Positions 1 through 64,000 of a DNA stretch of 64,000 nucleotides are shown here, piece after piece. This stretch comes from Flavobacteriales bacterium (lineage in GTDB: Bacteria; Bacteroidota; Bacteroidia; Flavobacteriales_E; Vicingaceae), in the NCBI GenBank assembly GCA_002706365.1, contig PALM01000010.1, positions 1 through 64,000 on the forward strand, written 5' to 3'. The notes beneath the pieces are model-generated. The model was not told the DNA's origin. It was given only the letters and a program-made list of their open reading frames with translations, and did no database searches. Positions within the stretch are counted from its first letter, which is position 1, and every line of letters starts with the position of its first letter. The position numbers and the translations under genes were made by a program.

Positions 1-2
1 AC

Positions 3-1049
3 AAATTCGACTTCTATAGCAAGTATTACGAGCTATCGACAGATGAGTATTATGTTGGACAGCAAAATAAAGGTAGAGCAAATCTAAATCGTGCATTTGT
101 CAGCTGGCAATGGAGAATGACAGAGCAACTTACAGCAGTTAGTGGATTGCATTTCTCAAAAAGCTCATTGAACGAACAATTTATAGTTGAGCCAAGAACG
201 GCATTGCGCTATCAATATGACGAAAAGCAGACCTTTACTGCCGGCTTTGGAATGCACAGCAAAATGGCGGCATTGCCGAATCACTTTGCCGCGGTACAGG
301 ATGTGAATGGGGAATACTCATTCCCAAACAAAAATCTTGGATTGTTGAGAGCCACGCATTATGTGATAGGCTATGAAAATGCACTTCGTTCAAATCTTTT
401 CTTAAAGTTAGAAGCCTACTATCAAGATCTCTACAATATTCCAGTTGAGAAAGATGTAAACAGTGATTTTTCGGTAATCAATCAAGACTCTCCTTTCACA
501 GATGTGGCTTTGGTTAGCGAAGGAAGGGGGCGAAATGTAGGAATTGAGTTCACATTGGAGAGATTCTTTAGCAATGATTACTATTTTCTGATCACAGGAT
601 CTCTTTACGATGCCAAGTACAGAACCTATTCTGGAGAATGGGAAGAATCTCGCTACAACGGAAATTACACGGCCAATTTACTGGCTGGAAAAGAGTTCAA
701 TGTGGGGAAAAGCGACAATAAGACTTTAGCCATTAATACCAGAGTGACTTTGATCGGAGGCAGAAGATATACGCCAATTGATCTAGAATCATCCATTGCC
801 ACTGGCGAACAGGTGAACTTTGAAGATCAAACATTTGCAAAGAAAGCACCAGACGCATCATATCTAAACATAGCAATTAGCTATAGAATTGAAAAAACCA
901 ATCTGAGTCATGAAATTAAGATTGATGTGCAGAATGTACTAAATGCACAAACACCTATCGATTACTATTTTAGTGAAACTACTCAGGAAATTGAGAGTAT
1001 TCCCCAACTAGCTACTTTACCTGTAATCAGTTATACGATCAGTTTTTAG
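3..1049 (+). CDS. TonB-dependent outer-membrane receptor, C-terminal part
   Basis: The reading frame is open from the left edge, so the gene starts outside the window; 348 residues of the C-terminal barrel are visible. Alternating hydrophobic/polar strands and motifs typical of the last strands of TonB-dependent receptors are present (GRNVGIEFTLERFF, LAGKEF, LNIAISYRIEK, KIDVQNVLN), and the protein ends in Phe (ISYTISF), the usual C-terminal barrel-assembly signal. The family imports large ligands (siderophores, glycans, cobalamin) across the outer membrane using ExbB/ExbD/TonB, a set of which is encoded at 50.3-52.2 kb. The substrate cannot be told because plug and N-terminus are missing. 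A rho-independent terminator follows directly. Confidence 0.85.
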   Translation, partial: KFDFYSKYYELSTDEYYVGQQNKGRANLNRAFVSWQWRMTEQLTAVSGLHFSKSSLNEQFIVEPRTALRYQYDEKQTFTAGFGMHSKMAALPNHFAAVQDVNGEYSFPNKNLGLLRATHYVIGYENALRSNLFLKLEAYYQDLYNIPVEKDVNSDFSVINQDSPFTDVALVSEGRGRNVGIEFTLERFFSNDYYFLITGSLYDAKYRTYSGEWEESRYNGNYTANLLAGKEFNVGKSDNKTLAINTRVTLIGGRRYTPIDLESSIATGEQVNFEDQTFAKKAPDASYLNIAISYRIEKTNLSHEIKIDVQNVLNAQTPIDYYFSETTQEIESIPQLATLPVISYTISF

Positions 1050-1561
1050 TATTTAAGAAGCTAGATGAGAGATTGAAACCGCCTCGAGCAATCAAGGCGG
1101 TTTTTTTGTGGGTTAAAAGGGATGGCTTTTGGTATCTTGTAGTAGAAACATTTGGTTAAACAAATCATTTGATAGCTCATCAAGAATATGAATTTGTTAT
1201 TCGGTATTTGTTTAGCAACACATTACCGCTCCCCTACTTAATATTGATAGTCCTATCTCCCCTACTTAAAACCCCCTTCTTTGAACTTAAGGAAATGCTT
1301 CAAAAAGACCAGTTTTGATCTTTTTTGAATCCGTATGGAAAGAAAAGCCGTATAAAATCATTGTTAAACTAAGTGTTGACCTTTCAACTCACCCAAACAG
1401 GCTGCATTCTTGCATGCTAAAGGGGGGTTCGATGAGAATTGAAGGGCTTTAGAACTTAGATTACAATAATATAAAAACGACAAGCAAAGAATGCTAGCAA
1501 AACATCTCCTTCGGGACATTATTGTTTGCAGAGCCACTAGCATTCATCAAATCAAACTACT
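1050..1561. other. 512-bp intergenic region
   Basis: Apart from the terminator at its left end I see no gene. The segment 1096-1140 matches 2063-2107 closely (shared words GTGGGTTAAA and ATGGCTTTTGGTAT). A 12-bp direct repeat, CTCCCCTACTTA, occurs at 1229-1240 and 1257-1268 (28-bp period) and could be a regulator site. The rest is AT-rich and should hold the promoter of the small secreted gene at 1562. Confidence 0.6.
1078..1107 (+). terminator. Rho-independent terminator after the TonB-dependent receptor
   Basis: Stem ACCGCCT/AGGCGGT around a 10-base loop, followed by seven T. It lies 28 bases after the receptor stop codon. The terminator and the next ~40 bases recur at 2044-2112. Confidence 0.85.
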
Positions 1562-1924
1562 ATGAAAACGATTACATTAATACTACTTATTGGTATCTCT
1601 TCATTTCAATTCAAGTCGGAATGCGCAGATGCCTATTCTGCAGCAGAGAAAGCAAGGGATCTTGCTAAAAAATCATACAAATCAGATAGTTGGAAAGACT
1701 CTAAATCACTCTTAAAAGAAGCAATGGAATCAGCAAATGACGCAAAGTCTTTTGCCAGTGATTGTGTATGTCAAAATGCTAATTCAGCTGCAAATGATGC
1801 TTATAAATATGCGAAGCAAGGCTACGACACTGATAGTATGAATGATACAAAGAACTTTGCCAAAAAGGCGATGAAGTCAGCCGATGATGTAATGTCATTG
1901 ATTGATGATTGCACTGTTAGATAA
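1562..1924 (+). CDS. Small secreted protein with two 48-residue Cys-bounded helical repeats
   Basis: 120 residues with an N-terminal hydrophobic signal-like segment (residues 2-17). The mature part is two tandem repeats of equal length, C21-C68 and C70-C117, offset by 49 residues with 21 identical positions. Conserved positions include A24/A73, A27-A28/A76-A77, A35-K36/A84-K85, Y39/Y88, D42-S43/D91-S92, A54-M55/A103-M104, S57-A58/S106-A107 and both bounding cysteines. The Ala/Lys/Asp-rich composition predicts two helical hairpins, each probably closed by a disulfide in the periplasm or outside the cell. I do not recognise a named family. The gene stands alone between terminators, so it is probably its own transcription unit. 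Confidence 0.7.
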   Translation: MKTITLILLIGISSFQFKSECADAYSAAEKARDLAKKSYKSDSWKDSKSLLKEAMESANDAKSFASDCVCQNANSAANDAYKYAKQGYDTDSMNDTKNFAKKAMKSADDVMSLIDDCTVR

Positions 1925-1926
1925 TC

Positions 1927-2012
1927 GGCACCTTTAGGCTTGGTGCCTGCCTTTGGCTGGCGGAAACCAGTCCTTCGGCGGAGTTTATCCTGAGCTTGTC
2001 GAAGGGCTCAGG
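1927..2012. repeat. Cluster of intergenic palindromes including a CCTGAGC/GCTCAGG REP-like hairpin
   Basis: Hairpin GGCACC/GGTGCC at 1927-1947, then a Gly-rich palindromic stretch, then CCTGAGC/GCTCAGG at 1989-2012 with TTGTCGAAGG between the arms. The last word belongs to a hairpin that recurs in intergenic DNA of many unrelated bacteria. Confidence 0.65.
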
Positions 2013-2014
2013 AA

Positions 2015-2042
2015 CCAAGACCAGAGACTAGAATCATGACTA
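2015..2042. repeat. Heptamer array (4 x 7 bp)
   Basis: Units CCAAGAC, CAGAGAC, TAGAATC, ATGACTA. Degenerate but in register with a 7-bp period, like the other arrays in this window. Confidence 0.5.
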
Positions 2043-2043
2043 C

Positions 2044-2074
2044 AACCGTCCCGAGAAATCAGGGCGGTTTTTTT
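2044..2074 (+). terminator. Rho-independent terminator after the small secreted protein gene
   Basis: Stem AACCG(T)CCC/GGGCGGTT with an 8-9 base loop and a T7 tract. Downstream sequence repeats that of the terminator at 1078-1107. Confidence 0.8.
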
Positions 2075-2139
2075 GTGGGTTAAAGGAAATGGCTTTTGGT
2101 ATATTGCAGAGGAATATCTTTTAAATATTTCATCCTATC

Positions 2140-2997
2140 ATGAGAACTCTGGTCCTATTATTAGCATCGATCATATCCTTATCACTTATAGGGCAAGAAA
2201 TCGTAACCGATTTAAATGGCTTTAGACTTGGTCAGTTTAGAGAAGTCCCAAAAAATGAACTAAAGACTATTCTACAGCAAGACAAATTCGAAGATGGATT
2301 TGAGTATGAGATCTATCTATTAGAGCAAGATACTTCTGCATATATGATCTTTGAATACGCCAACTATGATCTTCAAACAATTTGGTCTATCCAGCTTACA
2401 GGAAACAAAGAAGGATATGATTGCTCGTTCAAAGGCCTGAAATTGGGAATGACTACGGCGGAAATTGAGAAAAAGATTGGAAACCCCTCATCAATTGAAG
2501 ATGCCGGACCATACGGTAAAAGATGGGAATATGATCAAACTAACTATTCATTGGAAATTAGTCCGGCAGGCCTATTAGCTGGTATCAAGATCATTGATAA
2601 ATCAGTCGACTTCTATCCTAAGCCAGATATGAATAAGATTCCTAGCTATAATGAGTTTATCAAAACGCTTAACTCTAAGAATAGAAAAACGGTCTCTGAA
2701 CTTATTGCTCCGAGCATTGAGATATATAAGAATGAGAAAGTCTACTTCTTCCAACATTCATGGGACAAAGAAGTAAAGAACGATAAGTCAGGCATATTCA
2801 AGCTTATAAATGAAACAACTGAAATGCTCAATAAAATAGATCCTAATGATAGTCTTCAATATGAAGAGAACATGAGATTATCGATGGGACAAGACCCCAA
2901 ACATGTCGTTAAATTCAAAGTAGATGGTGTTAATAATGAGATTGTTTTCAAATACATCTTTGGAAGATACCTCATCTGGGAAGTAAAATTGAATTAG
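2140..2997 (+). CDS. Secreted protein of unknown function with BamE/SmpA-like motif
   Basis: 285 residues with a Sec signal peptide (MRTLVLLLASIISLSLIGQ, cleavage before Gln/Glu is likely). Around residue 97-130 the pattern GLKLGMTTAEIEKKIGNPS followed by GKRWEY resembles the GMs-xx-EVxxxLGxP...W.Y signature of BamE/SmpA-fold domains, which occur in many periplasmic lipoproteins. The C-terminal half (IAPSIEIYKNEKVYFFQ...FKVDGVNNEIVFKYIFGRYLIWEVKL) is beta-rich and unrecognised. It is followed 18 bases later by another exported protein, so the two may be co-transcribed. Function is unknown. Confidence 0.7.
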   Translation: MRTLVLLLASIISLSLIGQEIVTDLNGFRLGQFREVPKNELKTILQQDKFEDGFEYEIYLLEQDTSAYMIFEYANYDLQTIWSIQLTGNKEGYDCSFKGLKLGMTTAEIEKKIGNPSSIEDAGPYGKRWEYDQTNYSLEISPAGLLAGIKIIDKSVDFYPKPDMNKIPSYNEFIKTLNSKNRKTVSELIAPSIEIYKNEKVYFFQHSWDKEVKNDKSGIFKLINETTEMLNKIDPNDSLQYEENMRLSMGQDPKHVVKFKVDGVNNEIVFKYIFGRYLIWEVKLN

Positions 2998-3015
2998 GAA
3001 TTATTGAGGTTATCT

Positions 3016-3807
3016 ATGAGCTTAAAACTCCCACGATATAATAGAGTACTAATGTGGGTAAATCTAATTGTATGGCTTTTTGTGCCGTTTTTATCTTCTG
3101 CACAAAACCCACAATTGAGTGAATGGGCACTAGGAATAGAGACAAAAAACTATAAATGGCTTCAAGCAACAAACTTCTATAAAAGCACCTTAATAGGATA
3201 TAGCAGGGATACGCTGAGTGGGAATTTGGACTCGTGCATTTATCAAACTATTGAACTGGACACTTCAGCAAAGATGTTAATCAAAGTATATTATTATAAT
3301 GCCAAAAAAAACGCTCCTGCTCGAAAAAAATTTAATGAATATTATTTATTTGATTCACTTGGCTTTCCATATCATGTAGATAAAAAGTTACGTCCATACG
3401 CAGAAAACTACTATGAATTCAGTACTTCTGGATTACTAATTAAACGCAATAGTTGGAATTACATATATGATTCAACAGATAGTTTTATCATCAAAGCTGG
3501 ATCAGAAAGTGTTCATTGTTGCTTTCCCTTTTCTAGAATAGAGTATTTCTACCCTTCTGATACACTAATTAAGGAGTTTAGAATTAATTACAACATGAAG
3601 AAGCATCCAATTTCAAAAGAGACAATGACCTACAACCTTAAAAATGGAATCGCATATGGAAAGGTAGTTGATCTTTATACTGCAAAGGTTGATAAAGTGA
3701 GAATAGAATTGAAAGATGACGCAATAATCAAGTACACCTACACTTCAACGAACAAGCTATGTCACATTTGGAAATTGGAGATCGAGAAATTTGTTAGAGA
3801 TCAATGA
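3016..3807 (+). CDS. Exported protein of unknown function
   Basis: 263 residues from the ATG at 3016, preceded by a purine-rich TTGAGG; a TTG at 3004 and an ATG at 3052 are also in frame. The region MWVNLIVWLFVPFLSSAQ is a convincing signal peptide, and if 3052 is the true start it would sit at the very N-terminus. The rest resembles the repetitive YYxF...DSxGxP...LIKRNSW pattern of exported Bacteroidota proteins that report on formatted tokens (RHS/TANFOR-like), but I cannot assign a family. It overlaps the next gene by four bases (ATGA), which indicates translational coupling. Confidence 0.65.
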   Translation: MSLKLPRYNRVLMWVNLIVWLFVPFLSSAQNPQLSEWALGIETKNYKWLQATNFYKSTLIGYSRDTLSGNLDSCIYQTIELDTSAKMLIKVYYYNAKKNAPARKKFNEYYLFDSLGFPYHVDKKLRPYAENYYEFSTSGLLIKRNSWNYIYDSTDSFIIKAGSESVHCCFPFSRIEYFYPSDTLIKEFRINYNMKKHPISKETMTYNLKNGIAYGKVVDLYTAKVDKVRIELKDDAIIKYTYTSTNKLCHIWKLEIEKFVRDQ

Positions 3808-4382
3808 AAGATGCTTTTTCTGAATTCTCTTCTGGTGCTATTGTGAGAAAGTATCAATTGGTTAAACCAAAATATAAGAATTGGCGAAAGCTAATCGTAA
3901 TTGTGCTTATTATTGGTTCATTTGCTTACATACCATTTTTATATGATAGCCTTTTCATTATTCTGGGTATAATACTGATCATATGGCTTGTGCTATACCC
4001 AATACTTGCTCCAGAGCTTTTTCCCTTTGACAGATTAGATCAATTCATTTGGTTTCAAGAAGAAAAAATCTTGTTGATGGAAAAGGGATCTTTAATAAAA
4101 GAGATTCCAATCAGTGAGATTAAATCAATTCGTTGTTGGATAGGAATTGATTCATATAACCTTAGCCCTTATAGTAACTTATCTGATGCAACTGCAATAG
4201 CAATTTCATTTAGCGCTGGCAATTTCAAATATCGAATGACAGTGTTAAATGAGTTATATCTTACGGATGACGACCAAAGTAAATTCAGTAGAATTCCTCC
4301 TAATTTTTATTCCACTTTAGTTGAGTTAGAATCCAAATATGGAATCGTTTTGAAAGACAAAAAGGACAATAAAAGAGTGTAG
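3804..4382 (+). CDS. Membrane protein of unknown function with two transmembrane segments
   Basis: 192 residues. A short cytoplasmic N-terminus is followed by two adjacent transmembrane helices (roughly residues 28-70, KLIVIVLIIGSFAYIPFL and IILGIILIIWLVLYPILA) and a soluble beta-rich domain (FIWFQEEKILLMEKGSLIKEIPISEIKSI...) that resembles bacterial PH-like membrane-anchored domains. That is an inference from pattern only. It is coupled to the upstream exported protein by an ATGA overlap. Function is unknown. Confidence 0.65.
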   Translation: MKDAFSEFSSGAIVRKYQLVKPKYKNWRKLIVIVLIIGSFAYIPFLYDSLFIILGIILIIWLVLYPILAPELFPFDRLDQFIWFQEEKILLMEKGSLIKEIPISEIKSIRCWIGIDSYNLSPYSNLSDATAIAISFSAGNFKYRMTVLNELYLTDDDQSKFSRIPPNFYSTLVELESKYGIVLKDKKDNKRV

Positions 4383-4400
4383 TCTTGTTCCCATGTGCCG

Positions 4401-4415
4401 CCTGCCGAAGGCAGG
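4401..4415. repeat. CCTGCC/GGCAGG mini-palindrome
   Basis: Stem CCTGCC-GAA-GGCAGG. The same word occurs at 22501-22515 inside another repeat and a degenerate form at about 1945, so it behaves as a small dispersed palindromic element. Confidence 0.6.
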
Positions 4416-4462
4416 AGTGAACCAGCTAGTTCAAAATTTCTTCTTAGAATTCTATTCAAAGT

Positions 4463-4499
4463 ACCCCTCCCGTTACCGCGCGACTGCGTCGCGTGGTTA
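4463..4499 (-). repeat. REP hairpin, minus orientation
   Basis: Read on the minus strand it is CCACGCGAC-GCA-GTCGCGCGG followed by TAACGGGAGGGG, one base different from the 5166-5197 copy over the hairpin. It lies just 3' of the RAYT transposase gene, in the same orientation as that gene. Confidence 0.85.
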
Positions 4500-4515
4500 A
4501 AAACCATTAAAGTCC

Positions 4516-5082
4516 TTAAGGAACCGAAAGCACAGCAACGACAATATCATCCAATAATCCTTCCTCTCCAGCATAGTCAATTGCACTACTAAATGGATAA
4601 TCCTCTGCTCTAAAAACTAGGCCTGCTTTTACAGGGTTCTGATGAATGTATCGCACCTTCTGAGCAATTACTCTATTGCTCCAAAGCTCAATTGGATGGT
4701 TATCATGTCTCCAAAACTGATATTGATTGACGTTTGAACTTTTTCTTGCAGCTTGTCTAAATTTCTTGAGCAAAAACTCTCTCCTACTTTCTTTTGGGAT
4801 CTCCTGAATTGCTTTTACCAGTTCCTTGCTCGTATGTTTCTTAAAATCGCGAAGGATTTCTCCAGGACTGTCTTTGCCAACTGCTCTATAGATCAAGTGT
4901 AAATGATTGGTCATAATACACCATGCTATAATCTCCATACCTTTATTCTACTGACAGTACCTCAAACTATCAATGATCAAATACTTGTAAGTAGGCTTAG
5001 TAAAAACATCAAGCCAAAAGACTACTGCAAAACTTACAAAGTAGAGCCCTTCAGGATTATGGAATTTATAATTTCTGCTCAA
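4516..5082 (-). pseudogene. REP-associated tyrosine transposase (RAYT) interrupted by one in-frame TAG
   Basis: Reading minus from 5082 gives one continuous frame of 188 residues broken only by TAG at 4948-4950. The N-terminal part (from TTG at 5080-5082: SRNYKFHNPEGLYFVSFAVV, then DVFTKPTYKYLIIDSLRYCQ) and the part after the stop (NKGMEIIAWCIMTNHLHLIY) together match the expected layout of IS200/RAYT-type HUH transposases. The HUH histidines are in NHLHL and the conserved YIHQNPVKAGL motif holds the tyrosine region. The usual ATG start appears degraded to TTG. These enzymes bind and cleave single-stranded REP hairpins; REP copies flank the gene on both sides in inverted orientation. An open frame of 140 residues remains after the stop (from ATG 4938) but it lacks the first beta strand and helix. 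A sequencing error at the TAG cannot be excluded. Confidence 0.85.
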
Positions 5083-5115
5083 TCATACCTGCTTTACTTA
5101 AATTTAAGCTTTAAT

Positions 5116-5150
5116 CTCACGCGATACAATCGCGCGAGAACAGGGAGGTT
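5116..5150 (+). repeat. REP hairpin, plus orientation
   Basis: CTCACGCGAT-ACA-ATCGCGCGAG followed by AACAGGGAGG; compensatory G/T changes keep the stem relative to the neighbouring copy. Lies 5' of the RAYT gene, inverted relative to it. Confidence 0.8.
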
Positions 5151-5165
5151 TGAAATTATATTCAT

Positions 5166-5197
5166 CCCACGCGACTCAGTCGCGCGGTAACGAGGGT
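5166..5197 (+). repeat. REP hairpin, plus orientation (best copy)
   Basis: CCACGCGAC-TCA-GTCGCGCGG followed by TAACGAGGG. Forms a tandem pair with 5116-5150, about 50 bp apart. Confidence 0.85.
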
Positions 5198-5246
5198 GAA
5201 GAAAGAAAGTATTACTAAAAAGCCTGAAGAAAGAGATTGACGCATT

Positions 5247-5603
5247 ATGAAATATCTGATTAAGATTTCTATTGTTTTAGGCCTGATCATTATTGGAATA
5301 TTGGGCTTTCTAGCTTTTGAATACTTTAAATTCCAATCAAACAACAATCTGATTGAGATAAGAAGCTCTGAAATTGATTTTGACTTCTTGGTCAAAGAAG
5401 AGCTCAAATTGAATAATGAACCAAGAGATTATACATTCAAGGTTAAATTCAATACAAGTGCCATCGAAAAAGAAATAGATTCAACATTCAGTGTAATAAT
5501 CAATTTCAAAGAGGAAGGGGGTAAATCTGAAAGAGAAGTTTGGTTGGTTGAAAAAACGAAAAATGGACCTGATATTATTGCAAAAATACCTGCGAATTAC
5601 TAG
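5247..5603 (+). CDS. Small membrane-anchored protein of unknown function
   Basis: 118 residues with one N-terminal transmembrane helix (KISIVLGLIIIGILGFLAFEYF, residues 5-26) and a charged, mostly extracytoplasmic remainder (IEIRSSEIDFDFLVKEEL... KVKFNTSAIEKEIDSTFSVIINFKEEGG). No recognised domain. It starts about 50 bases after a REP hairpin pair, and its 3' end overlaps the proposed start of the next gene. Confidence 0.6.
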   Translation: MKYLIKISIVLGLIIIGILGFLAFEYFKFQSNNNLIEIRSSEIDFDFLVKEELKLNNEPRDYTFKVKFNTSAIEKEIDSTFSVIINFKEEGGKSEREVWLVEKTKNGPDIIAKIPANY

Positions 5604-6390
5604 TAGCAACAATAATTCTACGCAATGCAGTAGCGCAGTAAGGAGGAGTTATACTTATACTCTTCTCTTATTGATTCTAACTGTGGCTTGCACTAGAACA
5701 TCAATTGAAGAAGAAAAAAAAATATCGAGATACTTTAATTCTGAAATCGAACAAATAAGAAAAGATATCTATATGCTAGAGATTGATTATCGACAGCTAA
5801 ATTCTATCGACAAGTATTATGATAGTTCAAATTACTTAACTCTCAATTCAATAAACTCTGAACTTGAATCAATTCATTTAGAAATAGACAAGAAAGACTA
5901 TTCAATCTCAAGGTTGGATAGTTTAACCAATGGACCTCTTTTAAGACTGGAACAAGGAAGTTTCAGCTCAGTTTTCCCGCTTCAACGTATCAATAATTGG
6001 TCTGATTCACTCAATAAGAAAATGAGAAATCTTTCTTTTTTGAGATATAAAAAATTGATCCTCGAGAAACTAACATATAAAAAACTAGGATGTGCCACTT
6101 TGAACGAATTACAGATTCTACACTTTAATACTAATAATAGAGAGTATCTGACTTTTGGTCTCTTAGATAGTCTATCAAATAAAATTAATCGGATAGAGAT
6201 AAAAGCTGTTTTTGTAGATGACTCTACTGAAGACATTGGCGTAAATGTTATCGACAGAGGGCTTTATTCGGAAATAGAATTTTTAACCAACAAAAAAGGG
6301 ACAATCCGTTGGAATGGTTTTTATCAAGTATATTCAGTCAATGGAGAGACTTACCCAATACCAATAAGTGGAGAATTCGAAAAACACTAA
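5563..6390 (+). CDS. Putative lipoprotein of unknown function with a REP-derived N-terminal region
   Basis: About 275 residues from ATG 5563 (TTG 5548 is also in frame). The signal-peptide-like stretch YTYTLLLLILTVAC with a lipobox-like Cys begins only ~30 residues in, after an unusually long N-region. Part of that N-region (5618-5646) is translated from a degenerate REP hairpin. No ATG lies between the REP and the hydrophobic segment, so either the REP created the present start or the original start was lost. The mature part is helical with many Ser/Asp/Glu/Lys and no known domain, and the C-terminus is beta-rich (GTIRWNGFYQVYSVNGETYPIPISGEFEK). Function unknown. Confidence 0.55.
   Translation: MDLILLQKYLRITSSNNNSTQCSSAVRRSYTYTLLLLILTVACTRTSIEEEKKISRYFNSEIEQIRKDIYMLEIDYRQLNSIDKYYDSSNYLTLNSINSELESIHLEIDKKDYSISRLDSLTNGPLLRLEQGSFSSVFPLQRINNWSDSLNKKMRNLSFLRYKKLILEKLTYKKLGCATLNELQILHFNTNNREYLTFGLLDSLSNKINRIEIKAVFVDDSTEDIGVNVIDRGLYSEIEFLTNKKGTIRWNGFYQVYSVNGETYPIPISGEFEKH
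5618..5646 (+). repeat. Degenerate REP hairpin
   Basis: CTACGCAATGCAGTAGCGCAG then TAAGGAGG. It aligns base for base with the 5166-5197 copy but several stem pairs are lost. It lies inside the proposed 5' coding part of the lipoprotein gene. Confidence 0.65.
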
Positions 6391-6413
6391 TTAGAGTAAA
6401 TACTATCCATTCA

Positions 6414-6443
6414 ATGCGACTCAGTAGCTTGTTAACAGTGAAG
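6414..6443 (+). repeat. Degenerate REP copy
   Basis: ATGCGACTCAGTAGCTTG then TTAACAGTGAAG, recognisable by alignment to CGCGACTCAGTCGCGCGG TAACGAGGGTGAAG of the intact copy; the stem is largely destroyed. Confidence 0.55.
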
Positions 6444-6460
6444 TTTGGATTAATATGCAT

Positions 6461-6486
6461 CCCCCGCGACATGTGCGCGCGGGAAC
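6461..6486 (+). repeat. REP hairpin variant
   Basis: CCCGCG...CGCGGG stem with ACATGTG between and GGAAC after it. Same GC-rich core and trailing AAC as the other REP copies, separated by 20 bp from the degenerate copy at 6414. Confidence 0.65.
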
Positions 6487-6510
6487 ATTAGAGTTTTTTA
6501 AATTTACCCC

Positions 6511-7239
6511 ATGAAAAACACCTTCCTTCTTGCCCTAATAGGCATTGCCCTTCTAGCTTGCCAAAGCGGCCCAAATGCCGAAGAGATCATTCAGCAATCT
6601 ATTGCCAATTCTGGTGGTGAAGCTTATGATAATTCTACGATATCATTCGATTTTAGAACGCATCATTATGTAGTGATGCGAAAAGCGGGTGAATGGGAAA
6701 TGAGAAGAATAAAGACCGACTCTACTGGAATTACAATGGATCGATATTCTGCTCAAAATTTCACAAGATCCAAAAGCGGAAAGGCCATAGAAGTGGCCGA
6801 CAGCATGATTGCCAAATACAAGGAGTCGATCAATTCTGTTTTCTATTTTGCGCTCTTACCATATAAATTAGATGATGCCGCGGTTATTGCCGAGCGATTA
6901 GAAGATGAGAAGATCGAAGGAAAGAAATACTATAAAGTAGAAGTGAGATTTGAAGAAAATGGTGGTGGAAAGGATTTTCAAGATGTTTTTATCTATTGGT
7001 TTGATCAGACAGATTTCAGCATTGATTATCTGGCCTATTCCTACGAGACAGATGACGGTGGACTGCGATTTAGAAAGGCTTATAATGAAAGGGTAATCGA
7101 GGGCATTCGATTTGTGGATTATATCAATTATGAAGCTCCAAAAGAAATGGAATTGGAGAGCTTGGCTGTGAAATTCGAAGCTGGAGAGTTGAAAGAGTTA
7201 TCCAGAATAGAGCTTGAAAATCTCATGGTGAGTCGTTAG
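6511..7239 (+). CDS. Lipoprotein of DUF6503-like (LolA-fold) type
   Basis: 242 residues with a clear lipoprotein signal (MKNTFLLALIGIALLAC, lipidated Cys17). The mature protein follows the pattern EEIIQQSIANSGGEAYDNSTISFDFRTHHYVVMRKAGEWEMRR ... FYWFDQTDFSIDYLAYSY... GIRFVDYINYEAPKE. This resembles a Bacteroidota family of LolA-like periplasmic or outer-membrane lipoproteins often annotated DUF6503. LolA-like folds bind lipids, but no function is established for this group. The assignment rests on recall of the sequence pattern. It starts 25 bases after a REP hairpin and appears monocistronic. Confidence 0.7.
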   Translation: MKNTFLLALIGIALLACQSGPNAEEIIQQSIANSGGEAYDNSTISFDFRTHHYVVMRKAGEWEMRRIKTDSTGITMDRYSAQNFTRSKSGKAIEVADSMIAKYKESINSVFYFALLPYKLDDAAVIAERLEDEKIEGKKYYKVEVRFEENGGGKDFQDVFIYWFDQTDFSIDYLAYSYETDDGGLRFRKAYNERVIEGIRFVDYINYEAPKEMELESLAVKFEAGELKELSRIELENLMVSR

Positions 7240-7244
7240 CTGTT

Positions 7245-7277
7245 GCACAAGGGTTCACTAAGGTCTCGCTAAGGTTC
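7245..7277. repeat. 11-bp tandem repeat (3 units)
   Basis: Units GCACAAGGGTT, CACTAAGGTCT, CGCTAAGGTTC. On the minus strand the core is AACCTTAGCG, which also appears (AACCTTCGTG, AACCTTTGTG) at 22491-22535. Confidence 0.6.
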
Positions 7278-7313
7278 TCTATGTTAAGAATGTAGTATAT
7301 GAATTAGATTGAC

Positions 7314-7341
7314 GGCCTCGGCCATCGGCTATCGGCCTACA
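7314..7341. repeat. Heptamer array (4 x 7 bp)
   Basis: Units GGCCTCG, GCCATCG, GCTATCG, GCCTACA. Lies between two convergent genes. Confidence 0.65.
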
Positions 7342-7390
7342 TCGACTCTATAAAAAAACCAATTTTGTACTTGTTTCTGATGGAATTGAA

Positions 7391-8659
7391 TTAAGGTTTC
7401 AATCTCTCAGCAAAATCCCTAACATCACTTCCCGAAGGAGTCTGGAAGATCTCTAGATCAAATTGTGGGATCACCGCCAAAGTATGATCGAAAATATCCG
7501 ATTGTACCTCTTCATAATTCACCCAGGCAATGTCTTTACAGAAACAATAGATCTGGATGGGAATACCATGTTCATCCGGCGGAAGCTGTCGCACCAATAA
7601 AGTGAGATTCTGATCTATCTTTGGATGATTTTGAAGGTAGCGCAATAAATATGCTCTAAAAGTCCCAAGATTGGTCATTCTGCGCCCATTGGAAAGGTGA
7701 GAAGTATCTACTTTCTGTTGCTCGTTATATTCTTTGATCTCGCCTTCTTTGCCTTCCACATAACCCTTAAGAATGTGGATCTTTTTGAAGCGCTCAAGCA
7801 TTTCAGGCGTACAAAATTTCACTGAATGCTGATTAATATGGATGGATCGGGCAATCCTACGAGCACCCGTCTCCTCCATTCCCCTCCAGTTCTTGAATGA
7901 GTCTGAAATAAAAGAATAGGTTGGAACCGTAGTAATGGTCTTATCCCAATTCTGCACTTTTACAGTGGTAAGATTGATCTGGATCACATCTCCATCGGCA
8001 CCATATTTTTCCATTTGCACCCAATCCCCTACTCGTATCATATCATTGGCAGAAAGTTGAATACTGGCAATAAACCCAAGGATAGTATCCCTAAACACAA
8101 GCATGGTCACTGCCGTCATTGCCCCAAAGGCACCGAAGAAATAACCAACTGATTTATTGGCGAGAATGGAAAGGGCTAACACCCCAAGGATGATCCCAAT
8201 AATGATCTTTGCCAGCTGGAAAAAACTATCAATTGGCTTGTCTTTAAAATTCTCGAAACGTCTTACGATCACCTTGGCAGCATCCAGTATTCTAAAGATG
8301 ATCACCATGGAGAAAATGGTAAGGAATAATCTAGAAATAGTAATAAATCCATCATGCCATGCTGGATATTCCTCAAAAATCACAGGAAGTAATCTAAAAA
8401 TGAACAGAATTGGCGCAAGGTGAGCCAATGCCGAAAAGACCTTCTTTTCGATAAGTAAGTCATCCCAATCCGTTTTACTCTTGGCAGCAATGCGTTCAAA
8501 AAGTCCCAATAATACTTCTCTGGTAATCCTATCGATAATGAATCCGAGCATCACAGTAATTATTACCATGATCATGACCACAAGAGATTCTGCAAGGAAA
8601 TCTTGCATACCTAACTCTTCGAAATAGTTAATCCACTGACGACGATATTCTCCGATCAT
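7391..8659 (-). CDS. MscS-family mechanosensitive channel, YbdG-like
   Basis: 422 residues. Three to five hydrophobic helices occupy residues ~20-190, then the pore-lining helix and beta domain of the MscS family (VGYFFGAFGAMTAVTMLVFRDTILGFIASIQLSANDMIRVGDWVQM, then NLTTVKVQNWDKTITTVPTYSFISDSFKNW), then a longer cytoplasmic C-terminus. The layout and length fit YbdG-type miniconductance channels rather than the shorter MscS. Such channels release solutes during hypoosmotic shock. It is the last gene of a minus-strand envelope cluster and overlaps the upstream barrel gene by four bases. Confidence 0.9.
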   Translation of the reverse strand: MIGEYRRQWINYFEELGMQDFLAESLVVMIMVIITVMLGFIIDRITREVLLGLFERIAAKSKTDWDDLLIEKKVFSALAHLAPILFIFRLLPVIFEEYPAWHDGFITISRLFLTIFSMVIIFRILDAAKVIVRRFENFKDKPIDSFFQLAKIIIGIILGVLALSILANKSVGYFFGAFGAMTAVTMLVFRDTILGFIASIQLSANDMIRVGDWVQMEKYGADGDVIQINLTTVKVQNWDKTITTVPTYSFISDSFKNWRGMEETGARRIARSIHINQHSVKFCTPEMLERFKKIHILKGYVEGKEGEIKEYNEQQKVDTSHLSNGRRMTNLGTFRAYLLRYLQNHPKIDQNLTLLVRQLPPDEHGIPIQIYCFCKDIAWVNYEEVQSDIFDHTLAVIPQFDLEIFQTPSGSDVRDFAERLKP

Positions 8660-9393
8660 CTTCTTTGACGTTTTGCGGGTTCGTGAAAGAAATACCTTAA
8701 ATCTATAGTGAGGTAATTTCCTTGTATATCAAAAAATGCAGTCTCCTTAGGAGGCTCATTGATGTTGTCTTTATATAGTACTCCTGCTGTGGTAATATTT
8801 GAGAATGGCTGATGATATGAAAACCCAAGATAGAGAAAGCCGCTCTCATAGGTTCTATATTCAAATCCCACATTCGCCTGCAAAGCTGGCACTACCCAAT
8901 AGGACCTTGCAGAATAATGCTCGAAATAATAATCAGCTGTCTCCCAATCCGAAGGAAGGAAGTTCAAATTAATTCCAAAGGCATTGTTCAAATAGGTATT
9001 CTCTCCCAATCGCACATAGATCAATGCCAGTAATGGAACCTCATAGATCACATAGGAGAAGTCTGAATTACCCTCAAAGCCAGTAGAATCCTCAGTAATT
9101 CTAAGATCATAATTCCTTCTGGAGTAATTGATTCCCGTTTCAATTGAGAACTGATCGTTAAAGCCTTTGCGAATGACCATACCAAATGCAAATCCATTTG
9201 TAGGCTCAATGGTAAAGTCGATATCACCGATCTTTTCATTTTGCGGACCGGTATTCAAGAAATCTGCGCTAATTATCGGCTTAAGCTGAATACCAACAGT
9301 GGTGATATTCGATTGAGCAAATATTCCTAAAGGCATCAAGCCCAGCAGAGAGATGAAGAAAAACAAGCTTATTAGAGAGTGGAATTTGCTCAT
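8656..9393 (-). CDS. Outer-membrane beta-barrel protein (PorT-like family)
   Basis: 245 residues with a signal peptide (LISLFFFISLLGLMPLGIFAQS, cleavage after Ala-Gln). The mature part has alternating strands typical of small Bacteroidota barrels (TTVGIQLKPII, FAFGMVIRKGFNDQFSIETGINYSRRNYDL, LALIYVRLGENTYLNNAFGINLN, GFLYLGFSYHQPF, YLTIDLRYFF). It is followed by an atypical charged tail (HEPAKRQRR) after the final strand. The function of this family is generally unknown. It is translationally coupled to the MscS gene (4-base overlap). Confidence 0.8.
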   Translation of the reverse strand: MSKFHSLISLFFFISLLGLMPLGIFAQSNITTVGIQLKPIISADFLNTGPQNEKIGDIDFTIEPTNGFAFGMVIRKGFNDQFSIETGINYSRRNYDLRITEDSTGFEGNSDFSYVIYEVPLLALIYVRLGENTYLNNAFGINLNFLPSDWETADYYFEHYSARSYWVVPALQANVGFEYRTYESGFLYLGFSYHQPFSNITTAGVLYKDNINEPPKETAFFDIQGNYLTIDLRYFFHEPAKRQRR

Positions 9394-9418
9394 GCTTCAA
9401 AAGTAAGCTTTCTGTAAA

Positions 9419-9745
9419 TCAGTCACTCAGTATAGCTCCGCTTATCGCCAAAGCGAGAATGATAAGAGAAATTATGATCAAGATATACCTAAAGCCCTTA
9501 TCGGGAATAAAAGGCTTGCGAAAATGTCCGATTGTTAGATAGTTCAGCTTCTTTACCTTCTCAAAATCGCTACTTCTAATTCCAAAATAGATTGTCTGAT
9601 CCCCTTCTACATCGATCTGCTTCTCGTAGTAGTGGGCATTCTCTTTTAGAAGATTCTCGAAATAATCCGCCTGCGCTGCATCTTTATAATAAAACACACG
9701 CTTCTTATTATTGGTGGGATGTTCCTTGATGTTGACCTGAATCAT
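9419..9745 (-). CDS. Small protein with C-terminal membrane anchor
   Basis: 108 residues: a soluble N-terminal part (MIQVNIKEHPTNNKKRVFYYKDAAQADYFENLLKENAHYYEKQID...) and one C-terminal transmembrane helix (YILIIISLIILALAISGAIL). The N-terminal pattern, with an aromatic-rich stretch on substrate exclusion of 'DAAQADYFENLLKE', recalls small DUF2007-like signal-transducing modules, but I cannot confirm this. It overlaps the start of its neighbour by one base and belongs to the same envelope operon. Confidence 0.7.
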   Translation of the reverse strand: MIQVNIKEHPTNNKKRVFYYKDAAQADYFENLLKENAHYYEKQIDVEGDQTIYFGIRSSDFEKVKKLNYLTIGHFRKPFIPDKGFRYILIIISLIILALAISGAILSD

Positions 9746-10749
9746 TAGCTGTCAACCCTAATTTTTTGTCCAACCTGCAATGGCTTATTCCTTGGAATAG
9801 CATTCATAAGACAAAGTCTACTAATTGTAGTACCATACTTTCTGGCAATTCCATAGAGGTGCTCTCCCTTTTTCACGGTATGATAATCAACTCCTAAAGG
9901 AATCACACTATACGACCATTTTCCTTTTACCAATTTCAATGAATCACTTACCAAGCAATTGTTATTGAAGTCGATCAGATGTCTTGGATTCAGCGGTTTT
10001 CCTTTAAATCTCACCTCAAAATGTAGGTGAGACCCTGTAGACTTTCCGGAACTTCCTCCCAAACCAATGACCTGTCCCGCTTCAACCACATCACCCGGCT
10101 TCACCTTTAAACGATGCAAATGAGCGTAGAGGGTTTCCAATCCATTGTAATGACGAATAACCACAACTCTTCCATATCCAGGATGATAGCGAGATATGCG
10201 CACCATGCCATCAAAAGAAGCTTTCACAGGATCCCAAACTTGAAGATCGATATCCATACCATTGTGATTCCTTCCATCTCTCCATCCAAAATTTGAAGTA
10301 ATCAAACCTTTGATGGGCGGCACAAAATTGCAAAAGTTGGCAGTGTCTTGAAGTACCAGATCGATCTCATCATCATTTCTTCTCAATGCATCATTATAGG
10401 GGTAGAGATTATAAGTATCCCAACTTTTATACAAGGATTGAGAAGGATATTTGGATGGGTCGTAGAAGCCAGTTAAGGAGATGTAGTAATCGCTCTTGAT
10501 AAAACGCTCTTCAACATAATTATTGATCCTGCTTACCAATTCTGCCGGCACTTCATCTTGATCCAGAAGAGAATCAATTATTCCAATGATCTCTTCACCG
10601 CTCATCTGATTGAAGCTTACCGTGCTAAGTGCATCATTAGTAGATACCACCAATGCCTGAACGGTATCCTTATCACCGCCACCACCAGCTTTCAGCTGAA
10701 AAGAAGCTGCCAGAATAAAAAAGAATATGAGAAGTGATCTAAATTTCAT
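9745..10749 (-). CDS. Secreted M23 metallopeptidase with C-terminal LysM domain
   Basis: 334 residues with signal peptide (LLIFFFILAASFQLKAG). A helical N-terminal region precedes an M23 (lysostaphin-like) domain with zinc-site motifs NHNGMDID and HLHFEVR at about residues 165-250. A C-terminal LysM module follows (YHTVKKGEHLYGIARKYGTTISRLCLMNAIPRNKPLQVGQKIRV) that binds peptidoglycan. Such proteins are endopeptidases that cut peptide crosslinks, or regulators if catalytically inactive; here the visible zinc-ligand motifs look intact. It heads, or is second in, the envelope operon running to the MscS gene. Confidence 0.9.
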   Translation of the reverse strand: MKFRSLLIFFFILAASFQLKAGGGGDKDTVQALVVSTNDALSTVSFNQMSGEEIIGIIDSLLDQDEVPAELVSRINNYVEERFIKSDYYISLTGFYDPSKYPSQSLYKSWDTYNLYPYNDALRRNDDEIDLVLQDTANFCNFVPPIKGLITSNFGWRDGRNHNGMDIDLQVWDPVKASFDGMVRISRYHPGYGRVVVIRHYNGLETLYAHLHRLKVKPGDVVEAGQVIGLGGSSGKSTGSHLHFEVRFKGKPLNPRHLIDFNNNCLVSDSLKLVKGKWSYSVIPLGVDYHTVKKGEHLYGIARKYGTTISRLCLMNAIPRNKPLQVGQKIRVDS

Positions 10750-10772
10750 AATCGATAAAACGAATCTTAGGC

Positions 10773-11567
10773 TTAGAAGTTGTCTCCGTCCAAAAGATCT
10801 CCAATTCCGCCTAGAATACTACCTTCTCCTTTGCGCTTTCCTCCTGCTTTTGGAGCGTGTTGGTATAGTCGGTCTGCTAACCTGCTCAAAGGCAATGATT
10901 GGATCCATACATCTCCCGGACCTGTAAGTTCAACCAAAAAGAGTCCTTCACCACCAAATAAGGTATTCTTGATTCCTTTCTGAAGACGGACATTATAATC
11001 TATGGTCTGACTAATAGCTACGAGACATCCCGTATCTACCGTCAATCGTTCTCCCGCTGTTAATGTTCTTTTCACAACTGTTCCTCCGGCATGCAAGAAA
11101 GCCAAACCATCACCTTCCAACTTCTGCATGATAAAGCCTTCACCGCCGAAGAAACCTACTCCTAATCTTTTCTGGAAGGCAATGCCAATATCAACTCCCT
11201 GAGCTGCGCATAGAAATGCTTCTTTCTGACAAATAACTTTACCACCCATTTCACTCAAGTCCATTGGTATGATCTTTCCCGGATATGGAGCTGCAAAACT
11301 AACCTTGGCTTTGCCCATGCCTCTTTGAGTATAAGTGGTCATGAAAAGCGATTCGCCTGTGAGCACCCTTTTACCAGCTGAAAAAAGCTTCCCCATGATC
11401 CCTTGATTGGTTCGGCCATCTCCGAAGATGGTATTCATCTCGATGGTAGCATCCATCATCATCATTCCGCCCGCCTCGGCAATAACGGTTTCATTGGGAT
11501 CCAACTCGATCTCAACAGCTTGAAGGTCGTCACCAAAAATCTGATAATCAACATCATGTGAATTCAT
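10773..11567 (-). CDS. AIM24/TIGR00266-family protein
   Basis: 264 residues matching the AIM24 family ([111 protein letters not shown]). The family folds as a beta-prism; the bacterial role is unknown, and the mitochondrial Aim24 relative is involved in inner-membrane organisation. It ends 23 bases before the M23 peptidase, so it may be the first gene of that operon. The Gly/Lys-rich C-terminus ([22 protein letters not shown]) is typical of the group. Confidence 0.88.
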
Positions 11568-11656
11568 AGGCTAAAATTTTGGGAATGTAAAAAAACGAAA
11601 ATTTAATGATACCTTAGAGCCCGTTAAGCATTTACAAACCAACCAAACTACTAACA

Positions 11657-12670
11657 ATGAAAGCTTTAAAATGGATTGGCATCATCCTACTTATTCTGAT
11701 TGCCGTTTTTTTAATCTTTTCGGCTACCCAAGCTGATCATATTGAACTAGAAGAAAGTGTGATCATCGATGCACCGGTCGAGCAAGTCTATGCTGAGATC
11801 TCCGATTTTAACAATTGGGCCGACTGGTCTACTTGGAATCAAATGGATACCAATATGAGATCCGAATTTTCTGAAGAAATGGGTGTTGTTGGTGCCTGGA
11901 ACCAATGGTGGAGTGAGAATCCACAAGTGGGGAACGGCCGCCAAGAAGTTGTGGAGATCCGCGAAAATGAATACATGAAAGTGGCCCTTACATTCGAAGG
12001 AATGGAAGATGCAGTTCATGCTGAAATGATCTTGGAGCCAGTTGAAGAAGGCACTAAATTACGTTGGACCTTTATTGGTGCAGATATGCCATTCTATATG
12101 GGATGGATGAACGCCTTGATCAAACCAGCACTTGAGATGAACTATCAACAAAGTTTAAAGATGTTGAAAGAACAAATGGAATCTATGCCAGCTGAAGCTC
12201 CAATGCCTGAGCAATTGGAAATCGTAACCTTAGAAGCTCAGCCCATCATCAGCATTCTAGATTCAACAAATCCAGAAGGAATTTCTGCCCTTTTGGGTCA
12301 GTTGTATACTGAATTGGGAATCTATGCTTCATCAACTGAGGGAGTAGAGATTACTGGTATGCCATTGGCCATTTGGCACCAGTATTCAGAAGACAAAGCT
12401 GTTTTTGAAGCAGCAATGCCAATTAGTGGTAGTGGAGAGAATAAAGGAAGAGTAATGGTGAAAGAACTTATGGCTGGAGATGCAATAAAGGCCATTCACT
12501 ATGGCGATTATGATGCATCAGAAGGTCTTCATATCATGATCGACGAATACATCACTGCCAGCAGCTATGAGATGGCCGGTTCTCCATGGGAGTATTATGC
12601 CAACGATCCTACTTTAGTAGATAGCGCAGAAGTGGAGACGCATATTTTCTATCCGGTGGTTAAGAAATAA
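11657..12670 (+). CDS. SRPBCC domain fused to AraC-effector-binding/GyrI-like domain
   Basis: 337 residues. An N-terminal transmembrane anchor (LKWIGIILLILIAVFLIFSA) is followed by an SRPBCC/polyketide-cyclase-like domain (ESVIIDAPVEQVYAEISDFNNWADWSTWNQMD...MKVALTFEGM, residues ~33-165). The C-terminal half resembles GyrI-like small-molecule-binding domains (AEAPMPEQLEIVTLEAQPIISI...MPLAIWHQYSEDKAVFEAAMPI...HYGDYDASEGLHIMIDEYI). Proteins with this pair are common in Bacteroidota and are presumed to bind hydrophobic ligands; no reaction is known. It appears monocistronic and is followed by heptamer arrays and a terminator. Confidence 0.85.
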   Translation: MKALKWIGIILLILIAVFLIFSATQADHIELEESVIIDAPVEQVYAEISDFNNWADWSTWNQMDTNMRSEFSEEMGVVGAWNQWWSENPQVGNGRQEVVEIRENEYMKVALTFEGMEDAVHAEMILEPVEEGTKLRWTFIGADMPFYMGWMNALIKPALEMNYQQSLKMLKEQMESMPAEAPMPEQLEIVTLEAQPIISILDSTNPEGISALLGQLYTELGIYASSTEGVEITGMPLAIWHQYSEDKAVFEAAMPISGSGENKGRVMVKELMAGDAIKAIHYGDYDASEGLHIMIDEYITASSYEMAGSPWEYYANDPTLVDSAEVETHIFYPVVKK

Positions 12671-12685
12671 ATTTAGGACAAGAGT

Positions 12686-12713
12686 CTAGAATCTAGAGCC
12701 TAGAACCTAGACT
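12686..12713. repeat. Heptamer array (4 x 7 bp)
   Basis: Units CTAGAAT, CTAGAGC, CTAGAAC, CTAGACT in perfect register. Confidence 0.75.
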
Positions 12714-12719
12714 TGTTGA

Positions 12720-12747
12720 ATTACGAATTACGAATTGTAAATTACGA
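12720..12747. repeat. Heptamer array (4 x 7 bp)
   Basis: Units ATTACGA, ATTACGA, ATTGTAA, ATTACGA. The third unit is the odd one. A reverse-oriented array of the same unit lies at 12851-12878. Confidence 0.75.
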
Positions 12748-12779
12748 ATGGCCTTCTGCTCAAGAGGGCCATTTTTTAT
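12747..12779. terminator. Terminator between convergent genes
   Basis: Stem AATGGCC/GGCCATT around a loop with CTT/AAG pairing, then TTTTTTATT. It can serve the plus-strand SRPBCC gene. Confidence 0.75.
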
Positions 12780-12850
12780 TCTATACTAATTCGATTGACA
12801 AATGATTTTTTTTACTGTCTAATATTAATATTGTTTTGAGACAACAATCC

Positions 12851-12878
12851 ATTCGTAATTCGTAATTGAACATTCGTA
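12851..12878. repeat. Heptamer array (4 x 7 bp), inverted relative to 12720-12747
   Basis: Units ATTCGTA, ATTCGTA, ATTGAAC, ATTCGTA; the reverse complement of the unit TACGAAT found in the other array. Again the third unit deviates. Confidence 0.75.
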
Positions 12879-12902
12879 ATTGCTGGGACTTTAATGACCC
12901 TT

Positions 12903-15014
12903 TTATTCCAACATTAACTTTAATATCTCCTGCGCCGCTTTCGAGATCTTGGTTCCCGGTCCGTAAATTCCGGCTACTCCTTGATCCCAAAGAAAATCAT
13001 AGTCTTGTTCGGGAATTACCCCTCCCACAATTACCAGAATATCTTCTCTATCGTATTTCTTTAGTTCCTTCATCACTTCAGGAACTAAAGTCTTATGTCC
13101 GGCAGCCAATGAAGACACACCTATCAAATGCACATCATTCTCAAGGGCTTGTTTTACCACTTCTTCCGGAGTTTGGAAGAGCGGACCAATATCTACGTCA
13201 AATCCAATGTCGGCAAATGAGGTTGCAATAACCTTTGCACCTCTGTCGTGACCATCCTGACCCATTTTGGCGACCAAAATACGCGGTCTTCTTCCGGCCT
13301 TTTCAGCAAACTTATCGGCCAGACTTCTGGAATTGATAAAATCTTGATCTTCCATAGATTCTTGTGAATATACGCCTGAAACAGCTCGATTCTCTGCTTG
13401 ATACCTTCCAAATACCTTCTCCATTGCCATAGAGATCTCACCCAGAGTAGCTCTGGCTCTGGCTGCATCAACAGCTAGCTCAAGAAGATTTGCATCGCTC
13501 TTTGCTCCTTCTTCAATTCGCTTCAAAGCTTCCTCAACCTCAGCATCATTTCTATCAGCTTTCAGTTTATCCATCCGAGCTAACTGAGACTCCCTTACCG
13601 CTTGATTATCGATGTCGAGCACTTCAATCTCTTCTTTCTCGGCTATTTGATATTTGTTTACACCTACCAGCACCTCTTTGCCATTGTCGATCTTCGCCTG
13701 CTTTCTGGCTGCCGCCTCTTCGATCTTTAGCTTTGGGATTCCCTTCTCAATTGCAGAGGCCATTCCTCCTGCTTCTTCCACCTCTTCGATCAATGTCCAG
13801 GCTTTCTCTGCCAGCTCTGAAGTAAGGCTTTCCAGATAATAAGAACCTGCATAAGGATCTACTGTTCTGGTGAGTTCTAGCTCTTCTTGAAGCATGATCT
13901 GAGTGTTTCTTGCAATCCTCGCCGAGAAATCCGTTGGAAGTGCAATTGCCTCATCTAATGCATTGGTGTGTAGCGATTGTGTTCCTCCAAATACCGCCGC
14001 CATAGCTTCAATTGTGGTACGTGCCACATTGTTGAATGGATCTTGTTCAGTTAGGCTGTAGCCCGATGTCTGACAATGCGTTCGCAAGGCCATCGACTTC
14101 TCATTCTTAGGGTCGAATTGCTTTACTAATTTGGCCCAGAGCATTCTAGCTGCTCTCATCTTCGCCACTTCCATAAAGTGATTCATCCCAATACCCCAGA
14201 AAAAGGAGATTCTCGGAGCAAATTGATCGATCTCCAATCCTGCAGCTATTCCAGCTCTTAGATACTCCAATCCATCGGCCAAGGTATATGCCAATTCAAT
14301 ATCTGCAGTAGCTCCGGCTTCATGCATATGGTAGCCCGATACTGAAATCGAATTGAATCGCGGCATCTTGCGCGAAGTATAGTTGAAGATGTCAGAAACA
14401 ATGCGCATGGATTGCTTTGGCGGATAGATATAGGTATTCCGCACCATGAACTCCTTCAGAATATCATTCTGTATGGTACCCGAAAGTTTCTCCGGACTTA
14501 CACCCTGCTCTTCGGCGGCTATTATATAAAATGCCATGATCGGGATCACCGCTCCGTTCATGGTCATACTTACCGACATCTCATCCAATGGAATTTGATC
14601 AAAGAGGATCTTCATATCCTCCACTGAGTCGATTGCCACACCAGCTTTTCCCACATCTCCAGGCACTCTTGGGTGATCTGAATCATAGCCTCTATGCGTG
14701 GCAAGATCAAAAGCCACAGAAAGACCTTTTTGTCCGGCTTTTAAGTTCCTTCTATAAAATGCATTCGATTCCTCTGCTGTAGAAAATCCAGCATACTGAC
14801 GAATCGTCCATGGCCTTTTCACATACATGGTAGAATAAGGTCCTCTCAAATAAGGAGCAATACCTGCAGTATAATTGACATGTTTAAGATCTTGGATATC
14901 CTCAGCTGTGTAGATCGATTTGATCTCGATCTGCTCCGGACTAGTCCATCTCTCCAAATTGGATGGCTTTTCCGACTTAATTGCTTTTATATCCTCGCTA
15001 AAATCCGGTCTCAT
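12903..15014 (-). CDS. mutB: Methylmalonyl-CoA mutase large subunit
   Basis: 703 residues. The N-terminal TIM barrel carries the substrate-binding motifs of the family ([92 protein letters not shown]). The C-terminal cobalamin-binding domain has the DxHxxG signature ([14 protein letters not shown]) with the downstream GG ([11 protein letters not shown]). It converts (R)-methylmalonyl-CoA and succinyl-CoA into each other using adenosylcobalamin. Six bases separate it from mutA, so the pair is an operon. No MeaB chaperone or epimerase gene is in the window. Confidence 0.96.
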
Positions 15015-15020
15015 AAAGCC

Positions 15021-16325
15021 TTATGATTTTGATATTTTCTGACTGAGAGATTCATACCCAGATTTCACCTTCTCTCCTTTCTCAGCCTCTTGATTCTGAT
15101 ACTTATTCACTCCGATCAAGCTGCGCTTTGTAGATGCGAATTCTCCGCTTCTCTTTTCATCCATCTCTTTGAGATCTGAAAGGAAGTCGGCACTTTCAAT
15201 TTGGTCTAACAGTCTTCCTTTGTCTTCCATCCTTTTGAACAATTCCCAGCTCTCTTCGGCCAATTTATTAGTGAGATCTTCAATATAATAGGCCCCTTCC
15301 ATAAGATCTTCCACCTTGGCAAAGCGACTCTCATCCTTGAGCATCAATTGGATGTTTCTGATCATACGATCGGCAAAGAGTCGGCGATCTAACTTGGCAC
15401 CAACATCACTTAAGCTAACTCTATCTGCTAAGCCCAAAACCGCCGACATAGATTGGGCGCTTAAGCGGATCAGATTATTATTGAAATTCTCATGATCTAG
15501 ATAGTAGGGATTGCTCTCTGCCCATATTCTGATCTGAGCTTTTGATTGATAATAGTCTAGCAGTCGATTCAGATTCATTCTCAACGCTCTGAACTTTGCG
15601 ATCTGTAAGAAGTAGGCAGAGCCGATTGAAACATTCACCGTAAGTGAGCGTGCAATAGCATCAGCTGTTTGTCCGGCATCTGTAAGCAAGTCGAGATACT
15701 CTGTAGTATGTCTTAAACAATAAGCGATCTCCTGAACCGCAGAGGCGCCCATTTTGCCATATATGGATCCTTCCACAAGCAAGAAACGCTGCATATTGAA
15801 TGCGCTGATCTGTTTTACAAAGTATTCATTCAAAGCCTCGATCTGCCCATCGACTAGCTTTCGATCCTTGATCATCTTGCCAATAGGATCAACCAACATT
15901 CCTTGCTTTTCAGAAAGTGCTATTTCAGAAAAACCTCCTTTGACGAAGTATTTTAATTGTCCGCTCTCTTTAAGAGCTGAATCCAGTATAGACCAATGCG
16001 CTTTTGAAAACTCTTCAGAATAGAGAATTGCATATTCCAATCCATTGTCGAAGGCTTTCTTTAAATGCCCTCTCAAGTCTTCTGGCTTCCAATCATCAAG
16101 TGAATAGGATTGCAAAATACCCCAAGAAGGATTTTCCTTTTGAAGTGCTTGTTTTGAAGATTCGGCTTCATCTGCAGAATAGTATGCCTGATGAGTTATC
16201 CCATCTTCATCTATCCAATTCAAGGCATCAAGATCATCTGTCTTAAGGTCTGCCTTTACTTTCTCCTGCCAATCTTTCTTAGTTGTGGGTTGAAATGTCT
16301 CGAAGAGACTATCGAATGATTCCAT
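15021..16325 (-). CDS. mutA: Methylmalonyl-CoA mutase small subunit
   Basis: About 434 residues from the ATG at 16325 (MESFDSLFETFQPTTKKDWQEKVKADL); an upstream ATG at 16334 is also possible, while the longer frame to 16376 would run into the divergent promoter region. The small subunit has the mutase barrel fold (DALNWIDEDGITHQAYYS, ILDSALKESGQ, ...RMIRNIQLMLKDESRFAKVEDLMEGAYYIEDLTNKLAEESWELF) but no cobalamin-binding motif. It is shorter than the ~600-residue small subunits that keep a degenerate C-terminal B12-like domain, so that domain appears to be absent. It forms the heterodimer with MutB. Confidence 0.9.
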   Translation of the reverse strand: MESFDSLFETFQPTTKKDWQEKVKADLKTDDLDALNWIDEDGITHQAYYSADEAESSKQALQKENPSWGILQSYSLDDWKPEDLRGHLKKAFDNGLEYAILYSEEFSKAHWSILDSALKESGQLKYFVKGGFSEIALSEKQGMLVDPIGKMIKDRKLVDGQIEALNEYFVKQISAFNMQRFLLVEGSIYGKMGASAVQEIAYCLRHTTEYLDLLTDAGQTADAIARSLTVNVSIGSAYFLQIAKFRALRMNLNRLLDYYQSKAQIRIWAESNPYYLDHENFNNNLIRLSAQSMSAVLGLADRVSLSDVGAKLDRRLFADRMIRNIQLMLKDESRFAKVEDLMEGAYYIEDLTNKLAEESWELFKRMEDKGRLLDQIESADFLSDLKEMDEKRSGEFASTKRSLIGVNKYQNQEAEKGEKVKSGYESLSQKISKS

Positions 16326-16415
16326 CTTTCCCATACCATCAATTTGGATGACGAAAATACAATTTATCTGCAGCAATGCCTTGAAAGACGCGCATTGTTT
16401 AATTTTATAAAAATT

Positions 16416-18617
16416 ATGGAGTTGACCACAGAAACAGAAGAGTTAGAGAAGAAGGAAATTGCCAGACGCTATAGAGCCCTGCTCAAGGTCAGTAATAACG
16501 TAAAGACCAGGAAGGACAAAGCCAGGGTGAGAAAGGCATTCGACCTTGCATTGGAGGCGCATAAAGACATGCGCAGAAAGAGTGGCGAGCCCTATATCTA
16601 CCATCCAATAGAAGTTGCCAGGATAGTTGCCGAAGAGATTGGATTGGGCACTACCTCCATTATTTGTGCTTTATTACACGATACGGTTGAAGACACCGAT
16701 CTTACTCTTGATGATGTAGAAAGAATGTTCGGCCCTAAAGAGAGGGTGATCATCGACGGGCTGACAAAGATCTCGGGAGTGGTTGACTTCACCGCTTCAA
16801 TGCAGGCGGAGAACTTCAGGAAGATCCTACTCACACTTTCAGATGATGTGAGGGTAATTCTGATCAAGCTAGCAGACCGACTGCACAATATGCGTACCCT
16901 CGACTCCATGCCGAGGAACAAGCAATTGAAGATCGCATCCGAAACTGTCTTTCTTTTTGCTCCACTAGCACACAGATTAGGTCTTTACGCTATCAAAACC
17001 GAATTGGAAGATCTAGCTTTAAAGTACACTGAGCCTGATGTATATGAAGAAATATCATCAAAGCTAAAGAAGACCAAGGCCGTTAGAACACGCTTTGTAA
17101 ACCGATTCTCTCTGCCAATTCAAGAAGAATTGGCCCGACAAGGAGTGGAATTCGAGATGAAGGCACGTACAAAATCGATCTACTCCATCTTTAACAAGAT
17201 GCGAAAGAAGAACATTCCTTTCGAAGAGATCTATGATGTTTTTGCCATTCGAATCATCATCGATGCAAAGCCGGAAAAAGAAAAAGCTGAATGCTGGAAT
17301 GCCTATTCCGTGGTAACCGATTTCTATCAACCAAATCCGGATAGACTAAGAGACTGGCTTTCTACACCAAAAGCCAATGGTTATGAATCATTGCACACCA
17401 CAGTGATGAGTCCGGGCGGTAGATGGGTTGAAGTACAGATCCGCTCGAAGCGCATGGATGAGATCGCAGAAAAAGGATACGCAGCTCATTGGAAATACAA
17501 AGAAGGATCTTCAGAAAACAACTTCGACAACTGGATCAATAAGATCAGAGATCTGTTGGAGAATCCTGAAGAAAATGCTATCGAGTTCATTGATGATTTC
17601 AAACTCAATCTCTTTGCAGAAGAGATCTTCATCTTCACCCCTAAAGGAGAGATCAAAAACCTGCCAAAAGGGGCATCCGCATTAGATTTTGCATTTGAGA
17701 TCCATACAGAAGTAGGTGCCCACTGTATGGGAGCCAAAGTGAATACCAAATTGGTTCCTTTAAGCACTGAATTGAAAAGTGGGGATCAGGTTGAGATCAT
17801 CACTTCGAAGAAGCAAAAGCCAAATGAAAGCTGGCTCGATTATGTGATCACGGGTAAGGCTAAGAGCAAGATCAAAGCCAGCCTGAGAGAAGATAAAAAG
17901 CGATTGGCAGAGGAAGGCGAAAAGAAATTTGGGAAATGGCTTAAAAAGCACGAGATCCGAAAAACTCAGCACAACATCAAAGAGCTGCAAACACTCTTCA
18001 GACAGCCTTCTCCCTTGGAGATGTACTATAAGTTCGAGATCAATCAAATTCCACTTAAAAAAGTGGAACAATTGGAGATCATCAAAGGAAAGATCGTTGG
18101 AAAAGTACAGGAAACCAAAGAGGTTAACGAAATTCAAGAGCGCCTAAAACAGAAAAATCCAGCTGAAGAAATGTTGGTTATCGGCGAAGAAATGGATCAC
18201 TTCGAGTATAAGCTTGCTCCATGCTGCAATCCTATTCCGGGAGATGAAGTATTTGGATTCATTACTATAAATGAAGGAATCAAGATCCACAAAACCAACT
18301 GTCCGAATGCTATACAGCTGATGTCGCATTATGCCTATAGAATTGTAAAAGCCAGATGGACTAGCCAACAGAAGATTGCCTTCTTGGCTGGAATTAAAGT
18401 TACCGGTATAGATGATGTGGGATTGGTGAATAACATTACTAGACTGATCTCCGGTGAGCTCAATGTGAATATGCGTTCGATCAGCTTCGACTCAGAAGAT
18501 GGGGTCTTCGACGGAACCATTATGGTTTACGTTCACGACACCAAGCACCTTACTCGTTTGATAGACAAATTGAAGTCGGTAGATGGTGTGATCAATGTGA
18601 GCAGGATTGAAGGTTAA
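16416..18617 (+). CDS. Bifunctional (p)ppGpp synthetase/hydrolase
   Basis: 733 residues from ATG 16416 (MELTTETEELEKKEIARRYRALL); an open extension upstream overlaps the mutA 5' end and is unlikely. Domains in order: HD hydrolase (YIYHPIEVARIVAEE, ALLHDTVEDTDLT with the HD pair), nucleotidyltransferase synthetase (FAIRIIIDA, RLRDWLSTPKANGYESLHT, VEVQIRSKRMDEIAEKGYAAHWKYKEG), TGS (IFIFTPKGEIKNLPKGASALDFAFEIHTEVGAHCMGAKVN), and a C-terminal zinc-finger-like plus ACT domain (LAPCCNPIPGDEVFGFITINEGIKIHKTNCPNA... VTGIDDVGLVNNITRLISGELNVNMRSISFD). HDxxED is intact, so hydrolase activity is expected. This is the Rel/SpoT enzyme of the stringent response. Divergent from mutA. Confidence 0.95.
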   Translation: MELTTETEELEKKEIARRYRALLKVSNNVKTRKDKARVRKAFDLALEAHKDMRRKSGEPYIYHPIEVARIVAEEIGLGTTSIICALLHDTVEDTDLTLDDVERMFGPKERVIIDGLTKISGVVDFTASMQAENFRKILLTLSDDVRVILIKLADRLHNMRTLDSMPRNKQLKIASETVFLFAPLAHRLGLYAIKTELEDLALKYTEPDVYEEISSKLKKTKAVRTRFVNRFSLPIQEELARQGVEFEMKARTKSIYSIFNKMRKKNIPFEEIYDVFAIRIIIDAKPEKEKAECWNAYSVVTDFYQPNPDRLRDWLSTPKANGYESLHTTVMSPGGRWVEVQIRSKRMDEIAEKGYAAHWKYKEGSSENNFDNWINKIRDLLENPEENAIEFIDDFKLNLFAEEIFIFTPKGEIKNLPKGASALDFAFEIHTEVGAHCMGAKVNTKLVPLSTELKSGDQVEIITSKKQKPNESWLDYVITGKAKSKIKASLREDKKRLAEEGEKKFGKWLKKHEIRKTQHNIKELQTLFRQPSPLEMYYKFEINQIPLKKVEQLEIIKGKIVGKVQETKEVNEIQERLKQKNPAEEMLVIGEEMDHFEYKLAPCCNPIPGDEVFGFITINEGIKIHKTNCPNAIQLMSHYAYRIVKARWTSQQKIAFLAGIKVTGIDDVGLVNNITRLISGELNVNMRSISFDSEDGVFDGTIMVYVHDTKHLTRLIDKLKSVDGVINVSRIEG

Positions 18618-18644
18618 TTTACCGTTAGCTTTGGGAATTTAAAG

Positions 18645-18652
18645 TATCTTTG
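18645..18652 (+). promoter_or_regulatory. -7 promoter box (TATCTTTG) upstream of the Fur-type gene
   Basis: Perfect match to the Bacteroidota consensus TAnnTTTG, 17 bases before the ATG at 18669. No convincing -33 TTG was found at the right distance. Confidence 0.5.
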
Positions 18653-18668
18653 TGCCTTTGCATTTAGG

Positions 18669-19139
18669 ATGTCTATAAGCGCGGAAACACTAGAAAAAGT
18701 AAAGGAAATCTTCTCGGCTTACCTCGAGAAGAACGGGCACCGTAAAACCCCGGAGCGCTTTGCCATCTTAAATGAAATCTACGATCAGGAAGCGCATTTT
18801 GATATAGAGTCTCTCTATATCTCAATGAAGAATAAGAATTATCGGGTTAGTCGCGCTACCCTGTACAATACTATTGATTTATTATTGGCCTGCAATTTGG
18901 TTCGCAAACATCAGTTTGGCAATAATATTGCTCAGTTTGAGCGTTCATATGCTTACAAACAACACGATCATCTTGTTTGCACCAAGTGCAATAAGGTAAT
19001 CGAGTTTTGCGATCCAAGGATCCAACATATTAAATCTACTGTAGGAGAACTGCTGGATTTTAATATTCTGCATCACTCCTTAAATTTATACGGAATTTGC
19101 AGTTCCTGTGAAAACCGTCAATCAAACGAATCAACATGA
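18669..19139 (+). CDS. Fur-family metal-responsive transcriptional regulator
   Basis: 156 residues. Winged-helix DNA-binding domain ([52 protein letters not shown]) and dimerisation domain with metal ligands ([20 protein letters not shown]..., C-terminal CSSC). The two CxxC motifs indicate a structural zinc site. Which metal or peroxide it senses (Fur, Zur or PerR type) cannot be told. It ends with a four-base overlap (ATGA) with the STAS gene and is followed by purA, forming a likely operon. Confidence 0.93.
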
Positions 19140-19480
19140 GTTTTTCTTATGAATTAAGTACAGACGGAAAGCTAACCACCGTCAAGCCAAAAGGCAGAAT
19201 TCTTGATATCTCTGAAGCAGAGGACATGATCCAAGAAGTAGGAGAAAAGATAGAAGCCGGAAGTAACAAGCTATTATTCAATTTGAAAGAGCTTGATTAT
19301 ATGAACAGTGCAGGTCTGAACATGCTCATTAATTTGCTGACTAAAAGCAGAAATAACTACGGAGAAATGGTACTCTGTGAGCTATCCGATTCAGTGAGCA
19401 AGCTTTTAGTAACCAGTAAACTGCAAAATATCTTCAGTATTGAAGAAAATGAAGCAGACGCAATTAAAAAATTGAACTAA
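19136..19480 (+). CDS. STAS-domain anti-anti-sigma-factor-like protein
   Basis: 114 residues of a single STAS domain. The loop [15 protein letters not shown] carries the conserved serine that is phosphorylated in SpoIIAA-type antagonists. In such systems the protein binds an anti-sigma kinase when unphosphorylated. No partner kinase or phosphatase lies nearby, so its switch is encoded elsewhere or it has another role. It overlaps the Fur-type gene by four bases and lies 15 bases before purA. Confidence 0.88.
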
Positions 19481-19495
19481 GTCCCAATTAGCAAA

Positions 19496-20776
19496 ATGAA
19501 AGTCGACGTATTACTAGGCCTCCAATGGGGGGATGAAGGAAAGGGAAAAGTTGTGGATGTATTAACTCCGCACTATGATATTATTGGAAGATTCCAAGGC
19601 GGACCAAATGCCGGTCATACTTTGGAATTCGACGGTCAAAAACACGTATTACACACCATACCATCTGGAATATTTCACGATGATACGCTTAATGTGGTGG
19701 GCAATGGTGTTGTAATTGATCCAATTATCTTCAATAGAGAAATAGATGGTTTGTTGAAACACGAAGTAAGCATCAACGATAAGCTTTTGATCTCTAGAAA
19801 GGCACATTTGATCCTTCCCACGCACAGATTGCTGGATGCCGCTTCTGAGCAAGCAAAAGGAAAGAAGAAGATCGGTTCAACTTTAAAGGGAATCGGGCCA
19901 ACCTATATGGACAAGACCGGAAGGAATGGTTTGAGAGTTGGCGATATTGAAAGTGAAGACTTCGACAAGAAATACAATGCGTTGCGAGAAAAGCATTTGC
20001 AAATACTTTCAGGCTTCGATTTCGAATATGATCTTGAGCCGATGGAGAAAGAATGGATGGATGCTATTGAGCGATTCAGATCATACCCATTGGTTGATAG
20101 CGAGCATTTCATCAATAATAACCTACAAGCAGGGAAAAAGATATTGGCTGAAGGAGCTCAAGGAACTTTACTCGATATCGACTTCGGATCTTATCCATTT
20201 GTAACCTCATCAAATACAATTACTGCAGGAGCCTGCACAGGTTTGGGTATTGCTCCGGGTAAGATTGGAGAGGTTTACGGCATTTTCAAGGCTTATTGTA
20301 CAAGAGTTGGTAGTGGTCCCTTCCCTACTGAACTTCACGATGAAGAGGGAGAAGCTATTCGAAAAGCCGGACATGAGTTTGGAGCTACAACAGGCAGACC
20401 GAGAAGATGCGGTTGGCTAGACCTTCCTGCATTGAAATATGCCATTATGATCAATGGTGTAACTCAATTGATCATGACCAAGGCCGATGTATTGAGCGAA
20501 TTTGACGAGATCAAAGTATGTACGGCATATAAATATCGTGGAGAAGTGATCGATTATTTGCCATATGATGTACTTGCCGAAGATCTAGAACCAATCTTTG
20601 AGAGCAGAGCAGGTTGGAAGAAAGACCTTACCAAATTGGGAAGTATTGAAGAGATCCCGGCAGAGCTTGATGATTACATCACCTATTTGGAAAGTGAGCT
20701 AAAAACTCCAATTACTATTGTTTCTGTAGGTCCAGATCGCACACAAACCCTTACTAGAACTGTAGCAAGCGTATAA
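19496..20776 (+). CDS. purA: Adenylosuccinate synthetase
   Basis: 426 residues with the full set of family motifs: GLQWGDEGKGKVVD at the N-terminus (GTP/IMP site), GPNAGHTL, GNGVVIDP, GIGPTYMDK, EGAQGTLLDIDFGSYPFVTSSN and TTGRPRRCGWLDLPALKYA. It makes adenylosuccinate from IMP, aspartate and GTP, the first committed step of AMP synthesis. The stop codon overlaps the start of the LptA/OstA-like gene by one base (TAATG). Confidence 0.97.
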   Translation: MKVDVLLGLQWGDEGKGKVVDVLTPHYDIIGRFQGGPNAGHTLEFDGQKHVLHTIPSGIFHDDTLNVVGNGVVIDPIIFNREIDGLLKHEVSINDKLLISRKAHLILPTHRLLDAASEQAKGKKKIGSTLKGIGPTYMDKTGRNGLRVGDIESEDFDKKYNALREKHLQILSGFDFEYDLEPMEKEWMDAIERFRSYPLVDSEHFINNNLQAGKKILAEGAQGTLLDIDFGSYPFVTSSNTITAGACTGLGIAPGKIGEVYGIFKAYCTRVGSGPFPTELHDEEGEAIRKAGHEFGATTGRPRRCGWLDLPALKYAIMINGVTQLIMTKADVLSEFDEIKVCTAYKYRGEVIDYLPYDVLAEDLEPIFESRAGWKKDLTKLGSIEEIPAELDDYITYLESELKTPITIVSVGPDRTQTLTRTVASV

Positions 20777-22293
20777 TGAGATCTTTCGCGGTCCGCTTTT
20801 TCCTTTCACTGGGAATCTTTTGCCTTTGGCAGTTCAGCAATGGCCAAAATGCCCAGCAGATTGAGATTGTGCGTGCAGATGCATTGGTTTCTGCCGAGAA
20901 AGATGGAAAAGCAGCCCAAAAACTCGTTGGTGATGTGCAATTCAGGCATCAGAATGCATTGATGTATTGCGACAGTGCTTATATGTATCGCGATATCAAT
21001 AGTGTGGAGGCCTTTGGTTCTGTGCGAATCAATCAAGGAGACACACTAAACCTATATGGAGATCACCTATTTTACGATGGCGACAGTCAGCTAGCTACGG
21101 TTGATGGCGAAGAAGTGAAATTGGTTAGCAATGAGTTCACCCTAACCACAGATCGACTTGTATATGATCGTGTGAGCAATATTGCCAGCTACTTTACCGG
21201 AGGAATAATTGAAAGTAAGAGCGATAATAACAGGCTTACAAGTATAAGGGGGTATTATTTTTCGACCGCCAAGATGTTCGACTTCAAAGACAGCGTAGTG
21301 CTTACCAACCCGCAATTTGTAATGCGCTCTGATACTTTGAAGTACTTCACAAATACCAAGATCGTAAACTTCCTGGGACCAACTACCATCACGGGCGACA
21401 GCAATTTGATTTATTGCGAGACCGGCTGGTATAAGACCATAGAAGATCAATCCAAGTATTTTGAGAACGCTTATTTGATTAGCGATAATCGAATTCTGAG
21501 TGGTGATACACTTTTCTATGATCGAAAGCTGGGTTACGGTCAGGCCGAGGGAAAAGTTGAAATTGAAGATACTTTGGAGAATATGATCATCTTAGGTGAT
21601 TATGCTCAGATGTATGAGCATAAAGATTCGGCCATTGTGAGTAGAGAGCCATTGATGATAAAGGATATGGATGGGGATTCCATCTTCCTTCATGCCGATA
21701 CATTCAAAGTATTTGAAAAAGATTCAAGCAAATATATGCTCGCCTATTATGGAGTGAGGATCTACAAAAGCGATCTGCAGGCCGTTTGCGATTCAGTTTC
21801 CTATGTGTTGAGTGACTCTACCATCAAGTTATTAGGCGATCCGATCATGTGGTCTGAGGAAAACGAGATGAGTGCAGATAGTGTAGATCTCTATTTAAAG
21901 AATCAAGAACTGCATTCCATGTATATGCGACCCAATTCTTTTATGATATCCCAAGTGGATAGTATACGCTATAATCAGATCAAAGGAACCGAAATGCGGG
22001 GCTTTTTCAAGGACAGGGAATTGAGAGTGATAAAAGTGAGAGGGAACGGTCAGACCATCTACTACGGTCAGGACGATGAAGGCAAGTTCATTGGAGTGAA
22101 CTGGGCTGAAAGCTCAGATATCGATATCAGATTGGCCGATCAAGAGATAAAAAGCATCACCTTTATCCAAGATGCTGAAGCTACCATGTATCCCATCGGA
22201 GAACTAGATCCAAAAACCGAACTCCGTTTCAAAGGATTTCAGTGGAGAGAGAGTTTGAGGCCGTTGTCTAGGGATGATCTGTTTAGAAAATAG
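20776..22293 (+). CDS. LptA/OstA-like periplasmic protein
   Basis: 505 residues with a signal peptide (VRFFLSLGIFCLWQFSNGQ). The body is a series of short beta-strand repeats of the OstA/LptA type (AQKLVGDVQFRHQNALMYCDSAYMYRDINSVEAFGSVRINQGDTLNLYGDHLFYDGDSQLATVDGEEVKLV and later copies). This is the fold that binds and passes lipopolysaccharide across the periplasm. It is longer than E. coli LptA and fits the Bacteroidota OstA-like proteins of ~500-600 residues. A role in LPS transport is inferred. It is coupled to purA by a one-base overlap. Confidence 0.88.
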   Translation: MRSFAVRFFLSLGIFCLWQFSNGQNAQQIEIVRADALVSAEKDGKAAQKLVGDVQFRHQNALMYCDSAYMYRDINSVEAFGSVRINQGDTLNLYGDHLFYDGDSQLATVDGEEVKLVSNEFTLTTDRLVYDRVSNIASYFTGGIIESKSDNNRLTSIRGYYFSTAKMFDFKDSVVLTNPQFVMRSDTLKYFTNTKIVNFLGPTTITGDSNLIYCETGWYKTIEDQSKYFENAYLISDNRILSGDTLFYDRKLGYGQAEGKVEIEDTLENMIILGDYAQMYEHKDSAIVSREPLMIKDMDGDSIFLHADTFKVFEKDSSKYMLAYYGVRIYKSDLQAVCDSVSYVLSDSTIKLLGDPIMWSEENEMSADSVDLYLKNQELHSMYMRPNSFMISQVDSIRYNQIKGTEMRGFFKDRELRVIKVRGNGQTIYYGQDDEGKFIGVNWAESSDIDIRLADQEIKSITFIQDAEATMYPIGELDPKTELRFKGFQWRESLRPLSRDDLFRK

Positions 22294-22437
22294 GAAGTTT
22301 TGCTAGGTCACTGAGGCCCCGACTAAGTCGAGGCTACACCCTTCTACTCTAAAGCTTCGAAGGGCAAAGCAGAGAAGGCACCAACCTCCGCTAAAGCTTC
22401 GGCTGGCAAAGCAGAGATCACAGAGGGTGAATTGATT

Positions 22438-22479
22438 TTCACATTTCATATCTCACATTTGAATTCTCTATTTTCAGAA
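22438..22479. repeat. Heptamer array (6 x 7 bp)
   Basis: Units TTCACAT, TTCATAT, CTCACAT, TTGAATT, CTCTATT, TTCAGAA. The period is clear for the first three and weaker after that. Confidence 0.5.
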
Positions 22480-22549
22480 TAAACATTGAGAACCTTCGTG
22501 CCTGCCGAAGGCAGGAAGCTTTAGCGAACCTTTGTGCCACAGCTTTGAT

Positions 22550-22595
22550 GCTTGTCTCGATACTATTCCGATTTCATCGGAATCACTCGACAAGC
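22550..22595. repeat. Nested palindrome GCTTGTC/GACAAGC with inner TTCCGAT/ATCGGAA
   Basis: Outer arms at 22550-22556 and 22589-22595; inner arms at 22566-22572 and 22576-22582. Could act as a terminator-like structure at the 3' end of the minus-strand operon, but has no T tract. Confidence 0.55.
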
Positions 22596-22648
22596 GATTT
22601 TAAAATACCAATTCAAAGTCTGGATTCCGCACTCCCGTATCTTAAACA

Positions 22649-23695
22649 TCATTCCTGATCCAGAATGTCTTTATTATTATAAAGCAGAATAAACAACCTC
22701 GTTCTCAAGATCTCTCCCATGGTTTCACAATCCAGGAAGCTGGGGTCCTGAAAGTGCTCTGCCAATTCTGATTTCAATCTTTCTACTTTATCAGGAGGCG
22801 AGATCTCATCAATTTCCAAAGCATCTGAGAGGTCTTTCAAACGATACCTAGATACCTTGATCCGATTTGCTATCATGGCCCTCTCCTCTCTTTGGTATTG
22901 TCTGATCGTTTCAGGATTGAGCAAATTGGAACAGAATTCTACTATAGGATTATTGTCCTTGAAGAATTGAGGAAGATACATAGTCTTCGCTCCCTCATAG
23001 CATTGTTGATCGAAGTCGATTGCTCTAATTCTGTATTGGATATCATCGAAGTCGGGTGTGATATCTACCACATAATTATAGGAACGCATATCACCCAGCA
23101 ATCGCACAAAAGAGCGCTCATTGAATTTCACAAACTCCTTAGCCAATCGAATGCGATTGAGTTGCTCATCATTCAGCCAATCCTTTATGAATACATCTCC
23201 AGGTATACCGGCTATATGATCCTCGATGATGGTGGTTCCATCCACCGCATAGCTCAAGCGGTTTGGGGAAAGAATGTGTTCAATTTCCAAACCGTAAATT
23301 CTGGAAGCATCTGCTTTCTTCACATAGAAGTAGTCGTAGTTGTCGTTGTACTTATTGGTAATTCGAACACGAAAGGGCTTAGAATTACCAAAGGGACAAT
23401 AATCGACACGATCCACAAAGAGGTGTTCCATACCTTGTATATCTCCTTCCGTTTTTAGCAATGCATAAACCCGAGTGAGTTTATCATGAATCTCTTCCAT
23501 CTCACTTTGGTTGTAAAAAACCGTCTCCCAAAGTGTGTCTTTGCCTTGCTTATCATAAACGGGAATGCTACTCTCATAATGATCAAGATCAGCATAAGCA
23601 ATGGGAAGCTTTAATTCTCTTGAGTAGTTACGCAGGTACTTCCTTAAATGATCCTTGATGGGGTAATGGATCTTTTTCTTGCTGATCTCGTTCAT
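22649..23695 (-). CDS. Protein-kinase-like fold protein of unknown function
   Basis: 348 residues. I do not recognise a named family, but kinase-fold landmarks occur in order. A beta3-like lysine pair sits in YDYFYVKKADA (K126/K127), followed by an acidic helix (E137, E139). A hinge-like IIEDHIAGIPG (156-166) comes next, then a catalytic-loop-like LLGDMRSYNYVVD (D202, N207) and a DFG-like IRAIDFDQQ (D227). The region after 240 is helical (QYQREERAMIANRIKVSRYRLKDLSDAL) and could bind a partner. The N-terminus (residues 1-60) is basic then polar. There is no signal peptide, so it is cytoplasmic. It ends 9 bases after the companion gene at 23705-24304, forming a two-gene operon. Substrate is unknown. 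Confidence 0.65.
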   Translation of the reverse strand: MNEISKKKIHYPIKDHLRKYLRNYSRELKLPIAYADLDHYESSIPVYDKQGKDTLWETVFYNQSEMEEIHDKLTRVYALLKTEGDIQGMEHLFVDRVDYCPFGNSKPFRVRITNKYNDNYDYFYVKKADASRIYGLEIEHILSPNRLSYAVDGTTIIEDHIAGIPGDVFIKDWLNDEQLNRIRLAKEFVKFNERSFVRLLGDMRSYNYVVDITPDFDDIQYRIRAIDFDQQCYEGAKTMYLPQFFKDNNPIVEFCSNLLNPETIRQYQREERAMIANRIKVSRYRLKDLSDALEIDEISPPDKVERLKSELAEHFQDPSFLDCETMGEILRTRLFILLYNNKDILDQE

Positions 23696-23704
23696 ATGAC
23701 AATA

Positions 23705-24304
23705 TTAGTAAGACAAAATTCGATGGATCAAAGAATTGAAATCTTTCGCATCTTGATAGCTTCTATCATTATAGGTATTGGCCATTACTTTCACAAATAA
23801 AGTCTGTTCTTCAAGCAGTTTGTGTTCAATAATGATATTTCCCCAGGATTGCGGATAAGGCACTTCTTTCCTAGAACTTAGAGGTAATTTAAAATAGAAT
23901 CGATCGATCTGTGTTAGCTTTCCATCTATGGTTTCGGCCTTTCTGCGACTGTTGTTTTGTCGGTACCCCTCTTCTATCAAGATCTGATTAAAATAGTGAA
24001 CGATCCTATGGTAATCTTCCCTTTGCCAAGGTGATTCCTCAGCAAAATAAAATCCGCTGCTGCCATTTGAATCATGCAAATGAAAATTGAGTTGGGCATC
24101 TGGATTAGAAATTCTCAAAGCATATTGCTCCTTCAAATGATCCAATAGGCCAATATGAAGACCATCTTCAAGCCATTTATGATAATCTTCTATAAAAGAA
24201 GCGGTGGGTTTGATCCGTTCATCGATCAGAATTTCGCTCTCATCATCAGCAACTACATCGGTCTGAGCGAACAAATCGTTAAATAATCGTTTAAATATTG
24301 TCAT
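23705..24304 (-). CDS. Conserved-looking cytoplasmic protein, partner of the kinase-like gene
   Basis: 199 residues from ATG 24304 (MTIFKRLFNDLFAQTDVVADDESEILIDERIKPTASFIEDYHKWLEDG); an upstream in-frame ATG at 24340 is less likely. It has no signal peptide or membrane helix. Features: an acidic stretch near residue 15-25, a His/Asp motif (NFHLHDSNGSSGFYFAEES) and a C-terminal mixed alpha/beta part (IDRFYFKLPLSSRKEVPYPQSWGNIIIEHKLLEEQTLFVKVMANTYNDRSYQD). I recognise no domain. It is the first gene of the operon with the kinase-like protein, 9 bases apart, which suggests a substrate or regulatory partner role. Confidence 0.6.
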   Translation of the reverse strand: MTIFKRLFNDLFAQTDVVADDESEILIDERIKPTASFIEDYHKWLEDGLHIGLLDHLKEQYALRISNPDAQLNFHLHDSNGSSGFYFAEESPWQREDYHRIVHYFNQILIEEGYRQNNSRRKAETIDGKLTQIDRFYFKLPLSSRKEVPYPQSWGNIIIEHKLLEEQTLFVKVMANTYNDRSYQDAKDFNSLIHRILSY

Positions 24305-24392
24305 TTTATTATCTTGTAAGATTGGACTTCCTTTGCACAAACTAAGGTAAATCCTTAATAATCAAACAAACGCAAATTCAAATCGATTAAAG

Positions 24393-25493
24393 TTGAGTAA
24401 AAAATCCATTATCAATAAGCAATCGGAGAAATTCCTCTTTGAATATCTCAACAATCCTTCTCCAACAGGTTATGAAGCAGAAGGACAGAAAATTTGGTTA
24501 AAATACATCAACAGCCTTGTAGATGAGACATTTACAGACACCTACGGTACAGCTGTTGGAGTTATTAACCCAAAAGCAAAATACAAGGTGGTGATCGAGG
24601 CACATGCCGATGAGATCAGCTGGTATGTGCATTACATCACTAAGGATGGTTTTATCTATGTGCGAAGGAATGGTGGCTCAGATCATATGATCGCTCCTTC
24701 TAAGCGAGTGAATATTCATACCAAGAAAGGAATTGTAAAAGCCGTATTTGGATGGCCTGCAATTCATACGCGCATGAGCAAAGGAGAGAGTGGAGAAGAA
24801 AGTCCGAAACTAAAGAACATCTTTCTAGATTGTGGGTGCAAGACCAAGGAAGAAGTTGAAAAACTCGGCGTCCACGTGGGTTGTGTGATTACCTATGAAG
24901 ATGAGCTGATTACTCTGAACGATAAATACTATGTGGGAAGGGCATTAGACAATCGTATCGGAGGATTTATGATCGCTGAAGTGGCTCGTTTACTTAAAGA
25001 GAATAAGAAGAAGTTACCATTTGGTCTCTACCTTACCAATTCAGTTCAAGAAGAAGTGGGTTTAAGAGGTGCTGAAATGATCGTAGAGAAGATCCAGCCT
25101 GATGTTGCGCTGGTAACGGATGTTTGTCATGATACCCAAACACCAATGATCGACAAATACGAGCAGGGAGATTTCACTAGTGGAGATGGACCGGTGATTG
25201 CATATGCGCCTGCTGTACAAAACAATCTTAGAGAGTTGGTGATCGAAGCTGCTGAAAAGAACAAGATCCCATTCCAACGATATGCAGCTTCAAGATTTAC
25301 CGGTACAGATACAGATGCCTTTGCCTATGCAAATGGTGGAGTTGCATCTGCTTTAATTTCTCTACCACTTCGATACATGCACACTACAGTAGAAATGGTG
25401 AGCAAGGAGGATGTAGAGAACGTAATTAGACTGCTCTATCACAGTCTTTTAAGCATAGAAGACCAGCACGATTTTAGTTATTTCAAAAAATAG
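24393..25493 (+). CDS. M42-family metal-dependent aminopeptidase
   Basis: 366 residues with a TTG start at 24393 (no ATG closer that keeps the conserved N-terminus SPTGYEAEGQKIW). The dinuclear metal-site motifs are all present: IEAHADEISW, GRALDNRIGG, QEEVGLRG, VTDVCHDT and the C-terminal MHTTVE. The family (FrvX/PepA-like, tetrahedral dodecamers) removes N-terminal residues from peptides. It is followed 12 bases later by a GNAT acetyltransferase and then a PLP-dependent racemase, which looks like an operon for peptide or amino-acid handling. Confidence 0.93.
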   Translation: MSKKSIINKQSEKFLFEYLNNPSPTGYEAEGQKIWLKYINSLVDETFTDTYGTAVGVINPKAKYKVVIEAHADEISWYVHYITKDGFIYVRRNGGSDHMIAPSKRVNIHTKKGIVKAVFGWPAIHTRMSKGESGEESPKLKNIFLDCGCKTKEEVEKLGVHVGCVITYEDELITLNDKYYVGRALDNRIGGFMIAEVARLLKENKKKLPFGLYLTNSVQEEVGLRGAEMIVEKIQPDVALVTDVCHDTQTPMIDKYEQGDFTSGDGPVIAYAPAVQNNLRELVIEAAEKNKIPFQRYAASRFTGTDTDAFAYANGGVASALISLPLRYMHTTVEMVSKEDVENVIRLLYHSLLSIEDQHDFSYFKK

Positions 25494-25505
25494 AAGGAGA
25501 GATTT

Positions 25506-25946
25506 ATGAAGATTGAAATATTTGACGCCTTTCACTTATTAAGCACTTTGCAAATCGATAAAGTAGTTGATTTCCTGCATACTCATTTGGAAGAGTATGG
25601 AGATCCGAAGAGTGCTATTAAAAAGGCCATTGAATATTCATCGAAAGTTAGGCCCGGCCACGGAGGATTTGTAGTTGTAGCATCCGAGAGTGATGAGATC
25701 GTTGGTGCGGTAGTGATCAATAAAACAGGAATGGAGGAATATATTCCGGAAAACATTCTCGTCTACATTGCTATCCACAAGGATTATCGTGGTAAAGGTT
25801 TGGGAAAGAAATTAATGGAAAGTTGCTTGGAAAATGCTCAGGGAAATATTGCCCTGCATGTGGAGAAAGACAATCCAGCTATTCATTTATATAAGAAGAT
25901 GGGCTTTACCGCACCTTATTTGGAAATGAGATTGATGCGAAGCTAA
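25506..25946 (+). CDS. GNAT-family N-acetyltransferase
   Basis: 146 residues. The acetyl-CoA-binding motif A is present (LVYIAIHKDYRGKGLGKKLMESCLENAQG, with R/Q-x-x-G-x-G/A as RGKGLGK), preceded by GGFVVVASESDEIVGAVVINK and followed by HVEKDNPAIHLYKKMGFTA. The N-terminal 35 residues are helical and specify the substrate, which is unknown. It sits between the M42 peptidase and the PLP-racemase, so an amino acid or peptide substrate is likely. Confidence 0.9.
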   Translation: MKIEIFDAFHLLSTLQIDKVVDFLHTHLEEYGDPKSAIKKAIEYSSKVRPGHGGFVVVASESDEIVGAVVINKTGMEEYIPENILVYIAIHKDYRGKGLGKKLMESCLENAQGNIALHVEKDNPAIHLYKKMGFTAPYLEMRLMRS

Positions 25947-25947
25947 A

Positions 25948-27054
25948 ATGGCAGAGCTCATCATACATCGCAAAAAGATCCAAGAAAATATCATTGGATT
26001 AGGCGAGTTTTTCGAAGAAAAAGGGATCAAATGGAGTTTGATCACCAAAGTATTCTCCGGAAATAAGAAATTCTTGAGAAAGATTCTCACTCCAGAAATC
26101 ATCCAACATATCAATTCAGTTGGAGATTCTCGTTTAAGCAGTCTGGATAATCTACGACAGGTTAATCCAAAGATGCACACTATCTACATTAAGCCACCTG
26201 CAGCTATTTATGCAAGGGAAGTAATTGAATTGGCTACTGTTTCACTGAATTCTTCTTTGGAAACCATCTTCGCTTTAAATGAAGAAGCGGGGAAAGAGAA
26301 TATTCAACATGAGATCATTGTAATGATCGAAATGGGAGAACTGAGAGAGGGAGTAAATGAGGATGATACGCTCGACTTCTTTGAAAAGATCTATCAACTG
26401 CCAAATATTAAGATTGCAGGAATAGGATCCAATCTAGGCTGTATGTATGGTATAGTTCCGGATGTTGAGAAATTTGAAACCATTATCGATCTCAAAAGAA
26501 AGATCGAAAAGAAGTTCCAGGTTGATGTGCCCTTGATCTCAGCAGGCACCTCCATTACTCTACCAATGTTGGAAAAAGGAGACCTCCCTAAAGAGATCAA
26601 TCATTTTAGAGTTGGGGAAGCTGCCTTCTTTGGTGTTAGCCCACTTACAAATAAAGCTTTCGGAAACCTTCATACTGAGACCTTTCAATTCAAAGCCAAT
26701 ATCATAGAGCTCGAAGAAAAGAAGCTTGTTCCGGAGGGAGAAATTTCAGATGCCAATATTGGGAGAGTTGCAGATTATGATGAGAAGGAAAAGAACAAGA
26801 GTTCACATAAGGCCATTCTCGATTTCGGACTTGTAGATGTAGATCAGGAGAATTTGAGCCTTTATGACGATAGAGACATCAATTTTGTGGGTATTACTTC
26901 TGATATGACTGTAATTGATATAGGCTCCAATGAAAATCCGGATGGAAGTAGTCGATTCAAAGTTGGCGACACCATTCTATTCAGAGCGAATTACATGGCC
27001 GTAGTACGCTTGCTGAATTCGAAGTTCGTCGCTAAGGTCTATGTAGATGACTAA
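25948..27054 (+). CDS. Fold-type III PLP-dependent racemase (alanine/ornithine racemase-like, YhfX-like)
   Basis: 368 residues. The N-terminal barrel has the PLP-lysine region (GIKWSLITKVFSGN, K in ITKVF) and later barrel strands (IKAGIGSNLGCMYGIVPDVEKFE, PLISAGTSITLPML, NHFRVGEAAFFGV, IDIGSNENPDG near the C-terminal beta domain). The pattern is closer to ornithine racemase and YhfX-like proteins than to the classical biosynthetic Alr. Which amino acid is used cannot be decided from sequence. Start is two bases after the GNAT stop codon. It ends convergently with the next gene, sharing the four bases CTAA. Confidence 0.82.
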   Translation: MAELIIHRKKIQENIIGLGEFFEEKGIKWSLITKVFSGNKKFLRKILTPEIIQHINSVGDSRLSSLDNLRQVNPKMHTIYIKPPAAIYAREVIELATVSLNSSLETIFALNEEAGKENIQHEIIVMIEMGELREGVNEDDTLDFFEKIYQLPNIKIAGIGSNLGCMYGIVPDVEKFETIIDLKRKIEKKFQVDVPLISAGTSITLPMLEKGDLPKEINHFRVGEAAFFGVSPLTNKAFGNLHTETFQFKANIIELEEKKLVPEGEISDANIGRVADYDEKEKNKSSHKAILDFGLVDVDQENLSLYDDRDINFVGITSDMTVIDIGSNENPDGSSRFKVGDTILFRANYMAVVRLLNSKFVAKVYVDD

Positions 27055-27614
27055 TTGTTAGTGATCTGGCTCATTCCCAGATCTCCCTCTTCTAGTCGTT
27101 TGAATTGTAGCGCCAGTCGCGCGAGCATAGCACTAACTTTTTGCATGGCTTGCATGGTATCATCGGAGATCTCTTGTTTCTTAAGCTTCAAGATCAAAAG
27201 TCCATACATCCCATTTAAGGCCACATCTATTTCATTATCTAGCTGTGCACCCCCAGATCGTTTCACAAGCATGATCAACTCCTCTCTGGCTTTATTATAG
27301 ATTGATTGATACTCTTTATCCTGAAAGGTGGTGAGAAGTTTAGTGTGCAGATCTTGAAGTTGCTTCACAAGCTCTTTCAAAGCTGGGATATGTCCACTTC
27401 GCTCCAAGGAATTATCTCTCATTTCCTTAATTAAGCCTGCATACCAATCTTTGATCTGCTGCTTCACTTCTATTGGCTGATCAAAATTGACGATCACCCT
27501 CTGCTCGATGGCGCTCAGGTCCAAATTGAGAGAACGTATGATATCCTCGATCTGATACATATAAAGAATGTACTCTACAATATTCTCTTTGCGCTTGGCT
27601 TTGGCGATCAGCAT
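27051..27614 (-). CDS. DUF4924-family protein
   Basis: 187 residues, all-helical and charged (MLIAKAKRKENIVEYILYMYQIEDIIRSLNLD...). The N-terminal pattern (KRKENIxEYxLYMxQIEDxIR) is typical of the Bacteroidota family DUF4924. No signal peptide or membrane helix. The function is unknown. Its stop codon interlocks with that of the convergent racemase gene (CTAA at 27051-27054). Confidence 0.75.
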   Translation of the reverse strand: MLIAKAKRKENIVEYILYMYQIEDIIRSLNLDLSAIEQRVIVNFDQPIEVKQQIKDWYAGLIKEMRDNSLERSGHIPALKELVKQLQDLHTKLLTTFQDKEYQSIYNKAREELIMLVKRSGGAQLDNEIDVALNGMYGLLILKLKKQEISDDTMQAMQKVSAMLARLALQFKRLEEGDLGMSQITNN

Positions 27615-27671
27615 TTTATCTTCAACTTAGTAATCAAACAATAGGAGCTCAAATTTGCGATAATTATTGGG

Positions 27672-28559
27672 ATGAGCAATTCAAGAAATGACATAATAGA
27701 GCGGATCAATCAAATCTCATCGAGAAAAATGAGAGAAGTATGCTTCCTACTTTGCAGTGAAGACATACCCAATTCTCACATCCCTCTTCAATTGCAATAT
27801 CCTAGATTTAGCTTTGAAAAAGAAGGCAAACTAGCAATAGATCAAACCTTCTTAGAAAACAAAGATCTTCTTAAAGAGCTTGAAGCATTAAGCGATAAAA
27901 CTGCCTTGGGCAGATATGCAGAACGACTCCTATCCATATGGTTCAAGCATAGTCCACATTTTGATCTCCTGAAATTCAATCATCAGATCGTAATTGATAA
28001 GCTCACGGTTGGTGAAATTGATTTTCTATTGAAAGAAGTCGACAGCAAGAGAGCAATTCAATTGGAATTTGCCCTAAAGTATTTCCTTGCTTTCGGTGCT
28101 CATGATCAAAGGCAGTTTATTGGACCTAAGGGCAAAGACAGTTTAGAGTCTAAATCAAGGAAATTGATAGACCAGCAAATGCAATTGAGTCTCAACCATA
28201 GTGAAATGCTAGAAGAGAGTTTGCGAAGTCTTGATTTTAGGCCACAGATCATGTTGAAAGGTGAACTCTTCTACCCTTTGGATCAAAAGCAAAGTCAAAA
28301 TCATTGGTTGCACTACAAAGACTTGAAGAAACTATCTATTTGGGATAAGAACAGCGAATTCCTCATACTTACATACAGGAGAGATTGGATCTTCCCATTC
28401 GACAAAGACTTATGGCAAAATAATATTGGTTCGAGTGAATGTATTGATCAATTAGCAAAGAAAAATGCCGATTTACCAATTATGATCGCTTATAAGGATG
28501 GGAAAGTTTATGGTAGAATTATGCTTGTGTCAGATAATTGGCCGGCAAAGCAAGCTTAA
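27672..28559 (+). CDS. DUF1853-family protein with PD-(D/E)XK nuclease-like core
   Basis: 295 residues. The core LGRYAERLLSIWF, VGEIDFLLK and AIQLEFALKYFL follows the E-xn-(G)EID-xn-QLExxLK arrangement of PD-(D/E)XK nuclease-fold enzymes, and the sequence matches the DUF1853 pattern, which belongs to that superfamily. Catalytic residues (E, D, ExK) look intact. Role unknown; nuclease activity is inferred. Its stop codon interlocks with that of the convergent SiaC-like gene. Confidence 0.78.
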   Translation: MSNSRNDIIERINQISSRKMREVCFLLCSEDIPNSHIPLQLQYPRFSFEKEGKLAIDQTFLENKDLLKELEALSDKTALGRYAERLLSIWFKHSPHFDLLKFNHQIVIDKLTVGEIDFLLKEVDSKRAIQLEFALKYFLAFGAHDQRQFIGPKGKDSLESKSRKLIDQQMQLSLNHSEMLEESLRSLDFRPQIMLKGELFYPLDQKQSQNHWLHYKDLKKLSIWDKNSEFLILTYRRDWIFPFDKDLWQNNIGSSECIDQLAKKNADLPIMIAYKDGKVYGRIMLVSDNWPAKQA

Positions 28560-28957
28560 ATATTCTTTTTATGCAGCTTCTTATAGCCCACGAAGTTGAA
28601 AGGGATATCTAGCATTTGTGCGAGGTCTTCGCCAGTTTCCTTTACATATTTATCCTGATCGATATACATCCAGTTCACCTTGACTTGCACATTCTTCTTG
28701 CGAAGTTCATTCAGCTTGAATAGGAAAAATAGGAATCGCTTGGTTGAAGCTAAATTGTAATACTCCACATCGAAGGTGAATTCAACTTCTGTAGTTGGTG
28801 GATTTTCAATAAAGGTATCCATCCAATCTAAAAGGGGCTGATAGAATTCATCAACATTCACCAGTATCGATTTGCCTTCTATTTTGAATTTCCCTTCAGC
28901 AGGAGCAAAAACGACTCTTGGCGACTTATAAGTTGGTTCTATTTCAATGTTTTGCAT
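28556..28957 (-). CDS. SiaC-like (DUF1987) regulatory phosphoprotein
   Basis: 133 residues of the SiaC/DUF1987 family (YKSPRVVFAPAEGKFKIEGKSILVNVDEFYQPLLDWMDTFI...TEVEFTFDVEYYNLASTKRFLFFLFKL). In Pseudomonas SiaC is a STAS-like protein phosphorylated on a conserved threonine; it signals to a diguanylate cyclase and is controlled by the SiaA phosphatase and SiaB kinase. The phospho-acceptor region YYNLASTKR is kept. No siaA, siaB or cyclase gene is in the window. Confidence 0.8.
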   Translation of the reverse strand: MQNIEIEPTYKSPRVVFAPAEGKFKIEGKSILVNVDEFYQPLLDWMDTFIENPPTTEVEFTFDVEYYNLASTKRFLFFLFKLNELRKKNVQVKVNWMYIDQDKYVKETGEDLAQMLDIPFNFVGYKKLHKKNI

Positions 28958-29044
28958 AAACGAAGCTGTACAACAAAGGTGGGAAAATTTTATAGTCTAT
29001 AGCAAGCATTCTGCCGAGCTTTTTAAATTAGATCCCCAGTCATT

Positions 29045-29072
29045 CAGATTGATGATTCACAATTTACAGACT
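29045..29072. repeat. Heptamer array (4 x 7 bp), weak
   Basis: Units CAGATTG, ATGATTC, ACAATTT, ACAGACT. The period is clear though bases vary. It touches the 3' end of the LytTR gene. Confidence 0.4.
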
Positions 29073-29798
29073 CATTCGATCTTTGAACTTAGCTGCCTGA
29101 CGACGAGATACTTCTATCTGTTTTCCATCTTTTAAACTTACCCTCAAACCGCCATTGAACCAATTCTCAATGGAGTCAACCCAATCCAAATTGATGATGA
29201 ATTTTCGATTCGCCCTGAAATAGTGCTTTTCATCAAGTCTCTCTTCAAGATTATTCAATGATTTAAGGATAAGAGGCTTGTTGTTCTCGAAGAAAACACG
29301 AACGTAATTACCTTCAGATTCAAATGCACTTACGTCGCTTAACTTCACGAACCAGCAACGGTCACCATCCTTTACAAAAACCTGATCAGAAGGGCCCAAT
29401 CTGCTGTTATTGGTAGAAGCTTCTTCTCCTTCTTCGGATTCTTCCACATGACTTTCCTTTGCTAGCTTCTTAAGGCAGTCGTCGAGTCTATCTTGTTCAA
29501 TTGGCTTCAAAAGGTAATCGAATGCATTTACTTCGAAAGCTTTCAATGCATATTCATCATAAGCGGTGGTAAATACGATCTTAGGCACAAACGACAATTC
29601 TTCAAGTAGATCAAAGCCTGTTTTGGCCGGCATTTGAATATCTAGAAACACCAGGTCTGGCTTTAGACTTTCGATCTTCTTCTTGGCATTATCGGCATTA
29701 TTACTTTCGCCAATTATGTTGATCTCTTCATAATTTTCCAGCAAGCCTTTTAGCTCTTGTCTTGCCAATCGTTCATCATCAACTATCAGTGCTTTCAT
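29064..29798 (-). CDS. LytTR-family response regulator
   Basis: 244 residues: a receiver domain with the phospho-acceptor aspartate in DLVFLDIQMPAKTGFDLLEEL and the lysine in DYLLKPI, then a C-terminal LytTR DNA-binding domain (VKDGDRCWFVKLSDVSAFESEGNYVRVFFENNKPLILKSLNNLEERLDEKHYFRANRKFIINLDWVDSIENWFNGGLRVSLKDGKQIEVSRRQAAKFKD). An acidic linker (EESEEGEEAS) joins them. It is translated with the LytS-type kinase (20-base overlap), so the two form one two-component system. The target genes are not known. Confidence 0.95.
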   Translation of the reverse strand: MKALIVDDERLARQELKGLLENYEEINIIGESNNADNAKKKIESLKPDLVFLDIQMPAKTGFDLLEELSFVPKIVFTTAYDEYALKAFEVNAFDYLLKPIEQDRLDDCLKKLAKESHVEESEEGEEASTNNSRLGPSDQVFVKDGDRCWFVKLSDVSAFESEGNYVRVFFENNKPLILKSLNNLEERLDEKHYFRANRKFIINLDWVDSIENWFNGGLRVSLKDGKQIEVSRRQAAKFKDRMSL

Positions 29799-30852
29799 CT
29801 TTCTTGTATTTAAATTCTCTAACCGTATTTGGAATCACCACTTCTGCCAATACTCCTTCTTCCGTATTTTGGATACTAAAATGTGCATCCCTCCCGTAAA
29901 GCAGTTTCATTCGTTGTTTAGTGTTTGCCAATCCAAAACCCTCACTTTCTTCTGCTGTGGAATCAAGCTTTCCACTATTAAAGATGCTCAAATTCAAGGA
30001 TCCATTTTCTTTCCATGCTTTCACTTCAATTCTTCCGCCATCAGTCAATTTGCTGATTCCATGTTTTAATCCATTTTCCACTAAAGTTTGCAACAGCATT
30101 GGTGGGATCATATGCTCTTTGGTTGAGTCATCTATTTCAAACTTACATTCCAATCGCTCTTCAAATCTTGTTTTTTCAAGGTTTAGATAATCTTCTACCA
30201 ATTGTAATTCTTCTGAAAAAGAGATCACTTTCTTTCGGCCCATCAGTAGGGAGCTTCTTAGAATATTGGCCAATCTAGTAACTGACTGCTTCGACTTCTT
30301 AGGATCCTCATCTATCAAAGCCCTAATGGTATTCATGGAATTGAAGATGAAGTGAGGATTCAATTGCGACTTCAGCTTATTGAGCTCCATCTCATTCTTG
30401 GCAGCTTGCCATCGTAAATTCTTGATCTCCTCTTTGCGATAATTCTGAATAAAGTGAAAGAGAAAGTAGAGCAGTGACCACACCATGAAGATTACAGCCA
30501 AATTGAGAGTAGTTTGAAGGATTTCTAGCCACTCGAAGCGAAAGTCATAGGTACCATTGATCAATTCGGAAATAAAGCTGTGCGTGAAGAAGTAAACCAT
30601 CCCGCATACTAGGGAGGCGCCTAATACTCTCGGGATCAATTGAATGATCTTCAAGCGCAACCAATTTCTCCAAAGGATAAGATATCGATAGGCATGAGAT
30701 ATGATGAGGCCAAGAGAGAAGGTAGTGAAGAGATTCAAACCAAAATACAGATCGAGTTCTTTCCCATCTAAACGATTCAACACATACATCAAGATGATGT
30801 ATGCAAGCCAGCCCGAGATCAGGGAGGTCCAATATAACTTACGTTTAGACAT
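29779..30852 (-). CDS. LytS/YehU-type sensor histidine kinase
   Basis: 357 residues. Four transmembrane helices within residues 5-140 are followed by the His_kinase (LytS/YehU) module with the phospho-acceptor region LKSQLNPHFIFNSMNTIRALI and a C-terminal ATPase (MIPPMLLQTLVENGLKHGISKLTDGGRIEV, GFGLANTKQRMKLLYG). It autophosphorylates and signals to the LytTR regulator encoded just downstream (20-base overlap). Ahead of it lie a strong hairpin (30914-30939) and a tiny ORF (30948-31007), which may form a leader region. Confidence 0.94.
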   Translation of the reverse strand: MSKRKLYWTSLISGWLAYIILMYVLNRLDGKELDLYFGLNLFTTFSLGLIISHAYRYLILWRNWLRLKIIQLIPRVLGASLVCGMVYFFTHSFISELINGTYDFRFEWLEILQTTLNLAVIFMVWSLLYFLFHFIQNYRKEEIKNLRWQAAKNEMELNKLKSQLNPHFIFNSMNTIRALIDEDPKKSKQSVTRLANILRSSLLMGRKKVISFSEELQLVEDYLNLEKTRFEERLECKFEIDDSTKEHMIPPMLLQTLVENGLKHGISKLTDGGRIEVKAWKENGSLNLSIFNSGKLDSTAEESEGFGLANTKQRMKLLYGRDAHFSIQNTEEGVLAEVVIPNTVREFKYKKDESTDS

Positions 30853-30913
30853 TGAGTACAGTCGGATTGAGGATAAATTTAAATCTTAAATTTGGTTTCA
30901 ACACATAAAACAA

Positions 30914-30939
30914 AGAAAGGAGGCCAAAACCTCCTTTCT
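30914..30939 (-). terminator. Strong hairpin with U-rich tail between the tiny ORF and lytS
   Basis: Perfect 10-bp stem AGAAAGGAGG/CCTCCTTTCT with a 6-base loop. On the minus strand it is followed by TTTGTTTTATG, so it looks like a terminator for minus-strand transcription. It lies 62 bases ahead of the lytS start. Confidence 0.75.
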
Positions 30940-30947
30940 CCAACTGT

Positions 30948-31007
30948 TTAACATAAAACAACTATTGCTACTGTAGTTATTCCCAGTACTAAAGTACCAT
31001 TGATCAT
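30948..31007 (-). CDS. Tiny hydrophobic peptide ORF upstream of lytS
   Basis: 19 residues, MINGTLVLGITTVAIVVLC, ATG to TAA. It is almost wholly hydrophobic, like a single membrane-spanning peptide. It lies immediately upstream of a perfect terminator-like hairpin, on the same strand as the LytS/LytTR operon. It could be a stand-alone membrane microprotein with its own terminator, or a leader peptide whose translation affects the hairpin. Codon use or conservation cannot be judged here, and chance is possible for such a short frame, but position and composition make it a good candidate. Confidence 0.45.
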   Translation of the reverse strand: MINGTLVLGITTVAIVVLC

Positions 31008-31032
31008 AGCTTATTGAAATTTAATTACACGA

Positions 31033-31623
31033 ATGGGAGATACGATATATAAGTGGGGGCATAGCTTATTGATAGCTATTTTCCTTTTGATTTTCACATT
31101 GGGTATTCAAACTAAGTCTCAAGCTCAGGCAAGAGAGTTTGGGAATGACCCAAAGCCCAAAAAAGAAAAAAAGAAAAAAGGTTTTGATCCAAGCAAACTT
31201 ATAGTTGGAGGGAATCTAGGTGCTGTATTTGGCAGCGTTACCTTAGTAGAAGTTTCTCCTCAAATTGGCTATTTGGTGAAGCCAAACCTATTGATGGGCT
31301 TAGGCGGACGCTATATCTATTATGAAGATAACACCCCTTTCTACAATTACAGCACCAATATATATGGTGGAGGACCATTTGTGCAATACTACTTCTTGGA
31401 AAACTTCATCGCTCATGCAGAATATGAAGTACTTAATTTGGACGACTATAGACCGCCATTTGAGAGGGTGAATATTCAAAGCATTTTTGTGGGAGGAGGA
31501 TATCGATCGATGGTAGGTGGAAGATCATTCTTCAGCATACTACTCCTTTATAACCTCAACGAAACTTATAATACCCCTTACACCAATCCAATATTTAGAA
31601 TTGGTTTTGGAGTAGGATTATAG
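31033..31623 (+). CDS. Outer-membrane beta-barrel protein
   Basis: 196 residues with a signal peptide (SLLIAIFLLIFTLGIQTKSQAQA). A Lys-rich linker (DPKPKKEKKKKGFDPSK) precedes strands such as LIVGGNLGAVFGSVTLVEVSPQIGYLV, LLMGLGGRYIYYED, GGGPFVQYYFLENFIAHAEYEVLNL, SIFVGGGYRSMVG, FFSILLLYNLNETYNTPYTNPIFRIGFGVGL. The pattern suggests a small (about eight-stranded) barrel; its ligand or role is unknown. It is divergent from the LytS system. Confidence 0.82.
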   Translation: MGDTIYKWGHSLLIAIFLLIFTLGIQTKSQAQAREFGNDPKPKKEKKKKGFDPSKLIVGGNLGAVFGSVTLVEVSPQIGYLVKPNLLMGLGGRYIYYEDNTPFYNYSTNIYGGGPFVQYYFLENFIAHAEYEVLNLDDYRPPFERVNIQSIFVGGGYRSMVGGRSFFSILLLYNLNETYNTPYTNPIFRIGFGVGL

Positions 31624-31692
31624 AAGAAATTAAATATCATTTTCGATAAACACCAAAGGTCATTTACTGTTATATTTCAAAGATTTAACACT

Positions 31693-32235
31693 ATGAAATA
31701 CAATACACTAAAGTTCATATCCCCATTTATCATAGCAGGACTGATAGCTTGCGGTGGAGAGACTAAGAAAACTGAAAAAGCAGAAGAAAAAGAGGTCAAA
31801 ACTGAAGAGACCACAACAGAGACTGTAACTGAAGAAGTTGAGCAGAATATTGAAAAGGAAGTTGTAGAAATTAATTTAGCTGCCACGGGTGAAGACATGA
31901 CTGCAATAGCCTTTGAGCCTAAATCACTAACTATTCCGGCTGAATCTAGAGTAAAGCTCACATTTGAGAATAAAAGTCAGGCTGCAGGCATGTTCCACAA
32001 TTTTGTTTTAGTGAAATTGGGAAGCGGCCAAGAGATTGCCACAGCCGGAATCAAAGCGGGTAAGGAAAACAATTTTGTACCGAAAAGTCAGGATGTGTTC
32101 GCCTATTCTGAAGTTGTAGATATGGGTAAGAGCATTACAATCGAGTTTGATGCTCCACCAAAAGGCTCATATCATTACATATGCACCTATCCCGGCCATT
32201 ATCCGAATATGATAGGCCGACTTAATGTAGAATAA
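31693..32235 (+). CDS. Azurin/plastocyanin-type copper-binding lipoprotein
   Basis: 180 residues with a lipoprotein signal (lipidated Cys20 in LIACGG). After a Glu/Lys/Thr-rich linker, a cupredoxin domain follows (EDMTAIAFEPKSLTIPAESRVKLTFENKSQAAGMFHNFVLV...). The type-1 copper ligands are visible: His in MFHNF, and Cys, His and Met in YHYICTYPGHYPNM. Such proteins carry electrons on the outside of the membrane, for example to oxidases or nitrous-oxide reductase. The partner is not shown. Bidirectional terminator follows. Confidence 0.92.
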   Translation: MKYNTLKFISPFIIAGLIACGGETKKTEKAEEKEVKTEETTTETVTEEVEQNIEKEVVEINLAATGEDMTAIAFEPKSLTIPAESRVKLTFENKSQAAGMFHNFVLVKLGSGQEIATAGIKAGKENNFVPKSQDVFAYSEVVDMGKSITIEFDAPPKGSYHYICTYPGHYPNMIGRLNVE

Positions 32236-32251
32236 TCGAAAGCTAGATATA

Positions 32252-32286
32252 AAAGAAGCCCCTTCATTTCTCAAGGGGCTTCTTTG
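32252..32286. terminator. Bidirectional terminator
   Basis: Perfect 13-bp stem AAAGAAGCCCCTT/AAGGGGCTTCTTT with an 8-base loop, T-rich on both strands. It separates the cupredoxin gene and the convergent pyruvate dehydrogenase gene. Confidence 0.9.
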
Positions 32287-32310
32287 TGTTATCACGTATC
32301 AATCAAGCCA

Positions 32311-33966
32311 TTAGGCTAAGATGGTAACCGGATTCTCTAGATAAGTTTTAAAGCTATTCAGAAATTCAGCTCCTGTTGCTCCGTCTACCACTCGGTGATC
32401 ACAAGAAAGGGTCACCTTCATGCGGTTTCCTACTTTCATCTCACCATCCTTAACTACTACTTCTTCTCTAATCGCACCCACAGCCATAATGCATGAATTA
32501 GGTGGATTGATGATTGCGGTAAATTCTTCTATACCGAACATTCCAAGATTAGAGATGCTGAAAGTACTTCCCTCCCATTCTTCAGGCTGAAGTTTCTTAT
32601 CTCTTGCCTTACCGGCCAATTCTTTCACCTCAGCTGAAATAGCCGACAGACCTTTTTGGTCGGCAAAACGAATCACCGGTACTAGAAGTCCTTCATCCAC
32701 TGCTACAGCCACTCCAATATGAACATGTTGGTTCATTCGGATCTTATCTCCCATCCAAGCTGCATTTACCATAGGGTGCTTTTTCAAAGCAGCAGCAGAA
32801 GCTCTAATCACTAGATCGTTGAAAGACACTTTGGTGTCTGGCATAGCATTGATCGACTTGCGGGCATTGATCGCCTCATCCATGTCGATATCCATTGTGA
32901 GATAAAAGTGTGGAGCTGTGAATTTACTCTCTGATAGTCGTTTCGCTATGGTCTTACGCATTTGCGAAACTGCTCTATCTTCATACGATTCTTGTCCAAC
33001 TGCAGCCGTGCTAGCAGCAGGTACAGAAGTGGCAGCAGCTGAAGGCTGGTAATTCTCTATATCGCGTTTTACGATCCTTCCTCCATCACCACTGCCCTTA
33101 ACGGTATTCAAGTCAATGCCTTTATCCTCTGCTAATTTCTTTGCTAGAGGCGACACTTTTATCCTTCCTGAAGGTGTTGTAGAGGATGAACTAGAACTAC
33201 TTGCTGCTGGAGCTGGTGCTGGACTGCTAGATGCAGCAGGCTTAGGCGCAGATTCTTCTTTCGGCTCATCCTTAGGCTCAGAATCTTTTGAGCCATTAGA
33301 GGAATATGAGTCGATCAGTTTTTGATAGTCGGCTCCTTCTTCACCAATAATAGCTAGAATAGCATCTACCGGTGCAGAATCGCCTTCTGAAACTCCTTGA
33401 TAAAGCAATACCCCATCTTCAAATGATTCGAATTCCATGGTAGCCTTATCCGTTTCGATCTCAGCTAGTATCTCACCAGACTCAACTTTATCACCTTTAT
33501 GCTTCACCCAAGCTGCAACTGTACCTTCTTCCATGGTATCGCTCAGCTTTGGCATTTTGATGATCTTGGCGTTTACATCTGATGTATCTATTGAAGATGA
33601 CGAAGACTCCTCCTTCGCTGAAGCTTCGGAGGACGAGGAAGACGAGGAAGTAGTTTCTTCATTCTTCTCTTCAGATGAAGATGATGAAGATGTTGAACCA
33701 CCTTTAATTAAGTCGTCGATATTCTCTCCTTTTTCTCCTACTATAGCAAGGATGCTATCCACTTCGCTAGCTTCTCCTTCACTTACACCTTGATGTAACA
33801 ACACACCGGTTTGAAAGGACTCAAACTCCATTGTGGCTTTATCTGTCTCGATATCAGCCAAAAGCTCTCCTTCTTCAACTTGATCGCCTACTTGTTTATG
33901 CCATTTTGCAACAACACCTTCTTCCATGGTGTCGCTCAACTTTGGCATCTTGATGATCTCTGCCAT
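32311..33966 (-). CDS. pdhC: Pyruvate dehydrogenase E2, dihydrolipoyl acetyltransferase
   Basis: 551 residues. Two lipoyl domains, each with the lipoylation motif ETDKATMEFESF, are linked by Ser/Glu-rich flexible linkers; an E3/E1-binding domain (RIKVSPLAKKLAEDKGIDLNTVKGSGDGGRIVKRDI) and the catalytic domain with DHRVVDGATGAEFL follow. It transfers acetyl groups to CoA in the pyruvate dehydrogenase complex. It starts four bases after the E1-alpha stop codon. The E1-beta and E3 genes are not in the window. The low-complexity Ser linkers are unusually long. Confidence 0.94.
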   Translation of the reverse strand: MAEIIKMPKLSDTMEEGVVAKWHKQVGDQVEEGELLADIETDKATMEFESFQTGVLLHQGVSEGEASEVDSILAIVGEKGENIDDLIKGGSTSSSSSSEEKNEETTSSSSSSSEASAKEESSSSSIDTSDVNAKIIKMPKLSDTMEEGTVAAWVKHKGDKVESGEILAEIETDKATMEFESFEDGVLLYQGVSEGDSAPVDAILAIIGEEGADYQKLIDSYSSNGSKDSEPKDEPKEESAPKPAASSSPAPAPAASSSSSSSTTPSGRIKVSPLAKKLAEDKGIDLNTVKGSGDGGRIVKRDIENYQPSAAATSVPAASTAAVGQESYEDRAVSQMRKTIAKRLSESKFTAPHFYLTMDIDMDEAINARKSINAMPDTKVSFNDLVIRASAAALKKHPMVNAAWMGDKIRMNQHVHIGVAVAVDEGLLVPVIRFADQKGLSAISAEVKELAGKARDKKLQPEEWEGSTFSISNLGMFGIEEFTAIINPPNSCIMAVGAIREEVVVKDGEMKVGNRMKVTLSCDHRVVDGATGAEFLNSFKTYLENPVTILA

Positions 33967-33970
33967 TCTC

Positions 33971-35029
33971 TTAATCTTTTATAAAAGGATAATCCTCTTG
34001 TCTATAGACATCTTTAAACAACTCAGAAGCATCTGGAAAATCAGATTCTTCAGCAAAATCTACTGACTCCTGAACTTGTTGCTTCACTCTTTCCTGAATC
34101 TCTTGCAATTCAGCCTCTGTAGCATATTTCTTCGACTTGATAGTCTGCAATACATTGTCGATCGGATCCAATGATTTGTATTCCTCAAGTTCTTCTTTAG
34201 TTCTGTATTTCGCAGGATCCGACATTGAGTGACCTTTATATCTGTAGGTTCTCATTTCCAACAATGTTGGTCCTTCTCCATTCCTAGCTCTATCTGCTGC
34301 TCTCTTAATGGCATCGTAAACCGGCTCACAAGCCATTCCATCTACTTGCTCATTTGGCATGTCATAACCATCAGCCATATTGTGAAGTTCAGTCACATTA
34401 GAAACTCTCTCTACAGAAGTTCCCATGGCGTAATTGTTATTCTCAATAATGAAAATCACAGGTAGTTTCCAGTTCATCGCCATATTGAGAGCTTCGTGGA
34501 ATGCACCCTGACGAACAGCTCCGTCGCCCATATAACAAAGTGTCACATTCTTGTTTCCTCTGTATTTATCGGCGAAAGCGATACCAGCTCCTAAAGGAAT
34601 CTGACCTCCAACAATACCATGTCCACCAAAGAAATTTCTCTCCTTATCGAACATGTGCATGGAACCACCTTTACCTTTACTACAGCCTGTCTCCTTTCCA
34701 TACAGCTCTGCCATTACGTACTTTGGATCCATTCCCAATCCAATAGGATGGGCGTGATCTCTATAGGCAGTAATGAAATTGTCATCTTTTGTCACAGCAG
34801 TCACCGCAGCAGCTACTAAAGCCTCTTGTCCTATATAAAGGTGACAAAAGCCACGGATCTTTTGCTGAATGTACAATTGACCAGCCTTTTCTTCAAACTT
34901 TCTCATAAGCAGCATACTCTCGTACCACTGCATATAAGTCTCTTTCGAAAAAGTGTTATTCTTCGAACTTGTGCTGCTCTTCTTTGGAGCAGTTTTACTC
35001 TTGCTTTTTGTTGTCGTCTTTGTCGCCAT
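33971..35029 (-). CDS. pdhA: Pyruvate dehydrogenase E1 component, alpha subunit
   Basis: About 352 residues from ATG 35029 (MATKTTTKSKSKTAPKKSSTSS); the frame is open further upstream, but into the space before cdd. After a Lys/Ser/Thr-rich N-terminal extension the family core is clear: YESMLLMRKFEEKAGQLYIQQKIRGFCHLYIGQEA, the thiamine-diphosphate motif region GDGAVRQGAFHEALNMA...NNYAMGTSVER, and YRYKGHSMSDP. It forms E1 with a beta subunit encoded elsewhere and decarboxylates pyruvate. Operon with pdhC. Confidence 0.94.
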   Translation of the reverse strand: MATKTTTKSKSKTAPKKSSTSSKNNTFSKETYMQWYESMLLMRKFEEKAGQLYIQQKIRGFCHLYIGQEALVAAAVTAVTKDDNFITAYRDHAHPIGLGMDPKYVMAELYGKETGCSKGKGGSMHMFDKERNFFGGHGIVGGQIPLGAGIAFADKYRGNKNVTLCYMGDGAVRQGAFHEALNMAMNWKLPVIFIIENNNYAMGTSVERVSNVTELHNMADGYDMPNEQVDGMACEPVYDAIKRAADRARNGEGPTLLEMRTYRYKGHSMSDPAKYRTKEELEEYKSLDPIDNVLQTIKSKKYATEAELQEIQERVKQQVQESVDFAEESDFPDASELFKDVYRQEDYPFIKD

Positions 35030-35081
35030 AATTCGCTCTAAGGGTGACAAATTTAAGGTAAAAGAATTAGTATTCCTTCCC

Positions 35082-35561
35082 TTATTTACTTTGGAAATTG
35101 TCGAATTTGAATCCGAGTGGAAGTAAGTGTGATGACTTGTCGAAATAGCGCACCTCACCTTTGCTATTCATGAGCAATACTTCTATGTCTTTCCCCTGCT
35201 TTTCTTCATACTCTAGCATTACTTGTCGGCACGAACCACATGGAGAAATTTGCTCTTCTGTATTCGCATAGATGGCAATTGCTAGAATCTTTTGCTTGGG
35301 AAAATTTGCACCGGCACTAAATAATGCAACTCTTTCAGCGCATAATCCAGAAGGAAAGGCCCTATTTTCTTGATTCGACCCGCCAACTTCCTTTCCATTA
35401 TCCAATAAGACAGCTGCTCCAACCGGAAAGTTCGAATAGGGTGCATAAGCCTGCTCAGCCATTTCTTTGGCATTTGCAAGTAGAGTCTTGTGAATACTCT
35501 TCAATTCCTTTGTAGAATCGTATTCGATATAACTTATTTGGATGGATTTTACTTTAGACAT
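35082..35561 (-). CDS. cdd: Cytidine deaminase
   Basis: 159 residues. Zinc site and catalytic glutamate in LCAERVALFSAG (HAE-type replaced by CAE) and PCGSCRQVMLEY. Substrate-binding part SNFPVGAAVLLDNGKEVGGSNQENRAFPSGLCAER. It deaminates cytidine and deoxycytidine to uridine in pyrimidine salvage. It lies between pdhA and ispF in the same orientation. Confidence 0.94.
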   Translation of the reverse strand: MSKVKSIQISYIEYDSTKELKSIHKTLLANAKEMAEQAYAPYSNFPVGAAVLLDNGKEVGGSNQENRAFPSGLCAERVALFSAGANFPKQKILAIAIYANTEEQISPCGSCRQVMLEYEEKQGKDIEVLLMNSKGEVRYFDKSSHLLPLGFKFDNFQSK

Positions 35562-35613
35562 CTAAAAGGTTTAGGTGTAGAAAGATAGTGATTCTATTCA
35601 GCTAAAGCCAAAG

Positions 35614-36096
35614 TTAAACCTTATGGATTAGGACGGTAGCATAAGCTGCCACTCCTTCTTCCCTGCCCACAAAGCCTATTTTCTCAGAAGTTGTTGCTTT
35701 TATGGAGATATCATCAGCATCAATCTTCATGCAGTTGGCCATAACTTCAGCCATCTTAGTAATATGAGGATTCACTTTTGGAGCTTCCAGAACCACGGTG
35801 GCATCTATGTTAGATATTCCATAGCCTTTATCAGATAGCTTTTCTACTACTCCTTCTAATAGCACTTTACTGTCGATACCCTTATACTGTGGATCGGTAG
35901 GTGGAAAGTGAAAGCCGATATCTCTCAAATTTGCCGCACCTAATAGTGCATCGCATATAGCGTGAATAAGCACATCGGCATCTGAATGCCCAACAGCGCC
36001 TTTAATAGCTTCTTCTAATTGAATACCACCTAAAAAGAATGGTTTACCCTCTTCTAATTGATGTACGTCGTAGCCGAAGCCAACTCTGATCTTCAT
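35614..36096 (-). CDS. ispF: 2-C-methyl-D-erythritol 2,4-cyclodiphosphate synthase
   Basis: 160 residues with family motifs: GYDVHQLEEGKPFFLGG (metal-binding DxH), GHSDADVLIHAICDALLGAANLRDIGFHFP and TTSEKIGFVGREEGVAAYA. It makes the cyclic diphosphate of the MEP isoprenoid pathway. It lies 5 bases from porV on the same strand. Confidence 0.96.
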   Translation of the reverse strand: MKIRVGFGYDVHQLEEGKPFFLGGIQLEEAIKGAVGHSDADVLIHAICDALLGAANLRDIGFHFPPTDPQYKGIDSKVLLEGVVEKLSDKGYGISNIDATVVLEAPKVNPHITKMAEVMANCMKIDADDISIKATTSEKIGFVGREEGVAAYATVLIHKV

Positions 36097-36101
36097 GGAA
36101 A

Positions 36102-37382
36102 TTAAGGTTCTGGCTGATTCTGATTGGAGAATGCATCAAAATCGAACTTCAAGCTAAAGCGAGCAGTGTTTGCCAGTGGGTTTCTTTGCACATTACCGAT
36201 CAAATAGGCCACATCAATAGAGAATACTGAAAGCTTTAATCCAAGTCCAACAGTTGCGTACTGACGATTACCTTTAGTAGGGTGCTCGTAGAAATAGCCC
36301 AATCTCACAGCAAATTGATTATCATACCAGTATTCCACACCGGTAGAAATATTGATCTCTCTAAGTTCTTCTTTGGTTACACTTCCTTTTTCAATGATGG
36401 CCTCTCCTGCAGGATCAAAGCCAGTGATCAAACCAGGAGCATCAGTAAATGAGCCAAACATTCCACTTACCACACTCACATTTGGATCTCTACCAGCCAA
36501 GATCTGAGGATCTCCATTTGGATCACGAATTATAGTTCCAGTACTATCTGTTCTATATATTGGAGGTGTAGGAACTAAGAGTTTTGAGGCTTCAACTAGG
36601 AATGTAATGGTGTTGTAATCATCTAACTCTAGAGTCAATGATGGACCAAGCCTCAATGTAGTTGGCAAGAAGTCGCTCTCATCATTATCTGTATAACGCA
36701 TTTTTGCACCAATATTGGAAATATTGGCCCCAACTCTAAGCGTTGCATCGTAATCGCCAAGTTGAATTTCGTCGTTTGTATAATATCCAGATACATCTGC
36801 CGCAACAGATCTTGCCGGACGAGTATCTTGGCCGTTAACTGTAATTCCTTGAGTTAAATTTGAATTCACCCATCTAACCGCCATACCAAATGAATACTTT
36901 TCGGATAGCTTCATTGCATAAGCCACATCCAGAGACCACTCATTTGGTGTAAAATCGCCGATTGGGTTACCATTGATATCTGTAAATGTGATATCTCCCA
37001 ATGAAAAATACTTTAAGGATGCTCCCATAGTAGCAATATCACTTACTTGAAAGTAAGTGGATACATATGAAAGGCTGATATCGTTCACTAATGTTCTAAG
37101 CCAAGGAGAATAAGTGATTGAAGCTCCTCCAGAACCTTCCATGAATGCTAGCTTCGCCGGATTCCAATGAATTGAATTCGCATCCGGACTTGTAGATACA
37201 CCGGCATCTCCCAGAGCTCCACCTCTTGCATCCGGAGAAATTGTAAGAAAGGGAACTGCTGTCGTGATCGTATTCAGCTCCAATTCCTCTGGAATATTAT
37301 TCTGATTTACTTGGGCACTAAGATTAGATCCTATCAGTATGCTACAAGCAACTGGAAGTGCTCTGCGAAATGTGTTATTCAA
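36102..37382 (-). CDS. porV: Type IX secretion outer-membrane protein PorV (LptO)
   Basis: 426 residues, with a signal peptide (ALPVACSILIGSNLSAQ). The barrel has the typical PorV start (AVPFLTISPDARGGALGDAGVSTSPDANSIHWNPAKLAFMEGSGGASITYSPWLRTLVNDISLSY) and later strands. PorV is the shuttle that carries T9SS cargo from the Sov pore to PorU for sorting-signal removal and is required for attachment complex formation. Its position directly downstream of porU on the same strand matches the usual Bacteroidota arrangement. Confidence 0.95.
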   Translation of the reverse strand: MNNTFRRALPVACSILIGSNLSAQVNQNNIPEELELNTITTAVPFLTISPDARGGALGDAGVSTSPDANSIHWNPAKLAFMEGSGGASITYSPWLRTLVNDISLSYVSTYFQVSDIATMGASLKYFSLGDITFTDINGNPIGDFTPNEWSLDVAYAMKLSEKYSFGMAVRWVNSNLTQGITVNGQDTRPARSVAADVSGYYTNDEIQLGDYDATLRVGANISNIGAKMRYTDNDESDFLPTTLRLGPSLTLELDDYNTITFLVEASKLLVPTPPIYRTDSTGTIIRDPNGDPQILAGRDPNVSVVSGMFGSFTDAPGLITGFDPAGEAIIEKGSVTKEELREINISTGVEYWYDNQFAVRLGYFYEHPTKGNRQYATVGLGLKLSVFSIDVAYLIGNVQRNPLANTARFSLKFDFDAFSNQNQPEP

Positions 37383-37428
37383 GTCGGCTTTTTTTTAAGG
37401 ATAGCAAATATAATAAACTTACAACAGG

Positions 37429-40400
37429 CTAAAGGATGACAAGTTTTTCATATTTCTCAGTAACTGAACCATTTCTAGATCGTACTTTGATCTTGTACAC
37501 GTATACTCCTTTTCCAATTCGGTCACCAAAATCATCTCTTCCATCCCAACGAATATCTCTCGATAGATAACCTTCATTCACAACCACTTCATCGAAAGAT
37601 TTTACGAGCTTACCACTTACGGTAAAGATCTCTAACCTCACATCAAGTGGAATACCTGGTTGGTTATGCTGGAAAATGAATTCAGTATTTGTAGTAAATG
37701 GATTTGGATAATTCACCAGATTATCAATTTCAATCTCCTTAGAACCCACCACTGTAAACTCTATAGTAGACTCTGAAGAATTGTTAGCTACATCCCATGC
37801 TTTAAGCGTGAGGGTATGCTTACCTTCTGAAAGATCCTTCAATGGAAAATTTACTTGTCCACTTTGATAATCATCCAAATCTGCCTCATAGAATTCATTC
37901 AATACAATGGCATTCTCGGTATTTCCATCTATAATGGCAACAATATCATGGCCAATTCCATTACCCACTGTATTAATCCCTTGATCATCTCTCAATTTAG
38001 CAAGGAGAAGAGGGTTATTATCGGTAATACCTCCATACACAAAGCTTTCATCATTGAGATATAACTCAATCTCTGGACCCAACTCATCATTTGGAGCATT
38101 GGGATCACTTCCTCCGATGATCACCTTTGTAGAAGAGCCATTTGCATCATCTTGATTATTTGAACTATAATAGGAGATCTTACCTTCTCCAAAGCTGTAT
38201 GATATGTCTTTAGGAACTACAAACTCATAGGTAAAGTCCCCATTGCTTACAGAAACCTTTCCCTTAAAGAGCACATTATCTCTAATGTCATATTGAAAAG
38301 GGAATCCTCCATCATTACTTAAAGTCTGCACCCTTTTCTCCTTATCGAATACTTTCGGATAGATCAATCCATTAAAATTATTGAGCTTATTGCCATTCAG
38401 GTCAGCGACATATCCTTTCACAGTCGCTTTTGATAACGCATTTAAAGTATCCGAATTAGAAGAAACTGGCACACCATTGATTTCGGTTGTTACCACTTGA
38501 TAGTATGGCAATGGCAATGAAAGAGATGGATCACCAAGTAGAGAGAAGTTTCTGGTATTCGTCTGATTGGCATTATCGTTCTTCACCTTCATGATCAACT
38601 CACCTAAGGTTTGATAGCTACCATCTGGGTTTCGATCGAACACCTTATTATAAAAGCTTCTGTTCAATTGGTAGTTTGGCGAAGAGAATACCAATCGAGT
38701 TGTCGTGAGCAAGGCAATGCCTCCACCATTTGGATTGAGTAATACCAATTCTCCACCAGAAGTTCTGAATGGATCATCGAAACGACTGAATTCACATGTA
38801 GCCGTAACGAATAGTGGCATATTATTAATGTTATTCCATGAATTGATGGTGCTAATATCAAGGACCCTTTCACCAGCCCAGCCTGTTTCTCCTCCATGAC
38901 CTGTATAATTGAGGATCAATGAACCGGATTCAACCGCTTGAGTGATTCTATTATTCACTTCAGGATATCTCTGACCTGCAGAAGTAGAGACTTGTTGAAA
39001 TGCATCTAAATAGATCTTAGTTACATTATAAGCAGGTCCTTCTACACCTACAGTTCTAGCCAGATCATCTGCTTGTCCCATGTGGATTCCACCATCTTCA
39101 TCATCCGCAACAAAAACAATCTCATTTCTCCAATCGCCCTGAGTATTCGTTTGAAGGTATCTACGGATCTTATTCACCACTGCTTTCGCTTCACTTGTGG
39201 TCTTCACAGGAAGTCTCCCAACTCCAACATCCATCTTATCTGGATTACTAGTGTTTGATTTCCACTCTCCCTCATTATCATCTAATAGTGCGATGAAATC
39301 ATCTGAGATATAAGAAGCTGTTGGTTCGAGTGAATTAGGAGATTGATAACCCAAAACAAAATTGGTATTCCCATTGATTCGATCTTTTAGATCATAAGAT
39401 GCGTCTCCAATCAATAGCACATATTTAGGCATCTCAGCATCATTATTAGCACGATCATAGAACATCTTTATAAATGAACGCATCGCAATAATGTCTGGAG
39501 CTCCAGAAGAGAACTCATTATATATCTGCTGAGGCGTAACCAAATGTACATTTAGACCTCTATTCTCATGTAGGTCTTGAATTTCCAAAGCTTGGTTCAT
39601 GAAAAGTGGATGAGTGATTATCAAAAGGTCTGCAGCAGCAAGGCCGTGCAGGTTTTGATTAGCCACTCTACCAATTGGTGTAACGCCAAGTGTATCCGCT
39701 TCCTTAAAAGCAGCAAATTCTTTCAATTCATCGGTATTACTTATAAATGAGTATTGATTACCCTGCTTAGTCAATGTCTTCTCAACTATATTATAAGGAT
39801 CGGATAGATCCCAAACCCTAGGTTGCTTTGCCCCACTTGAACCTATAACAAATAAGCCAACTTCATTAGGCCCTATAGATCGGGTATCTCTAAAGATCAA
39901 CTGATCCAAACTCAAGTTCAGTCGACTTCTATAGTTCACATTCAAATAATTCAACCAGCCTTTTGATACCGTTTGTGGTTTGCTGTAGGCAATATTGAAG
40001 GTTAAGGTTGTAGAAGTAGGATTAAAATTGAAGACCTGTCGATTCGTTCTTGCAAATCCAACCTCATACCTACTTAAGACCGTAGCTCCAATAGGTAATT
40101 GAAAATTCTGATTCCCTATACCTATATTAAATAAGCTTGTTACTCCTGCTCTTGCCACACCGAACATCTCAAATGAAGCAGGCTCAGTGGTGATCAATTG
40201 AGGATCTGAGAAAATAAGTTGGTTGACACTACTATTGTCAAATTCTTCCCCAACCCACATTTGTCCGGATTTGATCAAATTGGCAAGGTCATTCTCATAA
40301 TATACCAATTGATCAAATGAGTTAACGGTTTGGGTGGGAGTTAAAGCTGGTGTAGGTTCTACAATGATTCTTTTTGAAGAGCCGCGATCAAAGCTCAAGA

Positions 40401-41262
40401 AATAATATGTGGTATCTGCATAGGTATGTAAACGATGTCTGAATCGATTATCGTTTGAATCATATGTCCATACAACCTGATCGTCCCCATAGAACAATAC
40501 ATAATCACTTTTATTGAATTGCCCATCAGACTCCCCTACAACTTGAATGGCATGTTCAACTAGATCATCTGGACGATCCTCATTATTGGCGAGCGGCAGC
40601 ATTCCTCCGCCATAACCGAAAATTGAAAGATCCCTAGGGTCGATTTCTGAGAGATCAACACCCAAACGGCTCAGGAAATTATAAGTGAGTTTATGCACCC
40701 CATCAGAAGTGACACCAATCTTATACCAAGTTCCGCTAGCAAGTTCTGATTGGCTAGCGAAGGTCATAGACTTTCTACTTTTACCTTTAGTATAGCTAAG
40801 AGTAGAACTAAAATTATATCTGAATTCAACGGAAACGAGTTTTTCGATCTGACCAGATGCGCTTCTTCTAAAAGGATAGAATTTCACAAATGAGACATTT
40901 CTTTTGCGAATCATCGCATTTTCGATCTCAACTTCAATAGTTGATGGAATTGCATCGCTATTCTTTAACAAATCAAGCTCTTCCCTAGAAATTTCTTCAA
41001 AAACCGGATTTTCGACACTTACCGACAACAATTCTCCAGAATTTGACGATTTCACCCTCGAATAATAGAAAGGCAATGTACTTTTTTGGAGCTCATATTG
41101 GGCATTTTCGAAGTGAATTGCAGAATATTTTTCCTCTCCTTCAAGCCCATATTCAATTGGTTCAGTCCACTGAATTTCGATGTTTTCTCTGTTCTGAGAA
41201 TTGACAGAAAAGGAAAATAGGCTTATGAAAACCAGACAGATAAGAAAGCGTAATTTTATCAT
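37429..41262 (-). CDS. porU: Type IX secretion system C-terminal sortase PorU
   Basis: About 1277 residues from ATG 41262 (MIKLRFLICLVFISLFSFSVNSQ, a good signal peptide); the frame is open further up to 41445, but into the divergent promoter region. It is a gingipain-like C25 cysteine peptidase: the catalytic His is in NYTGHGGETGWAG (H789 by this start) and the Cys in TATCEFSRF (C823). A C-terminal FlgD-like domain follows (NYPNPFTTNTEFIFQ...IRWDGRDDFGDRIGKGVYVYKIKV). PorU removes the C-terminal sorting signal of secreted proteins and attaches them to anionic LPS. Its neighbour PorV is the partner. Confidence 0.95.
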   Translation of the reverse strand: MIKLRFLICLVFISLFSFSVNSQNRENIEIQWTEPIEYGLEGEEKYSAIHFENAQYELQKSTLPFYYSRVKSSNSGELLSVSVENPVFEEISREELDLLKNSDAIPSTIEVEIENAMIRKRNVSFVKFYPFRRSASGQIEKLVSVEFRYNFSSTLSYTKGKSRKSMTFASQSELASGTWYKIGVTSDGVHKLTYNFLSRLGVDLSEIDPRDLSIFGYGGGMLPLANNEDRPDDLVEHAIQVVGESDGQFNKSDYVLFYGDDQVVWTYDSNDNRFRHRLHTYADTTYYFLSFDRGSSKRIIVEPTPALTPTQTVNSFDQLVYYENDLANLIKSGQMWVGEEFDNSSVNQLIFSDPQLITTEPASFEMFGVARAGVTSLFNIGIGNQNFQLPIGATVLSRYEVGFARTNRQVFNFNPTSTTLTFNIAYSKPQTVSKGWLNYLNVNYRSRLNLSLDQLIFRDTRSIGPNEVGLFVIGSSGAKQPRVWDLSDPYNIVEKTLTKQGNQYSFISNTDELKEFAAFKEADTLGVTPIGRVANQNLHGLAAADLLIITHPLFMNQALEIQDLHENRGLNVHLVTPQQIYNEFSSGAPDIIAMRSFIKMFYDRANNDAEMPKYVLLIGDASYDLKDRINGNTNFVLGYQSPNSLEPTASYISDDFIALLDDNEGEWKSNTSNPDKMDVGVGRLPVKTTSEAKAVVNKIRRYLQTNTQGDWRNEIVFVADDEDGGIHMGQADDLARTVGVEGPAYNVTKIYLDAFQQVSTSAGQRYPEVNNRITQAVESGSLILNYTGHGGETGWAGERVLDISTINSWNNINNMPLFVTATCEFSRFDDPFRTSGGELVLLNPNGGGIALLTTTRLVFSSPNYQLNRSFYNKVFDRNPDGSYQTLGELIMKVKNDNANQTNTRNFSLLGDPSLSLPLPYYQVVTTEINGVPVSSNSDTLNALSKATVKGYVADLNGNKLNNFNGLIYPKVFDKEKRVQTLSNDGGFPFQYDIRDNVLFKGKVSVSNGDFTYEFVVPKDISYSFGEGKISYYSSNNQDDANGSSTKVIIGGSDPNAPNDELGPEIELYLNDESFVYGGITDNNPLLLAKLRDDQGINTVGNGIGHDIVAIIDGNTENAIVLNEFYEADLDDYQSGQVNFPLKDLSEGKHTLTLKAWDVANNSSESTIEFTVVGSKEIEIDNLVNYPNPFTTNTEFIFQHNQPGIPLDVRLEIFTVSGKLVKSFDEVVVNEGYLSRDIRWDGRDDFGDRIGKGVYVYKIKVRSRNGSVTEKYEKLVIL

Positions 41263-41367
41263 AGTAGTACTTGAAGGTTGCATCACAAACGACTCTAAAA
41301 TAGCTTTATTGTAAATATTTACTTTTATCAACCTTAACATAACAAAATTAGAATAGGCAAGTTTATT

Positions 41368-41375
41368 TATATTTG
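41368..41375 (+). promoter_or_regulatory. -7 promoter box (TATATTTG) upstream of the PorP/SprF gene
   Basis: Perfect TAnnTTTG match about 24 bases upstream of the GTG start at 41399. No clear -33 TTG. This would give a very short leader. Confidence 0.55.
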
Positions 41376-41398
41376 CCTCCATGCCGAATTTTTGCTGA

Positions 41399-42346
41399 GT
41401 GGGTAAAGGACTATTTAATACATTTCTTTTGGTGTTGATCTGCAAAGTGGCATTTGCTCAAGATCCGACATTTTCTCAATTCTACGCGAACCGATTGTAT
41501 CTCAATCCGGCCTTTGCTGGTACTGCTGTGTGCCCAAGGCTTACCTTGAACTATCGGAACCAGTGGCCAGGAATTGACAACTCCTTTATTACCTATACTG
41601 CAAGTTACGACCAACAAGTAGACGCAATAAGTGGTGGTTTTGGCGCATTACTTATGCGAGATATTGCCGGAGAGGGTATTTTAAGCACTACTTCTGCTGC
41701 TTTAATGTATTCTTATCAATTCAAAGTGAATAGAAAGTTCTCTATTCGCGCGGGTTTGCAAGCAACTTTCGTTCAAAAATCAATTGATGTCACCAATTTG
41801 AGGTTTGGAGATCAAATTGACCCTAGAAGAGGATTTGTATACTCTTCTTCTGAGCAAATCAATAATGACAATGTGATTTATCCCGATTTTTCTGCCGGAA
41901 TACTCGGTTTTAGTAAAAAACTGTATTTCGGAGCGGCTGTGCATCACCTTACTGAGCCTGATGAAGGTTTGATCGATGTTGCTGAACTGCCAATGAGAAT
42001 TACTGGTCACTTTGGGGGAGTTTTCCCAATGGGACTTAGAAATGAGGATATGACTTGGTCACCTAATGTGATATACCAACAGCAAGCTGGAAACCAAGAA
42101 TTGAACTTAGGTCTTTACATCACGAAAGGCCCAGTAGTAGTGGGTGCGTGGACAAGACTGAACGATTCTTACATTTTTCTCGTAGGACTACAGAAAGATA
42201 ACTTTAAAGTGGGTTACAGCTACGATGTTACAAGCAGTTTACTTTCTGACCGTACAAATGGTTCGCATGAGATAAGTTTCTCATACCTATTCCCTTGTCG
42301 TCCTAAGAAAGTGAAGTTCGAGACAATAAGTTGTCCCGCCTTTTAG
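41399..42346 (+). CDS. PorP/SprF family T9SS protein
   Basis: 315 residues with a GTG start at 41399; the closest upstream ATG (41381) hits a stop after five codons. A signal peptide (LFNTFLLVLICKVAFAQ) leads to the family start QDPTFSQFYANRLYLNPAFAGTAVCPRLTLNYRNQWPGIDNSFITYTASYDQQVDAISGGFGALLMRD. These outer-membrane proteins anchor or pair with SprB-type adhesins or the trans-envelope T9SS complex. It lies immediately before gldJ and divergent from porU. Confidence 0.93.
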   Translation: MGKGLFNTFLLVLICKVAFAQDPTFSQFYANRLYLNPAFAGTAVCPRLTLNYRNQWPGIDNSFITYTASYDQQVDAISGGFGALLMRDIAGEGILSTTSAALMYSYQFKVNRKFSIRAGLQATFVQKSIDVTNLRFGDQIDPRRGFVYSSSEQINNDNVIYPDFSAGILGFSKKLYFGAAVHHLTEPDEGLIDVAELPMRITGHFGGVFPMGLRNEDMTWSPNVIYQQQAGNQELNLGLYITKGPVVVGAWTRLNDSYIFLVGLQKDNFKVGYSYDVTSSLLSDRTNGSHEISFSYLFPCRPKKVKFETISCPAF

Positions 42347-42375
42347 TTTTATCGACACAATCTATAGAATTTCTT

Positions 42376-42383
42376 TATTTTTG
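42376..42383 (+). promoter_or_regulatory. -7 promoter box (TATTTTTG) upstream of gldJ
   Basis: TAnnTTTG match, 24 bases before the gldJ ATG. gldJ may also be read through from the upstream gene, since only 60 bases separate them. Confidence 0.45.
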
Positions 42384-42406
42384 GAAATCGTATTAATCAA
42401 TAAGTG

Positions 42407-43885
42407 ATGAAAAACCGACTGAATCTATATCTTATCTTTCTCGGTCTAGTGCTGGCTACAGCGGCTTCGTGTAGCAAAGAAAGATCTACCACTACGGGTT
42501 GGAGTTATAATGATACCGAAAATGGTGGTTTTGAGAAGACTCCATATTTAGAGCAGGAAACCGGACCAGGACTAGTCTTGATCGAAGGTGGACGCTTTAC
42601 TATGGGTAAAACGGAGCAAGATATCTTCTATTCTTGGGATAACGTAGAAAAAACGGTAACTGTTTCTTCATTTTACATGGATGAAACCGAGGTTCGCAAC
42701 ATCGACTATCGTGAATATTTATACTGGCTAAAAAGAGTTTTTGGTGCTGATTATCCAGAAGTGTACAAAAAAGCACTTCCAGATACATTGGGATGGAGAT
42801 CTAGATTGGCTTTCAATGAACCTTATGTAGAGTACTATCTTCGTCACCCAGCCTATAACGATTACCCAGTTGTGAATGTGAGCTGGTTGCAAGCAACAGA
42901 TTATGCAGCTTGGCGTACTGATCGTGTAAACGAGATCATTTTGATCCGCGAAGGACTTTTCGAGCACAATCCTAACCAATTCAACGAAGACAACTTCAAT
43001 ACTAAAGCCTATATGAATGGCCAGTATGAGAGTGGTAAGCGTGTGGATGGTTTGATCGACTTGGATCCAAACAAAGAAACTAGAAACGTAAGAATGGAAG
43101 ATGGTATTCTTCTTCCTGACTATCGTTTACCAACAGAAGCTGAGTGGGAATATGCTGCTCTTGGCTTGATCGGTAATAGTTATGGAGAATTGATCGTGGA
43201 GCGTAAATTTTACCCATGGAATGGCCATGGAGTTAGAAATGCAAGCGATAAATATCTCGGACAAATGTTGGCCAACTTCAAAAGAGGAAGAGGTGACAAC
43301 ATGGGTGTTGCAGGACAGCTAAATGATAATGCAGAAATTACTGCTCCAGTTTATTCATATTGGCCAAATGATTACGGTCTTTACAATATGGCTGGCAACG
43401 TAAGTGAGTGGGTTATGGATGTATATCGTCCAATGACTGCTCAAGATGCAGATGATTTCCGTCCATTCCGTGGTAATGTTTTCAAAACTCTTGTAAGAGA
43501 TGAAGAAGGATATATCGCAGAAAAAGACTCTTTGGGAAGATTGAAGTATCGTGAGGTAAATCCAGAAGATGACAATCTTAATGAAAGAAGAAATTATAAG
43601 AGAGCTGATGTGATCAACTACAAAGATGGTGATCAGGGTTCATCTAAATATTATGAGCAGCCAGGTGAGTTCGAAGCTCTTGGCGATGCTTCAATGTACG
43701 ATTTCGGAAATACAACTTTGATCTCTGATCGTGCTAGAGTATATAAAGGTGGTTCTTGGAATGATAGAGCTTACTGGATGACTCCAGGAACGAGAAGATT
43801 CCTTGCAGAAAGCCAGTCGAACCCATACATCGGTTTCAGATGTGCGATGATTCGCGTGGGCAGTCCAACAGGGCTTTCGGATTAA
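42407..43885 (+). CDS. gldJ: Gliding/T9SS lipoprotein GldJ
   Basis: 492 residues from ATG 42407 (a GTG at 42404 is in frame and would add one residue). Lipoprotein signal with lipidated Cys22 (ATAASC). The N-terminal GWSYNDTENGGFEKTPYLEQETGPGLVLIEGGRFTMGKTEQD and the SUMF1/formylglycine-generating-enzyme fold (TVSSFYMDETEVRNIDYREYLYWL, DYRLPTEAEWEYAALG, YNMAGNVSEWVMDVYRP, YKGGSWNDRAYWM, YIGFRCAMI) match GldJ. GldJ is needed for gliding and for stability of other T9SS core components. It is followed by a terminator and then murF, as in other Bacteroidota. Confidence 0.95.
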   Translation: MKNRLNLYLIFLGLVLATAASCSKERSTTTGWSYNDTENGGFEKTPYLEQETGPGLVLIEGGRFTMGKTEQDIFYSWDNVEKTVTVSSFYMDETEVRNIDYREYLYWLKRVFGADYPEVYKKALPDTLGWRSRLAFNEPYVEYYLRHPAYNDYPVVNVSWLQATDYAAWRTDRVNEIILIREGLFEHNPNQFNEDNFNTKAYMNGQYESGKRVDGLIDLDPNKETRNVRMEDGILLPDYRLPTEAEWEYAALGLIGNSYGELIVERKFYPWNGHGVRNASDKYLGQMLANFKRGRGDNMGVAGQLNDNAEITAPVYSYWPNDYGLYNMAGNVSEWVMDVYRPMTAQDADDFRPFRGNVFKTLVRDEEGYIAEKDSLGRLKYREVNPEDDNLNERRNYKRADVINYKDGDQGSSKYYEQPGEFEALGDASMYDFGNTTLISDRARVYKGGSWNDRAYWMTPGTRRFLAESQSNPYIGFRCAMIRVGSPTGLSD

Positions 43886-43908
43886 TCAACAGCCTTTAAA
43901 AATTATAG

Positions 43909-43943
43909 AAAAGCCTTCCGAATTAATCGGAGGGCTTTTTTAT
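43909..43943 (+). terminator. Rho-independent terminator after gldJ
   Basis: 13-bp stem AAAAGCCTTCCGA/TCGGAGGGCTTTT with one G-T pair, 5-base loop and a T-rich tail. It lies just before murF. Confidence 0.88.
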
Positions 43944-43952
43944 TTTTAGCCC

Positions 43953-45254
43953 ATGAAAAAAAAGAGCATCCAAGAAATCTATGAGATCTATCTCAGTCAC
44001 CCCAAGATCACCAAAGACAGTCGGCAAATAAGCGAAGGCTGTATCTACTTTTCGCTCTCAGGTGAGAATTTCGATGGCAATAAATTTGCAGAAGATGCGA
44101 TTAAAAAAGGAGCTGCTTTTGCCGTGGTAGATAAAGAAGAGTATTGCAAAGGTGATCGATATCTTTTGGTAGAAGATAGCCTTGAATGTCTTCAAGAGCT
44201 TGCAAGACATCACAGAAGAAAATTGAATATCCCTATCATAGGGATTACCGGAAGTAATGGGAAGACAACCACCAAGGAGTTGATCCATGCGGTCTTGGCT
44301 AGTCATTATAAAACATTTGCCACAGCGGGTAATTACAACAATCATATTGGTGTTCCACTTTCCATCTTATCCATCAACAAAGAGCATGAGATGGCTGTAA
44401 TAGAAATGGGAGCTAATCATCAGGGAGAAATAGATTTTCTAAGTCATATTTCCATGCCCAATTACGGTATGATCACCAATATTGGTAAAGCCCATTTGGA
44501 AGGTTTTGGAGGAATTGAAGGTGTGAAGAAAGGAAAATCAGAGCTCTACAGATATCTGGAAAAGGTAGATGGCCTTGTATTTCTTAACGCAGATGATCCA
44601 GTATTAGAGGATCTAGCCGAGAAAAATTCTGTTTTGAGATATGGCACATCGGCGGAAGCTGATTGCAAAGCTGAGCTGGAACAAGCTCAGCCTATATTGA
44701 AGGGAAGCTGGCAATTTGGCGACTTCAAAGGAACAATCGATGCAAAAATATACGGCTCATATAATTTCTATAATATGCTAGCCGCAATATGTATTGGTAA
44801 CTACTTCAAAGTACCTGCAGAGAAGATCGACAAGGCTGTAAACTCCTATGAATCAGAAAATAATCGATCTGAGATCAGAAAAGTAGGCGATCATACAATT
44901 TACTTGGATGCATACAATGCAAATCCTTCAAGTATGAGGCTGGCAATCGATAATTTCAAGCAGCTATCTGTCGCTCAGGAAGACAAGATCCTCATATTGG
45001 GAGATATGTTTGAATTAGGTACCGACAGCAAAATAGAGCATATGGAAATCATTGCTCACTGCCAGGCACAGGAATTTGGCAAGGTATTATTTGTAGGAAA
45101 ACACTTTTCAGAGGTCGCTGCGAAGCAAAATGCCTTATCCGTTGAAACTACAGCAGAAGCGAAGAATTGGTATAAGCAGCAAAAAAAAGAGGGCGCACAC
45201 ATCTTGATCAAAGGATCAAGAGGAATGGCCCTCGAAAAGATCTTGGCTGACTAA
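43953..45254 (+). CDS. murF: UDP-N-acetylmuramoyl-tripeptide:D-alanyl-D-alanine ligase
   Basis: 433 residues with the Mur ligase P-loop GITGSNGKTTTKELI, the following NNHIGVPLSIL, EMGANHQGEIDFLSHI, TNIGKAHLEGFGGIEGVKKGKSELY and the C-terminal YLDAYNANPSSMRLAIDNF/LGDMFELG. It adds D-Ala-D-Ala to the cell-wall precursor. It is a minimal-length family member. Its stop codon abuts that of the convergent acyl-CoA dehydrogenase. Confidence 0.96.
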   Translation: MKKKSIQEIYEIYLSHPKITKDSRQISEGCIYFSLSGENFDGNKFAEDAIKKGAAFAVVDKEEYCKGDRYLLVEDSLECLQELARHHRRKLNIPIIGITGSNGKTTTKELIHAVLASHYKTFATAGNYNNHIGVPLSILSINKEHEMAVIEMGANHQGEIDFLSHISMPNYGMITNIGKAHLEGFGGIEGVKKGKSELYRYLEKVDGLVFLNADDPVLEDLAEKNSVLRYGTSAEADCKAELEQAQPILKGSWQFGDFKGTIDAKIYGSYNFYNMLAAICIGNYFKVPAEKIDKAVNSYESENNRSEIRKVGDHTIYLDAYNANPSSMRLAIDNFKQLSVAQEDKILILGDMFELGTDSKIEHMEIIAHCQAQEFGKVLFVGKHFSEVAAKQNALSVETTAEAKNWYKQQKKEGAHILIKGSRGMALEKILAD

Positions 45255-46397
45255 TTATTCAGAAAGCACTGCTCTTGAGATCACGATCTTTTGAACCTCT
45301 GTGGTTCCTTCGTAGATCTGGGTGATCTTCGCATCTCTCATTAGACGTTCAACGTGATATTCCTTCACGAATCCATATCCACCGTGAACCTGAACAGCCT
45401 CAACTGTAGTTTCCATGGCTACTCTTGAAGCAAATACTTTAGCCATTGCAGATTCCTTATCGAAATTCTTTCCTTGATCCTTCAAGCTAGCAGCTTTCAA
45501 ACATAGTAGGCGTGCCGCTTCAATTTCAGTTGCCATATCAGCCAACTTAAATGCAATAGCTTGATGTTTGTGGATTTCTTTACCAAATGCTTTACGCTCT
45601 TTTGAATATGCAAGTGCCAATTCATAAGCACCAGAAGCAATACCCAAAGCTTGAGAAGCAATTCCGATTCTACCACCTGAAAGTACCATCATGGCAAATT
45701 TGAAACCGAATCCATCTTCACCAATTCTATTTTCCTTAGGAACTTTTACATCGGTGAACATCAAAGTGTGCGTATCAGAACCGCGAATTCCCAATTTATC
45801 TTCTTTTGCTCCTACTGTAAAACCTTCCCAATCTTTCTCAACAATAAAAGCATTAATGCCTTTATGTCCTTTATCTGCATCAGTCTGAGCGATCACAATA
45901 TAGTATGAAGCTGTACCACCATTAGTGATCCAGTTCTTAGTTCCATTCAATAGATAATGATCTCCTTTATCAATAGCGCTTGTACGCTGAGATGTGGCAT
46001 CAGATCCAGCTTCAGGCTCAGAAAGGCAGAAAGCACCGATCTTCTCCCCTTTTGCTAGAGGCACTAGATATTTTTGTTTTTGTTCTTCAGTGCCGAATTT
46101 CTCAATTCCCCAGCAAACTAGAGAGTTGTTTACCGACATACATACAGAAGTAGAAGCATCGATCTTTGAGATCTCTTCCATTGCAAGCACATAAGAAACG
46201 GTATCCATTCCGCCTCCACCGTATTTAGGATCAACCATCATACCCATAAAGCCAAGTTCTCCCAATTGCTTGATCTCCTCATGTGGAAACTCTTGCTTAT
46301 TGTCTCTTTCTATCACTCCTGGCTTCAATACATTCTGGGCAAAACCCCTGGCTGCATCACGGACTGCAATTTGTTCTTCTGTTAGTTCTATATTCAT
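45255..46397 (-). CDS. Acyl-CoA dehydrogenase, short-chain/butyryl-type
   Basis: 380 residues with family signatures (CLSEPEAGSDATSQRTSA, KNWITNGGTASYYIVIAQT, YEGTTEVQKIVISRAVL). The catalytic glutamate lies in IYEGTTE, its position in short/medium-chain enzymes. It oxidises acyl-CoA to enoyl-CoA with FAD, passing electrons to ETF. Substrate chain length is inferred from the group only. No gap to murF. Confidence 0.93.
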   Translation of the reverse strand: MNIELTEEQIAVRDAARGFAQNVLKPGVIERDNKQEFPHEEIKQLGELGFMGMMVDPKYGGGGMDTVSYVLAMEEISKIDASTSVCMSVNNSLVCWGIEKFGTEEQKQKYLVPLAKGEKIGAFCLSEPEAGSDATSQRTSAIDKGDHYLLNGTKNWITNGGTASYYIVIAQTDADKGHKGINAFIVEKDWEGFTVGAKEDKLGIRGSDTHTLMFTDVKVPKENRIGEDGFGFKFAMMVLSGGRIGIASQALGIASGAYELALAYSKERKAFGKEIHKHQAIAFKLADMATEIEAARLLCLKAASLKDQGKNFDKESAMAKVFASRVAMETTVEAVQVHGGYGFVKEYHVERLMRDAKITQIYEGTTEVQKIVISRAVLSE

Positions 46398-46433
46398 AAC
46401 TTAGATTTTCTATTATGGGACCGCAAAAATACT

Positions 46434-46441
46434 CTATTTTA
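46434..46441 (-). promoter_or_regulatory. Minus-strand -7 promoter box (TATTTTTG) for acyl-CoA dehydrogenase
   Basis: CAAAAATA on the plus strand, 37 bases upstream of the acyl-CoA dehydrogenase ATG. It overlaps the region just before the divergent anmK start. Confidence 0.45.
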
Positions 46442-46446
46442 CTATT

Positions 46447-47520
46447 TTGATCAGCACATCAGATTCATATACGATCCTAGGACTGATGTCTGGAACTTCA
46501 TTGGATGGTTTGGATTTATGTTTGACCAGATTTTGGCCAAATGAAGAACAATGGAAATTCGAAATAGTTGAAGCCAAAACAATCGAATATTCAAAAGAAT
46601 GGATCGAGAGTTTAAGGAATGCTCCAAATCTGAGCGCAATCGATCTACATGTTCTCGATAGAGAGTTTGGTAGACTATTGGGTGAACTGTGTAAGAGCTT
46701 TTTGGAGTCGAAAGGTCAAAAGGCAGATCTCATCGCATCCCACGGTCATACCGTATTTCACCAGCCCGAAAGAAATTTAAGTGTACAAATAGGTCATGGA
46801 GCCTTCATAGCCGCTGCATCTGGTATTGATGTAATCTCTGACTTTCGCTCTACAGATACGGCCTATGGCGGAGAAGGAGCTCCTTTGGTGCCAATGGCAG
46901 AGAAATATCTCTTTCAAGAGCATAAAGCCTTCTTAAATGTTGGCGGAATTGCGAATACCTCTGTCCATAAAGAAGATGGACAAATTCTCGGTTTTGATAT
47001 TTGTCCGGCAAATCAAGTCCTCAATTATATTAGCAAGAAGCACTTCAATCTGGAGTACGATAAGTCGGGCAAACTGGCTAAGGAGGGAAAAGTGATCTCA
47101 GATCTACTGGAAAAATTGAACCAGATTGACTTTTACTCGAAAAAGCCACCTAAATCCTTAGGAAGAGAATTTGTAGAGAAAGAGGTTCTTCCTCTAATTG
47201 AAGTTTATGATAATGGAAAAGACCTGCTGCGCACCTTCAATGAGCATATGGCTCAACAAATTAGTCAGTCAATTAGAGATCAAAACATAGAAGAACCTAT
47301 TTTCCTGAGTGGCGGTGGTGTTTACAATCAAACATTGATCGATCTCTTAGACGTTGAAGGTGTGGAATTATTCAAAGCGAATGATAGGATGATCGATTTT
47401 AAAGAAGCACTTTGCTTTTCATTACTCGGACTTTTAAGGATCAAAGGAATACCAAATTGCCTTTCATCGGTCACCGGTGCCAGCAAAGACAGCATTGGCG
47501 GGAGTCATTATCTAGCGTAA
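46447..47520 (+). CDS. anmK: Anhydro-N-acetylmuramic acid kinase
   Basis: 357 residues with a TTG start at 46447 giving MISTSDSYTILGLMSGTSLDGLDLC. Family motifs: GLMSGTSLDG (phosphate), ASHGHTVFHQP, DFRSTDTAYGGEGAPLVP, NVGGIANTSV, GFDICPANQVLNYI and FLSGGGVYNQTLI. It phosphorylates and opens anhydro-MurNAc during cell-wall recycling. Fits the neighbourhood of murF. Confidence 0.94.
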   Translation: MISTSDSYTILGLMSGTSLDGLDLCLTRFWPNEEQWKFEIVEAKTIEYSKEWIESLRNAPNLSAIDLHVLDREFGRLLGELCKSFLESKGQKADLIASHGHTVFHQPERNLSVQIGHGAFIAAASGIDVISDFRSTDTAYGGEGAPLVPMAEKYLFQEHKAFLNVGGIANTSVHKEDGQILGFDICPANQVLNYISKKHFNLEYDKSGKLAKEGKVISDLLEKLNQIDFYSKKPPKSLGREFVEKEVLPLIEVYDNGKDLLRTFNEHMAQQISQSIRDQNIEEPIFLSGGGVYNQTLIDLLDVEGVELFKANDRMIDFKEALCFSLLGLLRIKGIPNCLSSVTGASKDSIGGSHYLA

Positions 47521-47563
47521 AAAAGTATTCCAATCAAGCCCCCTTTTAGCGAATGAAAATTGA

Positions 47564-47571
47564 TACTTTTG
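47564..47571 (+). promoter_or_regulatory. -7 promoter box (TACTTTTG) upstream of the amino-acid dehydrogenase
   Basis: TAnnTTTG match 15 bases before ATG 47587. Confidence 0.45.
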
Positions 47572-47586
47572 GGGCAAATTTGAGGC

Positions 47587-48813
47587 ATGCAGGAGCTGTT
47601 AGACCAGTATGAAAATAAAGAGCCGGAAATTGTTTTTGAATGGAAAGATTCAGAAACTGAGGCTGAAGGTTGGGTAGTAATCAACTCACTTAGAGGAGGT
47701 GCCGCCGGTGGTGGAACCAGAATGAGAAAAGGCTTAGACAAGCATGAAGTTACTTCTTTGGCAAAAACCATGGAAGTAAAGTTCACCGTATCCGGTCCTG
47801 CAATTGGAGGAGCTAAATCCGGAATCAACTTCGATCCATCAGACCCTAGAAAAGAAGGTGTTTTAAAACGTTGGTTCAAGGCAGTTTCTCCCCTTTTGAA
47901 AAGCTATTATGGAACCGGTGGAGACCTTAATGTGGATGAGATCCACGAGGTTATTCCTATTACAGAAGAATGCGGTGTTTGGCATCCTCAAGAAGGGGTA
48001 TTCAACGGACATTTTCAGCCTTCTGAAGCAGAAAAGATCAACAGAATTGGTCAGTTGAGACATGGTGTATTGAAGATCGTTGAAGATTCAAAATACAGTC
48101 CGAAAGTCGAGCGCAAATATGTAGTTGCCGACATGATCACAGGTTATGGTGTAGCTGAATCTGTAAGACATTATTACAATATCTATGGTGGCAATCTAAA
48201 AAATAAGAGAGCCATTGTGCAAGGATGGGGAAATGTGGGGTCTGCTGCGGCCTTCTATCTAGCCCAGGAAGGTGCGAAGATCGTTGGTATCATTGATCGG
48301 GAAGGTGGATTGATCAATCAAGATGGATTTAGTCTTGAAGAGATCAGAACACTTTTCTTGAATAAGAAAGGCAATCAATTGGCTGCAGATGATATGATCC
48401 CATTTGATGAGATCAATAGTAAGATTTGGGATTTAGATGCCGAGATCTTTTTACCATGTGCTGCATCTAGGTTGATTCAAAAAGATCAAGTAGATCGTAT
48501 GATCTCAAACGGACTTGAGGTAATTTCTGCAGGTGCAAATGTGCCATTTGCCGATCCGGAGATCTTTTTTGGACCTATTGCTAAGTATACCGATGAACAA
48601 ATCAGTGTGATTCCAGATTTTATTTCTAATTGTGGAATGGCTAGGGTATTTGCATATCTGATGTCTCAAAAGGCCAGTATGCAAGATGAAGATATTTTCA
48701 AAGACACCTCTGAAACTGTGAAGAAAGCATTGGAAGAGGTTCACTCTAAATCAAATGATAAGCAAAGGATTGCCCAAACGGCATTTCAGCTTGCGCTCAA
48801 TAAACTAATGTAA
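47587..48813 (+). CDS. Glu/Leu/Phe/Val dehydrogenase
   Basis: 408 residues with family motifs: GGAAGGGTRMRKGL, KFTVSGPAIGGAKSGINFDPSDPRKEGVLKRW (catalytic-lysine region), YGTGGDLNVDEIHEVIPI, ADMITGYGVAESV and the NAD(P)-binding AIVQGWGNVGSAAAFYLAQEGAKIVGIIDREG. It oxidatively deaminates an amino acid, most often glutamate or leucine; the substrate cannot be read from the sequence by eye. It precedes nhaD by 12 bases. Confidence 0.9.
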   Translation: MQELLDQYENKEPEIVFEWKDSETEAEGWVVINSLRGGAAGGGTRMRKGLDKHEVTSLAKTMEVKFTVSGPAIGGAKSGINFDPSDPRKEGVLKRWFKAVSPLLKSYYGTGGDLNVDEIHEVIPITEECGVWHPQEGVFNGHFQPSEAEKINRIGQLRHGVLKIVEDSKYSPKVERKYVVADMITGYGVAESVRHYYNIYGGNLKNKRAIVQGWGNVGSAAAFYLAQEGAKIVGIIDREGGLINQDGFSLEEIRTLFLNKKGNQLAADDMIPFDEINSKIWDLDAEIFLPCAASRLIQKDQVDRMISNGLEVISAGANVPFADPEIFFGPIAKYTDEQISVIPDFISNCGMARVFAYLMSQKASMQDEDIFKDTSETVKKALEEVHSKSNDKQRIAQTAFQLALNKLM

Positions 48814-48825
48814 TACAGAAAGCGG

Positions 48826-50238
48826 ATGTACACTTTAATGGTTGTAATTTTTATTCTGGGCTATGTAATGATAGCCTTTGAACATCCGCTTAAGATTGAC
48901 AAAGCAGCACCGGCTTTATTGATTGCTGTTCTTGGGTGGACGGTCTATGTCTTTGGAATGGAAAGCATTCTGATGAATAGCAGTGCTTTCCTAGATTACG
49001 TTAAACCACAAGGTGATTTTGATATCAAAGAGCTTATTCACGAACATGGAAATCATTTCATAGTTCATGAACTTGCTCATCATCTCACCCACCATTCAGA
49101 GATCATCTTCTTTTTGATCGGCGCAATGACAATTGTAGAGTTGGTTGACGCTCACGAAGGTTTTGCAGTGATCACTGATCGAATTAAAACAAAGAATAAG
49201 GTCAAACTACTCTGGATTGTCTGTATACTCACCTTCTTCTTCTCTGCTGCTCTAGACAACCTGACTACTTCTATTGTAATGATCTCATTGCTTAGAAAGC
49301 TGATAGCAGATAAGAAGGATCGTTGGTTCTTTGCAGGATTGGTAATTATCTCTGCCAATGCAGGAGGTGCTTGGTCTCCGATTGGTGACGTAACAACCAC
49401 CATGCTTTGGATTGGAACTCAGATCTCAGCAGGCAATGTGATCACTGAGCTTTTCATGCCAAGTTTGATCTGTATGTTGATTCCTCTACTCTATCTTACT
49501 TTCACGCAAAAGGGAGAGGTTGCTCGTCCTGAAGAGAAGAAAGCTGCAGAGCATGAACTAGATAAAACCACTCCTTTTGAAAGGAATCTGATCTTCTTTT
49601 TAGGCGTTGCCTTATTGCTGTTTGTGCCTGTTTTCAAGACCATTACCCACCTACCTCCTTATATGGGGATGATGTTTGGACTTGGTGTACTATGGGTAGT
49701 TACTGAGGTAATTCACCGTTCAAAGAATCATGAGCATAAATCGGAACTATCGGTAATTGGAGTATTGAGAAAGATCGATATTGTAAGTGTCTTGTTCTTC
49801 TTGGGTATTTTGATTGCAATCTCAAGCTTACAATCTGCCGGTCATCTTACTGCTTTAGCGAAAGTATTGGATGAGAATCTAGGTAACATCTATTTAGTGA
49901 ATATCTTCATTGGCTTGCTTTCCGCGATTGTGGATAACGTTCCTTTGGTTGCGGCATCAATGGGTATGTATCCAATCGTATCTCCCGACTTACTTGCTAC
50001 GCTTAGTCCTGAAAATGCAGAATACTACAAGCATTTTGTGCAGGATGGGAACTTCTGGGAATTCCTGGCATATTGTGCCGGTACAGGTGGAAGCGCGCTA
50101 ATCATTGGATCAGCAGCCGGTGTTGCAGTGATGGGTATGGAGCGCATCGACTTTATTTGGTACTTGAAAAGAATGAGTTTACTGGCTATCCTTGGTTATG
50201 CAGCCGGTGCAGCTTACTACATTGCATTTGTAGCATAA
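48826..50238 (+). CDS. nhaD: NhaD-type sodium/proton antiporter
   Basis: 470 residues with about 11-13 hydrophobic helices of the arsenite-permease/NhaD superfamily. Recognisable segments: HHLTHHSEIIFFLIGAMTIVELVDAHEGFAVITDRI, SAALDNLTTSIVMISLLRKLI, IISANAGGAWSPIGDVTTTMLWIGTQI, SAIVDNVPLVAASMGMYPI and GTGGSALIIGSAAGVAVMGMERIDF. It exports sodium for protons, which fits a marine or saline habitat. An extracytoplasmic His-rich segment (HEHGNHFIVHELAHHLTHH) is notable. Confidence 0.93.
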   Translation: MYTLMVVIFILGYVMIAFEHPLKIDKAAPALLIAVLGWTVYVFGMESILMNSSAFLDYVKPQGDFDIKELIHEHGNHFIVHELAHHLTHHSEIIFFLIGAMTIVELVDAHEGFAVITDRIKTKNKVKLLWIVCILTFFFSAALDNLTTSIVMISLLRKLIADKKDRWFFAGLVIISANAGGAWSPIGDVTTTMLWIGTQISAGNVITELFMPSLICMLIPLLYLTFTQKGEVARPEEKKAAEHELDKTTPFERNLIFFLGVALLLFVPVFKTITHLPPYMGMMFGLGVLWVVTEVIHRSKNHEHKSELSVIGVLRKIDIVSVLFFLGILIAISSLQSAGHLTALAKVLDENLGNIYLVNIFIGLLSAIVDNVPLVAASMGMYPIVSPDLLATLSPENAEYYKHFVQDGNFWEFLAYCAGTGGSALIIGSAAGVAVMGMERIDFIWYLKRMSLLAILGYAAGAAYYIAFVA

Positions 50239-50342
50239 AGACCTACAATAAAACTAACACTTTCCTGTTTACAAGTCGGAGAAGGCCTAAGACCCTTTAG
50301 CTTCTTTAGACCTAACTTAGTGATGCTTATAATAAACTTCGC

Positions 50343-51056
50343 ATGCGTATACCATTGAATCAAATAAATGTTGCCGATGCAGGCAGCGACTCTTTAGCTG
50401 CCGCTGAAGCTACCACAGAAGAAACTCTGTCGATCCTTGAACTGATCACTACTGGAGGTATTGGAGGAATCATCATCATGATCACCCTCTTTATCTTATC
50501 AGTGATTGCAGTTTATATCTTCATTGAGCGATACCTCACCATAAAGAGGGCCGCTAAGGAAGATGTGAATTTCATGAATGAGATCAAGGATTTCATTCAC
50601 GACGGCAAACTAGAGGCTGCTAGGTCGCTTTGTAAGAGTACCACTACTCCAATTGCCAGAATGATTGAAAAGGGAGTAAATAGAATTGGCAAACCACTAG
50701 GAGATATTGCTGCAGCGATTGAAAATACCGGAAAATTGGAGCTTTTCAAGCTTGAGAAGAATCTAGCTACTCTAGCTACCATTTCCGGAGCAGCCCCGAT
50801 GATCGGTTTCTTGGGAACGGTTATAGGGATGATATTAGCATTTCACGAGATGGCCTCGGCAGGAGGAAATATTGATGTAGAAATGTTAGCTGAGGGAATT
50901 TATACGGCGATGGTAACCACTGTAGCCGGTTTGGTAGTTGGTATTATTGCCTATATCGCATATAACCTCTTAGTAGCTAAAGTAGAGAAAGTGGTATTTA
51001 AGATGGAGGCCAGAACAACTGAATTCCTCGACATCCTTAACGAACCAGCGAAGTAA
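50343..51056 (+). CDS. exbB: ExbB/TolQ-type proton channel protein
   Basis: 237 residues with the MotA/TolQ/ExbB fold: helix 1 IIIMITLFILSVIAVYIFIERYLTI, then the soluble segment, helix 2 LATISGAAPMIGFLGTVIGMILAF and helix 3 MVTTVAGLVVGIIAYIAYNLLV. With ExbD it couples the proton gradient to TonB for outer-membrane transport. It is the first gene of an exbB-exbD-tonB-folC operon (spacings 2, overlap 1 and overlap 4). Confidence 0.93.
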   Translation: MRIPLNQINVADAGSDSLAAAEATTEETLSILELITTGGIGGIIIMITLFILSVIAVYIFIERYLTIKRAAKEDVNFMNEIKDFIHDGKLEAARSLCKSTTTPIARMIEKGVNRIGKPLGDIAAAIENTGKLELFKLEKNLATLATISGAAPMIGFLGTVIGMILAFHEMASAGGNIDVEMLAEGIYTAMVTTVAGLVVGIIAYIAYNLLVAKVEKVVFKMEARTTEFLDILNEPAK

Positions 51057-51058
51057 TT

Positions 51059-51451
51059 ATGGCAATAAGAAGCAGAAATAAGGTAAGTCCGAATTTCAAC
51101 ATGTCGTCAATGACCGACATCGTTTTCCTATTGTTGATCTTCTTCATGCTTACCTCCACTTTGGTGAGTCCGAATGCACTAAAACTGCTCTTACCGAACT
51201 CATCGAGTAAGACATTGGCGCCACAAACAGTATCTGTTTCTGTAACCAAAGAGCTAGAATATTACGTAGACAAGCAAAAAGTACCTTTCGCACAATTGGA
51301 ATTAATGATCTTGGATAAGATGGGAAATAATCCAGAGAACTCCATTATCCTCCATGTAGACAAGAGCATTCCAGTAGAAGAAGCTGTGAAAGTAATGGAT
51401 ATTGCCAGCAGAAATAAATTCAAAATGGTGCTGGCTACAAAACCTAAGTAA
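51059..51451 (+). CDS. exbD: ExbD/TolR-type protein
   Basis: 130 residues with one N-terminal transmembrane helix (MTDIVFLLLIFFMLTSTLV, with the conserved Asp) and a periplasmic alpha/beta domain. Start is two bases after exbB; its stop overlaps the tonB start by one base. Confidence 0.92.
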   Translation: MAIRSRNKVSPNFNMSSMTDIVFLLLIFFMLTSTLVSPNALKLLLPNSSSKTLAPQTVSVSVTKELEYYVDKQKVPFAQLELMILDKMGNNPENSIILHVDKSIPVEEAVKVMDIASRNKFKMVLATKPK

Positions 51452-52239
51452 TGGATTACGATCAGGACAAGAATCGCAAAAAAGGTTTGATCACTAGTAT
51501 AGTGGTCCATCTGGCTTTGATCCTGATCTTTGCCTTTTTTGGGATGTCGTATACCATTCCACCACCTGAAGAAGAAGGAATTACCATCAATTTTGGCTTT
51601 ACAGATGCAGGCTCTGGAGATGTTCAGGCCAGTAGTCCGGAACAGCCTGTAGAGGAAACAGTTGAGGAGCAAGTAGAAGAAAGCAGCCAGGAAACTGCCA
51701 CTGAAGAGATTCTGGAACAAAGCGTTGAAGAAAGCGCTGCAATCCCAAAAGAAGAAAAGCAAGAAGAGAAAAAAGAGGAAGAAAAACCGGTTGAGAAAGA
51801 GCCGGAACCTCAGCCTGACAAGAATCTGAGTGATGCTCTGAACAAATGGAAGAGCAATAAGGATCAAAGCTCTAGTGGTGATGGAACTACCAATCAGCAG
51901 GGAGATCAGGGAAGACAAGATGGAGACCCAAATAGCAATAACTACATTGGTGGTGGAAGTGGCAATGGAACAGAATATAATTTGAGCGGACGTTCAATGG
52001 TAAGCTCTCCAAAGATCCAAGACAATTCACAAGATGAGGGAAAAGTGGTAGTTACCATTATAGTAGATAAGAATGGAAGAGTATTAAGAGCAGAACCGGG
52101 CGCTAGAGGATCCACCACTACAAGTCCGATCTTGTATAAAAAGGCCAAGGAAGCTGCCTTGAAGACAAAGTTCAATGCCAATCCAAATGCTGCTGAAGAG
52201 CAGAAAGGAACCATGACCTTCATTTTCATCTTGAATTGA
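51451..52239 (+). CDS. TonB-family energy transducer
   Basis: 262 residues: N-terminal transmembrane helix (GLITSIVVHLALILIFAFFGM), then a Glu/Pro/Lys-rich spacer (residues ~60-130) and a Ser/Asn/Gly-rich stretch, then a C-terminal domain (VVVTIIVDKNGRVLRAEPGARGSTTTSPILYKKAKEAALKTKFN). It spans the periplasm to energise TonB-dependent receptors such as the one at the left edge. It overlaps folC by four bases. Confidence 0.88.
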   Translation: MDYDQDKNRKKGLITSIVVHLALILIFAFFGMSYTIPPPEEEGITINFGFTDAGSGDVQASSPEQPVEETVEEQVEESSQETATEEILEQSVEESAAIPKEEKQEEKKEEEKPVEKEPEPQPDKNLSDALNKWKSNKDQSSSGDGTTNQQGDQGRQDGDPNSNNYIGGGSGNGTEYNLSGRSMVSSPKIQDNSQDEGKVVVTIIVDKNGRVLRAEPGARGSTTTSPILYKKAKEAALKTKFNANPNAAEEQKGTMTFIFILN

Positions 52240-53465
52240 GAACTTATCAAGAGACGCTCGATTATCTGTATAGTCAGCTGCCCATGTACCAACGTGAGGG
52301 TAAGTCGGCATTCAAAAAAGACTTGAATAACACCATTGCCCTTTGTGAGGCATTGGGTAATCCCGAAAAGAAATTCAAAAGCATACACCTTGCCGGCACT
52401 AATGGTAAGGGAAGTTGCGCACATATGCTGGCCTCTATTTTTCAGGAGGCGGGATATAAAACTGGATTATACACCTCCCCTCACCTAAAAGATTATCGCG
52501 AGCGCATTAAGGTAAATGGGAAGTTGATCCCTGAAACTGAAGTGATGGAATTTGTAAATAGTTATGATGATACTTTCTCTAAGATCAAACCATCATTCTT
52601 CGAATGGACAGTTGCATTGGCGTTCCATCATTTTGCAAAAGAAGGTGTAGATATAGCGATCATAGAAACCGGTTTAGGAGGGAGATTGGACTCTACCAAT
52701 GTGATTGATCCCGAAATGAGTATGATCACCAATATTGGATGGGATCATATGGATATGCTCGGTGATACTCTTGAAAAGATCGCCAAGGAGAAAGCCGGCA
52801 TAATCAAAAAGCATAAGCCTGTAGTAATTGGTAACACTTCAAATGTGAAGTCTGTCTTTGAAGAGAAAGCAGAACAATGCAATTCTAAAGTCTATTTCGC
52901 TGAAGAATATCGTATCCCAGATGATCTAAAAACTGAGTTAAGAGGAAAATATCAATCTGAGAACCTAAGAACAGTCTTTACAACTTGGCTGTGCATTAGA
53001 AGAACAGATGAGATAGTTTATCAAATAAGCTATCCACAACTGCAAAAGGGGCTACTGAAAGTAATCGAGAACACCGGATTAAGAGGACGATGGGAGACTT
53101 TGTCTGAAGATCCAAAGGTGATTGCAGATGTGGCTCACAATGAAGATGGCTTGAAGTGGGTAATGCAACAATTAAAAGAAGAGGAATTCGAGAAGCTCCA
53201 TATTGTTTTAGGTCTTGTAAAAGATAAAGCTGTAGAAAAGATCCTGAGCTATTTCCCCAACTCTGCCCAATACTATTTCTGTGAAGCAAAAGTCCCCAGA
53301 GCGCTGTCGGTCAATGTACTAGAACAAGCCGCAAAACAAGCTGGATTAGAGGGAAAAAGCTATGTGTCTGTAGCTTCTGCAATAGCTGCTGCCAAAGGGA
53401 ATGCAGCTAAAAACGACCTCATCTATATCGGTGGTAGCAACTTTGTGGTAGCAGAGGCAATTTAA
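52236..53465 (+). CDS. folC: Folylpolyglutamate/dihydrofolate synthase
   Basis: 409 residues with FolC motifs: SIHLAGTNGKGSCAHMLASIF (P-loop), YTSPHLKDYRERIKVNG, IIETGLGGRLDSTNVIDPEMSMITNIGWDHMDMLGDTLEKIAKEKAGIIK and ADVAHNEDGLKWVMQQL. It adds glutamates to folates. It ends 58 bases before the tRNA-Val gene and may be the last gene of the exbB operon. Confidence 0.95.
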   Translation: MRTYQETLDYLYSQLPMYQREGKSAFKKDLNNTIALCEALGNPEKKFKSIHLAGTNGKGSCAHMLASIFQEAGYKTGLYTSPHLKDYRERIKVNGKLIPETEVMEFVNSYDDTFSKIKPSFFEWTVALAFHHFAKEGVDIAIIETGLGGRLDSTNVIDPEMSMITNIGWDHMDMLGDTLEKIAKEKAGIIKKHKPVVIGNTSNVKSVFEEKAEQCNSKVYFAEEYRIPDDLKTELRGKYQSENLRTVFTTWLCIRRTDEIVYQISYPQLQKGLLKVIENTGLRGRWETLSEDPKVIADVAHNEDGLKWVMQQLKEEEFEKLHIVLGLVKDKAVEKILSYFPNSAQYYFCEAKVPRALSVNVLEQAAKQAGLEGKSYVSVASAIAAAKGNAAKNDLIYIGGSNFVVAEAI

Positions 53466-53478
53466 TTTTTAAAAAAAG

Positions 53479-53508
53479 TTGCCATAATTCACTTTTCATG
53501 TATATTTG
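53479..53508 (+). promoter_or_regulatory. Promoter of the first tRNA-Val gene
   Basis: TTG at 53479-53481, 19-base spacer, then TATATTTG at 53501-53508: a full match to the Bacteroidota -33/-7 consensus. Transcription would start about 53515, nine bases before the tRNA. Confidence 0.75.
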
Positions 53509-53523
53509 CACTCCCAATTTTCG

Positions 53524-53598
53524 GGGCGAATAGCTCAGCTGGTTCAGAGCACCTCGTTTACACCGAGGGGGTCGGGAGTTCGAATCTCTCTTCGCCCA
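53524..53598 (+). tRNA. tRNA-Val (anticodon TAC)
   Basis: 75-nt cloverleaf: acceptor GGGCGAA/TTCGCCC, D arm GCTCAGCTGGTTCAGAGC, anticodon stem CCTCG/CGAGG with loop TTTACAC (anticodon TAC reads GUA), T arm with GTTCGAATC. Discriminator A at 53598; CCA is not encoded. Followed by a strong palindrome terminator. Confidence 0.95.
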
Positions 53599-53727
53599 CA
53601 AAGAAAAGCCCAATCTACAATTGTAGATTGGGCTTTTTGCTTTCATAGCGAGCCGACTTCAGTCGTGCGAAGCTATGGAAGCAAAAAGGCAACATTCGAG
53701 CAAAGCGAGAATGAGGCTTTTCTTTGT
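53598..53727. repeat. Nested inverted repeats after tRNA-Val(TAC)
   Basis: Outer arms: ACAAAGAAAAGCC (53598-53610, containing the tRNA 3' end) and GGCTTTTCTTTGT (53715-53727). Inside them lies the terminator, followed by a second palindrome: 53631-53649 is the near-exact reverse complement of 53672-53690 (GCTATGG...AAGGC). The same layout follows the second tRNA-Val. Confidence 0.8.
53604..53640 (+). terminator. Terminator after tRNA-Val(TAC)
   Basis: Perfect 17-bp palindrome AAAAGCCCAATCTACAA/TTGTAGATTGGGCTTTT followed by T. It is part of a larger set of nested inverted repeats (53598-53727). Confidence 0.85.
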
Positions 53728-53803
53728 TAGAACACCCCCCTTGAGATGGGCTCGTGAAGTATGAGCGAGCCAATCGGTTTTGCTACGCTTCGCTCCGAAG
53801 AGT

Positions 53804-53831
53804 CCGGATTCCAGAGTCCAGATTCCAGACT
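53804..53831. repeat. Heptamer array (4 x 7 bp)
   Basis: Units CCGGATT, CCAGAGT, CCAGATT, CCAGACT. Confidence 0.75.
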
Positions 53832-54102
53832 TGTCATTTGATTATTACAATCAGATCAGGGTGTTTGAATACGCATGTTTACTTAGAAAGCCTTTTACCT
53901 TACTTCTTATATATCTTTCTAGACTCTTGCAAGGGCTTTTCTTTGTTAGAACACCCTCTTGAGATGGGCGAATGCAATGAGCCAATCGAGTCTAGTTTGT
54001 TTTATTTGAAAGAGCGTAGCTCGAGCTATTGCTTGAGTGAGAGATAAAATGAAAAAAGACAAGCTTCGAGCGAAGTGAGAAGCGGGCTTTGCTTCGCAGA
54101 AG

Positions 54103-54130
54103 CCGGAGACCAGAGGCCGGAGACCGGACT
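54103..54130. repeat. Heptamer array (4 x 7 bp)
   Basis: Units CCGGAGA, CCAGAGG, CCGGAGA, CCGGACT. Confidence 0.75.
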
Positions 54131-54325
54131 TTTAATTTTTTGACTCAATCAAAAAAATGGAATTGAATAATCTCTCATTTTAGAATGCACTTCCCCCTAC
54201 AGTTCCTACGAATCATTCTAGACTCTAGGCTCTTCCCTAAAGGGCTTTTCTTTGTTCGGACACCCTTTCTGAGATGGCTGAGCAAAGCGAAGCAATCGAT
54301 TTTGCGACGCTGCGCTTCGCAGAAG

Positions 54326-54346
54326 CCGGAGTCCGGAATCCAGAAT
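54326..54346. repeat. Heptamer array (3 x 7 bp)
   Basis: Units CCGGAGT, CCGGAAT, CCAGAAT. Confidence 0.7.
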
Positions 54347-54431
54347 TAATTTCGGTCTAGCAGTTAAAGCAGAGTATTTGAATATTCATTTCTCTTAGAA
54401 AGCACTATCATCTTTGCTTTCTATAAATAAG

Positions 54432-54459
54432 TCTAGAATCTAGGCTCTAGACTCTAGGC
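54432..54459. repeat. Heptamer array (4 x 7 bp)
   Basis: Units TCTAGAA, TCTAGGC, TCTAGAC, TCTAGGC. A two-unit version (TCTAGAC, TCTAGGC) is at 54217-54230. Confidence 0.75.
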
Positions 54460-54600
54460 TCTTCCCTAAAGGGCTTTTCTTTGTTCGGGCACTTTTCTGA
54501 GATCGCAGAAGGCAATCTCAGAAGTTTAAAGTTGGAAGTGCACTAAAGTGCCTAAAGTTTTCATTCTAATTAAAATTGATCTTTGCTAATAATAATCCCA

Positions 54601-54628
54601 TTTCAGATTTCTGATTTCAGATCTCAGA
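54601..54628. repeat. Heptamer array (4 x 7 bp)
   Basis: Units TTTCAGA, TTTCTGA, TTTCAGA, TCTCAGA, about 40 bp before the second tRNA-Val; it may overlap that gene's promoter region. Confidence 0.7.
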
Positions 54629-54669
54629 TTTGCTTTGCTATTTTTTTACTTTTACGCAACTCATTAAAT

Positions 54670-54744
54670 GAGGCATTAGCTCAGTTGGTTCAGAGCACTA
54701 CCTTGACAGGGTAGGGGTCACTGGTTCGAATCCAGTATGCCTCA
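54670..54744 (+). tRNA. tRNA-Val (anticodon GAC)
   Basis: 75-nt cloverleaf: acceptor GAGGCAT/ATGCCTC, D arm GCTCAGTTGGTTCAGAGC, anticodon stem CTACC/GGTAG with loop TTGACAG (anticodon GAC reads GUC/GUU), T arm GTTCGAATC. Discriminator A at 54744; CCA not encoded. Confidence 0.95.
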
Positions 54745-54863
54745 CAAGCTAAAAGCATCGTCGTAGCGATGCTTTTATAGTTTAGAGCGCGAGAGAAGCA
54801 AAGCTTCATCGAGCGGGATAAACTATAAAAGTAAATTTTGCGCAGCAAAATGCTTTTAGCTTG
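54745..54863. repeat. Nested inverted repeats after tRNA-Val(GAC)
   Basis: Outer arms CAAGCTAAAAGCA (54745-54757) and TGCTTTTAGCTTG (54851-54863), a perfect 13-bp match. Inner arms TTTTATAGTTTA (54773-54784) and TAAACTATAAAA (54819-54830), a perfect 12-bp match. Same architecture as after the first tRNA-Val. Confidence 0.8.
54750..54780 (+). terminator. Terminator after tRNA-Val(GAC)
   Basis: Stem TAAAAGCATCG/CGATGCTTTTA, 11 bp, with a TCGTAG loop. It sits inside nested inverted repeats. Confidence 0.8.
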
Positions 54864-54959
54864 GGTACAAGAGGCCCTTATCAGGATGGACGAGCATAGC
54901 GAGTCAACCCAAAGAGTGCACCTAGAGTAATTGAAGTGTTATTATTCTTCTTCCTCTGT

Positions 54960-55015
54960 ACTCCCCACTACCATCTCCATACTCCCTACTCCCCCCTCCC
55001 TCCTCCATTCCCCAT
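54960..55015. repeat. Heptamer array (8 x 7 bp), pyrimidine-rich
   Basis: Units ACTCCCC, ACTACCA, TCTCCAT, ACTCCCT, ACTCCCC, CCTCCCT, CCTCCAT, TCCCCAT. It ends 45 bases before the ATG of the next gene. Confidence 0.7.
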
Positions 55016-55060
55016 TATTCAGTATTTTTCCTTCTTTATTCCAACTACTAACTGAATAAA

Positions 55061-55834
55061 ATGAAATATTTACTAGCCGCTTTATTTCTACTAGTTTCTA
55101 GCTCCATTTTTTCCCAAGCACTCGACAAAGAAGAAATGGTAGCACAAAGGAGGTCTTCCTTCTTGCAAAACAGACTGAGCTTTAATATTGGGCTAGCTAA
55201 TCCAACAGGCGACTTTGCATCCACGAATATTCTAGATATAAACTCGGGATTTGCTGGTCCTGGACTGGTGATCAAAGCTAACTACGGATATATGGTCAAT
55301 AAGAATTTCGGTTTCACCTTCGACTTCACCAATGCAAACTTCCCTGTTGAAAGTGAAGAGATCGAAGAGTTGACGAAGAATCTATATTCTGGTTTTGCCA
55401 CAGATTTGGTTTATAATGTGGAGAATTACAATTTGAGCCAATTGACCTTTGGATTCATACTTTCAATTGGAAATAGCACCAAGTTCTACATCAATCCAGT
55501 AGTTGGCTATTCCAGTTTTCGATTTGCAGAGGAAAATATCAGCGGCGTTTATACCCAAAACAATATTGGAGCTCCAGTTGGGGCAAGTTTTTCTGAAAGG
55601 GTAGTGGGCGATAATGATGAAGACGTATTCATCGCATTAAATGCAGGAATGGATGTTCCAGTTTCAGGCAATACTTATGTAAACTTCAATTTCCAGTATT
55701 ATTCCACCGACTATGATTTTGATGGATATCTCAATTATAGTGATAGCCAGGGAAATTCTGGACAAATTGGCTACTCCTTCGGGCAGGATGTGGCTGCATT
55801 TCATTTGGGGATTGGATTGGCGCATTATTTTTGA
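55061..55834 (+). CDS. Outer-membrane beta-barrel protein
   Basis: 257 residues with a signal peptide (LLAALFLLVSSSIFSQ). Strands such as LSFNIGLANPTGDF, GPGLVIKANYGYMVNKNFGFTFDFTNANF, LTFGFILSIGNSTKFYINPVVGYSSF, VFIALNAGMDVPVSGNTYVNFNFQYYSTDY and AFHLGIGLAHYF (terminal Phe) fit an eight-or-more-stranded barrel. Function is unknown. The upstream pyrimidine heptamer array lies in its promoter region. Confidence 0.82.
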   Translation: MKYLLAALFLLVSSSIFSQALDKEEMVAQRRSSFLQNRLSFNIGLANPTGDFASTNILDINSGFAGPGLVIKANYGYMVNKNFGFTFDFTNANFPVESEEIEELTKNLYSGFATDLVYNVENYNLSQLTFGFILSIGNSTKFYINPVVGYSSFRFAEENISGVYTQNNIGAPVGASFSERVVGDNDEDVFIALNAGMDVPVSGNTYVNFNFQYYSTDYDFDGYLNYSDSQGNSGQIGYSFGQDVAAFHLGIGLAHYF

Positions 55835-55897
55835 GGAAGATAAAAGATTATAGAGAAAAGAAAAAAGACGGTATACTATTCAAAGATAGCCTAGTAG

Positions 55898-55932
55898 TCT
55901 TTGCTCTAATGTCTATTCTCTTTGCTCTCTCG
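55898..55932. repeat. Heptamer array (5 x 7 bp)
   Basis: Units TCTTTGC, TCTAATG, TCTATTC, TCTTTGC, TCTCTCG, between the barrel gene and the channel gene. Confidence 0.65.
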
Positions 55933-55993
55933 AAAGAATCCCTTTGTTTCCTAAAATCTAATTTTATTATCTTCATCCCTTCCACTGGGAAAA

Positions 55994-57664
55994 ATGAAGG
56001 CTGCTACCGTTTTATATAAGGTCAAGATAATAGATGAAGAGATCGTTTTAGAGAACGGTCTTAAGCATTCAAAAACTGCGGTGATCGAGAAGTGGAAGAA
56101 CAATCATCAGCTTGCCAGCCGGAAGTTTGGAGCACCAGACTTGGAAGAGATCTACAAGAAGATCGAGAAAAAGGAAGAGATCAATCTCGACTTCTGTTAT
56201 CTAAAGGACTTTTCCCTTTCCGATTATAGACTTAAGCACAATTTATCAGAAACCGAGGAAATTGAAATTCTTTCATTCTCGGCCGCCAATGCATTCTTTG
56301 ATTCCATCTTTGGCACTGATTTCTCTTATTCGCATTTTGTAGGTGATCCTCCATCTTTTGCATATGCCACTTTTGATCAGGGAAATATAAATTTTGGTCA
56401 TTGCAGATGTAAAACGAGTTTCAATTTCAATCGTTCAGAGTTTCATGTGGATGAATTGAGTTTTCGATTTGCCGAGTTCGAAGGAGCCGAGATCCGCTTT
56501 TCTTCAAGCTTGCTAGATTGCGAAAACATCCTATTTGTCAATACCAATTTTGTAGATGGCAAAGTATCCTTTCGTCAGACCGACTTTGAATACAGCAATG
56601 TGAATTTTCAATATGCGCGATTCGACAAAGCAGATCTATCCTTTGATAAGGCAATATTCAAAGGAGATCATATCGATTTTCGCAAAGTGGAGTTTGGAGA
56701 TGGAAGAAAGGTCTTTCGCAGAGTAGATTTTGGCGATGGTAATGTAAATTTCAATGAAGCGGAATTCAAAGAAGCGAAGATCAACTTCCGAAATGCCCGT
56801 TTTGGTGAAGGTTACAACACTTTGGAAAATGTGGATTTCGGACCAAATCATGTGCAGTTCGATGGTTTGGTCTGCAGAGAAGGCTACCTTTCATTCAAAG
56901 GATCTGTTTGTAAGACCATTTCCTTTGTCGATTCGAGACTCTACGGCCACTGCGATTTCAGGATCAAAAAAGGGCAACTACTCGATTTTTCACATTCCAT
57001 TTTCAAAGACATCCTCGATTTTCAGGCCGGTGAAGAAGAAGTAGATCTACAGACATTAAAGATCGAAGGAGTAAAGAATCTGGGCAAGATCTTTATCTCT
57101 TGGGAAAACAACAATGTGTATAAGCTTCTCACCTCTCAAAAAGGCACCAGCCTTGAAAGCAAAGCCAAACAGTTCAACCTCTTAAAAGTGAGCTATAATT
57201 CCAATGGGGAATATGCCTATGAAGACAAAGCATATGTGGCCTTTAAGCTTTTTGAGATGAAGCACAATTATGTGAAGTCGTCTAGAAAGAACTTCATTGG
57301 TAAAATAAGAGGATCCTTGGTATATGCCTTCCATTGGTTGGTCTTTTACAAGGCCGGATTATTTGCCACTGCCCCTCTTAGGGTATTTATCAGCATGTTG
57401 GCAGTGATCACTTTTTTCGCTTCAATTTATATCATCCTACCTCATTTCGCCAATGCTGATATACTCTCCTCTGTAGGTGGAAATGAAGGTCTGAGCATGG
57501 TACAAAAGTCGTTCTATCACAGCGCTATAACCTTTTTTACCATTGGATATGGCGACTTCTATCCTTCAGGACATATCAGATGGATATCTTCTGTAGAAGG
57601 ATGGGCAGGAGTATTTCTGATGTCCTATTTTACTGTGGCCTTTGTGCGAAAGATCCTAAGATAA
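55994..57664 (+). CDS. Beta-helix protein fused to a two-helix potassium channel
   Basis: 556 residues. Residues ~100-330 are pentapeptide-like solenoid repeats with a period of about 11-12 residues (xxFxxAxFxxx; e.g. VNFQYARFDKAD, LSFDKAIFKGDH, VNFNEAEFKEAK, INFRNARFGEGY). The C-terminus is an Ion_trans_2 pore: helix APLRVFISMLAVITFFASIYIIL, then the selectivity filter TFFTIGYGDFYP and helix GWAGVFLMSYFTVAFV. The TIGYGD filter marks a potassium channel. The solenoid is presumably cytoplasmic and could gate or assemble it. The stop codon abuts the convergent antiporter gene. Confidence 0.88.
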   Translation: MKAATVLYKVKIIDEEIVLENGLKHSKTAVIEKWKNNHQLASRKFGAPDLEEIYKKIEKKEEINLDFCYLKDFSLSDYRLKHNLSETEEIEILSFSAANAFFDSIFGTDFSYSHFVGDPPSFAYATFDQGNINFGHCRCKTSFNFNRSEFHVDELSFRFAEFEGAEIRFSSSLLDCENILFVNTNFVDGKVSFRQTDFEYSNVNFQYARFDKADLSFDKAIFKGDHIDFRKVEFGDGRKVFRRVDFGDGNVNFNEAEFKEAKINFRNARFGEGYNTLENVDFGPNHVQFDGLVCREGYLSFKGSVCKTISFVDSRLYGHCDFRIKKGQLLDFSHSIFKDILDFQAGEEEVDLQTLKIEGVKNLGKIFISWENNNVYKLLTSQKGTSLESKAKQFNLLKVSYNSNGEYAYEDKAYVAFKLFEMKHNYVKSSRKNFIGKIRGSLVYAFHWLVFYKAGLFATAPLRVFISMLAVITFFASIYIILPHFANADILSSVGGNEGLSMVQKSFYHSAITFFTIGYGDFYPSGHIRWISSVEGWAGVFLMSYFTVAFVRKILR

Positions 57665-59992
57665 TTACCTAATATCCTTAGGAACCTCATCTATCTCGAT
57701 TGATGGAGGATTCTTCTGAAGCATTTTATATCGATCATCGATTGCATTCATCATTCTAGCGGCCTCACCGGCATCAATTCTACCTCTTTTTTGAAGTCGT
57801 TCAATTGTTTTAACCTCATAATTCAGTACCGATCGAATTGCCTGAGTTGTAGATACAGCTGAATATACGCCCGGATAGTTCTTTCTGAGGTTACGCAAGA
57901 AGGTTTGTCCCTCGATACGATTCTCATTGATCTCACTTTCGATCAACTCAATAGATTTAGCATCTTCCTTGCCTGAACGCTGCAAACTTTCTACAAGTTT
58001 CAGTGCCTCTTCTTGAGCAACTACAAAACTCACTGCACAGTCATAGCTCAACATCATTCTATCCAAATAGTAGTCCTTCGCAATTTTTCCTATCAAAGGC
58101 CAACGAGAGATCTTACTCAAAGTGGCTGGTATCTTCCAACTTTCCTCTAAATCTTTTCTATGACTCAGCGGTTCATTTCCACCTTGATCCAACAATTGTG
58201 ATATATTATCGCTGAGCACTTTCACTCCATTCGGCCCAAGCATTCCATCTTTGAACTGATGCCAATAACTACTTTTCTCAGCCTCTAAAAAGCGTTTTCT
58301 TAGTTCAGCTATTGCTTCAGTACTCTTCACGCCTTCAATCTCAGCTGAAGCTTCTTTCTCAGGTACGAATTTGCTTACTTCAGCCCAATCAGATTTGCGA
58401 ATGAATCGATCTTCCTTCAAACGTTCTATCTGGTTAAGGGTGCTCTCATGAAGGTATTCACGAGCATTATCGAGCATAACCGCTTTAGCAGGAGAAACTT
58501 TAGTAAGGCCAAGTCCTTTCACTATATACTTTACAGTAGATGCATTAATCAGAAGGGTTAATGTCACAATACCAGCTGTGAAGAAAAGGAACTGGTCTTT
58601 TATCTCTGCCGAGATATATTGATCATCCACCCCTGCAACGATCAATGCCAGAGCTAATCCAATAGCACCTCTAAGTGCTCCATACCATACCACTATCGCA
58701 TCTTTCTTTGGCAAGCCATAGCCGGCATTCCGCATAAAAGGATAGAAAATAGCGATCACAATAGCTCTAACGACATGGATTCCGATATAGAATATACCCA
58801 ATAGTAAGAAGTCGTTGACTTCAAAAACTGATCGTTCTGCAACAACTATCCCCACGATCAAAAAGATCAAGCAATTCGCTATGAAGCCGGCAAGCTCCCA
58901 GAATTCATGCATGAAGTGTTCAACTTGCGGACTAATTCTCGAGCGCCCTACTCCACCAATTATCAATCCCAAAGCCACTAATCCCAACACTCCTGACACA
59001 TGGAAAGTATGTTCTGCCAGATAAAATGTTAGATAGGCGGCTGCAATTACCAGACTTGTCTCAACCAAAGCATCGTTGAATACATTCTTCACCCACCATA
59101 TTACAAGATAACCGGCAATCACTCCAATCAACAAACCTCCAAAAGCAACTCTAAAGAATTCGAGGATTGGACTACCATCCGTTGCTTGTCCGGTAATACT
59201 CAAAAAGAAAACCATAAATAATACAATGGCGGTCCCATCATTCAATAATGACTCACCTTCTATTAGCGTACCTAATTTTTTACTTGCTCCAAGTTCTTTA
59301 AGCAAGGCCACAACAGCCACTGGGTCTGTAGCACTTACAATAGCACCGAACATCAAAGCCAAAGACCAATTCCAGTTCTCTAGGCCAATTCCCGCATAAT
59401 TCAAGCCCATTGCCAAAGCACCGGTAAGTCCTAATGCTAATAAGATCCCAGGAACCGCGAGGATGATTGCATTTGTAGACGACTTCTTGAATGTATGGAG
59501 GTCCATAGCATAGGATGCTTCGAAGATCAAGATGGGTAAAAAGATGAACAGCAATAAATGAGGATCTATATGCGCTGCGAAGTTTATTGAATTACTCAAG
59601 TTCTCCAGACTAAACTCTAAGCTTCCTATACTCAATTCATCAAGAAAGCCGAGCCTATTGGCCAATCCTAGGATAATTCCAATGATCAGCAGCAGTACTG
59701 TAAATGGGAATGGTGTCTTATTGAGAAAATGTCTTGTGGCTACCCCGATGAAAATTGCCAAAATGATAAATAGCAATGGGGCTGTATCTGTATGATGTTC
59801 TTCATCATCATGAGCTTCTCCATGTTCTGATGAACTATGAGCTTGCTGCTCCACAACTACTTCTTCATTTTGAGGTTCAGAAAAGGTGGGCTTTGCTTTC
59901 AATTCAACCGATTGGATGGCAAATGAGAACAAAAAGAAACAACTCAAAAGAGTTGTTGACCTAAAAAACAGTTGGGATGATTTATAGAGCAT
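57665..59992 (-). CDS. CPA1-family sodium/proton antiporter (NhaP-like)
   Basis: 775 residues. An N-terminal signal-like helix is followed by a hydrophilic His/Asp/Glu-rich segment (SSSEHGEAHDDEEHHTD, residues ~50-70) and 12-13 transmembrane helices. The exchanger signature is MFGAIVSATDPVAVVALLKELGASKKLGTLIEGESLLNDGTAIVLF, with the conserved Asp pair region. A long cytoplasmic C-terminal tail (~250 residues) is helical. It exchanges sodium for protons and is the second antiporter in the window after NhaD. Start 59992 places the hydrophobic helix at the N-terminus. Confidence 0.92.
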   Translation of the reverse strand: MLYKSSQLFFRSTTLLSCFFLFSFAIQSVELKAKPTFSEPQNEEVVVEQQAHSSSEHGEAHDDEEHHTDTAPLLFIILAIFIGVATRHFLNKTPFPFTVLLLIIGIILGLANRLGFLDELSIGSLEFSLENLSNSINFAAHIDPHLLLFIFLPILIFEASYAMDLHTFKKSSTNAIILAVPGILLALGLTGALAMGLNYAGIGLENWNWSLALMFGAIVSATDPVAVVALLKELGASKKLGTLIEGESLLNDGTAIVLFMVFFLSITGQATDGSPILEFFRVAFGGLLIGVIAGYLVIWWVKNVFNDALVETSLVIAAAYLTFYLAEHTFHVSGVLGLVALGLIIGGVGRSRISPQVEHFMHEFWELAGFIANCLIFLIVGIVVAERSVFEVNDFLLLGIFYIGIHVVRAIVIAIFYPFMRNAGYGLPKKDAIVVWYGALRGAIGLALALIVAGVDDQYISAEIKDQFLFFTAGIVTLTLLINASTVKYIVKGLGLTKVSPAKAVMLDNAREYLHESTLNQIERLKEDRFIRKSDWAEVSKFVPEKEASAEIEGVKSTEAIAELRKRFLEAEKSSYWHQFKDGMLGPNGVKVLSDNISQLLDQGGNEPLSHRKDLEESWKIPATLSKISRWPLIGKIAKDYYLDRMMLSYDCAVSFVVAQEEALKLVESLQRSGKEDAKSIELIESEINENRIEGQTFLRNLRKNYPGVYSAVSTTQAIRSVLNYEVKTIERLQKRGRIDAGEAARMMNAIDDRYKMLQKNPPSIEIDEVPKDIR

Positions 59993-60113
59993 CGATTGAA
60001 TGGACTAGTTTATTGCCCACTAATATAGAAATAGATTTGATTTTAGCCCAACTATAAATTTTTGCCGACTAAATGCTTAAAATTTCCGCCCAAATATGAA
60101 CTATTAACAATTT

Positions 60114-60147
60114 TTTGCTTTAGAACTAATAAAAAATTATACATTTG
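60114..60147 (+). promoter_or_regulatory. Promoter of the large T9SS-sorted protein gene
   Basis: TTTG at 60114-60117, 22-base spacer, TACATTTG at 60140-60147; the ATG is at 60173. Confidence 0.6.
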
Positions 60148-60172
60148 ATAGTATACACTTAACCATTTTATT

Positions 60173-63100
60173 ATGAAAAGAATATACTTATTACTCTCAC
60201 TTTGTATTTTTACATACATATCCGCTCAAGGGCAAGTGCGTCTAAATGAAGACTTTAGCTCTGGATTATTACCAACTGGTTGGACAATGACTTCAGTATC
60301 AGCTGGTGATAGCTGGGAATTTGGAACTACAGTAGATTTTGGTCCTAGCCAAGTAAGACCTGATGCGAGCAATAACCTTGGTGAATATGCTAATATAGAT
60401 TTTAGTGATGATCCAGATACTACTTCATTGATCACACCTAAAGTTAGCATTGGAGGGCTCACTACGCCGAGACTTACTTTCTACTATATTACTCAGACTA
60501 CGAGCACATCTTTTAGTCCATTTAACAGATTGATTCTAGACTATTGGAATGGTACAAAATGGATTAATATTACAGTCATTGATAGTCTTACTCCTGCGGG
60601 ATGGACTTTTTATGATTTCCCTATTAATTCTTATGCATTTAATGTAGATACTGTCCAATTCAGATTCTCTGCGCAAGAAGGTGGAGCTGCAGTTGGAGGA
60701 ACTGGTACAGCTACATTTGATCAAGACCTCGCATTGGATCAAGTAGTCATAGAAGAAACCCCAACTTGTTTTGTGACACAGAATTTAGCTGCATCAAACA
60801 TTTCTTCTACTACAGCTAATCTAAGCTGGGTAGACCCGAATGCTGCTGGAAGTTTTGAAATAGAGTATGATACTGCTGGCTTTACGTTGGGAACGGGGAC
60901 ATCAACTATTGTGACCACTAACCCAACTACAATTACTGGACTAACGGCTAGCACTGCATATGATTTCTACGTTAGAGCAATTTGCGCCGCAGCTGATACT
61001 AGTGCTTGGTCATCTGCAGCTTCATTTGTTACCGCCTGTGCTCCTTTGACAGCTCCTTATAATGAGAATTTCGACGGTGCTGGAATTGGAACAGGAGATT
61101 TTAACAATGCTGGATTTACTTGCTGGCAAGCTGTTGGACCAGGAGCAAATGATATTGACATTGTAACTTCAACTGATCAAGCAGCACCAATCCCTACAGG
61201 TCCAAATGCTGTTGAATTAAATGATGGTGACTGGACTGGCAATGATTCAGCCATACTAGTTTCTCCTCCATTTTCTGATTTGAGTAGCGGCCTTAATCGT
61301 ATTCGATTCCAAGCGGCATTTGAGTCTGTAGCAGCTGCAAGTGTTTCAATGTATGTTGGAGTTATGACTGACCCAACAAATACAGGAACATTTGTTATCT
61401 TAGATACAATCTCTGCAGTTGATGTAGGAGGGACAACCAATTTTGGTCAAGTAGTAATCAATTTTAATAATACAAGTCTAATTGGTTCTGCTGAATATAT
61501 TGCTATTGCACATGGACCGGGAACATTTGAAGCATATGTTGATAGTTTTACTTATGAACCGATTCCAGCAAACGACTTAGGTATTGTTTCAATTAGTGGA
61601 GTATCCACCAAGTGTGGTAGCAACCCAGATTCTGTTGATGTAACCATAACCAACTTTGGAAGTGCAGCGCAATCAAATTTCCAATTAGCTTACAGTGTGA
61701 ATGGTGTTGCTATTACGCCTGAAACATTTACAGGCTCTATTGGAGCTGGTAATTCTGCTACCTATAGATTTAGCACTACAACCACCTACCCTACAGGAGG
61801 AAGTTATATTATCAATGCATATACCTTACTAGGAACAGATGTTGATAATTCGAATGACACTGCTTCAACAACAGCTATAATTCTCAATAACACATCATCT
61901 TTCCCTTATGCTGAAAGTTTTGAAACCGGTAATGGTGGATGGCTAGCTGAAGGCAACACTACTTTTGAGCTTGGTGTACCTGCAGCTACTATCATTGACA
62001 CTGCATCTGACGGAACTCAGGCTTGGGTAACAAATCTGACAGGAACTTATAATAGTGGTGAAAATGGCTGGGTGAATTCTCCTTGCTTTAATTTCAGCAA
62101 TATGGTTGAGCCAGAAATTGAATTAGACATCTGGTATGATGCTGAAAACTCTTTCGATGGAGCTGTTATGCAAGCTAGTATTGATGGAGGAGCTACTTGG
62201 TTTAAAATTGGAGCCGATGGCGACACTGTGAATTGGTATAACGACAACACAATTAGTGGTTTATCTGGGTCTGGACTTGAACCATCAGGAGAAGGATGGA
62301 CAGGTACTGGAACTGGAGGATCTTTAGCTTGGATCACTGCTAGACATGAACTGGATACCCTTGCAGGACAATCAAGTGTAAGACTTAGAATTGCCTTTGG
62401 ATCTGATGGTAGTGTTGTAGATGAAGGGTTTGGATTTGATAATGTCAAGATCTACGATAAATATGTAGTACCTTATTACCCTGTTGGCATTATCAACACA
62501 GTTGATGCCAATGGTGTAGCTGATTCATTGAATGTGAGAGTGAGAACTTCAGGTACTGTTGTAGGTATTGACCTTGACGGTAACAATGGATTGAGCTTTA
62601 CTATTGTTGATATGTCGACTAGTTCACAAGAAGGTATCAATATCTTCAACTTCAACGATGTAAGTAATTATGTAGTGAATGAAGGTGATTCAATTATGGT
62701 GATTGGCGACATTGATCAGTTCAATGGTCTTCAAGAAGTATTTGTAGATTCTATTATGGTAATCAGTACAAATGCTACTATACCATCTCCAATCTTGACA
62801 AATAGTCTTAGTGAAAGCACTGAGTCTAGATGGTTAGAATTAATTGATGATTTCGTTTTACTTGATCCAAGTGGAACCGGTGGTGGTTCATATAATATGG
62901 ATGCTACAAACGGAACTGACACTATTACTATTAGAGTAGATTCGGATACGGATGTACATGATAGTTTAGCAATTACCACAAACTCTCTTGTTGCTGGAGA
63001 CACAGTATGTATGATGAGAGGTGTAGGTGGACAATTTGATAACTCAAATCCATTTACAAGTGGATATCAGATCTTCCCACAACGTTGGTCAGATGTAATG

Positions 63101-63391
63101 TTCTGTCGTTTCGTGAGTGGAGTAGCTGAAAATCAAGAATCAAATGCTAGTCTAAATATCTATCCAAACCCTACAAATGGGTTGGTAACTATTCAAGCTA
63201 GCAAGTTGAGTACTAATAACGCTCGACTAATTATTAGAGACCTAAACGGTAAGATCATCTTTGAAGATCGTTTGAACAGTGGTTCAGGGCACACGCAAAC
63301 CCTTGACTTCAGCGATCGAGCTAATGGAGTTTATTTTATCACCATCATTGATGGAGATAAGCTGATCCATCAGAAGTTGATCAAAAATTAG
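60173..63391 (+). CDS. Large secreted protein with fibronectin III domain and T9SS type A sorting domain
   Basis: 1072 residues with a signal peptide (LLLSLCIFTYISAQG). A jelly-roll choice-of-anchor-like domain (residues ~22-200, FSSGLLPTGWTMTSVSAGDSWEFG... DQVVIEE) is followed by a fibronectin III module (CFVTQNLAASNISSTTANLSWVD...SSAASFVTAC, ~200-290), a second anchor-like domain, a CARDB-like domain (NDLGIVSISGVSTKCG...), another lamin/MAM-like region and a DUF5689-like OB domain. The C-terminus is the T9SS CTD (LNIYPNPTNGLVTIQA...ARLIIRDLNGKIIFEDRL...GVYFITIIDGDKLIHQKLIKN). It should be exported by the T9SS and cut by PorU. Domain boundaries past 560 are approximate. Confidence 0.88.
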   Translation: MKRIYLLLSLCIFTYISAQGQVRLNEDFSSGLLPTGWTMTSVSAGDSWEFGTTVDFGPSQVRPDASNNLGEYANIDFSDDPDTTSLITPKVSIGGLTTPRLTFYYITQTTSTSFSPFNRLILDYWNGTKWINITVIDSLTPAGWTFYDFPINSYAFNVDTVQFRFSAQEGGAAVGGTGTATFDQDLALDQVVIEETPTCFVTQNLAASNISSTTANLSWVDPNAAGSFEIEYDTAGFTLGTGTSTIVTTNPTTITGLTASTAYDFYVRAICAAADTSAWSSAASFVTACAPLTAPYNENFDGAGIGTGDFNNAGFTCWQAVGPGANDIDIVTSTDQAAPIPTGPNAVELNDGDWTGNDSAILVSPPFSDLSSGLNRIRFQAAFESVAAASVSMYVGVMTDPTNTGTFVILDTISAVDVGGTTNFGQVVINFNNTSLIGSAEYIAIAHGPGTFEAYVDSFTYEPIPANDLGIVSISGVSTKCGSNPDSVDVTITNFGSAAQSNFQLAYSVNGVAITPETFTGSIGAGNSATYRFSTTTTYPTGGSYIINAYTLLGTDVDNSNDTASTTAIILNNTSSFPYAESFETGNGGWLAEGNTTFELGVPAATIIDTASDGTQAWVTNLTGTYNSGENGWVNSPCFNFSNMVEPEIELDIWYDAENSFDGAVMQASIDGGATWFKIGADGDTVNWYNDNTISGLSGSGLEPSGEGWTGTGTGGSLAWITARHELDTLAGQSSVRLRIAFGSDGSVVDEGFGFDNVKIYDKYVVPYYPVGIINTVDANGVADSLNVRVRTSGTVVGIDLDGNNGLSFTIVDMSTSSQEGINIFNFNDVSNYVVNEGDSIMVIGDIDQFNGLQEVFVDSIMVISTNATIPSPILTNSLSESTESRWLELIDDFVLLDPSGTGGGSYNMDATNGTDTITIRVDSDTDVHDSLAITTNSLVAGDTVCMMRGVGGQFDNSNPFTSGYQIFPQRWSDVMFCRFVSGVAENQESNASLNIYPNPTNGLVTIQASKLSTNNARLIIRDLNGKIIFEDRLNSGSGHTQTLDFSDRANGVYFITIIDGDKLIHQKLIKN

Positions 63392-63413
63392 AATTGCAAG
63401 TCTACTGCAATGG

Positions 63414-63441
63414 GCCCCGATCTGATCGGGGCTTTTTTTTT
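63414..63441 (+). terminator. Rho-independent terminator after the T9SS-sorted protein gene
   Basis: Stem GCCCCGA-TCTGA-TCGGGGC followed by nine T. Confidence 0.92.
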
Positions 63442-63510
63442 GCCGTTGGTCAAATAATTCTTCCACTTCGTTGATTTTGGTTTAAGTTTGAAAAAAATTA
63501 ATCTCTCAAT

Positions 63511-64000
63511 ATGAAAAAGTTAATCCTAGGCCTATTAACTCTTGGCCTATTTGCCTGTGCTAGTGAAGAAAGTACCGACAATTCATCAGATAATTCAAAG
63601 AATGCCTTTGAGGCCTTTAGCCTTAGCAATTTAGATACAACGGCTAGTCCGTGTGAAAATTTCTATCAATATGCCGTTGGAGGATGGTTGAAAGACAACC
63701 CTATACCCTCAACTGAAAGTCGTTGGAGCAGTTTCAATGTAGTGAACGACTCAAACAATCTAAAACTGCGCAATATTCTGGATGAATTTTCAGCTGGCGA
63801 CTTTGAAAAGGGAAGCATGGAACAGCAATTGGGCGACTTCTATGCAGCTGCTCTAGACTCGGCACATTGTGATGAGCTGGGTGTAAAACCTCTAGAAGCT
63901 GAAATGCAAAAGATCGATGCCATCGATTCAAAAGATGCTTTGATCAAAGTGCTAGCAGAGCAAAAGGCTATTGGAGTTAATTCATTATTTGGAATTTATA
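63511..64000 (+). CDS. M13-family metallopeptidase (PepO-like) lipoprotein, N-terminal part
   Basis: 163 residues from ATG 63511 to the right edge, with no stop. Lipoprotein signal MKKLILGLLTLGLFAC (lipidated Cys16) followed by a Ser/Asn-rich linker. LDTTASPCENFYQYAVGGWLKDNPIP matches the N-terminal signature of neprilysin/M13 peptidases (DxxxxPCxDFYxYANGxW). The zinc-binding HExxH lies beyond the edge. M13 enzymes cut small peptides outside the cytoplasm. Confidence 0.9.
   Translation, partial: MKKLILGLLTLGLFACASEESTDNSSDNSKNAFEAFSLSNLDTTASPCENFYQYAVGGWLKDNPIPSTESRWSSFNVVNDSNNLKLRNILDEFSAGDFEKGSMEQQLGDFYAAALDSAHCDELGVKPLEAEMQKIDAIDSKDALIKVLAEQKAIGVNSLFGIY

Follow-up and report, generated by a model that had tools for sequence, protein, structure and literature searches.

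A conserved RNA element upstream of lytS in one clade of Bacteroidota, probably a small RNA gene in a candidate LytR regulon

LytTR regulators such as AgrA and VirR typically bind two direct repeats that lie about two helical turns apart. In the Firmicutes, several regulators of this kind have a small RNA as output: RNAIII for AgrA, VR-RNA, VirT and VirU for VirR, and SpoZ for RgaR. RgaR drives the sRNA spoZ, and two G residues, at -51 and -72, are critical there (PMC10602386). Few Bacteroidota small RNAs have a known regulator, and no LytTR-linked small RNA from this phylum was found in the open-access literature.

The locus described here lies in a 64,000-nt stretch of DNA from a Flavobacteriales bacterium (the window; contig PALM01000010.1). 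It contains an RNA element with a promoter box and a terminator, conserved among relatives, directly before lytS. The genes adjoining the RNA carry the Pfam domains LytTR, Response_reg and His_kinase, so that a regulator and its cognate kinase are both present. The features of the locus are these:

29064..29798, minus strand: LytTR response regulator (PF00072 and PF04397 by Pfam), adjoining lytS in 15 of the 15 neighbourhoods read
29779..30852, minus strand: lytS-like sensor kinase (PF06580 by Pfam), with orthologues in relatives
30911..30984, minus strand: inferred small RNA of ~74 nt, delimited by the -7 box (start) and the terminator (end) and kept in 8 genomes
30912..30941, minus strand: terminator hairpin, stem AGAAAGGAGG/CCTCCTTTCT, with the seven innermost pairs invariant in 8 genomes and a loop that varies
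30943..30982, minus strand: conserved core GAATAACTACAGTAGCAATAGTTGTTTTATGTTAAACAGT, of which 36 nt show a mean pairwise identity of 0.974 across 8 genomes (7 genera)
30948..31007, minus strand: open reading frame (ORF) ATGATCAATGG...TGTTAA, translated MINGTLVLGITTVAIVVLC*, judged non-genic (the window alone has the ATG, and relatives show stops or lack a start codon)
30955..30982, minus strand: predicted 5' hairpin of 9 bp with loop CAGUAGCAA, weakly supported (single-strand fold and RNAalifold)
30989..30996, minus strand: -7 box TACTTTAG, of the form TAnTTTAG, kept in 8 of 8 RNA-bearing genomes
31024..31056, minus strand: direct repeat with a 22-bp period (CCACTTATATATCGTATCTCCCATTCGTGTAAT), a candidate LytTR operator, from pattern scans
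31033..31623, plus strand: divergent gene of 196 aa with a signal peptide and no Pfam match, possibly an outer-membrane beta-barrel (from the ORF list)

In the 15 neighbourhoods read, an orthologue of the divergent gene stands opposite lytS. Where this gene really begins is uncertain, since the direct repeat contains its ATG in the window and, it appears, in G001 and G003 too (G000 being the window's own genome). Either the start has been misplaced, or the regulator also controls this gene by covering its start. After lytS-lytR, on the minus strand, comes a gene for a SiaC-family phosphoprotein (PF09345, 28556-28957), which is kept in many, not all, relatives. Between the terminator and lytS (30853-30910, minus strand), a sequence TTG-N17-TAAATTTA may be lytS's own promoter, and a block like TAAAATTAATAAACATAAATTTATAAA is found at the corresponding place in G002, in G036 and in relatives that lack the RNA.

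Does the ORF encode a peptide? From the sequence alone, its 19 residues had been read as a possible membrane microprotein, leader peptide or ligand of the kinase. When the sequence was re-read, ORF and hairpin were located exactly as that reading had placed them, and the peptide is indeed hydrophobic; a 19-codon ORF is, per se, unremarkable in AT-rich DNA. The proposal had hung on conservation of the peptide in relatives that keep the hairpin. When the frame was walked through the 8 genomes that bear the hairpin before lytS, the ATG turned out to be present only in the window: five genomes (G015, G002, G003, G008 and G036) have no start codon and two (G001 and G006) have TTG. In addition, the G008 frame is interrupted by an internal TGA, and in G003 and G036 stop codons stand directly upstream of the conserved part of the frame. 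Third codon positions are frozen like all other positions, so that conservation does not follow codons. Even the window's own ATG precedes the inferred transcription start by ~23 bases. A second conserved ATG, within the core (MLNS...), was rejected as well, its frames being unrelated or stopped across genomes. The peptide is thus refuted by comparison, with hardly any probability left to it, and the same bases seem to be the most conserved part of a short regulatory RNA. The case also carries a caution, since a short hydrophobic ORF near a kinase can turn out to be RNA sequence mistaken for codons.

The hairpin, on the other hand, has kept its standing. A perfect 10-bp stem (AGAAAGGAGG-TTTTGG-CCTCCTTTCT, 30939-30914, minus strand), followed by TTTGTTTTATG, begins 8 bases past the ORF stop, and 61 bases separate it from the lytS ATG at 30852. 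With 14 pairs (G-U included), it is the strongest of the 12 sites in 18 kb that resemble terminators. The plus strand has no T tract after the hairpin, and the terminator is therefore taken to be directed at lytS. Comparison of the 8 genomes agrees with the sequence-only reading on this point: the hairpin looks like an intrinsic terminator, conserved and linked to lytS.

How widespread is the element? A search of 60 related genomes for LytS orthologues was made, from which the best 30 were taken. The element stands before lytS in 8 genomes (G000, G001, G002, G003, G006, G008, G015 and G036), which represent 7 genera of the window's family (class Bacteroidia). A covariance model of these 8 gives 92-99 bits in exactly 8 of 46 family genomes, with one copy each, always before lytS. 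Elsewhere, neither the 46-genome family nor a set of 395 genomes from the class gave a match above 40 bits, and those of the next matches (below 40 bits) that were inspected are ordinary terminators. No further copies were found in the window's own genome, nor any exact match to a 20-nt piece of the RNA in viral contigs. No Rfam family matches the RNA; the sole match with E<=1 within 29000-33000 is sub-threshold and lies at another place. In the LytS tree, all 8 carriers belong to a single clade of 13 members (support 99/97). The distribution of the RNA takes three changes there and is compatible with one gain and two losses. When remnants were sought in RNA-less relatives, only G021 was suggestive (16 of 500 shuffles were as good). 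The RNA family and its presence in Bacteroidota appear to be new, while a LytTR-regulated small RNA is, as a kind, already known.

Across the 8 genomes, mean pairwise identity is 0.974 in the core, compared with 0.317 in the promoter spacer and 0.401 in the 30 bases past the terminator, and the core is 97% identical while LytS is only 55-80% identical to the window's LytS. None of 200 shuffles folds as well as the whole 74-nt stretch (z -3.9). The consensus fold given by RNAalifold consists of two independent hairpins, and the linker AUGUUAAACAGU is predicted to be single-stranded in both the consensus and the single-sequence fold. The 5' hairpin is tentative, since no covariation was seen in it in the 8-genome alignment and shuffled sequences fold as well as the core by itself (z -0.07). 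In the terminator, two outer pairs change on both sides and AAGGAGG/CCTCCTT is constant in all 8 genomes. As a control, the orthologous aceF terminator, two genes off in the window, has a stem that differs in each readable genome, and by this one control the sequence constraint on the RNA terminator seems real. In the 8 RNA-bearing genomes, 27-28 bp separate the repeat from the -7 box, and another 14-16 bp lie between the box and the core. In flavobacteria, the sigma-A box is TAnnTTTG at -12 to -5, as described from Flavobacterium psychrophilum (PMC9723704). If the box is placed likewise here, transcription would begin at about 30984, which is past the supposed ATG.

The direct repeat has the form CCAYTTGTAA-N10-CCATTNGTGTAAT. 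Pattern scans found it at the lytS locus in the 8 RNA-bearing and 5 related genomes; the repeat, the distance of 27-28 bp and the -7 box are also constant in 5 relatives without the RNA. It has no recognisable Firmicutes LytTR consensus. Its G residues corresponding to those of the spoZ promoter lie near -44 and -66 relative to the inferred start. A scan for the repeat, 28 bp and the -7 box matched the lytS locus in 12 of 19 genomes, and five of the other matches (in G001, G010, G011, G012 and G026) stand before orthologues of a single gene, which was identified as an M16-type peptidase from its sequence rather than through a family search. The module was seen shortly upstream of this M16-type zinc peptidase at L130, L159 and L161 (G001:C3, G010:C1, G011:C1), G012:C3 and G026:C81. 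When the upstream region of the peptidase gene was read in 24 genomes, good modules (0-3 mismatches, at most 1 of 100 shuffles as good) were present in G001, G026, G012, G021, G033, G010, G004, G011 and G020, which span several genera, some without the RNA. In the window's genome the site is a weak one, with 4 mismatches and 2 of 100 shuffles scoring equally well; in G003, G006, G030, G031 and G036 the module is not better than chance. Since the repeats adjoin the gene of a LytTR regulator and the module is also found before the M16 genes, the repeats are probably the operator of this regulator, with the RNA in its regulon. That LytR is the binder we infer from adjacency and from the geometry of the repeat. 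Across the family, the peptidase may be a second gene under LytR control, and the simplest reading would be an ancestral LytR regulon that included the peptidase and gained the RNA in a single clade.

What might the RNA do? The locus is marked by nucleotide-level conservation and fixed spacing, with a predicted promoter box, a predicted terminator, no sign of coding and a module common to other genes. We think it likely that this is the gene of a trans-acting small RNA of ~74 nt with its own promoter and terminator, activated by LytR via the repeat and acting on mRNAs. The RNA would be made from its promoter between the divergent gene and lytS and end at its own terminator. LytR would bind the 22-bp-period repeat at about -44/-66 and presumably activate, rather than repress, the promoter, in which case the RNA would report the output of the LytS-LytR system. 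It would then act in trans on mRNAs via the linker AUGUUAAACAGU, the loop CAGUAGCAA or the C-rich arm of the terminator. When the core was paired with the starts of ten genes, neighbouring or co-regulated, the energies were at shuffle level except for isolated cases, and no consistent target emerged. Antisense action on neighbouring genes was set aside, its pairing energies matching those of shuffles, isolated cases apart.

The arms of the terminator stem suggest a further kind of target. 16S rRNA usually ends in CCUCCUUUCU, a tail for which AGAAAGGAGG is a perfect Shine-Dalgarno (SD) partner. Bacteroidota normally hide the anti-SD, and SD-bearing mRNAs are rare. Because its stem arms equal the 16S tail and the SD partner, the RNA could act on ribosomes or on SD-bearing mRNAs. 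It is very unlikely, in our estimate, that the invariant stem is functional as sequence in this way, placing ribosomes or rare SD-bearing mRNAs under two-component control. Since the arm equals the usual 16S tail, rpsU was considered as a target, being the one SD-bearing gene in many Flavobacteriales (PMC9976891). Action via an extended SD was dismissed, as rpsU has no extended SD in the genomes read (these exclude G002, where rpsU was not found, and G008), and among them a short AAAGGAG precedes rpsU only in G000 and G001.

The main rival to a trans-acting RNA is a leader acting in cis on lytS. Such a leader would sense a ligand, a protein or an RNA and thereby decide between termination and read-through into lytS-lytR, a form of conditional autoregulation. 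The RNA is always upstream of and sense to lytS, and its short core is conserved in a riboswitch-like manner. Moreover, in five relatives both RNA and terminator are missing but the promoter is kept; there it probably serves lytS, which it appears to face directly, making a cis role possible. However, no antiterminator was found: by inspection, no segment of the core is complementary to the 5' arm of the terminator. The core contains neither CCTCC nor CTCC, one of which would be required to pair with GGAGAAAGGAGG. The strong, default structure is the terminator, and past it lytS has a candidate promoter sequence of its own. We therefore regard a cis-acting leader as unlikely. The core might also be bound by a protein as DNA rather than function as RNA, and its conservation as sequence, without covariation, would suit such a site. 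On the other hand, the core keeps a fixed place after the -7 box and directly before the conserved terminator, on the same strand; the U tract is strand-specific; and 36 continuous bases is long for a single operator. A DNA site is thus highly improbable.

Like trp-type attenuator leaders and riboswitches, the element is a short conserved RNA with a terminator before a gene, but it has no conserved leader peptide, no antiterminator and no Rfam match. In Flavobacterium psychrophilum (PMC9723704), Rfp18 and further small RNAs are independent ones too, and flavobacterial promoters have the TAnnTTTG box; LytTR is unmentioned in that paper. Unlike the RNAIII, VR-RNA and SpoZ systems, the present locus has a Bacteroidota promoter and a short RNA (~74 nt) that matches no family and lies within the lytS leader; no Agr peptide was seen, and the regulation is inferred. 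What it has in common with these systems is the gene of a LytTR response regulator, a direct repeat upstream of the promoter spanning about two helical turns (here with a 22-bp period), a small RNA as the likely output and a protease gene in the candidate regulon. The RNA thus comes with a candidate regulator, a candidate operator and a second candidate regulon gene, which makes it directly testable. If confirmed, it would extend the circuit from a LytTR two-component system to a small RNA, known from the Firmicutes, to another phylum.
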